This document shows positions 1 to 29,363 of a stretch of 29,363 nucleotides of DNA, piece after piece. A program made the translations under genes and the position numbers. Location: positions 1 through 29,363 of IMG/VR virus record IMGVR_UViG_3300001848_000161; one strand, written 5' to 3'. This DNA comes from a virus. The notes under the pieces were generated by a model. It saw nothing but the letters and a program-made list of their open reading frames with translations. It had not been told where the DNA came from and searched no databases. Position 1 is the first letter of the stretch. Every line of letters begins with the position of its first letter.

Positions 1-89
1 TCGATCTGAGCTATGACTCAGAAAACACGATTGAAGAGTTCGGTGTGGAATTCCAGGTCACCTACTGGGAATCGAACACAACCAACTAA
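1..89 (+). CDS. 19: Tail tube protein gp19, C-terminal end only (partial)
   Basis: The window opens inside a gene read in the frame that begins at base 3 and ends at TAA 87-89, giving 28 residues. The segment TIEEFGVEFQVTYWE matches the C-terminal strand pattern of T4-type tail tube protein gp19, where an acidic turn is followed by alternating hydrophobic residues and a final YW-E. gp19 hexamers stack to form the inner tube of the contractile tail. Its place directly before the portal gene is the classic T4 order 19-20. The call rests on this short segment plus synteny; the rest of the gene lies outside the window. Confidence 0.7.
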   Translation, partial: DLSYDSENTIEEFGVEFQVTYWESNTTN

Positions 90-104
90 GTTTGGTTTTT
101 TCTC

Positions 105-112
105 AATAAATA
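105..112 (+). promoter_or_regulatory. Possible T4-type late promoter (AATAAATA) before the portal gene
   Basis: The octamer AATAAATA differs at one position from the T4 late promoter TATAAATA that is read by gp55-containing RNA polymerase. Transcription would start about six bases after the box, which places the start inside the upstream arm of the hairpin at 115-148. It precedes gp20 by about 70 bases. A chance AT-rich match is possible. Confidence 0.35.
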
Positions 113-114
113 AT

Positions 115-152
115 GGCGTGGGAGTGAATTTGGTGTTCCTCCCACGCCTTTT
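115..152 (+). terminator. Rho-independent terminator after gene 19
   Basis: GGCGTGGGAG at 115-124 pairs perfectly with CTCCCACGCC at 139-148, a 10-bp GC-rich stem. GAA/TTC inside can extend it past a one-base bulge. TTTTAT follows at 149-154. It lies 25 bases after the gene 19 stop. Confidence 0.85.
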
Positions 153-181
153 ATCTAACTGAATAACCACCTTATTATACA

Positions 182-1768
182 ATGGCTCTCCAATTCTTCG
201 GATTTACTCTAGCTAGAACAGAACAACCAGGGAAAGATAGAGACCTGCTGAAAAAGAAGAACGAGGCCGAGCAGCCCGCATCATTCGTACCGCCGACATC
301 AGACGACGGATCGACAGCAATCGCAGCAGGCGGATACTACGGTCAGTATCTGGACCTTGAGGGCGATGCAGCAAAGACCGATGTAGATCTGATCCGCAAG
401 TACCGCATTTCAGCTGAGCAACCAGAATGCGACATGGCTATCGAGGATATCGTGAACGAGTCGATTGTCCATGACGAGCACGAGAAGCCAATCGACATCA
501 ATCTAGATGATCTGGAGGTTCAGACCTCAATCAAGAAAGAAATCAAGGCAGAGTTTGACCGCATTTGCCAGCTTCTAAATTTCAATGTCAACGGCCAGGA
601 CATCTTTCGTAGATGGTACGTTGATGGCCGCTTGTACTTTCATATCATCATCAACGAGGAAAACCGCGATGAGGGTATTCTTGAGCTTCGTGCAGTCGAT
701 GCGCTGCGCATTCGCAAGGTCCGTGAGATCAAGGAAGAAACCGATTCTCTCACTGGTGCTAAGATCATCAAGACACTGGATGAGTATTATCTTTATCAGG
801 ACGGCGGACTGCAGAAGTCAGATGTTGGTCTGAAGATCAACAAGGATGCTGTCTGTTACGTCCCATCCGGCATTCTGGACGCATCGCGCAAGCGCGTACT
901 TTCTCCGCTGCACAAAGCGTTGAAGCCAGTCAATCAGCTCAGAATGATGGAAGATGCTCTCGTCATCTATCGTCTGTCACGCGCTCCTGAGCGCCGTATT
1001 TTCTACATCGATGTGGGCAATCTGCCGAAGGGCAAGGCCGAGGAGTATATGCGCCACATCATGAACCAGTACCGCAATAAGCTGGTTTACGATGCTGCTA
1101 CTGGTGAGATCCGCGATGATCGCAAGCATATGTCCATGCTGGAAGATTTCTGGCTGCCACGCCGTGAGGGTGGCCGCGGCACCGAGATCACCACACTTCC
1201 GGGCGGTGAGAACCTGTCACAGATCGAGGACATTATCTTCTTTCAGAAGAAGCTGTATCGCGCTCTGAACGTTCCTGTCAACCGCATGGAACCTGAGACC
1301 GGTTTCAATCTGGGCAAATCATCAGAGATCACTCGCGATGAGGTCAAGTTTCAGAAGTTCGTGGACAAGCTGCGCAAGAAGTTCTCAGCGCTATTCTTTG
1401 AACTGCTGCGCGTTCAGCTGATTCTGAAGGGCGTCATCACCGAGGAAGATTGGCCAGAACTCAAGGAGAACATTCGCTTTGACTTCCGCGCTGATAACTT
1501 CTTCACAGAGCTGAAAGAATCTGAGATCCTGGCGGGTCGCATCGACATTCTCAATTCTATCACGCCATATGTCGGCACATACTTTTCACAGAACTGGGTG
1601 CGCCGCCATGTGCTGCATATGACTGATGAGGACATCGAGGACATGGCAGAGCAGATGGACGAGGATGCTGAGATTCAGGCTGAGCAAATGATGCAGAATC
1701 CTCAGCTAGACAAACAGTCAGGCGTGGAAGACATTTCAGCCAACGAGACGTTTGATCGTTCGACTTAA
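182..1768 (+). CDS. 20: Portal vertex protein gp20
   Basis: The 528-residue product is a T4-type portal protein, close to the roughly 520 residues of T4 gp20. In this family twelve copies form the ring at one capsid vertex that initiates prohead assembly, docks terminase and passes DNA. Recognisable family segments are the N-terminal IRKYR and MAIEDIVNESI stretch (about residues 70-95), DGRLYFH (near 148), the SGILD segment (near 230), SRAPERRIFYIDVGNLP (about 265-281) and the NVPVNRMEPE/FNLGKSSEITRDE region (about 364-390). The start ATG follows an A/T-rich leader without a Shine-Dalgarno sequence. It lies between gene 19 and the prohead core genes, as in T4. No truncation or frameshift is seen. 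Confidence 0.96.
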   Translation: MALQFFGFTLARTEQPGKDRDLLKKKNEAEQPASFVPPTSDDGSTAIAAGGYYGQYLDLEGDAAKTDVDLIRKYRISAEQPECDMAIEDIVNESIVHDEHEKPIDINLDDLEVQTSIKKEIKAEFDRICQLLNFNVNGQDIFRRWYVDGRLYFHIIINEENRDEGILELRAVDALRIRKVREIKEETDSLTGAKIIKTLDEYYLYQDGGLQKSDVGLKINKDAVCYVPSGILDASRKRVLSPLHKALKPVNQLRMMEDALVIYRLSRAPERRIFYIDVGNLPKGKAEEYMRHIMNQYRNKLVYDAATGEIRDDRKHMSMLEDFWLPRREGGRGTEITTLPGGENLSQIEDIIFFQKKLYRALNVPVNRMEPETGFNLGKSSEITRDEVKFQKFVDKLRKKFSALFFELLRVQLILKGVITEEDWPELKENIRFDFRADNFFTELKESEILAGRIDILNSITPYVGTYFSQNWVRRHVLHMTDEDIEDMAEQMDEDAEIQAEQMMQNPQLDKQSGVEDISANETFDRST

Positions 1769-1787
1769 TGCCCAGAAAGCATAAATC

Positions 1788-1795
1788 TATAAATA
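1788..1795 (+). promoter_or_regulatory. T4-type late promoter, perfect TATAAATA
   Basis: CTATAAATAG contains the exact T4 late consensus TATAAATA in the 43-base gap between gp20 and the core-protein gene. A start about six bases downstream leaves a leader of roughly ten bases before ATG 1812. It should drive the core, protease, scaffold and capsid genes with gp55. Confidence 0.85.
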
Positions 1796-1811
1796 GTTAT
1801 TACTTATTTCC

Positions 1812-2291
1812 ATGAGTCAAAACCTCATCTCAATGATCGATGCACTGCGTACTGGCAAGGCTGCCGACGCACAGGCTGCATTCTCTGCTGCTATGTCGGA
1901 AAAGGTCAATGCGGCTCTGGATGCTGCAAAGGTTCAGGTTGCATCTCAGATTTACAATAAGGTCGCAGAGGACGTAGAAGAAGTTGCTGAGCAAGCTGAA
2001 CCAATCGTGGAAGAAGGCGCTGCAATTGATGAAGCGGCTGTCGATGCTAAGGGATACAAAAGCTCAACTGGTGGTCTGACACAAAAAGGCCGTGACCACT
2101 ACAATCATAAGTCTGGCGGTCACCTGCAAGCACCTGTTACCACACCTCCTTCGAAGTTGAAAAAAGGCAGTAAAGCTGCTAACCGCCGCAAGTCATTTTG
2201 CGCTCGTATGTCGGGCGTCAAAGGTCCAATGAAGGCCGAACACGGCAAGCCAACTCGCAAGGCGCTTGCGCTCAAAAAGTGGAACTGCTAA
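1812..2291 (+). CDS. 67: Prohead core protein, gp67-like, fused to a Cys-containing C-terminal domain (DUF6321-like)
   Basis: The product has 159 residues, about twice the length of T4 gp67. Residues 1-60 are a helical Ala-rich segment with the gp67 pattern (LISMIDALRTGK, then MSEKVNAAL and KVQVASQIY). Residues 61-80 form an acidic linker. Residues 80-159 are a separate basic domain with GLTQKGRDHYN (88-98), RRKSFCARMSG (125-135) and the extreme C-terminus LKKWNC. Phages carry this domain as a conserved unit of unknown function, which I recall as DUF6321. The gene sits between portal and protease, where T4 has its small core genes 67 and 68. Core proteins guide head assembly and are later degraded by gp21. 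The gp67 call rests on N-terminal pattern plus position; the role of the fused domain is unknown. Confidence 0.75.
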   Translation: MSQNLISMIDALRTGKAADAQAAFSAAMSEKVNAALDAAKVQVASQIYNKVAEDVEEVAEQAEPIVEEGAAIDEAAVDAKGYKSSTGGLTQKGRDHYNHKSGGHLQAPVTTPPSKLKKGSKAANRRKSFCARMSGVKGPMKAEHGKPTRKALALKKWNC

Positions 2292-2292
2292 T

Positions 2293-2568
2293 ATGAGCAA
2301 CTTCTTCGATACAGTCCGCGCGCTAAACGAGATGACGTATGGTCAGGAAGCTGATCAGCTGTCGCAGATCGCTCACAGCGCATCACGTTCTGGCCGCGAT
2401 TACCGCACGCACATGGATGCTCATCATGCTCATGCCCGCGCATCGCACTTTCACGAAAAGGCAGCAAGTGAGACACAGCATGACTTTACTCGCAAGTATC
2501 ACGAGCAGATGTCAAAGCACCATGACGCTCTGAGCGGTCTGCATCAAAAACACATGGAGAGCAGATAA
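2293..2568 (+). CDS. Small histidine-rich protein of the prohead module (paralogue 1)
   Basis: This 91-residue protein has 13 histidines, clustered in segments such as DAHHAHA, SHFHEK and SKHHD. An upstream in-frame start at 2266 would overlap the previous gene, so ATG 2293, two bases after the preceding stop, is preferred. The N-terminus MSNFFDTVRAL matches MNFFDTARNL of the next gene, so the two look like tandem paralogues. The position corresponds to the T4 gene 67/68 interval, suggesting a small core or head-assembly protein. I do not recognise a known family, and the sequence predicts a charged, mostly helical protein without signal peptide or membrane segment. Confidence 0.7.
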   Translation: MSNFFDTVRALNEMTYGQEADQLSQIAHSASRSGRDYRTHMDAHHAHARASHFHEKAASETQHDFTRKYHEQMSKHHDALSGLHQKHMESR

Positions 2569-2891
2569 TGAACTTTTTTGATACAGCCCGCAATCTTGAA
2601 GAAGCTTCAGCACAGCATAGCAATACGCACGAGCTAAGCACTGCTGCTCACGCGATGACTCATTCATTGATGAGCGGAACTCCTACTGCTAAGCAGCACA
2701 TTGAAGCAGCTAAAGCTCACGAAAAAGCTCACAAAGCTCATATGGCAGCGCTGCAGAAAAAGCGCATGGATCATATTCATGCTCCTATTCATATGCAGCA
2801 TGCTACTTTACATAACACGATGCGCAGTTATCACCACATTGCAGCAGATGATGCTGGATACCAGCACGATTGGAAACCAATATCTTACTGA
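2568..2891 (+). CDS. Small histidine-rich protein of the prohead module (paralogue 2)
   Basis: This 107-residue protein has 16 histidines. Its start overlaps the previous stop (TAATG at 2566-2570) and its own stop overlaps the protease start (TGATG), so translation is probably coupled through the cluster. GGAGAG about ten bases upstream is a weak ribosome binding site. It shares the FFDTxRxL N-terminus with the preceding gene and has amphipathic Ala/His/Lys helices (AAKAHEKAHKAHMAAL at about 47-62). Placement directly before gp21 suggests a core protein cleaved during maturation, or a chaperone-like head factor. No database family is recognised, so the function remains inferred from position only. 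Confidence 0.7.
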   Translation: MNFFDTARNLEEASAQHSNTHELSTAAHAMTHSLMSGTPTAKQHIEAAKAHEKAHKAHMAALQKKRMDHIHAPIHMQHATLHNTMRSYHHIAADDAGYQHDWKPISY

Positions 2892-3541
2892 TGAAACTTA
2901 TCACCGAGCACAACGATTCAGACATCAGGTACATCGCTGAGGCAGCTCAGAATGGTGAGAAGAAGTACCGCATCGAAGGCGTCTTCATTCAGTCTGAAAA
3001 GCCAAATCGCAACAAGCGCATTTATCGCAAGAACGTACTTCAACCAGCAGTTGACAAGTACATCACAGAACAGGTGAACACCGGCCGCGCGGTCGGAGAG
3101 TTGAATCACCCGGACGGTCCAACCGTGAACCTGGACAAAGTTTCACACCGCATTACCGAACTTAAATGGAACGGCAATGATGTTGTTGGAAAGGCACTGA
3201 TTCTGAACACGCCAATGGGCAAGATCGTTCAAGGTCTTCTCGAGGGCGGCGTTCGTCTCGGTGTTTCTACTCGTGGTATGGGAAGTCTTGAGCAAGGACG
3301 CGATGGCATCATGGAGGTCAAAAATGACTTTCATCTTGCTACCGTAGACATCGTTCAGGATCCGTCAGCGCCTGATGCTTTTGTCAATGGAATTATGGAA
3401 GGCGTGGAATGGGTCTGGGACAATGGCATCCTTAAAGCTCAGCAAATTGAACAGTACGAGACTGAAATTAAGAATGCATCTTCGAAGCGCCTCGCAGAGG
3501 CTCAGCTGAAGGTGTGGAATGATTTCCTCTCAAAACTATAA
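2891..3541 (+). CDS. 21: Prohead core protease gp21
   Basis: The 216-residue product matches the T4 prohead protease family (serine peptidases of the herpesvirus assemblin-like fold), which cleaves core and capsid proteins inside the prohead. The catalytic His lies in GELNHPDG and the catalytic Ser in VSTRGMGS. The flanking segments GVFIQSEKPNRNKRIY, VGKALIL and VDIVQDPSAPDAFVNGI are typical of the family. ATG 2891 (MKLITEHND) is chosen over the in-frame ATG 2870 because it overlaps the upstream stop and matches the usual start of the family. T4 gp21 has about 212 residues, so this is full length. Confidence 0.95.
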   Translation: MKLITEHNDSDIRYIAEAAQNGEKKYRIEGVFIQSEKPNRNKRIYRKNVLQPAVDKYITEQVNTGRAVGELNHPDGPTVNLDKVSHRITELKWNGNDVVGKALILNTPMGKIVQGLLEGGVRLGVSTRGMGSLEQGRDGIMEVKNDFHLATVDIVQDPSAPDAFVNGIMEGVEWVWDNGILKAQQIEQYETEIKNASSKRLAEAQLKVWNDFLSKL

Positions 3542-3573
3542 CCGCTATAGAATAGTACGCACTTAACACGCAT

Positions 3574-4938
3574 ATGTCAAAGAACAATAAAAAGCGTTCT
3601 TTCGATCTGATCGAAGACATTACTGTTGAGGAGCTGCGTAATGATGGACTCGTTGAAGAGGTTGCAGTTTCTGGCGAGGAACCATCAAAGAAAAAGGATG
3701 AGACCACAGCTGCTGTCGCTACAGATGCCGTAAAGGCAGATGCTGAGACAAAGGCAGCCATTGACGCCTCCGCTTCGAAAGAAGCTGATGCGGGAGCACT
3801 TGCTGGATCCGGTCCCGGACCAACAACTCCTGTGTCTGGCGAAAATGACAAGGCAGTCGCAGCAGTCGATGCAGCAGGCAATGCAGCACCGCAGGCTGAG
3901 GAGCCAAAGACAAAGGCAGGACTCATCAACGCAGTGTATCAACAGCTCGTCAATATGAAGACTGAGGATGTTGCGAACGTCTACAGCACTCTGGTCAATC
4001 CAGAGCTGCCACCAAAAGCAGAGGAGCCATCTCCAATGCAGACGGGCGACAATAGCACAGACAAAGGCCTTCAAAAGGAAGAAGACGATTCAGAGAAGAA
4101 AGACGAAGCAGATGCCGATGAGGCAGATGCTAAAGATGAAAAGGGCGGCGAAGAAGACGATAAGGACGAGAAAAACAAGGACGACGACGACAAGGACGAT
4201 GCAGATGATATGAAGGAAGGCCTGAATGTCCTGCTGCAAGCCGAAAAGTCACTCACCGAGGATTTCCGTTCTAAGGCTTCTAGCCTGTTTGAGTCGGCAG
4301 TAAAGGCAAAGGTTGCCACCGAAGTGACCAAGATCGAGGAAAGCTACAAGGCACGTCTCAACGAGGAAGTTGCTACCGCAACTAAAGACCTCGCAGAGAA
4401 GGTCGAGAGCTATCTTGACTACGTTGTCAAGACCTGGATGGAGGAAAACAAGGTTGCTATCGAGTCTGGTCTACGCACCGAGATTGCAGAGAACTTCATT
4501 GATTCTCTCAAGAACGTGTTCGTGGAATCCTACATTGAAGTTCCTGAAGGCAAGGAAAACCTGGTTGACTCGCTCAACACGCAGGTTGCCAAGCTTGACG
4601 AGCAACTTCTGAAGGCTACCGAGGCAAACATCAAGCTCAACGAATCCGTCGCTAAACTTCAGCGTGACGCAGTCATCGCAGAAGCTTCTAAGGATCTCGC
4701 TTCAACCGAAGCTGTTAAACTCAATTCGCTTCTGGAAGACACCACATTTGATGATGTCGAATCCTTCACAAAGAAGGTGCAGACCATCAAGGAAGGTTAC
4801 TTCCGTAAGACTGTCAGTGCAAAACCAACCCAAACCGCAGTGGAAACCACCCTCAATGAAGCCGACGAACAAGCCGAGCTTTCACCATTGATGGCAGCTG
4901 TTTCTTCCGCAATCTCGCGCACGCTTCCCAAGAAGTAA
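3574..4938 (+). CDS. 22: Prohead core scaffolding protein gp22 with long acidic insert
   Basis: This 454-residue protein lies between protease and capsid, the invariant place of gp22, the main internal scaffold that gp21 later digests. The C-terminal half (about 215-425) is the conserved coiled-coil scaffold region, with segments such as AEKSLTEDFRSKASSLFESAV, LDYVVKTWMEENK and ENFIDSLKNVFVESYIEVPEG. The N-terminal half is unlike T4 gp22 (about 269 residues). It contains an Ala-rich stretch (45-110), a short conserved helical segment (about 115-141) and a low-complexity Asp/Glu/Lys tract at about 169-212. The insert accounts for most of the extra length. The reading frame is intact and there is no Shine-Dalgarno sequence. 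Confidence 0.93.
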   Translation: MSKNNKKRSFDLIEDITVEELRNDGLVEEVAVSGEEPSKKKDETTAAVATDAVKADAETKAAIDASASKEADAGALAGSGPGPTTPVSGENDKAVAAVDAAGNAAPQAEEPKTKAGLINAVYQQLVNMKTEDVANVYSTLVNPELPPKAEEPSPMQTGDNSTDKGLQKEEDDSEKKDEADADEADAKDEKGGEEDDKDEKNKDDDDKDDADDMKEGLNVLLQAEKSLTEDFRSKASSLFESAVKAKVATEVTKIEESYKARLNEEVATATKDLAEKVESYLDYVVKTWMEENKVAIESGLRTEIAENFIDSLKNVFVESYIEVPEGKENLVDSLNTQVAKLDEQLLKATEANIKLNESVAKLQRDAVIAEASKDLASTEAVKLNSLLEDTTFDDVESFTKKVQTIKEGYFRKTVSAKPTQTAVETTLNEADEQAELSPLMAAVSSAISRTLPKK

Positions 4939-4972
4939 TAGCGCACCAACCTAAGTAACTACTACAACTAAA

Positions 4973-6325
4973 ATGTTCAATTCAGAAACATTCCAAAAGA
5001 AGTGGGCTCCAATCCTTGAGCACAAGGATCTGCCTGCAATCAAGGATAACTACCGCAAGGCAGTTACCGCTATCATCCTCGAGAACCAAGAAAAGGCACT
5101 CCGCGAAGAGCGCGCTAATTCTTCTTTCCAGCCTCTCACCGAGACTGCAGCCAATGCTACAGCAGGTGGCACAGGCAATCTGGCTAACTGGGATCCAATC
5201 CTGATCTCTCTGGTTCGCCGCTCGATGCCAAACCTGATCGCTTATGATATCGCTGGCGTGCAGCCAATGAGCGGTCCAACCGGCTTGATCTTCGCTATGA
5301 AGAGCAAGTACACCTCACAAGGTGGCGACGAAGCACTGTTCCAGGAAGCTTCTTCAGGCTTCTCCGGCACAGGCACACAAGGCGGCAACAGCTCATCGCT
5401 TCCTGGATCACTCGGTGGTTCCGGCGCAGATACTGGCGCTGACACAGTTGCTGACGACTTCGTGGTTGGCACAGGTATGTCAACCGCTACTGCTGAAGCT
5501 CTTGGCAATACCGGCAGTGCATTCGCTCAGATGGCATTCTCAATCGAGAAGGCAACCGTGACAGCAAAGTCACGCGCTCTGAAGGCCGAATACACGATGG
5601 AACTCGCTCAGGACCTCAAGGCCGTTCACGGTCTCGATGCTGAATCCGAGCTCGCCAACATCCTGTCGGCTGAAATCCTTGCTGAAATCAATCGTGAAGT
5701 TATTCGCACGATCAATGCTAAGGCTAAGCTCGGCGCCCAGACTGCAAACGTCACAACTCCAGGTAAGTTCAGCCTCTACACAGATGCTGATGGACGTTGG
5801 TCGGTTGAGCGTTTCAAGGGTCTGCTCGTTCAGATCGAACGCGAAGCCAATCAGATCGCCAAGGACACACGCCGTGGCAAGGGTAACTTCATCCTCTGCT
5901 CATCGGACGTTGCAACTGCTCTGGCAGCTTCTGGCTCCCTGGCATATGCTCCTGCTCTGAGCACACAGCTCGAAGTTGACGACACCGGCAACACATTTGC
6001 TGGCGTTCTCAATGGCCGCACCAAGGTGTATATCGATCCATACGCCACGACCGATTACGTCACAGTTGGATATCGTGGTACAAACCCATACGACGCTGGT
6101 ATCTTCTACGCTCCATACGTGCCACTCACGATGGTCCGCGCAGTTGGTCAATCCGACTTCCAGCCACGTATCGGATTCAAGACACGTTACGGCATGGTTG
6201 CTAACCCATTTGCTGAAGCCACTGGCGCAGCAGGCGTGGGCGCTCCTGCCAACGACACCGGCACAAATCGCGCTAACCGTTACTTCCGTATCTTCGGAGT
6301 TGCCGGTATCCTCGATAACGCCTAA
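4973..6325 (+). CDS. 23: Major capsid protein gp23 (precursor)
   Basis: The 450-residue product is the T4-type major head protein (HK97 fold, forming the hexamers). Diagnostic segments are LVRRSMPNLIAYDIAGVQPM (80-99) with the following SGPTGLIFAMKSKY, AEYTMELAQDLKAVHG, LSAEILAEINREV and the C-terminal RIGFKTRYGMVANPF. A likely gp21 cleavage site is LTE at 55-57, followed by TAANATAGG. A Gly/Ser/Thr/Asp-rich segment lies at about 122-165. The protein is shorter than T4 gp23 (521), as is usual for the marine T4-like group. A strong terminator follows at 6350-6380. The leader is A-rich and lacks a Shine-Dalgarno sequence despite the very high expression expected. Confidence 0.97.
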   Translation: MFNSETFQKKWAPILEHKDLPAIKDNYRKAVTAIILENQEKALREERANSSFQPLTETAANATAGGTGNLANWDPILISLVRRSMPNLIAYDIAGVQPMSGPTGLIFAMKSKYTSQGGDEALFQEASSGFSGTGTQGGNSSSLPGSLGGSGADTGADTVADDFVVGTGMSTATAEALGNTGSAFAQMAFSIEKATVTAKSRALKAEYTMELAQDLKAVHGLDAESELANILSAEILAEINREVIRTINAKAKLGAQTANVTTPGKFSLYTDADGRWSVERFKGLLVQIEREANQIAKDTRRGKGNFILCSSDVATALAASGSLAYAPALSTQLEVDDTGNTFAGVLNGRTKVYIDPYATTDYVTVGYRGTNPYDAGIFYAPYVPLTMVRAVGQSDFQPRIGFKTRYGMVANPFAEATGAAGVGAPANDTGTNRANRYFRIFGVAGILDNA

Positions 6326-6349
6326 TAGATCTTAGAATCTAACCGCTCT

Positions 6350-6380
6350 GAGGGCCTCTTGAAAAGGAGGCCCTCTTTTT
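6350..6380 (+). terminator. Rho-independent terminator after gp23
   Basis: GAGGGCCTC at 6350-6358 pairs perfectly with GAGGCCCTC at 6367-6375 across an 8-base loop, followed by TTTTT. It caps the capsid transcript. Confidence 0.92.
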
Positions 6381-6385
6381 AGACC

Positions 6386-6393
6386 CATAAATA
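6386..6393 (+). promoter_or_regulatory. T4-type late promoter (CATAAATA)
   Basis: CATAAATA differs from the T4 late consensus only at its first base. It sits between the gp23 terminator and the next late gene. Only eight bases separate the box from ATG 6402, so the transcript should have almost no leader. Confidence 0.7.
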
Positions 6394-6401
6394 ATCATCG
6401 T

Positions 6402-6866
6402 ATGAGTCTGACAACCAACAAGAACTTTCTGTCGCCGAATGGATTTCGGCTCACAATCGATAGCAAAGACTTCGCAGATGTCGAATACTTCTGCACACGC
6501 TCACCGCTGCCAGATGTTTCAGCTGGATCGATATCGCAGGCATTTCGCAATCGCCCGAATTCGTTTCCCGGCGAGAAGGTGGAATATGCTCCGCTAGCTG
6601 TAAGTTACATGGTCACGGAGAACATGGAGAACTACATCGCGCTATTCAACTGGATGGTATCAAATGCAAACGATGGGCAGATTCGCTACGCAGATGTCAT
6701 TCTAAGCATTCTGAACAGCAGCAATAATCTGATCCGTCAGGTACGGTTCGTGGATGCATTTCCATCTGCTCTGGGCGCAATTGACTTTCATACTCAGAAC
6801 ACAGACGTCGAATACGTCACTGGAGATGCTACTTTTACTTACTCAAATTTTGAGTTCATTAAATAG
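6402..6866 (+). CDS. Tail-tube-like virion protein (gp19/gp54-type fold)
   Basis: This 154-residue protein has the general pattern of T4-type tail tube proteins. An N-terminal NGFRLTIDSKDFADVEYFC strand pair is followed by SPLPDVSAGS (family loop ALP.G), a central segment around ENYIALFNWM, and a C-terminal VEYVTGDATFTYSNFEF strand. A second tail-tube-like gene ends at base 89, so the phage appears to encode at least two such proteins. Candidate roles are a baseplate tube initiator (gp54-like), a tube variant, or the tail completion protein gp3, which I recall being near gp23 in related phages. A terminator and a late promoter bracket its 5' side, supporting a virion role. The family assignment is by pattern only. 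Confidence 0.6.
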   Translation: MSLTTNKNFLSPNGFRLTIDSKDFADVEYFCTRSPLPDVSAGSISQAFRNRPNSFPGEKVEYAPLAVSYMVTENMENYIALFNWMVSNANDGQIRYADVILSILNSSNNLIRQVRFVDAFPSALGAIDFHTQNTDVEYVTGDATFTYSNFEFIK

Positions 6867-6893
6867 GTAAAACCTGTTAGAGTCTATTACATT

Positions 6894-7340
6894 ATGATTA
6901 ATCTTGAAGAAGTGCTGGAGATGTGGAAGAAAGACAGCGTGATCGATGATATGAATCTCGATGATGCTTCAAAGAATGCTGCTAAGCTGCACGCTAAGTA
7001 TCTGGAGTTCGTGTCCGTTACTAAGCTGATGCTCAAGAAGCGCTGCGCAGAACAAGAGACACTGAAGAAAGACAAGTGGCTCTGGTATATGGGTAAGATG
7101 CCCAAGGAAGACATGGACAAGCGAGGCTGGCCGTACGATCCGTTCAATGGCCTGAAGATTATGAAGTCAGACATCGACTACTACGAGAAGGCAGATCCTG
7201 AGCTGCAGAAGATCGATGCTACAGTGCTGTATCTGAAAACCACACTTGAAGCACTGATCGAGATCATGGAGACGCTCAAGTGGCGCCATTCTACCATTAG
7301 AAACATTCTAGAATGGAAAAAATTTACCAGTGGCGTCTAA
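6894..7340 (+). CDS. uvsY: Recombination mediator UvsY
   Basis: This 148-residue protein resembles T4 UvsY (137 residues), which loads UvsX recombinase onto gp32-coated single-stranded DNA. Matching features are the N-terminal LEEVLEMWKKDSVIDDMNLD, the conserved AKLHAKYLEF (SKWLN in T4), the KRCAEQETLKKDKWLWYMGK helix, and the C-terminal helix ending RHSTIRNILEWKKF. The gp23-to-uvsW position agrees with exo-T-even synteny. The last 28 bases overlap the next small ORF. The protein is highly charged and helical, as expected for this hexameric mediator. Confidence 0.88.
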   Translation: MINLEEVLEMWKKDSVIDDMNLDDASKNAAKLHAKYLEFVSVTKLMLKKRCAEQETLKKDKWLWYMGKMPKEDMDKRGWPYDPFNGLKIMKSDIDYYEKADPELQKIDATVLYLKTTLEALIEIMETLKWRHSTIRNILEWKKFTSGV

Positions 7341-7486
7341 AATTACTCACTCTCGCAAGAAAAAAGACAAAAAATCTTAAAAATCCTAAGAGAAAAAAAT
7401 CTTGGCAGCAAACGAGAAAAAAAGCAATGCCCGCATTGTTTGCAACTAATAGCAATAAACGTTTATTCAAGATGGCATGGCGATAA
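7313..7486 (+). CDS. Small basic protein between uvsY and uvsW
   Basis: An ORF of 57 codons runs from ATG 7313 to TAA 7484-7486. It overlaps the uvsY 3' end by 28 bases and fills the otherwise unexplained gap up to uvsW at 7499. The product is strikingly basic: about 18 Lys/Arg, runs such as RKKTKNLKNPKRKK, and the C-terminal segment ALFATNSNKRLFKMAWR. T4 also carries tiny ORFs (uvsY.-1, uvsY.-2) in this interval, so it may be positionally equivalent. Homology to those is not shown. The gap is more A-rich than neighbouring genes. The basic character would suit nucleic-acid binding, but no function is known. Confidence 0.6.
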   Translation: MEKIYQWRLKLLTLARKKTKNLKNPKRKKSWQQTRKKAMPALFATNSNKRLFKMAWR

Positions 7487-7498
7487 CTGCAAGCAAGC

Positions 7499-9028
7499 AT
7501 GAGTAAAGAAATCATCAAGATCAAAAAGAAGAATGAAGTGTTTGTGACATTTGAGTGTGAACAATCTACTGCTGCAGAAATATCAGAATTCTTTACTTTC
7601 TTTGCCCCTGGCTACCGGTTTATGCCAGCGTTCAAAAGCAAAGTTTGGGACGGCAAAATTAGATTAGCTAACTTAAGAGATCGAACAGTGTATGGAGGCT
7701 TGGTGCAGTATCTACACGAGTTTGCAGAGACTCGCAATTGTACTCTGGAGTACGAGGATGATCCGTACTACGGGCGACCGGATGCTCAGGGATATATCGA
7801 GCTTGAGCAGGTACAGCAGTTTGCAGAAACGCTGAAGCTGTATGCTCACGGAAAAGCTATCACGCCGCGCGACTATCAGTTGCAGGCTATTCATCACGCG
7901 CTGGTGCATTACCGAGCAATGCTGCTCAGCCCGACTGCATCTGGTAAGTCACTGATCATCTACATTTTGATCCGTTGGTTTCTGGAAGAAAACCCCGGCA
8001 AGCGAGCATTGCTGATCGTCCCGACCACATCGCTAGTTGAGCAGATGTTCACTGACTTCAAGGATTACTCGACATTAGATGAGACCTGGAACAACGAGGC
8101 AGAGTGTCATCGAATCTATTCTGGCAAAGAAAAGATGGACATTCGTTCGCGTGTGGTCATCACGACATGGCAGTCGATCTACAAGATGCGGCCAGAGTGG
8201 TTTGAGCTGTACGGAATGGTCATTGGCGATGAGGCGCATAATTTCAAAGCTAAGTCGCTGTCCTCGATCATGGAGAAGCTGCGTGATGCAAAGTATCGCA
8301 TTGGTACCACGGGCACACTTGACGGAACGCAAACACATAAATTAGTACTTGAAGGATTATTTGGCCCAGTCAAGAAAGTAATCACCACAAAAGAGCTGAT
8401 GGATTCGGACGCATTAGCTCAGCTATCAATCGATGTCCTATTGCTCAAATACGCAGATGAATACTGTCAACACGTCAAGAAACTGGATTATCAGGGTGAG
8501 ATCGATTTCATTGTGCAGCATTCTCCTCGAAACAAGTTCATTCGTAACCTTGCTATCGCACAGACCGGAAATACTCTTATTCTGTATAACTACGTAGAGA
8601 AACACGGCAAGCCTCTGTACGCTGCAATCGATGAGAAGCTGAATGAGCTTCCCAGACGCACGCGGCAGCTATTCTTTGTGTCTGGATCTGTGGAAACAGA
8701 TGAGCGCGAGCGCATTCGTGCCATCACCGAAAAAGAAAAGGATGCGATCATCGTGGCGTCCATGGGCACGTTTTCCACCGGCATAAATATACGTAACTTG
8801 CACAACATCATCTTTGCGTCTCCTTCGAAGTCACAGATTCGCATTCTGCAATCTATCGGGCGCGGCTTGAGAAAATCGGATGATGGCCGAGCTACTAAGG
8901 TGTACGACATTGCAGATGATCTGCACTGGAAGAAGAATAGAAACTACACTCTAGATCATGCCGGCGAACGCATCAAGTTGTACGCATCAGAAAAGTTCAA
9001 CTACAAGATCTTTGAAGTGCCGCTATGA
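7499..9028 (+). CDS. uvsW: ATP-dependent helicase UvsW
   Basis: This 509-residue superfamily 2 helicase is like T4 UvsW, which unwinds branched DNA and R-loops and drives the switch from origin- to recombination-dependent replication. The N-terminal domain (1-100) has the family's KVWDGKIRL segment. The helicase core shows motif I SPTASGKS (144-151), motif Ia VPTTSLVEQM, DEAH box (244-247), motif III GTTGTLDG, motif V ASMGTFSTGINIRNL and motif VI QSIGRGLRKSDDGR. Length is in the family range. Its end overlaps the next gene by four bases (ATGA). Confidence 0.96.
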   Translation: MSKEIIKIKKKNEVFVTFECEQSTAAEISEFFTFFAPGYRFMPAFKSKVWDGKIRLANLRDRTVYGGLVQYLHEFAETRNCTLEYEDDPYYGRPDAQGYIELEQVQQFAETLKLYAHGKAITPRDYQLQAIHHALVHYRAMLLSPTASGKSLIIYILIRWFLEENPGKRALLIVPTTSLVEQMFTDFKDYSTLDETWNNEAECHRIYSGKEKMDIRSRVVITTWQSIYKMRPEWFELYGMVIGDEAHNFKAKSLSSIMEKLRDAKYRIGTTGTLDGTQTHKLVLEGLFGPVKKVITTKELMDSDALAQLSIDVLLLKYADEYCQHVKKLDYQGEIDFIVQHSPRNKFIRNLAIAQTGNTLILYNYVEKHGKPLYAAIDEKLNELPRRTRQLFFVSGSVETDERERIRAITEKEKDAIIVASMGTFSTGINIRNLHNIIFASPSKSQIRILQSIGRGLRKSDDGRATKVYDIADDLHWKKNRNYTLDHAGERIKLYASEKFNYKIFEVPL

Positions 9029-9414
9029 GCGATTTCAATCAGCTCGGTGTAGTACTTAAGCTTATTTCAGGTGAGACAATCATCTGCCAGGTCATCGCAG
9101 ATACAGACAAGACTATGATCGTGCGTGATCCGTATGTGGTCAATGTCATCACAGAAAAGCACGATGACGGAATTCGAGCTACTACTTATTATTCTGATTG
9201 GTTTCTGGGTGTGGCATCGCGCATTCATATGCTCCAAAAAGAGCACGTAATGTCTGCAGCAATTCCTGATTTAGCTGTCAAGAAAGATTATGCTGCACTA
9301 GTTGCAACACGCAATGAAGCTGCTGGCTCACCTAAGGCAAATGCTGCAGAGCAATTTGATTGGAATAGCCTGAATTACAAGATCGATAACAAAGATCTTC
9401 CAGGACGTAACTGA
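9025..9414 (+). CDS. Conserved phage protein with probable Sm-like domain
   Basis: This 129-residue protein overlaps the uvsW stop by four bases, so it is probably translationally coupled. Residues 5-70 have the strand pattern of an Sm/LSm-like barrel: VVLKLISGETIICQV, then TMIVRDPYVVNVI, then a hydrophobic strand YSDWFLGVA. Residues 85-129 are Ala-rich and polar, probably disordered. Similar small proteins occur in T4-like marine phages, where they are mostly annotated as hypothetical. An RNA-binding role would fit the fold, but the Sm-like call is a pattern-based inference and no function is established. Confidence 0.7.
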   Translation: MSDFNQLGVVLKLISGETIICQVIADTDKTMIVRDPYVVNVITEKHDDGIRATTYYSDWFLGVASRIHMLQKEHVMSAAIPDLAVKKDYAALVATRNEAAGSPKANAAEQFDWNSLNYKIDNKDLPGRN

Positions 9415-9520
9415 CTCAGTGTATATGTTACCCCTCCTCTGCTGAACAGTAGATATAAAATACCAGTAAAGTGACCTCTTGTAAACAGGAATCGTAACAA
9501 AGCTAATACTAACATTCTGA

Positions 9521-9548
9521 TTTACAGATCGCACGAGCCTGTTAGGAT
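9521..9548 (+). promoter_or_regulatory. Promoter TTTACA-16-TAGGAT before gene 55
   Basis: TTTACA at 9521-9526 and TAGGAT at 9543-9548 are separated by 16 bp, a sigma70-type arrangement. The same hexamers and spacing recur before other genes of the window. The predicted leader to ATG 9590 is about 35 bases. The rest of the 9415-9589 gap shows only an inverted copy of the box (TGTAAA at 9480-9485) and no ORF. Confidence 0.65.
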
Positions 9549-9589
9549 TTGAGCGAGGATTAACACTATAGCATGATTACTACAACATA

Positions 9590-10231
9590 ATGGAAACAAC
9601 TGCCACTTCATCAGTCGCACCAGCAAAGAAGCGCTCTTCTACAAAGAAAGAAGGCGAGCATTACGTCAACAACAAGGAATTCTCTCAGGCGGTCGTAGAT
9701 TACGTCGCCTCTGTAAAGCTCGCCGAGAAGAACGGCACGGCTGTTCCTCGCATTCCAGAATACATCGGGCGCTGCTTCCTGCGTATCGCAGAAGGCCTTT
9801 CGCACAAGCCAAATTTCATTCGCTACACCTATCGCGAAGAGATGGTGATGGATGCAGTAGAAAATTGCGTGAAGGCTTGCCCGAACTACAACGGCACGGC
9901 TGCTACACGAACCGGATCTCCGAATGCATTTGCGTACTTCACGCAGATCTGCTACTTTGCTTTCCTGCGGCGTATCGTCAAAGAAAAGAAGCAACAAGAC
10001 ATCAAGATGCGCTACATCGAGCATGCTGGGATCGAGGACTTTCTTTCTAATCCAGATGAGCTCGAGGGATTCGGTCAGCTTGCTGGTTACGAGAGTGGTT
10101 TCATCGATGTGCTCAAGAAGCGCATTGACCGCGTGAAGGTAAAAGACAAGAAGATCAAAGACTTCAAGAAGAAAGAAAAGGAAAGCCTGGAATTTTTCTT
10201 CGGCACAGATGAAAATAGCCATTTTGAATGA
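9590..10231 (+). CDS. 55: Late-transcription sigma factor gp55
   Basis: The 213-residue product matches gp55, the minimal sigma factor that directs host RNA polymerase to TATAAATA late promoters (T4 gp55 has 185 residues). The clearest signature is NAFAYFTQICYFAFLRRIV (112-130), corresponding to sigma region 2 with its core-binding and promoter-melting helix. The N-terminal 25 residues are a Ser/Lys-rich extension. The C-terminal ESLEFFFG (198-205) resembles the short hydrophobic-acidic peptide with which T4 gp55 grips the sliding clamp gp45. The final 23 bases overlap gene 47. It has its own promoter at 9521-9548 and no Shine-Dalgarno sequence. Confidence 0.93.
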   Translation: METTATSSVAPAKKRSSTKKEGEHYVNNKEFSQAVVDYVASVKLAEKNGTAVPRIPEYIGRCFLRIAEGLSHKPNFIRYTYREEMVMDAVENCVKACPNYNGTAATRTGSPNAFAYFTQICYFAFLRRIVKEKKQQDIKMRYIEHAGIEDFLSNPDELEGFGQLAGYESGFIDVLKKRIDRVKVKDKKIKDFKKKEKESLEFFFGTDENSHFE

Positions 10232-11273
10232 TAGTCACTGCGGAGTGCGCAATGCCTCCGATGTGTTCCTAGATTACTTTGCTAAGTTCTACAGTGATGT
10301 TTTCTTTCCGTACTGCAAAGAAAACGGAATCAGGCAGATCATTCACCTGGGTGACTACTACGATCATCGCAAGTATGTCAACTTCAAGGCGCTGAATCAT
10401 AACCGCAAGACATTCCTAGAGCCAATGCGCGATCTGGGAATGAGCATGGACATCATCCCCGGTAACCATGATGTGGCCTACAAGAACACAAATGAGCTTT
10501 GCTCACTGAAGGAGCTGCTAGGATTCTTCGTGGAGAACGTGAACATTGTGATGGAACCGCGCGTGATGGACTACGCGGGCTGCAAGATCGCGCTGCTTCC
10601 CTGGATGAATCCTGAGAACCAAGCTGAATCGATGCGCTTCGTGGAAACCTGTGGTGCGTCTATTCTGGGCGGGCATCTTGAGCTCGATGGTTTCGATATG
10701 ATGCCAGGAGTTCCTTCTCATGGCGGAATGGATCCGTCGCTGTTCGCTCGATTTGAGCAGGTATGGTCTGGTCACTACCACACTAAGTCGCAGAAAGGCA
10801 ATATTCACTATCTGGGCACGCAGTTCGAGATGACCTGGGCTGATGTGAACGATGCGAAGTATTTCCATGTCTTTGACACCGATACTCGCGAGCTCACCAA
10901 GGTAATCAATCCGCACGTTCTGTTTGAGAAAGTAATCTACAATGATATCTCGGATGAACCAGACAACATCGATACCTCGTTTGTCACTGGCAAGTTCGTC
11001 AAGGTAGTGGTCACGCACAAAAAAGACTTCTTCAAGTTTGACCGATTCATCGACAAGATTCAGAAGCGCAATCCAGTTGAGCTTAAGATCGCAGAGAACT
11101 ACGATGAGTTCAGTGGAGAGTCAGTGACTGCCGATATGATCGATGCAATCACTGATACCTCGACTCTGATGGAATCTTATGTGGATGCTGTTGACACAGA
11201 TTTGAATAAGGATATGATTAAGTCAAAGCTTCGAGAACTATATACCGAGGCGCAAAACCTTGAGTTAGTCTGA
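10209..11273 (+). CDS. 47: Recombination endonuclease subunit gp47 (Mre11-like)
   Basis: This 354-residue calcineurin-like phosphoesterase is like T4 gp47 (339 residues), the nuclease half of the gp46/47 complex that resects DNA ends for recombination-dependent replication. Metal-ligand motifs are in order: LNDSHCG (6-12), HLGDYYDHR (about 46-54), IPGNHD (about 83-88) and GHYHTKSQKGNIHYLGT (about 193-209). The gene overlaps gp55 by 23 bases and ends one base before gp46, so the two subunits are probably made together. Confidence 0.96.
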   Translation: MKIAILNDSHCGVRNASDVFLDYFAKFYSDVFFPYCKENGIRQIIHLGDYYDHRKYVNFKALNHNRKTFLEPMRDLGMSMDIIPGNHDVAYKNTNELCSLKELLGFFVENVNIVMEPRVMDYAGCKIALLPWMNPENQAESMRFVETCGASILGGHLELDGFDMMPGVPSHGGMDPSLFARFEQVWSGHYHTKSQKGNIHYLGTQFEMTWADVNDAKYFHVFDTDTRELTKVINPHVLFEKVIYNDISDEPDNIDTSFVTGKFVKVVVTHKKDFFKFDRFIDKIQKRNPVELKIAENYDEFSGESVTADMIDAITDTSTLMESYVDAVDTDLNKDMIKSKLRELYTEAQNLELV

Positions 11274-11274
11274 T

Positions 11275-12999
11275 ATGGCAATTACCTTTTCTAAGATCCG
11301 CTGGAAGAATTTTCTTTCCACGGGAGACGCATTTACTGAAATCGACCTGAACACTCGTGCATCCACGCTGATCGTGGGACCCAACGGATCTGGAAAAAGC
11401 ACGTTGCTTGATGCGCTGTCATTTGCGCTGTTCGGTAAGCCACACCGTGACATCAACAAGCCACAGCTCGTCAACTCTATCAACGGCAAGAACTGCGAGG
11501 TGTCTGTCGAGTTCAAGGTAGGAAAGACTGACTTCAAGATCGTGCGCGGAATCAAGCCCACGATCTTTGAGATCTGGCAGAATGGCACCCTGGTCAATCA
11601 GGAAGCACACGCGCTGGATTATCAGAAGGTTCTTGAACAGAATATTCTGAAGCTCAACCACAAGTCATTTCACCAGATTGTGGTACTGGGATCGTCCTCG
11701 TTCATCCCGTTTATGCAGCTGCCGAACACGCATCGGCGCGAGGTGATTGAAGATCTGCTGGACATCAACATCTTCACCAAGATGAACGTGATCCTGAAGG
11801 AGCGCGTGGTCAAGCTTCGCGAGCAGCTTGCGGATGTCACTGCTAATTCTAATCTGTATACCAACTCGATTGAGATGCAGAAGAAGTACATCGCTGATCT
11901 CAAGAAGCGCAATGCCGATTCAGCGCGCAAGAACAAAGAAAAGATAGCGCAGTACATGGCTGAGGTTGAACTGCTTGTGGGTGAAAACGAAAAGGACAAT
12001 GCAGAAATTCAGTCTGGCCATGAGGGCGCGAAAAAACGCGCAAACAAGCTGCACGACAAGCACCAGTCTTTGGTGATGTATCAGAACCAGATTCAGACTA
12101 ACATAGACAAGATCGTAAAGGAAGTTAGATTCTACGAAAACAACGAACAATGCCCGACCTGTGTTCAGCCTTTGAATCAGGTCTTTCGTTCTACAAAGAT
12201 CGATGCGTGCAAGACAAAGGCTCAAGAACTATCCGAGGGGCAGGAAAAGCTTAGCGCAGAACTGCAAAGTCTGGCAGGTGATCTTGATGAGGCGAACGCA
12301 GAACTTGCTAAGTTTGTCACACTGATCAACGCGATCAACGAACGCAACTCTGGTATTCGACGCCTACAGCGTCTAGTCACAGAATTAGAATCAGATGCTG
12401 CAGTTGCTGTCGATACTGATCTCTCTGATGCTGAAACTAAGCTGACTGGTTTGTTAGCCTCACAGGAAGCTAACTCTAAGATCAAGAGTCAATGCTATGA
12501 GGAAGGATCGTACAATAACGCGATCTCCGAGATGCTCAAGGATAGCGGAATCAAGGCCAAGATCATCAAGCAGTATCTGCCGGTGATGAATAAACTGATC
12601 AATCAGTATCTACAGACGCTCGATTTCTTTGTGTCCTTTCATCTCGATGAGGCGTTTGAGGAAGTCATTCGCTCGCGTCACCGCGATGAGTTCACCTACG
12701 CTTCCTTCTCTGAAGGTGAGAAGCAACGCATCGACCTTGCTCTGCTGTTCACGTGGCGGCAGATTGCGCGTATGAAGAACTCTGTCAGCACAAACTTGCT
12801 GATTCTTGACGAGACGTTCGATTCGTCAATGGATGCAGAAGGTGTGGAGAACTTGCTGAAGATCCTACGCACGCTTGACGAGGGAACTTCTGTCTTCATC
12901 ATCTCTCATAAGACCGACGCGCTTGACGGAAAGTTTCCGAATAAACTGGAGTTTACGAAGGAAAAGAACTTCTCTGTCATTAGGCAGAAAAATACATAA
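11275..12999 (+). CDS. 46: Recombination endonuclease subunit gp46 (Rad50-like ATPase)
   Basis: This 574-residue SMC/Rad50-type ATPase is close to T4 gp46 (560). It shows Walker A GPNGSGKST (35-43), Q-loop region LGSSSFIPFMQLP (138-150), two coiled-coil arms (about 165-290 and 310-420) and a zinc-hook CPTC at 293-296. The C-terminal ABC half has signature ASFSEGEKQRIDLAL (476-490) and Walker B NLLILDETFDSS (507-518). It partners gp47. A low-GC stem-loop at 13026-13047 lies 27 bases after the stop. Confidence 0.96.
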   Translation: MAITFSKIRWKNFLSTGDAFTEIDLNTRASTLIVGPNGSGKSTLLDALSFALFGKPHRDINKPQLVNSINGKNCEVSVEFKVGKTDFKIVRGIKPTIFEIWQNGTLVNQEAHALDYQKVLEQNILKLNHKSFHQIVVLGSSSFIPFMQLPNTHRREVIEDLLDINIFTKMNVILKERVVKLREQLADVTANSNLYTNSIEMQKKYIADLKKRNADSARKNKEKIAQYMAEVELLVGENEKDNAEIQSGHEGAKKRANKLHDKHQSLVMYQNQIQTNIDKIVKEVRFYENNEQCPTCVQPLNQVFRSTKIDACKTKAQELSEGQEKLSAELQSLAGDLDEANAELAKFVTLINAINERNSGIRRLQRLVTELESDAAVAVDTDLSDAETKLTGLLASQEANSKIKSQCYEEGSYNNAISEMLKDSGIKAKIIKQYLPVMNKLINQYLQTLDFFVSFHLDEAFEEVIRSRHRDEFTYASFSEGEKQRIDLALLFTWRQIARMKNSVSTNLLILDETFDSSMDAEGVENLLKILRTLDEGTSVFIISHKTDALDGKFPNKLEFTKEKNFSVIRQKNT

Positions 13000-13025
13000 G
13001 TCGTTGATTCCTAATAGGATGTGCT

Positions 13026-13047
13026 GTAAAGCCACAAAAAGCTTTAC
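13026..13047 (+). repeat. Inverted repeat after gp46, overlapping the next promoter
   Basis: GTAAAGC at 13026-13032 pairs with GCTTTAC at 13041-13047 across eight bases, with TTTTG beyond. It could be a weak terminator of the 55-47-46 transcript. Its right arm also contains most of the TTTACT hexamer of the following promoter, so an operator role is equally possible. Confidence 0.5.
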
Positions 13048-13070
13048 TTTTGTCCAGTACTTGGTAGGAT
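13043..13070 (+). promoter_or_regulatory. Promoter TTTACT-16-TAGGAT before the VWA gene
   Basis: TTTACT at 13043-13048 and TAGGAT at 13065-13070 have the same 16-bp spacing as other promoters in this window. The spacer holds CCAGTACTTGG, an imperfect dyad. ATG 13080 begins nine bases after the TAGGAT box, so the mRNA should be almost leaderless. Confidence 0.6.
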
Positions 13071-13079
13071 TGCTGCATA

Positions 13080-15380
13080 ATGAATCTTGCCTCTCAAAGC
13101 ACGCTGTCCCGCCTTCTTGCTAAGGAGAACATTACGGTACAGCACGGCAACTATTCCACCGCGTTCTTTGATGTTAAGTCTCGCGTCCTCGGTCTGCCGA
13201 TCTGGAAAGATGTCAGCAAAGACGTCTACGATCTGCTTTGCGGCCACGAAGTTGGCCATGCGCTCTTCACACCGCTCGACGGCCTCGAGAACAATACTCG
13301 TGGCGCGCGTAAAGACTACATAAATGTGGTCGAGGATGTCCGAATCGAGAAGATGATTCAGGCGCAGTATCCAGGTCTGATCTCGTGCTTCAAGCGTGGC
13401 TATGCATCCATGCACGCCACCGATTTCTTCGGTCTGCGCGGTCGTTCTGCTAACGAGCTCAATCTGCCGGATCGTCTGAACCTCAAGTTCAAGATGCGCG
13501 ATCTGATCGACATTGACTTCTCTGTCGCCGAGATGCGTATCTTCAATCTGATCGAGTCTGCTCAGACCTGGGATGATGTGGTAAATGCTGCTCTCGAGCT
13601 GCAGAAGTTCGTCAATGAATCTGCTCAGCCGCAGCAGTCGCAGAATACTGCTAAGCAGTCGCAGTCTCAGTCTGGTGACGAGCAGAGCGATCCGTCTGCG
13701 CAGCAAAGCAATGACTCTGAGCAGAATGACTCTGATGAATCTGGCGAGTCCGATAAGACCTCGCAGAATTCTGGCGACAAGTCGGATGATAGTTCCGACG
13801 AGTCCAATGACTCGCTGAGCAACTCTGACTCTGATGCTGCTGGCGAAGCTGATGCTTCCAAGAATGACGAGGACAGCAAGCCGTCTAAGAATCAGAAATC
13901 TGAAGATCTGTCGCAGCCCACTGGTAATGACACTAACGGTCAGATCGATCCGCGTAAGCACGCCGATCCTTCCAAACCCTCGGATACCTCGCATGGCGTG
14001 CAGACGCAGCGTAGCTTTGACGAGTCTACAAAGAATCTGATCGACCGCTCAAAAGGCACGCTTTCTACCGCGTTTGCCGCAGCTCCGACGACTAAGGAGT
14101 GCATCGAGAACATCATGCCTTACGCTGAACTGGTCGAACGCCGTAACCGTGCGCCTAACTTTACTGCCGCGCGTGACAATCCGCACTATCAAGCTGAGTT
14201 TCAATCATTCATCAAGTCGCAGCGTAAAGTCATCGGCATGATGGCCAAAGAATTCGAGCTGCGCAAAGCTGCTTATCAGTACACCCGTGCTACCGTTTCT
14301 CGTACTGGCTCGCTAAACATGGAAAAGCTTCCATCGTACCGCGTCAGCGATGATCTGTTTCTGAGCGTTTCCAAGCTTGCTGATGCCAAGAACCACGGCA
14401 TGGTAATGTTCGTGGATTATTCTGGCTCAATGACTCGTGTGCTCGGCGACGTTCTGAAGCACGTGATTAACCTCGCGCTGTTCTGCCGGCAAGTCAGCAT
14501 TCCGTTCAATGTCTATGCTTTTACCGGCGACGCTACCGGCCGTGCCAAGTCGGTTCCGTACTACGCTCCTGCTGAGGAATACACTCAGGACAAGGTTCTG
14601 GTTTCTAACACTATTCTGTTCGATCTGATCAACTCTAATCTGAACAAAGCTGACTTCAACTCTGCGTTGTATGCACTGTGGCTGCGCACCAAGAACGACT
14701 ACTTCCGTTCTCCCGCCGAAAATCTGGGCAATACTCCGCTAAACGAGACGCTGGTCATTGCACACGAGATTCTCAAGCAGTTCCGCGCCAAGCACAATCC
14801 TGACAAGCTGACTGCGATCTTTCTGACTGACGGTGACGGTCATGCTCTGCGTATTTCTAATGCTGTCAATCTCAATCCGATCCGGACGCTGTCTGAGAAA
14901 GACATCGGCTTTGGCCGGCAGTACGCTTCGTTCAAGCTCAACGGCCGTCAAATCCGTGCTCTGACCTGGGGTCATGCTGCGAATGGCGAGCAGCAAATGA
15001 CGCCCACACTGATCGAGAATCTTCGCATCACTACCGGCGCCGAGATCATCGGTTTCTATCTGTGCGACAATAAGAACCGTCTGCGTAACCATGCGGTCAG
15101 TGCGCTGGGTTATACCAAGCACGGCAAGAATGCATTGAATGCATGGAACACGATCTTCGAAAAGCAGTACAGCGAGAACGATGTGGTGTGCATCCCTGGT
15201 GCGTACAACTACTCGAATTACTTCATTCTCGCCGGCAGAGACCTCGAGATCGAAGACGAGGAACTGGACGTTACTCCGGACATGAGTCGCAGTCGTATTG
15301 CCCGTGCTTTCAAGAACTTCTCTACCAACAAGAAAGGCAGCCGAATTTTTGTGACGAAGTTTGCCGAGGCAATTTCGTAA
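13080..15380 (+). CDS. CobT-like protein: HEXXH metallopeptidase-like domain plus C-terminal VWA domain
   Basis: This 766-residue protein has three parts. Residues 1-180 contain GHEVGHALFT (zincin-type HEXXH at 56-60) followed by NVVEDVRIEKMIQAQYPG (82-99), a segment seen in CobT-type and related VWA proteins. Residues 181-310 are a Ser/Asp/Gln/Glu low-complexity linker. Residues about 436-740 form a von Willebrand A domain with MIDAS motif MFVDYSGSM (D446, S448, S450) and a second conserved acidic LTDGDGH. The next gene is a CobS/MoxR-type AAA+ ATPase, the classic partner of VWA proteins (CobS-CobT, NorQ-NorD, RavA-ViaA). Related phages often carry it labelled as a peptidase. Chelatase, protease or protein-remodelling roles are all open. 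Confidence 0.9.
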   Translation: MNLASQSTLSRLLAKENITVQHGNYSTAFFDVKSRVLGLPIWKDVSKDVYDLLCGHEVGHALFTPLDGLENNTRGARKDYINVVEDVRIEKMIQAQYPGLISCFKRGYASMHATDFFGLRGRSANELNLPDRLNLKFKMRDLIDIDFSVAEMRIFNLIESAQTWDDVVNAALELQKFVNESAQPQQSQNTAKQSQSQSGDEQSDPSAQQSNDSEQNDSDESGESDKTSQNSGDKSDDSSDESNDSLSNSDSDAAGEADASKNDEDSKPSKNQKSEDLSQPTGNDTNGQIDPRKHADPSKPSDTSHGVQTQRSFDESTKNLIDRSKGTLSTAFAAAPTTKECIENIMPYAELVERRNRAPNFTAARDNPHYQAEFQSFIKSQRKVIGMMAKEFELRKAAYQYTRATVSRTGSLNMEKLPSYRVSDDLFLSVSKLADAKNHGMVMFVDYSGSMTRVLGDVLKHVINLALFCRQVSIPFNVYAFTGDATGRAKSVPYYAPAEEYTQDKVLVSNTILFDLINSNLNKADFNSALYALWLRTKNDYFRSPAENLGNTPLNETLVIAHEILKQFRAKHNPDKLTAIFLTDGDGHALRISNAVNLNPIRTLSEKDIGFGRQYASFKLNGRQIRALTWGHAANGEQQMTPTLIENLRITTGAEIIGFYLCDNKNRLRNHAVSALGYTKHGKNALNAWNTIFEKQYSENDVVCIPGAYNYSNYFILAGRDLEIEDEELDVTPDMSRSRIARAFKNFSTNKKGSRIFVTKFAEAIS

Positions 15381-15404
15381 CCCGTTGATCTGCTGCAAGA
15401 TAAA

Positions 15405-15447
15405 GGCAATCAAAAACCTATACAAATTGCCAGAAATAGTGTAGAAT
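15405..15447 (+). promoter_or_regulatory. Promoter TATACA-17-TAGAAT with overlapping dyad before the AAA+ gene
   Basis: TATACA at 15419-15424 and TAGAAT at 15442-15447 are 17 bp apart, and GTGTAG at the -10 matches the promoter at 27233. A perfect inverted repeat GGCAAT (15405-15410) / ATTGCC (15426-15431) straddles the -35 box, an operator-like layout. The leader to ATG 15481 is about 26 bases. Confidence 0.5.
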
Positions 15448-15480
15448 AGATCATAGTCAATCTGACTTCTTCTTAATCAA

Positions 15481-16653
15481 ATGAACGCCCAATCCAAAAC
15501 CATCCTTGCCTCACTGGCGAGCCGTTACCCCGGTGTGGCCAAGTTCAAGCGCAAGTACATCCATGAGATCGCCCTCGAGCTCGGTTACACGAGCCGCGAC
15601 TACGCCGACCTCATTACCGACGAGCTCAAGCTCAGTCGCGGTTTGTACGACCTTTCTTCTGTACTCGGTAATGCTGTAGCTGCTCCTGCTCAGGCACCGG
15701 TTGCTGCCAAGCCTGCTGCCGTACTCAAGCTAGCTGCTCAGGTCAGCTCAACCATGAATGAGGACACCTTCGTACCCACCAAAGATCCGACCTATGTCAA
15801 GTGGGGTTCCTATGACGATGTTCTACAGGTCGTCAAGTCCAAGTCTTTCTACCCCATCTACATTGCCGGCTTGTCTGGCAACGGCAAGACCATGATGGTC
15901 GAGCAGGCCTGTGCTGCCGCTAACCGCGAGTACATTCGCGTCCAAATTTCCCCGGAGACCGACGAGGATGATCTCATCGGTGGTTTCCGTCTGCTCAACG
16001 GTGAGACAGTATTCGCCAAAGGTCCGGTCATCAAGGCCATGGAACGCGGCGCAATTCTGCTTGTCGATGAGATCGACCGTGCAACCAACAAGATTATGTG
16101 CTTGCAGGGTGTTCTGGAAGGCAAGCCAGTCCTGATTAAGAAGACCGGTGAGCTCATTCATCCGGCTTCGGGGTTCAATGTTCTGGCTACTGCTAACACC
16201 AAAGGCAAAGGCTCTGACGATGGCCGGTTCGTGGCTGCGTCAATAATTGACGAGGCGTTTCTTGAGCGCTTCGTGGCAACTATCGAGCAACCTTACGCTC
16301 CGCTTACTACCGAGCGCAAGATCGTGGTTCGCCACATGGAAAAGTTTGGCAAGATCGATGAAGAGTTCGCCGAGCGTCTCTGCACGTGGTCCGAGGTCAT
16401 TCGCAAGACCTTCGAGGATGATGGTGTAGACGAGGTCATCTCCACCCGCCGTCTGTGCCATATTGCTCAGACATTTGCTATCTTCGAAGATCGCCTCAAA
16501 GCTGTGCAGATGTGCATCTCGCGCTTTGACACCGACACCAAGACTGCGTTCTTAGATCTTTACACCAAGATCGATGCGTCTGTTCAGCCCAAGGTTGATT
16601 CGGTAACTCCAGCTACTCCTGCCACCGAAACTGCTAGTCAGCCTGCTTTCTAA
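15481..16653 (+). CDS. cobS: CobS/MoxR-like AAA+ ATPase
   Basis: This 390-residue protein has a short N-terminal region (1-60, with a helical segment ending LSRGLYDLSS), a Pro/Ala linker and an AAA+ module. Walker A is GLSGNGKT (130-137), Walker B is ILLVDEID (192-199), sensor-1 lies in VLATANTKGKG, and the arginine-finger region is DEAFLERFVATIE. This is the MoxR/CobS clade. CobS is a subunit of aerobic cobaltochelatase, and cobS-like genes are common in T4-like cyanophages. The preceding gene encodes the VWA/CobT-like partner, but no CobN large subunit is visible here. An ATPase-driven remodelling machine is therefore safer than a cobalamin call. It has its own promoter. Confidence 0.9.
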   Translation: MNAQSKTILASLASRYPGVAKFKRKYIHEIALELGYTSRDYADLITDELKLSRGLYDLSSVLGNAVAAPAQAPVAAKPAAVLKLAAQVSSTMNEDTFVPTKDPTYVKWGSYDDVLQVVKSKSFYPIYIAGLSGNGKTMMVEQACAAANREYIRVQISPETDEDDLIGGFRLLNGETVFAKGPVIKAMERGAILLVDEIDRATNKIMCLQGVLEGKPVLIKKTGELIHPASGFNVLATANTKGKGSDDGRFVAASIIDEAFLERFVATIEQPYAPLTTERKIVVRHMEKFGKIDEEFAERLCTWSEVIRKTFEDDGVDEVISTRRLCHIAQTFAIFEDRLKAVQMCISRFDTDTKTAFLDLYTKIDASVQPKVDSVTPATPATETASQPAF

Positions 16654-16663
16654 AAAATTTGGC

Positions 16664-16704
16664 ACACAGCCCGTTTTCTTGTTTACAAGCGACGGGCAAT
16701 GTGT
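16664..16704 (+). repeat. Large concentric inverted repeat around a promoter box
   Basis: Three nested arm pairs share nearly one centre at about 16683.5: ACACA (16664-16668) with TGTGT (16700-16704), GCCCGT (16669-16674) with ACGGGC (16692-16697), and CTTGT (16678-16682) with ACAAG (16685-16689). The -35-like TTTACA lies at the apex. No T-tract follows, so it is an operator or RNA hairpin rather than a standard terminator. Confidence 0.6.
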
Positions 16705-16710
16705 CAGTAT
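16682..16710 (+). promoter_or_regulatory. Promoter TTTACA-17-CAGTAT before the winged-HTH gene
   Basis: TTTACAAG at 16682-16689 repeats the box found at 27233 and 28242. CAGTAT at 16705-16710 is the best -10 with 17-bp spacing; TATGAT at 16708-16713 is an alternative. The leader to ATG 16780 is about 60 bases and carries further dyads. Confidence 0.5.
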
Positions 16711-16714
16711 GATC

Positions 16715-16737
16715 TACAGTAACTGATCCAAACTGTA
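16715..16737 (+). promoter_or_regulatory. Candidate operator TACAGT-N11-ACTGTA
   Basis: A perfect 6-bp inverted repeat (TACAGT 16715-16720, ACTGTA 16732-16737) lies just downstream of the promoter and upstream of a winged-HTH gene. A second overlapping dyad is TGATCC (16724-16729) / GGATCA (16751-16756), with ATCA-TTAT-TGAT inside it. This suits autoregulation, but that is inferred. Confidence 0.45.
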
Positions 16738-16779
16738 AATCATTATTGATGGATCATTTAAGTACTAAAACACAATACA

Positions 16780-17019
16780 ATGAGTAAGTCAAATAAGTCC
16801 CAGAAGACCCGTATGTTCAACCTCCTCGCCTCTGGCAAGCAGGTTTCTGTTGCCGACGCCGCCGCGCGTCTCTCGATTGCCAATCCTTCGGCAGTCGTCT
16901 CGCAACTCCGTAACGAGGGTCACGTTATCTGGACCAACCGTCGCACCGATTCGGAGACTGGCGAGACCGTCTTCACCTATCGTTACGATGCCGCTCGTAG
17001 CGCGCGCAATCTGCGCTAA
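16780..17019 (+). CDS. Small winged helix-turn-helix protein
   Basis: This 79-residue protein has an HTH at about 20-50: VSVADAAARLSIANPSAVVSQLRNEGHVI is helix-turn-helix in character, and the adjoining IWTNRRTDSETGETVFTYRY forms the two-stranded wing. Small wHTH proteins of this type are common in T4-like marine phages, probably as DNA-binding regulators. It is monocistronic by appearance: a promoter with dyads lies upstream and a strong terminator 18 bases downstream. That suggests separately controlled, possibly self-limiting expression. Target genes are unknown. Confidence 0.85.
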   Translation: MSKSNKSQKTRMFNLLASGKQVSVADAAARLSIANPSAVVSQLRNEGHVIWTNRRTDSETGETVFTYRYDAARSARNLR

Positions 17020-17036
17020 GCTAAACTGAGCACCAT

Positions 17037-17068
17037 GGCTGGAGAGGCGACAATCTCTCCAGCCTTTT
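17037..17068 (+). terminator. Rho-independent terminator after the wHTH gene
   Basis: GGCTGGAGAG at 17037-17046 pairs perfectly with CTCTCCAGCC at 17055-17064 across eight bases, followed by TTTTACTTT. The ATG at 17035 falls at the foot of this stem and is unlikely to be a real start. Confidence 0.9.
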
Positions 17069-17082
17069 ACTTTCTAAGATCA

Positions 17083-17646
17083 ATGATGTATATGCGTAAC
17101 TATTTTCTAACTGCAAAAGGCAAAACTAACCAAACGTGGAGTCTTCCACTGAAGTATGTCACGACGTTTGATGCGTGGAGTAAGCAGAATGGTTTTAAGA
17201 GTCGTTCAGCTGCTGGTATCTGGTTGCTCGAGCAGATTCGTTTTGGTAAGCTTGTTCTGGATCAGAAGCGTCTCAGCTCTACCGAACACCACGATGGTAC
17301 GCGCCGCAATAACTTCAGCCTTTATAGCACGCCAAAGTATTTTGACGCGCTTTATGACTATTGCGATGCGATTGGAACAACTCCTAGTCGACTTGTCAAC
17401 GAAGGAGTACGCACGTTCGTCTTGAATAAGTTCAAGCTGAACGGAAAGCAAAATGCGACTAGCAGTACGCCTATGCATACCGTACACGGCGCAACTGCTT
17501 CTATTCCTCACAAGTTGTATACTGACACGAGCTTGGAGCAGAATCCAGTTGTTCTGCGCAAAGATCTTCTGGAGTTGGCACGTACTATCGTCGCGCAGAA
17601 CAACGCGATTCTAGCTGCCCTGCTCCCGCGCGCTGCTGTCAAGTAA
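17083..17646 (+). CDS. Unknown protein, probable tandem ribbon-helix-helix DNA binder
   Basis: An in-frame ATG at 17035 lies in the terminator stem, so ATG 17083 (or 17086 or 17092) is preferred, giving about 187 residues. Two segments share the pattern strand, helix, polar turn, helix. The first is TWSLPLKYVTTFDAW then GFKSRSAAGIWLLEQI (about 18-52). The second is NFSLYSTPKYFDALY then GTTPSRLVNEGVRTFVL (about 77-115). This is the signature layout of ribbon-helix-helix repressors, here duplicated in one chain. The C-terminal 60 residues are polar, then a helix of Leu/Ala. No family is recognised. Codon use resembles neighbouring genes, and no Shine-Dalgarno sequence is present. Confidence 0.75.
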   Translation: MMYMRNYFLTAKGKTNQTWSLPLKYVTTFDAWSKQNGFKSRSAAGIWLLEQIRFGKLVLDQKRLSSTEHHDGTRRNNFSLYSTPKYFDALYDYCDAIGTTPSRLVNEGVRTFVLNKFKLNGKQNATSSTPMHTVHGATASIPHKLYTDTSLEQNPVVLRKDLLELARTIVAQNNAILAALLPRAAVK

Positions 17647-17650
17647 TGCT

Positions 17651-17992
17651 GTGTCGGATACCTCGCAAAGTTCTTTGGGACGAAAGTTCGATTCGGGTAA
17701 AGCTGAATACGGACTATTGCCTTCTCATGCTCTCGAAGAGGTAGTAAAAGTTCTCACTATGGGCGCACAGAAATACGAGCGCGGTAACTGGCGCTTTGTT
17801 TCTGATGGTGAAAGGAGATACTTTGATGCTGCGCAGCGCCACCTTTGGGCATGGCACCGCGGTGAAATGATTGATCCGGAATCTGGATTGCACCATATCG
17901 CTCACGCAGCAACCAATCTTCTTTTCCTTTTTGAGATTGCAAATAAGAATAGTCCTGACATATTGTCTACGAATAACAATGAAACTGTCTGA
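17651..17992 (+). CDS. dATP/dGTP diphosphohydrolase N-terminal-domain protein (DUF5664-type)
   Basis: This 113-residue protein starts at GTG 17651, four bases after the preceding stop. Residues 10-95 match the all-helical family first called DUF5664, now linked to dATP/dGTP diphosphohydrolases. Features are RKFDSGKAEYGLLP (11-24), ALEEVVKVLTMGAQKYERGNW (27-47) with paired Glu, QRHLWAWHRGE (62-72), and DPESGLHHIAHAATNLLFL (75-93) with the Asp/His cluster. The enzyme would hydrolyse dNTPs and shape the nucleotide pool. Its last 14 bases overlap the sliding-clamp gene, so it is probably coupled to replication genes. Confidence 0.8.
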   Translation: MSDTSQSSLGRKFDSGKAEYGLLPSHALEEVVKVLTMGAQKYERGNWRFVSDGERRYFDAAQRHLWAWHRGEMIDPESGLHHIAHAATNLLFLFEIANKNSPDILSTNNNETV

Positions 17993-18653
17993 AACAACTA
18001 TCGATATCCTGAGCAACTTCGCGACAATCAATCCGAATATGCTCTTCAAAGAAGGTACTACGCTTTCGACTATCTCTGAGGCCAAGAACATCATGGCTTC
18101 AGCGACAATCGAAGAACGCATTCCTCGTGAGTTCGGCATCTACGACCTCAGCGAGTTTCTATCAACGGTTTCTTTACTGAAGGAACCCAAGCTTGACTTG
18201 GGCGCTGCTTCTGCTAAGATCTCTGGCACCGATTCCGATTCAATCGAATACTTCTATGCCAGCAAGGAATCACTCACCACACCTACCAAGAACGTGACGA
18301 TGCCCAAGGCGGATGTCAAGTTCACGCTGTCTGCTGATGCTTTTGCTCGCATCAAGAAGGCTGCTGGCGTGCTGGGACACTCAACTGTCGTATTTACTGG
18401 CAAAAATGGCGCGATTAGTTGTCAGGTTGTTGATCCAAACAATCAGACCGCTAATAAATACACACTGGTGGTGGATGAGGAGAATGCTTCAAAAGAGGTC
18501 TTCTCGTTCGTCATGGCCATCGGTAATCTGAAAATGATTGCTGGTGACTACAGCGTAGCATTCAGCTCAAAACTGATCAGTAACTTCAAGAACGCCAATG
18601 TTCCCGTAGAGTATTGGATTGCTCTTGAAAAATCCTCAACGTTCGGTTCCTGA
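17979..18653 (+). CDS. 45: Sliding clamp gp45
   Basis: This 224-residue protein is the trimeric DNA polymerase processivity clamp (T4 gp45 has 228 residues), which in T4 also activates gp55/gp33 late transcription. The open frame extends upstream to 17871, but ATG 17979 (MKLSETTIDILSNFATINPN) matches the usual family start and overlaps the preceding gene by 14 bases. Typical segments are FKEGTTLSTISEAKNIMA (33-50), PREFGIYDLSEFLSTV (59-74), KADVKFTLSADAF and the C-terminal VPVEYWIALE. It is followed by its loader genes gp44 and gp62. Confidence 0.93.
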   Translation: MKLSETTIDILSNFATINPNMLFKEGTTLSTISEAKNIMASATIEERIPREFGIYDLSEFLSTVSLLKEPKLDLGAASAKISGTDSDSIEYFYASKESLTTPTKNVTMPKADVKFTLSADAFARIKKAAGVLGHSTVVFTGKNGAISCQVVDPNNQTANKYTLVVDEENASKEVFSFVMAIGNLKMIAGDYSVAFSSKLISNFKNANVPVEYWIALEKSSTFGS

Positions 18654-18682
18654 AGTTGAGGGCAACCTAGGTACAACAGAAC

Positions 18683-18946
18683 ATGGAAAACACACAAACA
18701 AATACCGCTACTGAGCAGGCTCCTGCTCCACAGCTCAACCTCAATGACCTCGCAGCCGTCGTTCAGATGATCGATGTCTGCTCGCGCCGTGGCGCGTATG
18801 AGGGTCCTGAACTGGCCGCTATCGGCGCTCTGCGTACTCGTTTCGCTGAGTTCCTGAAAGCCAATGCTCCCAAGGAGCAGCCAAAGCAGGATGGTGAGAC
18901 CGTCGCCGGTGATCAGCTCCCCGGTGATGCCGCTGCAGCTAACTGA
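18683..18946 (+). CDS. Conserved small protein between gp45 and dsbA
   Basis: This 87-residue protein has a conserved-looking core LNLNDLAAVVQMIDVCSRRG then ELAAIGALRTRFAEFLKA (about 18-61). The core is flanked by a polar N-terminus and a Gln/Ala/Gly-rich tail. Similar short proteins recur in T4-like marine phages without assigned function. Placement beside the clamp hints at a replication or late-transcription accessory. It is acidic and helical, with no membrane segment. A hairpin terminator follows 24 bases after the stop. Confidence 0.7.
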   Translation: MENTQTNTATEQAPAPQLNLNDLAAVVQMIDVCSRRGAYEGPELAAIGALRTRFAEFLKANAPKEQPKQDGETVAGDQLPGDAAAAN

Positions 18947-18970
18947 TAAGTAGCATCCGATCGGACTTTT

Positions 18971-19005
18971 TGGCGCGTAGTCGTTAAAGAACGCGCCACT
19001 TTTTA
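18971..19005 (+). terminator. Hairpin terminator abutting the dsbA start
   Basis: TGGCGCGT at 18971-18978 pairs perfectly with ACGCGCCA at 18991-18998, followed by CTTTTTATT. The dsbA ATG begins ten bases after the stem, so readthrough or an undetected promoter must supply dsbA. Confidence 0.8.
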
Positions 19006-19007
19006 TT

Positions 19008-19283
19008 ATGAGCAACATCCCTACAGACATTGAAGACCGCAAAGCAATCCGTCAGGCATTCGACCAGATCTCAGAAGAACTGGCATCGATCAAGACCAGC
19101 AAGGATCAGATCAAGGAGATCCTGAAGTCCCTCGAGGACAAATACAAGCTGAACAAGCGTACTGCTAAGAAGGCCGCGAACCTTTACCACAAGCAGACTG
19201 TCATGGAGTTCGAGAACGAGACCGCTGAGGTCCGTGAAGTCTATAAAGCTATTTCTGAGGTTTACAAGTCACGTATCTCCTGA
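19008..19283 (+). CDS. dsbA: Double-stranded DNA-binding protein DsbA
   Basis: This 91-residue, highly charged helical protein resembles T4 DsbA (89 residues), a dsDNA-binding protein that binds late promoter regions. Shared features are the central IKTSKDQIKEILKSLEDKYKLN helix pair, the conserved LYHKQTVMEFENETAEVREVY segment (59-79; T4 has LYHKDNRDVFEAETEEVVELY), and similar length. The start codon lies directly behind a terminator hairpin. The gene sits in the replication block, with gp44 15 bases downstream. Confidence 0.85.
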   Translation: MSNIPTDIEDRKAIRQAFDQISEELASIKTSKDQIKEILKSLEDKYKLNKRTAKKAANLYHKQTVMEFENETAEVREVYKAISEVYKSRIS

Positions 19284-19297
19284 TAACGTTAGCTTGT

Positions 19298-20239
19298 ATG
19301 AGTAATACTGAATTCCTCTGGGTCGAGAAGTATCGCCCGCAGACTATCAAGGACTGCATTCTTCCTGAGACGTTGAAGAAGACGTTTCAGAAGATCGTGG
19401 ATTCTGGCGAGATGCATAATATGCTTCTAACTGGAACTGCCGGTCTGGGCAAGACAACAGTCGCTCGAGCACTCTGCAATGAACTGAATCTCGACTACAT
19501 TCTGATCAACGGATCTGAAGAATCTGGTATTGATGTTCTCAGAAACAAGATCAAGCAATTCGCCTCCACAGTCTCGCTTTCCGGCGGACCGAAGGTGGTG
19601 ATCCTCGATGAAGCCGACTACCTCAATCCTCAGTCCACGCAACCGGCGTTGCGCGGCTTCATCGAGGAATTCTCGAATAACTGCAGATTTATTCTGACCT
19701 GTAACTTCAAGAATCGAATCATTGAACCGCTGCATTCTCGCTGTGCGGTCATCGAATTCAATACCAGCAAGAATCAGCTTGCTGATCTGTGCGGCCAATT
19801 TCATAAGCGTCTGGTTCAGATCCTGAAAGGCGAGAAGGTTGCATACGACACCAAGGTTCTTGCCGAACTGATCGTGAAGTTTGCTCCTGACTGGCGCCGA
19901 GTCATCAATGAGTGTCAGCGTTACTCTGTCAGTGGTTCAATCGACTCCGGTCTGTTGGCCTCGCTTACCGATCTGAATGTGGACGTTCTGATGAAAGCGC
20001 TGAAGGAAAAAGACTTCAAGGCAATGCGCGGCTGGGTTGTCAACAACCTAGATCTTGAACCGACTGCTATCTTCCGCAAGGTCTATGACAGCATGACCGA
20101 TTATGCCAAGCCGCAATCGGTACCGCAGATCGTGCTGATTCTTGCTGAGTATCAGTATAAGGATGCATTTGTGGCTGACCATGAGCTCAACCTTGTTGCC
20201 TGTATGACCGAACTGATGGCGTCTGCTGAATGGAAATAA
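19298..20239 (+). CDS. 44: Clamp loader large subunit gp44
   Basis: This 313-residue AAA+ ATPase is like T4 gp44 (319 residues), four copies of which with one gp62 open and load the gp45 clamp. N-terminal LWVEKYRPQTIKDCILP (7-23) is typical. Walker A is GTAGLGKTT (46-54), Walker B is VVILDEAD (100-107), sensor-1 is FILTCNFKNRI (131-141) and the SRC arginine finger is at 147-149. The C-terminal collar domain follows. It precedes gp62 but is separated from it by two very small genes, an arrangement seen in related phages. Confidence 0.96.
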   Translation: MSNTEFLWVEKYRPQTIKDCILPETLKKTFQKIVDSGEMHNMLLTGTAGLGKTTVARALCNELNLDYILINGSEESGIDVLRNKIKQFASTVSLSGGPKVVILDEADYLNPQSTQPALRGFIEEFSNNCRFILTCNFKNRIIEPLHSRCAVIEFNTSKNQLADLCGQFHKRLVQILKGEKVAYDTKVLAELIVKFAPDWRRVINECQRYSVSGSIDSGLLASLTDLNVDVLMKALKEKDFKAMRGWVVNNLDLEPTAIFRKVYDSMTDYAKPQSVPQIVLILAEYQYKDAFVADHELNLVACMTELMASAEWK

Positions 20240-20242
20240 CTT

Positions 20243-20392
20243 ATGTGGAGACTCTGGGCTAAAGCGCTAGGAGAAAAAGCATCAACTGATAACAATGAAG
20301 CGGACAGTATTGCAATCATTCGTACTTGCATTATTGTCAGCTACATTGTCACTAATCTGTTCATCATCGCTGGAGTAATACGTCACTGGTAA
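20243..20392 (+). CDS. Small single-pass membrane protein in the clamp-loader operon
   Basis: An ORF of 49 codons runs from ATG 20243, three bases after the gp44 stop, to TAA 20390-20392, five bases before the next start. The N-terminus MWRLWAKALGEKAS is amphipathic. Residues about 23-45 (IAIIRTCIIVSYIVTNLFIIAGV) form a hydrophobic segment long enough to span a membrane, ending in IRHW. I recall similar tiny proteins with the WAKALGEK start in T4-like marine phages, which supports it being real. The function is unknown. Confidence 0.75.
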   Translation: MWRLWAKALGEKASTDNNEADSIAIIRTCIIVSYIVTNLFIIAGVIRHW

Positions 20393-20397
20393 AATAT

Positions 20398-20592
20398 ATG
20401 AGAAAACAAAAGCAATCACACATGGATAAAGCTCCTATGCCGTGGGTCGAAGTTATGATGAAGGAACTTCGATCCAAAGGATATATGACAAGTATGGATC
20501 CTAGCCCAGAAGCCAGAGAAATTGTTTTGCGGCATTTAATTGCCGAAAATAAGCGTGCGCGTATTGCGCGAAAGAAAAAAAAGTGCTGCTAA
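20398..20592 (+). CDS. Small basic protein before gp62
   Basis: This 64-residue ORF is packed between the membrane peptide and gp62, whose ATG follows its stop directly. The central segment MPWVEVMMKELRSKGYM and EAREIVLRHLIAENKRAR looks helical. The C-terminus RIARKKKKCC is a basic tail ending in two cysteines. No family is recognised. Tight packing and lack of frame disruption support a true gene; it could be a nucleic-acid-associated accessory. Confidence 0.6.
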   Translation: MRKQKQSHMDKAPMPWVEVMMKELRSKGYMTSMDPSPEAREIVLRHLIAENKRARIARKKKKCC

Positions 20593-20997
20593 ATGAGTCC
20601 TTTCGATTATCTCAATAGTATCAATGATACCAAGGTCAATCTGATGGTTGATGATGCCTCAGAGAAGGCCTACAATCCTTTTCTGATCAATCGCGGCTTG
20701 TCATACTTTGCCGATACTGTGCTGCTTGCTAATGAGATGAATCGTCTGCACCATGCAGACAAGCGCCTCCAGTATTCGTTTCTGATAAATACAGTTCGTA
20801 AGAAGAAACGCTTCAGCAAATGGCTTAAACACCAGGAGCACGAAGACCTCTTGATTGTCAAAGAATACTATGGCTACAGTAATGAAAAGGCTAAGTCTGC
20901 TTTGTCGATCTTGAGTGCAGAACAACTCAACGAACTCAGACAGAAACTAAACAAAGGTGGACTCAAATCAGCTAATCCAAAAGCAACCAATCGCTGA
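20593..20997 (+). CDS. 62: Clamp loader small subunit gp62
   Basis: This 134-residue protein matches the gp62 family by pattern: SPFDYLNSINDTKVNLM (2-18), AYNPFLINRGLSYFADTVLLANEMN (26-50) and LQYSFLINTVRKKKRFSKWLK (59-79). gp62 is the single non-ATPase subunit of the gp44/62 loader. It is shorter than T4 gp62 (187 residues), as in other exo-T-even phages. The position between gp44 and regA is the canonical T4 order. Confidence 0.9.
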   Translation: MSPFDYLNSINDTKVNLMVDDASEKAYNPFLINRGLSYFADTVLLANEMNRLHHADKRLQYSFLINTVRKKKRFSKWLKHQEHEDLLIVKEYYGYSNEKAKSALSILSAEQLNELRQKLNKGGLKSANPKATNR

Positions 20998-21025
20998 AGA
21001 CACTCCAGTGGAGTGGACTCCCGCG

Positions 21026-21406
21026 ATGATGCTTGAGGTCACGCTGAACCAACCTGATGATTTTCTGAAAGTCCGTGAGACGCTTACTCGCATCGGTGTG
21101 GCATCGCGCAAAGAGACTAACAAGCTCTATCAGTCCTGCCACATTCTGCACAAGCAAGGAAGATACTTCATTGTTCACTTCAAGGAACTATTTCTACTGG
21201 ATGGCAAGCCATCCAACCTTACAGTCAATGATCTGCAACGCAGAAATACTATTAGTACTCTGCTGTCTGACTGGGGTCTGGCTTCAATCGTGAATCCTGA
21301 GCAGGCAAAGGATAAAGCGCCCTTGCGCCAGATCAAGATCATCCCGCACCGCGAAAAAGCTAACTGGGAACTGTTGCCAAAATATTCTATTGGCAACACC
21401 AAGTAG
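21026..21406 (+). CDS. regA: Translational repressor RegA
   Basis: The product matches T4 RegA (122 residues), an RNA-binding protein that blocks initiation on many early mRNAs including its own. Key matches are LEVTLNQPDDFLKVRETLTRIG, LYQSCHILHKQGRYFIVHFKE, a DWGLASIV segment and the C-terminal WELLPKYSIGN. The frame opens upstream at GTG 20957, overlapping gp62 by 41 bases. ATG 21026 or 21029 agrees with the T4 start and has GGAG at 21010-21013, so it is preferred, giving 126 residues. Self-complementary repeats (CACTC/GAGTG) cover the ribosome binding site, consistent with translational control. Confidence 0.92.
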   Translation: MMLEVTLNQPDDFLKVRETLTRIGVASRKETNKLYQSCHILHKQGRYFIVHFKELFLLDGKPSNLTVNDLQRRNTISTLLSDWGLASIVNPEQAKDKAPLRQIKIIPHREKANWELLPKYSIGNTK

Positions 21407-21408
21407 CT

Positions 21409-21416
21409 GATAAATA
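21409..21416 (+). promoter_or_regulatory. T4-type late promoter (GATAAATA) before hsp20
   Basis: GATAAATAG starts two bases after the regA stop and differs from TATAAATA at one position. Transcription from it would give the hsp20 mRNA a leader of about 84 bases containing two hairpins. Confidence 0.6.
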
Positions 21417-21419
21417 GTT

Positions 21420-21468
21420 TTGCTAGCAATTCCGCTAGCAACCGATGATGCCCGATTGGGGTCATCGG
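21420..21468 (+). promoter_or_regulatory. Two consecutive stem-loops in the hsp20 leader
   Basis: TTGCTAGC (21420-21427) pairs with GCTAGCAA (21434-21441) across six bases. Next, CCGATGA (21442-21448) pairs with TCATCGG (21462-21468), with an inner CCC/GGG pair. No T-tract follows, so these are leader structures rather than a terminator. Confidence 0.65.
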
Positions 21469-21492
21469 CGTAAGACATAACCTCGCTTAACT

Positions 21493-21497
21493 GGAGG
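21493..21497 (+). promoter_or_regulatory. Strong Shine-Dalgarno GGAGG of hsp20
   Basis: GGAGG lies eight bases before ATG 21506. It is notable because most genes here lack a recognisable ribosome binding site. CCTC at 21481-21484 can pair with GAGG at 21494-21497, giving a short hairpin that could mask the site. Confidence 0.8.
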
Positions 21498-21505
21498 ACA
21501 ATAAG

Positions 21506-21961
21506 ATGACACAGTACACCACCGCCTCGTTCAACTTCCCGCGTGCTAATTTCGTGGGATTCGATAAACTGTTCGATGAGCTCACACGAGCACAGCTAGG
21601 CGCTCAGAACAATAACTACCCGCCACACAATGTGGTGAAGGTCGATGAAGACAACTTCATCATTGAACTGGCAATCGCTGGTTTCAAGTCAGAAGATCTG
21701 GATATCCAGCTCAAGGATTCCATTCTGACTGTAACTGGCAAGAAGGAAGATGCTCGTGAGTACTACCATAAAGGTATCTCATCTCGCGAGTTCGTTCGTA
21801 CCTTCACACTGGGCGAACACGTTCAGGTTAATGGCGCAACTCTGGTTGACGGCATTCTGTCGATTAACTTGGAGCGCGTAGTTCCTGAAGACGAACGCCC
21901 AAAGAAGATCGAAATCAATCAGAACTCTACTAAGACTAAGAAGAGTTTTCTGAAGGACTGA
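21506..21961 (+). CDS. hsp20: Small heat shock protein Hsp20 (alpha-crystallin domain)
   Basis: The 151-residue protein has an N-terminal arm with FDKLFDEL (19-26) and an alpha-crystallin domain from about 45 to 133. The domain includes VVKVDEDNFIIELAIAGF, LTVTGKK, REFVRTFTLGEHV and the conserved GATLVDGILSINLER. The tail KKIEI supplies the I-x-I-like motif used in oligomer assembly. Hsp20 genes are typical of T4-like cyanophages and relatives, where they presumably hold unfolding proteins during infection. It appears monocistronic, with a late-type promoter, structured leader, strong Shine-Dalgarno and its own terminator. Confidence 0.95.
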   Translation: MTQYTTASFNFPRANFVGFDKLFDELTRAQLGAQNNNYPPHNVVKVDEDNFIIELAIAGFKSEDLDIQLKDSILTVTGKKEDAREYYHKGISSREFVRTFTLGEHVQVNGATLVDGILSINLERVVPEDERPKKIEINQNSTKTKKSFLKD

Positions 21962-21983
21962 CTAACTAGATAATTATTAGCTC

Positions 21984-22018
21984 TGGCGGCGGCCTTTCGA
22001 TGGGTCGCCGCCATTTTT
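21984..22018 (+). terminator. Rho-independent terminator after hsp20
   Basis: TGGCGGCG at 21984-21991 pairs perfectly with CGCCGCCA at 22006-22013, extendable inward by GCC/GGT-type pairs, followed by TTTTTG. It ends just before the gp43 promoter. Confidence 0.9.
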
Positions 22019-22021
22019 GCA

Positions 22022-22050
22022 TTTACACAAAGCAGTATTCCGTTTACAGT
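22022..22050 (+). promoter_or_regulatory. Promoter TTTACA-17-TACAGT before gene 43
   Basis: TTTACA at 22022-22027 and TACAGT at 22045-22050 are 17 bp apart. A second TTTACA overlaps the -10 at 22043-22048. ATG 22059 begins eight bases after the -10, so transcripts would be nearly leaderless. Confidence 0.5.
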
Positions 22051-22058
22051 ATTTGAGC

Positions 22059-24596
22059 ATGACATTCTACACCTCTGTTATTCGTCACGGTAAACATATC
22101 CTTTACCGCGGCTACAAAGATGGAGTCAGAGTTAAACAAAAGATCTCCTTCAAACCAACTCTGTTTCGCCGTGCTGCTTCTACTAATTTGTCTAGCGGTT
22201 GGGTGACGATGCAGAATGAAAAGGTTGAACCGATAAAGTTTGACAGCCCGTATGCTGCAAACGAGTTCATCCGTTCTCAAGAAAATCTGATGCAGCCTTG
22301 CTGGGGTAATGCACGCTGGACTGCTCAGTTTATTCAGGAAATGTTTCCGGATGAAATTCATTTTCAGCGCGATTTGCTGCAGGTGTGCAGTATCGACATC
22401 GAAACTCGTTCGGATGATGGCTTTCCGGACATCAATAATCCCACACAGCAGATCCTCGCAATCGGTTTGAAAAACAGCGCCGAGGATTGCTTTCATTTGT
22501 GGTGCGTCAAGCCATTTGATCCAGCTAACAAAGTAATTAGCGGCCGCGTCGAGGTTCATCAGTTCATCGACGAGGAATCGATGCTGCGTGACTTTCTGAA
22601 CTGGTGGTCTACTCCTGCTAATACTCCAGACATCATCACCGGCTGGAACAGCCGCTTGTTCGATGTGCCGTACATTTACAATCGGTTTGTTCGTCTGTTC
22701 GGCGCGGATGTCGCAAACAATCTTTCGCCTTGGGGTATCTGCAAATCTGAATCTTTCAACTACAAAGGTCGTCAATCTACCTTCATCGATCTTATCGGTA
22801 TTGCGCAGCTTGATTATCTTGATCTATTTCAAAAGTTTACCACACATACTTACGGCAACCAAGAATCCTACAGGCTTTCGCATATTGCTAAGGTTGTGCT
22901 GGGTGATGATAAGATTCAGTATAACGGCACGCTGCAAGAACTGTATGACCGTGATCCGCAGTTGTTCTTCAACTATAACTTGAAGGACGTCGAACTGATC
23001 GAACGCTTTGAGGACAAACTCGGTCTGATTACTCTTGCGCTGACGATTGCGTATATTGGCGGTGTCAACTATGTCGATACACTGGGTACCACTGCGATCT
23101 GGGACTCGATCATTTACCGCGATCTGTGCAAGCGCAAGGTCACGATTCCAGCAACTGCTGTCAAAGAAAAGACTGAATACCCTGGCGGTTATGTGAAGGA
23201 TGTGATGATCGGCAAGCACGACTGGGTATGTTCTTTTGACGTAAACTCGATGTACCCAAATCTGTTCGTGCAGTACAATATGTCTCCGGAAACGATCATC
23301 GGTACCGAGAATGACATTACTCCTGGGATCGATGTGGAAATGCTGCTTGCTGATAAGCCATTCACGCCAGTACATCAGACAATCATGGCTGCTAACGGCG
23401 TGCATTTCCGTGCTGATGTTCAAGGCGTGATTCCGCGAATGGTTGAAGGTATTTACAATCAGCGCGTGGCACTCAAGGCCTCAATGATTGCTGAAAAGAA
23501 ACGCCTTGAAACTATTCCGAAGACTGACAAGACTGCTCGCGCTGCGTGCGAACGCGAAGTTTCGCGCCTTGAAAATCATCAGATCGCCGTCAAGATCTTG
23601 CTGAACAGTTTGTACGGCGCCTGCGGTAATGCATACTTCCGTTACTTCGACATTCGTATTGCTCAAGGTATCACGCTAACCGGTCAAACCGCTATTCGTT
23701 CTGCTGAAAAGGCAGTCAATGCTTTTCTGAACAAGACACTTAAAACTGATAGTGTTGACTACGTTATTGCTATCGATACCGATTCGCTATACGTTGCTAT
23801 GGACAAAATCGTGCAGATGTTTCAGCCCAAGAATCCCTGCAAGTTCTTGGATGAATTCTGTAAGAAGGCTGTTGAGCCTATCCTTGAAAAGGCCATGGAT
23901 GATCTGGCAGCTAAGACATTCTGTCCAAAGAATCGTATGGTAATGAAGCGCGAGGCAATTGCTGATCGCGGTATTTGGACTGCTAAAAAGCGCTACATTC
24001 TGAACGTGCTGAATAATGAAGGTGTGCAGTATGCCGAGCCGAAGATCAAGATGATGGGCATCGAGGCAGTCAAATCATCCACGCCAGAAATATGCCGTGA
24101 TGAAATGTATCAGATGTTCAAGCTCATTATGTCTGGCACTGAGCAGGATGTTCAGGACGCGATTGCAAAGTTCAGGTTACGGTTCCGCAACTCTGCTCCT
24201 GATGAAATTGCTTTTCCGCGAGGTGTGTCTGATCTAGACAAATGGATTGACGAAAAGGCTTTGGAAAATGGACGCCGCTGGTGGCCTGCCATGGGTACTC
24301 CGATTCATGTGCGCGGTGCTCTTTTCTACAACCGGTTATTGCTAGAACACAAACTGACTAGAAAGTATCAGTTCATAAATAACGGTGACAAGATCAAATT
24401 TGTCTATCTGAACTCAGTCCATGAACACGTCCTTTCTTTTCCTGAGGCTTTGCCAAAAGAACTGAAAGAAATTGCTCAGCAAATTGACTATGATACTCAA
24501 TTTCAGAAAACGTTCCTTGATCCTCTCGAATCTATTTTGTCCGCGATTAAGTGGCGTGCTGAAAAAGTTGCAAGCCTGGAAGATTTTTTTTCTTAA
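22059..24596 (+). CDS. 43: DNA polymerase gp43 (family B)
   Basis: The frame opens at 22017, but ATG 22059 (MTFYTSVIRHGKHILYRG) fits the family start, giving 845 residues against 898 in T4. The 3'-5' exonuclease motifs are SIDIETR (D113, E115), GWNSRLFDVPY (N196, D202) and YNLKDVELIERF (Y306, D310). Polymerase motifs are A DVNSMYPNL (394-402), B KILLNSLYG (512-520) and C DTDS (573-576), followed by AKKRY (642-646). The C-terminal SLEDFFS resembles the clamp-binding peptide. All catalytic residues are present and there is no intein or split. It begins its own transcription unit after the hsp20 terminator. Confidence 0.97.
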   Translation: MTFYTSVIRHGKHILYRGYKDGVRVKQKISFKPTLFRRAASTNLSSGWVTMQNEKVEPIKFDSPYAANEFIRSQENLMQPCWGNARWTAQFIQEMFPDEIHFQRDLLQVCSIDIETRSDDGFPDINNPTQQILAIGLKNSAEDCFHLWCVKPFDPANKVISGRVEVHQFIDEESMLRDFLNWWSTPANTPDIITGWNSRLFDVPYIYNRFVRLFGADVANNLSPWGICKSESFNYKGRQSTFIDLIGIAQLDYLDLFQKFTTHTYGNQESYRLSHIAKVVLGDDKIQYNGTLQELYDRDPQLFFNYNLKDVELIERFEDKLGLITLALTIAYIGGVNYVDTLGTTAIWDSIIYRDLCKRKVTIPATAVKEKTEYPGGYVKDVMIGKHDWVCSFDVNSMYPNLFVQYNMSPETIIGTENDITPGIDVEMLLADKPFTPVHQTIMAANGVHFRADVQGVIPRMVEGIYNQRVALKASMIAEKKRLETIPKTDKTARAACEREVSRLENHQIAVKILLNSLYGACGNAYFRYFDIRIAQGITLTGQTAIRSAEKAVNAFLNKTLKTDSVDYVIAIDTDSLYVAMDKIVQMFQPKNPCKFLDEFCKKAVEPILEKAMDDLAAKTFCPKNRMVMKREAIADRGIWTAKKRYILNVLNNEGVQYAEPKIKMMGIEAVKSSTPEICRDEMYQMFKLIMSGTEQDVQDAIAKFRLRFRNSAPDEIAFPRGVSDLDKWIDEKALENGRRWWPAMGTPIHVRGALFYNRLLLEHKLTRKYQFINNGDKIKFVYLNSVHEHVLSFPEALPKELKEIAQQIDYDTQFQKTFLDPLESILSAIKWRAEKVASLEDFFS

Positions 24597-24637
24597 AAGA
24601 TTGCAATTCAACCGTAACTCGCAATAATAAACACACT

Positions 24638-25804
24638 ATGTCCTATACATTCACCAAAGAAGATGAAGGTTATTCCGGAAGTTATTCTTACGTTCCGCCA
24701 AAAACAATCACGCACACAGTAGAAGCAGATGATGCTGATCTTTATCAGCTGTGCGCTGCTTTCGAAGACTTTCTCCGCGGTTGCGGATATGTTTTCGATG
24801 GTCATATCGAGGTCGTCGAAGACGAAACAGATGAATCAGCAGTTGCTCAAGGAGACAGCGACAATGATACCGCCACGTTCGATCCTAACGGCAGCGATCA
24901 GGCTGAGTTCGATTTCTCTGAAGATACTCAGGACGATGAAGCTATCGCTAAGGTCGAAGATACTGTAGCAGGTATCGTTTCTTCTGATCCGGTTCCAGCT
25001 GCTGTTATTCCTGCTGTTGTAGACAGCGTGGTATCAAACAGCCCAAGTGCTGATGTTCCAGAAGCTGCCGCAGTTGTAGCAAATGTCGTGCAGACTGTTG
25101 CTGCGTCAGATGCCGAAACGCATCCTGCTGTTGCTGCCGCAGTCACTGCTGCTGTTGCCGCTGTTGCTAATTCTGATCCGGACACAGTCACAGATCCTGA
25201 GGCAGTCACAGCTGCTATCACTGATGCAGTTGCTGCTACTCCTGCAATCAAGGATCCTGCTGTTGCTCAGGCCGCATCTGATGCAGTCGCTGATGTTATT
25301 AAGGCTGCTACTGGTACCGCTCCTGCGCCTGAGGTCGTCAACCAAGTCGCTGATGCTGTGGCTACTTGCCCAGTTGAAACCGTTGTTGCAGACATCGTGC
25401 AGGCACCAGCTGTTCCTTCCCCTGATGTTCCAGCAGTCGTGAACGATGTGGTTGCTGTCAGTCCCAGTTCAGGAACTCCCGCAGCCGAAACAGTCGTCAG
25501 CAATGTCGTCGAGGCCGTCGTTTCAGCCGAACCAGAAACCCATCCTGCAGTGGTTGAAGCAGTCTCTGCCGCGGTGGCTGCAGTGGTAAATGCTGATCCT
25601 GCTGTCGTCACAGATCCTGCTCAGGTTACTGCAGCAATCACTGCCGCTGTTGCACAGGTAAATCCTCCTGCAACCGCAGAAGAACAGGCTAAGGTTACTG
25701 CCGCTGTCGCAGACGTCGTAGCTAATGCCACGAATGTCGATCAGGTTACTCCTGAGGTTCAGCAACAGATTGCACAGGCAGTCGCTGCTACTCCTACTTC
25801 CTGA
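24638..25804 (+). CDS. Unknown protein: short conserved-looking N-terminus plus Ala/Val-rich tandem repeat domain
   Basis: This 388-residue protein has a distinct N-terminus (1-60), MSYTFTKEDEGYSGSYSYVPP then VEADDADLYQLCAAFEDFLRGCGYVF, which reads like a small globular phage protein. An acidic linker follows (about 61-105). From about residue 106 to the end the sequence is Ala/Val/Pro/Asp/Thr-rich, with two copies of a 140-residue unit. Marker segments HPAV and VTDP.. VTAAIT recur exactly 420 bases apart. There are no aromatic residues, signal peptide or membrane anchor in the repeat part. No family is recognised for the repeat. It could be an extended helical spacer, a virion-associated fibre or an anchoring protein; the location after gp43 gives no clear clue. 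Confidence 0.75.
   Translation: MSYTFTKEDEGYSGSYSYVPPKTITHTVEADDADLYQLCAAFEDFLRGCGYVFDGHIEVVEDETDESAVAQGDSDNDTATFDPNGSDQAEFDFSEDTQDDEAIAKVEDTVAGIVSSDPVPAAVIPAVVDSVVSNSPSADVPEAAAVVANVVQTVAASDAETHPAVAAAVTAAVAAVANSDPDTVTDPEAVTAAITDAVAATPAIKDPAVAQAASDAVADVIKAATGTAPAPEVVNQVADAVATCPVETVVADIVQAPAVPSPDVPAVVNDVVAVSPSSGTPAAETVVSNVVEAVVSAEPETHPAVVEAVSAAVAAVVNADPAVVTDPAQVTAAITAAVAQVNPPATAEEQAKVTAAVADVVANATNVDQVTPEVQQQIAQAVAATPTS
25004..25423 (+). repeat. Coding tandem repeat unit 1 (140 codons)
   Basis: First copy of a 420-base in-frame unit. Its reference points are VIPAVVDS at the start, HPAV at 25121 and TDPEAVTAAIT near 25192. Confidence 0.75.
25424..25804 (+). repeat. Coding tandem repeat unit 2 (127 codons, shortened)
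   Basis: Second copy, starting DVPAVVND, with HPAV at 25541 and TDPAQVTAAIT near 25612. All matches are offset by 420 bases from unit 1 without indels over most of the length. It ends about 13 codons short, at the stop. Confidence 0.75.
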
Positions 25805-25830
25805 TTGCATCGAATCAGCATCCATATATT

Positions 25831-26250
25831 ATGATGACTCAAATGGAAAATAAACCAACAGACTGGTGTCAGGACATTGCCGAAATGCACACTAAGTTTG
25901 GCGTCAATCCAGCAGTGCGTCAAATGGATGCTGATAAGCTCAAGGCCTTCTTGGAGTTTCGTATTCGATTTCTCCAAGAAGAACTTGATGAAATGAAGAA
26001 TACCCATGAAATGGAAGATGTGACCGATGCACTGATTGATTTGTGCGTGGTTGCTATCGGCACACTGAATGCGCTTGACATAGATCCTTATCTCGCATGG
26101 AATCGTGTTCATGCTGCTAACATGGCTAAGGAAGTTGGCATCAAGGCAACGCGGCCCAATCCGCTTGGCTTGCCTGATCTGATCAAGCCTGCGGGGTGGA
26201 CTGCTCCTTCACACAAAGACAACATTGGTCTGCTGAGCAAGTTTCAATGA
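25831..26250 (+). CDS. MazG-like nucleotide pyrophosphohydrolase
   Basis: This 139-residue protein belongs by pattern to the all-alpha NTP pyrophosphatases (MazG, PRA-PH, phage relatives). FLQEELDEM (47-55) is the EExxE metal-binding helix. The next helix, MEDVTDALIDLCVVAIGTLNALDIDPYLAWNRVHAANMAKEVG (61-103), carries the acidic partner residues and the family's VHAANMAK segment. Such enzymes hydrolyse non-canonical or excess NTPs, or (p)ppGpp in some cases. Its stop overlaps the next start by ATGA. In-frame ATGs at 25831, 25834 and 25843 leave the exact start uncertain. Confidence 0.85.
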   Translation: MMTQMENKPTDWCQDIAEMHTKFGVNPAVRQMDADKLKAFLEFRIRFLQEELDEMKNTHEMEDVTDALIDLCVVAIGTLNALDIDPYLAWNRVHAANMAKEVGIKATRPNPLGLPDLIKPAGWTAPSHKDNIGLLSKFQ

Positions 26251-27203
26251 CGTATAGTCTGACAATCTTCAAGTCGATCTTTCACAACAAGACCGACAGA
26301 AGAATGAACTTTTCTGACTGGAAAAGCTTCGAGCGGCTGCTTTATCAGCTCTCGGAGCTACCCGGTAAGAAAGCAAAGAAAGGCGAGCGCCCCACCGAGG
26401 ACGTTTCGCCTCTCATATCTCCAGCTATCTACAAGCCTGATACCACTCGCGCTAACGATAACGTGACCGAGTGGGCAGGTTGGGCTGCTCTGGACATCGA
26501 TAACTGCGAGGTGTCTATCGAAGAAGCACTCAAGCAGTACAAGCAGTATTACTACGTCTGTTATTCCACTGCCTCATCGACCGTTGAAAAGCCAAAGTTT
26601 CGTCTGGTATTTCCGCTGACCACCGCAGTCAAGAACAAAGACATTCGCCATTTTTGGTTTGCTCTGAACAAGCACTTCAACAATATGGGCGATGCTCAGA
26701 CTAAAGATCTGAGTCGTATGTACTACGTTCCGGCGCAGTATCCAAATGCTCACAACTTCATCTTCACTAACAAAGGCGCGTTCATTGACCCGCACGGTAT
26801 GGTAGCACTACATCCTTACGTTCAGAAGAGTGCCAACAGCATTTTGGAATCATTGCCTGAGGAAATGCGTAAGGAAATCTTCGAGCGTCGCAAGTCTCAG
26901 ATGACCAACCGTGACATTCGATGGACTGGTTATGCAGACTGCCCGTTCGTCAACCGAAAGCTGATCGATGAATACAAGCGTATGTCTGGAGTAGATGGCA
27001 GCGGGCGTTACCGAATGATCTATCGGATTATGTCCAGCATCGCCTGCAATGCTATCAAGAAAAAGTATCCAATTACTGCAAAGCAGATTGCTATGCTTTT
27101 GCGCGAGCTTGATGCCCACACCTCGCGCATTTATCAGAAAAGACCGCTTGAAACTGAGGCGGATCGTGCGATTGAATATGCTTACTCTTCAGTGACTCAT
27201 TGA
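26247..27203 (+). CDS. Probable primase-like (AEP-fold) replication protein
   Basis: ATG 26247 overlaps the preceding stop and is preferred over 26196, giving 318 residues. The segment WAGWAALDIDNCEV (LDID 82-85), the strand YYYVCYSTASS (101-111), KFRLVFPLTT (117-126), and TKDLSRMYYVPAQYP (152-166) follow the order seen in plasmid and phage primases of the archaeo-eukaryotic (AEP/RepB) fold. In that fold an acidic pair is followed by a Ser/Thr-rich strand, an R-L-V/I-x-P strand and a D..SRxxY.P loop. The C-terminal third is helical. The exact catalytic third motif is not certain. A replication or priming role is inferred; it could be an inactive relative. Confidence 0.6.
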   Translation: MTYSLTIFKSIFHNKTDRRMNFSDWKSFERLLYQLSELPGKKAKKGERPTEDVSPLISPAIYKPDTTRANDNVTEWAGWAALDIDNCEVSIEEALKQYKQYYYVCYSTASSTVEKPKFRLVFPLTTAVKNKDIRHFWFALNKHFNNMGDAQTKDLSRMYYVPAQYPNAHNFIFTNKGAFIDPHGMVALHPYVQKSANSILESLPEEMRKEIFERRKSQMTNRDIRWTGYADCPFVNRKLIDEYKRMSGVDGSGRYRMIYRIMSSIACNAIKKKYPITAKQIAMLLRELDAHTSRIYQKRPLETEADRAIEYAYSSVTH

Positions 27204-27232
27204 TAGCCAACGGGTTACGAAATTTTTAGCAG

Positions 27233-27260
27233 TTTACAAGTGGCTGCCACTGTGTAGGAT
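27233..27260 (+). promoter_or_regulatory. Promoter TTTACA-16-TAGGAT with palindromic spacer
   Basis: TTTACAAG begins at 27233 and TAGGAT is at 27255-27260 (16-bp spacing). The spacer contains a 13-bp palindrome AGTGGC-T-GCCACT at 27239-27251, directly between the two boxes. ATG 27270 is nine bases after the -10, so the mRNA should be nearly leaderless. Confidence 0.65.
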
Positions 27261-27269
27261 ATTGCCACG

Positions 27270-27737
27270 ATGAAATCACACGTTCTAAACCGCCTGGGTG
27301 CCCAGGTTGCTCTAACTCAGCTCGGCTTCCACAAGACTTGGTCGCCGCATTATCTGCGCGCTCCGGATGGTCGTCAGTGCGTCATTCGCGTCCAGCCCCA
27401 GTTTGGCGAGGACGGCTCGTTCTCAATCGAGGTCACCGGCAAGGAGAACCTCATGACTCAGCTGAAGACTAATACCGTCATCTTCGTCAACTACAACAAG
27501 CCTGGAGTCATCGAGTTCTACGAGTGCATCGATCCGGCTAGCGCTCCAGTTGAGTACGTCAAAGGCGTAGCGTATGCCCGCGGCCGTGACAAGACTTATA
27601 CTCGTACGATTCTGCGGCTCGACCGCACCAAGACCAAGCTTATTCACACGATCAACGACCAGAAGCTCTGGCTCAAGTTCCGTGCTAACTCTATGGCGCA
27701 GGCGCACAATCTGAACTCACCGCACTATGCTAACTAA
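27270..27737 (+). CDS. Protein of unknown function
   Basis: This 155-residue, basic alpha/beta-looking protein starts MKSHVLNRLGAQVALTQLGF. It has alternating strands such as CVIRVQPQF, SFSIEVTG, TVIFVNY and VIEFYECI, and a C-terminal basic region (RTILRLDRTKTKLIH, KLWLKFRANS). No signal peptide, membrane segment or known motif is visible, and I do not recognise the family. Its 3' end overlaps the nuclease-like gene by 11 bases, so the two are probably cotranscribed from the promoter at 27233. A function shared with that neighbour is possible but unproven. Confidence 0.65.
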   Translation: MKSHVLNRLGAQVALTQLGFHKTWSPHYLRAPDGRQCVIRVQPQFGEDGSFSIEVTGKENLMTQLKTNTVIFVNYNKPGVIEFYECIDPASAPVEYVKGVAYARGRDKTYTRTILRLDRTKTKLIHTINDQKLWLKFRANSMAQAHNLNSPHYAN

Positions 27738-28239
27738 TCTGAGACATAACGCACAATCTGCACTCGGTGATCTTGCAGAGCGCACAGTTGCAGAATTATT
27801 TGATGACTTTGTCAGAAACACCGATCCTTTCGATTCTAACTGTGACGGGCATTTCACTAGGTCAAACCTTGATGTTGAGATCAAGTGTCAAGACCCATGG
27901 TATAACTCTGGCGGATTGTCCATTACTGACAACGGAAGAAATAACTTCAGCAAGTGTATGCGAGTCAATCTGCTATACTTTGTGGTTTATCAATCAAATC
28001 CCACACATCCACGCGGCAAAGCCAGTTGGGACAAGATCATAGTTTACAAAGTGATTGATAGAAATAAGTTCGATAGAAGTAAGCGCCACTTTTTCGTCAA
28101 TGGCCAAAGGCATATCGAAAAAGTAATCATCTACGAGTGGGACAATCTTGAGGTAGTAAAAGAGATTCAGGATCTTAAACTCGCGAATGAATTCCGCAGA
28201 CTTTCTGGTTCAGAATTTTTACGTCCATCCGCATTTTAA
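27727..28239 (+). CDS. PD-(D/E)XK-like nuclease-fold protein
   Basis: This 170-residue protein has the sequence hallmarks of a PD-(D/E)XK core. A first helix carries a conserved Glu (GDLAERTVAELF, E18). A following acidic loop DSNCDG holds D36 and D40. The strand NLDVEIKC gives D49-x-E51-x-K53, then a Ser/Gly-rich segment and two strands (RVNLLYFVVYQ, DKIIVYKVI). The fold includes restriction enzymes, resolvases and holliday-junction nucleases. It overlaps the preceding unknown gene. Which reaction it carries out cannot be told from the sequence, and it could be catalytically inactive. Confidence 0.65.
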   Translation: MLTNLRHNAQSALGDLAERTVAELFDDFVRNTDPFDSNCDGHFTRSNLDVEIKCQDPWYNSGGLSITDNGRNNFSKCMRVNLLYFVVYQSNPTHPRGKASWDKIIVYKVIDRNKFDRSKRHFFVNGQRHIEKVIIYEWDNLEVVKEIQDLKLANEFRRLSGSEFLRPSAF

Positions 28240-28241
28240 GA

Positions 28242-28269
28242 TTTACAAGCTGTCTATATAGTATAGCAT
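28242..28269 (+). promoter_or_regulatory. Promoter TTTACA-16-TAGCAT
   Basis: TTTACAAG begins at 28242, two bases after the previous stop, and TAGCAT is at 28264-28269. The spacer holds the palindrome CTATATAG. ATG 28277 lies seven bases after the -10, so the transcript would start at or next to the A of ATG. Confidence 0.6.
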
Positions 28270-28276
28270 TACTCCT

Positions 28277-28630
28277 ATGTCTAAGCCATCCATCAAAGTT
28301 CTCGAAGAGTGTGCAGCTCTTCAGCTCAAGAAATCCAATGATTATCAGAATCCCAACAGCACGATCCGTCAGGCCGATTACTATCCGCGCGGCGTCGCAT
28401 CGATCCTCGACATCATCCACACCAAGACTCTTCGAATGCGGTCAGTACTCGAAGCTATGGAATCAGACCCCAGTTATACTCCGAACTTCGAGTCGCTCGA
28501 AGACTCCGGTAAAGATCTGATCAACTACGCTTCATTCTTTGTGGCGTATCTACGCGGCGGCGTCGATGGCCAGTCGCCTGACCGTGACCATCTCAACCGC
28601 AAAATCAAAAAGACCGATGCTCAGAGTTAA
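28277..28630 (+). CDS. DUF1599 protein (nucleotide modification-associated domain 1)
   Basis: This 117-residue protein matches the DUF1599/Nmad1 pattern. An N-terminal helix ends KKSNDYQNPNS (18-28), followed by YYPRGVASILDIIHTKTLRMRSVLE (35-59) and the ESLEDSGKDLINYASFFVAYLRG segment (72-94). The family occurs in phages near thymidylate synthase-type and DNA-modification genes, and its biochemical role is not settled. Here its last 14 bases overlap a thymidylate synthase-family gene, reinforcing a nucleotide-metabolism context. Confidence 0.8.
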   Translation: MSKPSIKVLEECAALQLKKSNDYQNPNSTIRQADYYPRGVASILDIIHTKTLRMRSVLEAMESDPSYTPNFESLEDSGKDLINYASFFVAYLRGGVDGQSPDRDHLNRKIKKTDAQS

Positions 28631-29282
28631 AGACATTCGTCAGTATTTCCGCGACGAACTTGCCGCCTCGCGGTTTGTCACTGACAAGAGCGGCGTAAAG
28701 ACGCTTGAAATGATTGGCGCAAACTTCATTGCCGACGAAACATCGATCTTCGGCGATGTCAACTGGGAATATGTCGCTCGTGAGCTTGAATGGTATGACT
28801 CGCAAAGCCTCAAGGTCGCTGACATTCCAGGTGGCACACCAAAGATCTGGCAGCAAGTCGCCTCCAAGAATGGCGAGATCAACTCGAACTACGGCTGGGC
28901 GATTTATTCTGAGCAGAATCACAAGCAATTCTGGTCTGTGCTGCTCGAGCTGATTGCAAATCCGAACAGCCGCCGTGCTGTGATGATCTATACTCGTCCC
29001 ACGATGCATCAGGACTACTGTCGCGATGGTATGTCCGACTTTATGTGTACCAATGCAGTTCAGTATCTGATCCGAGACAACAAAGTACACGCTGTAGTTC
29101 AGATGCGCTCGAACGATGTAGTCTTTGGCTACAAGAATGACCGTGCATGGCAAAGTGAGGTTCTGAATCGTTTGGTACGTTCACTGAATATGCTAGCACA
29201 GCAAAATTACTACGCAGGTGACATCATCTGGAATGTCGGCTCGCTGCACATCTACGAGCGTCACTTCAATCTGCTTACATAA
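28617..29282 (+). CDS. Thymidylate synthase/dCMP hydroxymethylase family enzyme
   Basis: The frame opens at 28539, but ATG 28617 fits the family, giving 221 residues. Seen motifs are the active-site loop Arg pair NSRRAVMIYTRP (117-128), the probable catalytic Cys in FMCTNAVQYLIRD (C144), QMRSNDVVFGYKNDRAW (162-178) and the C-terminal SLHIYERHF (209-217). In this family the residue after GLPF in ThyA is Asn, which selects dUMP, whereas dCMP hydroxymethylases have Asp. Here the aligned position appears to be D175. The protein would convert dCMP or dUMP to a 5-substituted nucleotide using methylenetetrahydrofolate. It is shorter than E. coli ThyA (264). Start and stop overlap neighbours. Confidence 0.85.
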   Translation: MLRVKDIRQYFRDELAASRFVTDKSGVKTLEMIGANFIADETSIFGDVNWEYVARELEWYDSQSLKVADIPGGTPKIWQQVASKNGEINSNYGWAIYSEQNHKQFWSVLLELIANPNSRRAVMIYTRPTMHQDYCRDGMSDFMCTNAVQYLIRDNKVHAVVQMRSNDVVFGYKNDRAWQSEVLNRLVRSLNMLAQQNYYAGDIIWNVGSLHIYERHFNLLT

Positions 29283-29363
29283 TGTCAGAAAAGTGGGACA
29301 AACGCTATCTGGAGCTAGCTCGGCATATTTCCGAGTGGTCAAAAGATCCGTCAACCAAGATCG
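29282..29363 (+). CDS. Deoxycytidylate deaminase-like protein, N-terminus (partial)
   Basis: The gene begins at ATG 29282, overlapping the previous stop (TAATG), and runs off the window after 27 codons. The N-terminus WDKRYLELARHISEWSKDPSTKI matches the start of dCMP deaminases, where SKDPSTKVGA precedes the zinc-binding region, not included here. The enzyme makes dUMP from dCMP, consistent with the preceding thymidylate synthase-family gene. The call is from a short segment and synteny. Confidence 0.8.
   Translation, partial: MSEKWDKRYLELARHISEWSKDPSTKI

Follow-up and report, generated by a model that had tools for sequence, protein, structure and literature searches.

The protein encoded at positions 24638–25804 of the viral record IMGVR_UViG_3300001848_000161 (IMG/VR; the whole stretch analysed, 29,363 nucleotides, is referred to as the window herein) consists of a small, uncharacterised domain that is widespread among T4-like phages, phrog_935 / T4-GC357, to which an orphan, probably helical array is attached. 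The array makes up the last 290 residues and is built from two diverged copies of a 140-residue block. We tentatively read this tail as a natural alpha-helical repeat domain made from a minimal amino acid alphabet (mainly Ala, Val, Pro, Thr, Asp and Ser), without Leu, aromatic residues or Arg and found so far in this phage lineage only; it may be one of several modules that different phages exchange at the C-terminus of a replication-cluster domain.

Gene location and features

The open reading frame lies on the + strand, begins with ATG and comprises 388 codons, and its coordinates agree with those given in a preliminary description of this DNA. It is flanked by gp43 (22062–24596) and by a gene for a MazG-like pyrophosphohydrolase (25831–26250). 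The gene order of the window is T4-like: gp20-gp21-gp22-gp23, uvsW, gp55, gp47, gp46, cobT/cobS-like genes, gp45, gp44, gp62, regA, hsp20 and gp43, where gp43 and gp23 were named by PHROGs and the remaining names were taken from sequence and from the gene order of HTVC008M. Judged by capsid protein, Methylophilales phage Melnitz and the Pelagibacter phages Mosig and HTVC008M are the nearest cultivated relatives (61–62% identity); judged by DNA polymerase, it is phage C48C1 (46% identity). The features of the gene are as follows.

24638–25804, + strand: whole gene, 388 residues, between gp43 (DNA polymerase) and the MazG-like pyrophosphohydrolase; near-identical in contig L001
24601–24628, + strand: promoter-like TTGCAA-16-AATAAT shortly before the start codon, at chance level only
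24638–24829, + strand: N-terminal phrog_935 / T4-GC357 domain, residues 1–64; predicted beta-beta-alpha, with F-x-D-F-L-[RK]-G-C-G-Y conserved
24830–24931, + strand: acidic linker, residues 65–98, with a QAEFDF motif; 11 D/E and no K/R
24932–25801, + strand: Ala/Val-rich repeat array, residues 99–388; some 14 short helices are predicted, with Pro close to where they begin
24941–25357, + strand: repeat copy 1, residues ~102–240, from the local alignment of the two halves (293 versus a shuffle maximum of 139)
25361–25780, + strand: repeat copy 2, residues ~242–381, from the same local alignment; V/I kept at 23/26 and Pro at 7/8 positions, with codons randomised

The promoter-like sequence near the ATG was discarded as a candidate, as six such motifs were found versus 5.7 expected in shuffles, and relatives do not keep it. 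Rfam and tRNA scans gave no matches. Measured against gp23, the codon adaptation of the repeat gene is 0.55, similar to that of the head genes gp20–gp22 (0.51–0.59); most replication genes reach 0.39–0.48, and gp55 and the cobT-like gene 0.52. This codon usage hints that the repeat gene may be well expressed.

The junction between gp43 and MazG is a variable insertion spot (24597–25830 of the window; loci L005–L054, with gene names assigned by eye). It is empty in L017, L018 and L029–L036, holds a gene for the N-terminal domain in L005–L009, L013 and L047, and carries uvsX- and gp41-like genes in L019/L020, HAD-phosphatase-like and oxygenase-like genes in L037, L040 and L047, and an oxidoreductase-like gene in L039.

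The tail contains two copies of a 140-residue block

Among the 290 positions of residues 99–388 there are 78 Ala and 65 Val and not a single Leu, Arg, Met, Phe, Trp or Tyr, whereas Leu and Arg account for 8.3% and 5.1% of residues in the proteins of the window overall. The tail has 27 Pro, and its charges are 37 D/E, or 13% of residues, and 4 Lys; the whole protein is net acidic (62 D/E versus 7 K/R). The preliminary description had spoken of an almost aromatic-free, Ala/Val-rich chain, and the composition proved more extreme, with Leu, Arg and Met also absent.

When the protein was compared with itself, the best ungapped match was at an offset of 140 residues (score 272; the next-best offset scores 97). 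The best-offset score in 500 composition shuffles averaged 85 ± 12 and never exceeded 141. Aligned with gaps, the halves scored 293; full shuffles reached at most 139 and shuffles of 8-mer blocks at most 177 (1000 each). Random low complexity is thus ruled out, a possibility for which the preliminary description had called for a statistical test. That description had placed two in-frame 420-base copies in this gene, with an exact period and no indels at the markers HPAV and VTDP. Two in-frame copies at a 140-residue offset do exist, and no indel interrupts them through the marker peptides it used; the blocks are better placed at about 24941–25357 and 25361–25780, its second unit measures 381 nt, and a single net indel of 1 residue, located distally, shifts the offset from 140 to 141. 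A clean 22-residue sub-repeat was considered and rejected, as offsets 22 and 44 score 94–97 versus a shuffle maximum averaging 85 ± 12, which is not significant, and a hydrophobicity Fourier peak at 23.6 is not significant either.

Compared as DNA, the copies share just 57–64% identity and Tandem Repeats Finder did not report them, so the repeat is old and visible at the protein level. An independent contig from a public viral collection, L001, is 99.4% identical to the window over 8.5 kb and contains the same repeat, differing within the gene by three synonymous changes and one replacement, A336D; an assembly artefact is therefore very unlikely. The low DNA identity, the random synonymous codons and this second contig together led us to reject a recent tandem duplication or an artefact.

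The copies have diverged under selection

Codon positions 1 and 2 match between the copies at frequencies of 0.67–0.75 and 0.69–0.78, and position 3 at 0.35–0.39, which is chance level. Where Ala, Val, Pro, Thr or Gly is identical in both copies, the same codon is used in 13 of 45 cases, with 16 expected from usage. The dN/dS between copies is about 0.17–0.18, an approximate value since dS is near saturation. Judged from these codons, the duplication of the 140-residue block is old and the protein has been held under purifying selection. The suggestion of a fast-evolving domain is contradicted inside the repeat by the same ratio; what is lineage-specific is only the presence of the tail.

Conservation is uneven among residue classes. 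V/I is kept at 23 of 26 positions (baseline 0.30) and Pro at 7 of 8 (baseline 0.11), and Ala (14/28), D/E (5/14) and T/S (7/16) drift more. Constant V/I and Pro amid drifting classes are what one would expect if amphipathic helices had kept their hydrophobic face and their turns in place.

The tail is probably an alpha-helical repeat

The V/I residues of the tail follow a helical period, with a moment of 2.79 at 100 degrees per residue versus 1.65 ± 0.17 in shuffles; 0 of 1000 shuffles reach the observed value. AlphaFold2, run on the single sequence as there were no homologues for an alignment, modelled the tail as all-helical with a mean pLDDT of 46 and a pTM of 0.26; because this confidence is low, only the local helix assignment was used. 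Agreement between predicted helices peaks at exactly offset 140 (0.86 versus a mean over offsets of 0.62), which is supportive and not independent, as the copies are similar in sequence. In kind, then, the tail has both the helical periodicity and the in-register predicted helices of a helical repeat. Conserved protein positions on random codons, taken with the helical period of V/I, point to a selected, probably alpha-helical repeat rather than random low complexity. The notion of a helical spacer, raised in the preliminary description, finds partial support in the V/I period and in the weak all-helical model in register with the 140-residue period.

The tail resembles TPR-, HEAT- and apolipoprotein-type repeats in kind only, as a predicted tandem of short amphipathic helices split by turns. 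Unlike those repeats, it has no profile match and contains no Leu, Arg or aromatics, and it is organised as a 140-residue super-repeat rather than as clean units of 20–40 residues. When the repeat region was compared with the helical-repeat families in Pfam (TPR, HEAT, ARM, apolipoprotein and others), the only hit was a sub-threshold one to COMPASS-Shg1 (E 0.3).

Searches for relatives of the repeat in phages, viral contigs (three queries), genomes, plasmids, the PDB, NCBIfam and PADLOC returned none, as did a search of eight related phage records run without a positive control. Since these searches either filtered low complexity, corrected for composition or relied on exact seed peptides, the negatives are weaker than usual and distant Ala/Val-rich relatives may have escaped them. 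Literature searches yielded nothing on the repeat protein. Within the collections searched, the repeat is restricted to one lineage.

The N-terminal domain belongs to phrog_935 / T4-GC357

The preliminary description had seen a compact, ordinary N-terminal domain, and this view is borne out. Residues 29–71 match positions 19–61 of the 73 in the PHROGs profile phrog_935 (unknown function; E 1.5e-5), and an iterated HMM spans residues 1–64. With 27 sequences, AlphaFold2 predicted a beta-beta-alpha fold at a pLDDT of about 80 over residues 1–60. An HMM built from the cyanophage members described below, together with a scan of viral contigs, gave about 28 distinct homologues, and 26 homologues from viral contigs were aligned; among the 27 aligned sequences F45, G50 and Y51 are invariant, and L46 and C49 are conserved in at least 90%. 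When the L002 relative was used as query, 262 cyanophage records were recovered from an annotated collection, with individually weak E-values. The cyanophage members are stand-alone hypothetical proteins of 70–88 residues, noted as T4-GC357 in Syn19 and S-SSM5, and the Syn19 protein itself matches phrog_935 at E 6.6e-37. The N-terminal 64 residues are the same domain as in Syn19_050 and SSSM5_050 of the cyanomyoviruses, with F-L-[RK]-G-x-G-[YF]; unlike these members, which are about 70–88 residues long and without a repeat, the present protein continues into a 290-residue Ala/Val array. At 388 residues it falls outside the lengths of its homologues (~54–187 residues) and of the short proteins of this kind (about 50–190 residues), and we therefore describe it as carrying a phrog_935 domain rather than as an ordinary member.

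A fold search found no solved structure resembling the N-domain, and the viral library returned uncharacterised phage proteins, several of them from cyanophages. Ubiquitin-like sequence matches in the PDB were set aside, as the E-value was 7e-4 for polyubiquitin only and 1.7 for single ubiquitin and the fold search gave them no support; SepF-like Pfam matches were weak and few.

Homologues of the N-domain lie between gp44 and gp62 in L077–L080, L094 and L095, near an SSB gene and a deoxyribonucleotidase in L082, and beside a dNMP kinase gene in L073. Genes for replication and nucleotide metabolism are thus neighbours of the domain in many phages, which supports a possible role near either process. 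The N-domain was absent from HTVC008M, Melnitz and the C48C1 stretch examined, and no such gene occurs at the gp43–MazG junction of many relatives; it is thus accessory. It also occurs at 3962–4225 of L097, a contig of 59 kb from a Saprospiraceae MAG bin, near the gene for a large phage-like protein, and this may therefore be a phage contig.

The repeat was probably added to the C-terminus in this lineage

In the loci nearest to the window, L005/L006 (74% gp43 identity) and L007/L008/L009/L013 (69%), the syntenic gene between gp43 and MazG shares its place, N-domain and acidic linker with the gene studied here, together with a similar F-[DN]-F motif, but its product ends with an acidic tail of 50–78 residues after the domain and lacks the repeat. 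At 48% gp43 identity, L047 has only a 58-residue N-domain protein directly before MazG. The L005 protein ends in QTEFNFNKETQ, and here QAEFDFSEDTQ is followed by the repeat; this alignment looks good by eye but does not clearly exceed composition shuffles (p 0.12), and linker alignments to relatives have shuffle p values of 0.12–0.17. Across the roughly 28 N-domain homologues the tails are unrelated, and those longer than 10 residues have an A+V fraction of at most 0.20, versus 0.45 here. In L069 (2387–2785) and L071 (4001–4504) the homologues end in a zinc-ribbon-like CPVCKLD...C.D..CG, which indicates that the N-domain carries exchangeable C-terminal modules. As the nearest relatives' syntenic gene and the other homologues are without the repeat, the simplest reading of these sequences is that it was gained C-terminally in this lineage, with loss in all others as the alternative; the suspicion that the repeats were added later to the N-domain is thus probably correct.

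The short motif [KED]-F-[DNS]-F recurs in otherwise diverged acidic tails of N-domain proteins (window 24899–24931, L005, L009, L082 and L093), as QAEFDF, QTEFNF, QQKFDF, APDFSF and QPKFSF. It is possibly a binding peptide. The idea that the linker F-x-F motif is a clamp-binding peptide was set aside (linker alignment shuffle p 0.12–0.17). Elsewhere in the window, the C-terminal regions of gp43 (24560–24596), ending in ASLEDFFS, and of gp55 (10180–10231), with SLEFFFG and then TDENSHFE, contain what we take to be likenesses of the sliding-clamp-binding peptides of T4-like phages.

Proposed function

The reading that we favour, at close to an even chance, is that of an intracellular protein of the replication cluster whose helical tail oligomerises, or scaffolds or spaces the N-domain. 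The N-domain (residues 1–64) would be a beta-beta-alpha module of old origin, and its most likely role is to bind some component of the replication machinery or of its surroundings; as the domain is uncharacterised and matched no PDB fold, this partner is a guess. An acidic flexible linker would join it to the roughly 290 residues added in this lineage, and this tail would have grown when a 140-residue block was duplicated long ago. Some seven short amphipathic alpha-helices are predicted per block; Val/Ile would line one face of them and Ala the rest, with Pro close to where they begin. Most likely they pack against one another or against those of another copy as a repeat rod or bundle, through which the tail could oligomerise or space the N-domain within the infected cell; as the AlphaFold2 model of the tail has low confidence (mean pLDDT 46, pTM 0.26), this tertiary packing is one that we infer. 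The absence of Leu and aromatics speaks against a packed tail; most stable helical repeats use Leu and aromatics as their core.

The extreme low-alphabet composition with its 27 Pro, the acidity of the tail (37 D/E, 4 Lys) and the low AlphaFold2 confidence would also fit an acidic spacer that is largely unfolded or helical only at times, an entropic bristle that chiefly provides bulk, solubility or charge and in which sequence matters through composition only. We consider this unlikely, as composition alone requires neither the strong conservation of V/I and Pro positions while codons are randomised nor a helical period of V/I. Net acidity (62 D/E, 7 K/R) and accessory, lineage-specific tails on a common N-domain, zinc-ribbon-like in L069 and L071, are likewise features that an acidic helical host-takeover protein might have, with the tail as the variable part that binds a host target, for example as a DNA mimic or inhibitor. 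However, acidic residues account for just 13% of the tail and do not form a conserved class between the copies (5/14 kept), and the protein does not match PADLOC defence models, which leaves this role improbable.

Just as improbable, in our view, is a virion or assembly protein whose helical tail would coat or scaffold the phage head or tail or be packaged in it, with the adjacency to gp43 incidental. Codon adaptation similar to that of gp20–gp22 and hsp20 would agree with it, but the neighbourhood of the gene and of homologous domains is one of replication and nucleotide metabolism, and no structural-protein family was matched in Pfam, PHROGs or NCBIfam. An earlier proposal of a surface or anchoring protein finds no support in the same neighbours and family searches or in the hydropathy profile, which shows no clearly membrane-spanning segment, the KD19 maximum being a borderline 1.64 at residues 110–128. 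That borderline value and the Ala/Val-rich amphipathic helices could nevertheless suit a tail that lies on membranes and thereby tethers the N-domain at the inner membrane. Helices at the interface of acidic bacterial membranes tend to be furnished with basic residues, and the tail, with 4 Lys, no Arg and no aromatic anchors, makes such tethering very improbable.

Implications

The repeat has an unusual composition and a clear evolutionary story, and in the collections searched it is confined to one lineage. If the favoured reading of a replication-cluster protein with a helical tail is true, a phage made a 70-residue protein of the replication cluster modular by means of a large helical array that draws on few amino acid types, and the added array then stayed under selection. 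The uncharacterised phrog_935 / T4-GC357 domain, present in hundreds of cyanophage records and bearing exchangeable tails, deserves attention. Should the tail prove to be folded without a leucine or aromatic core, protein design would gain a useful example from nature.
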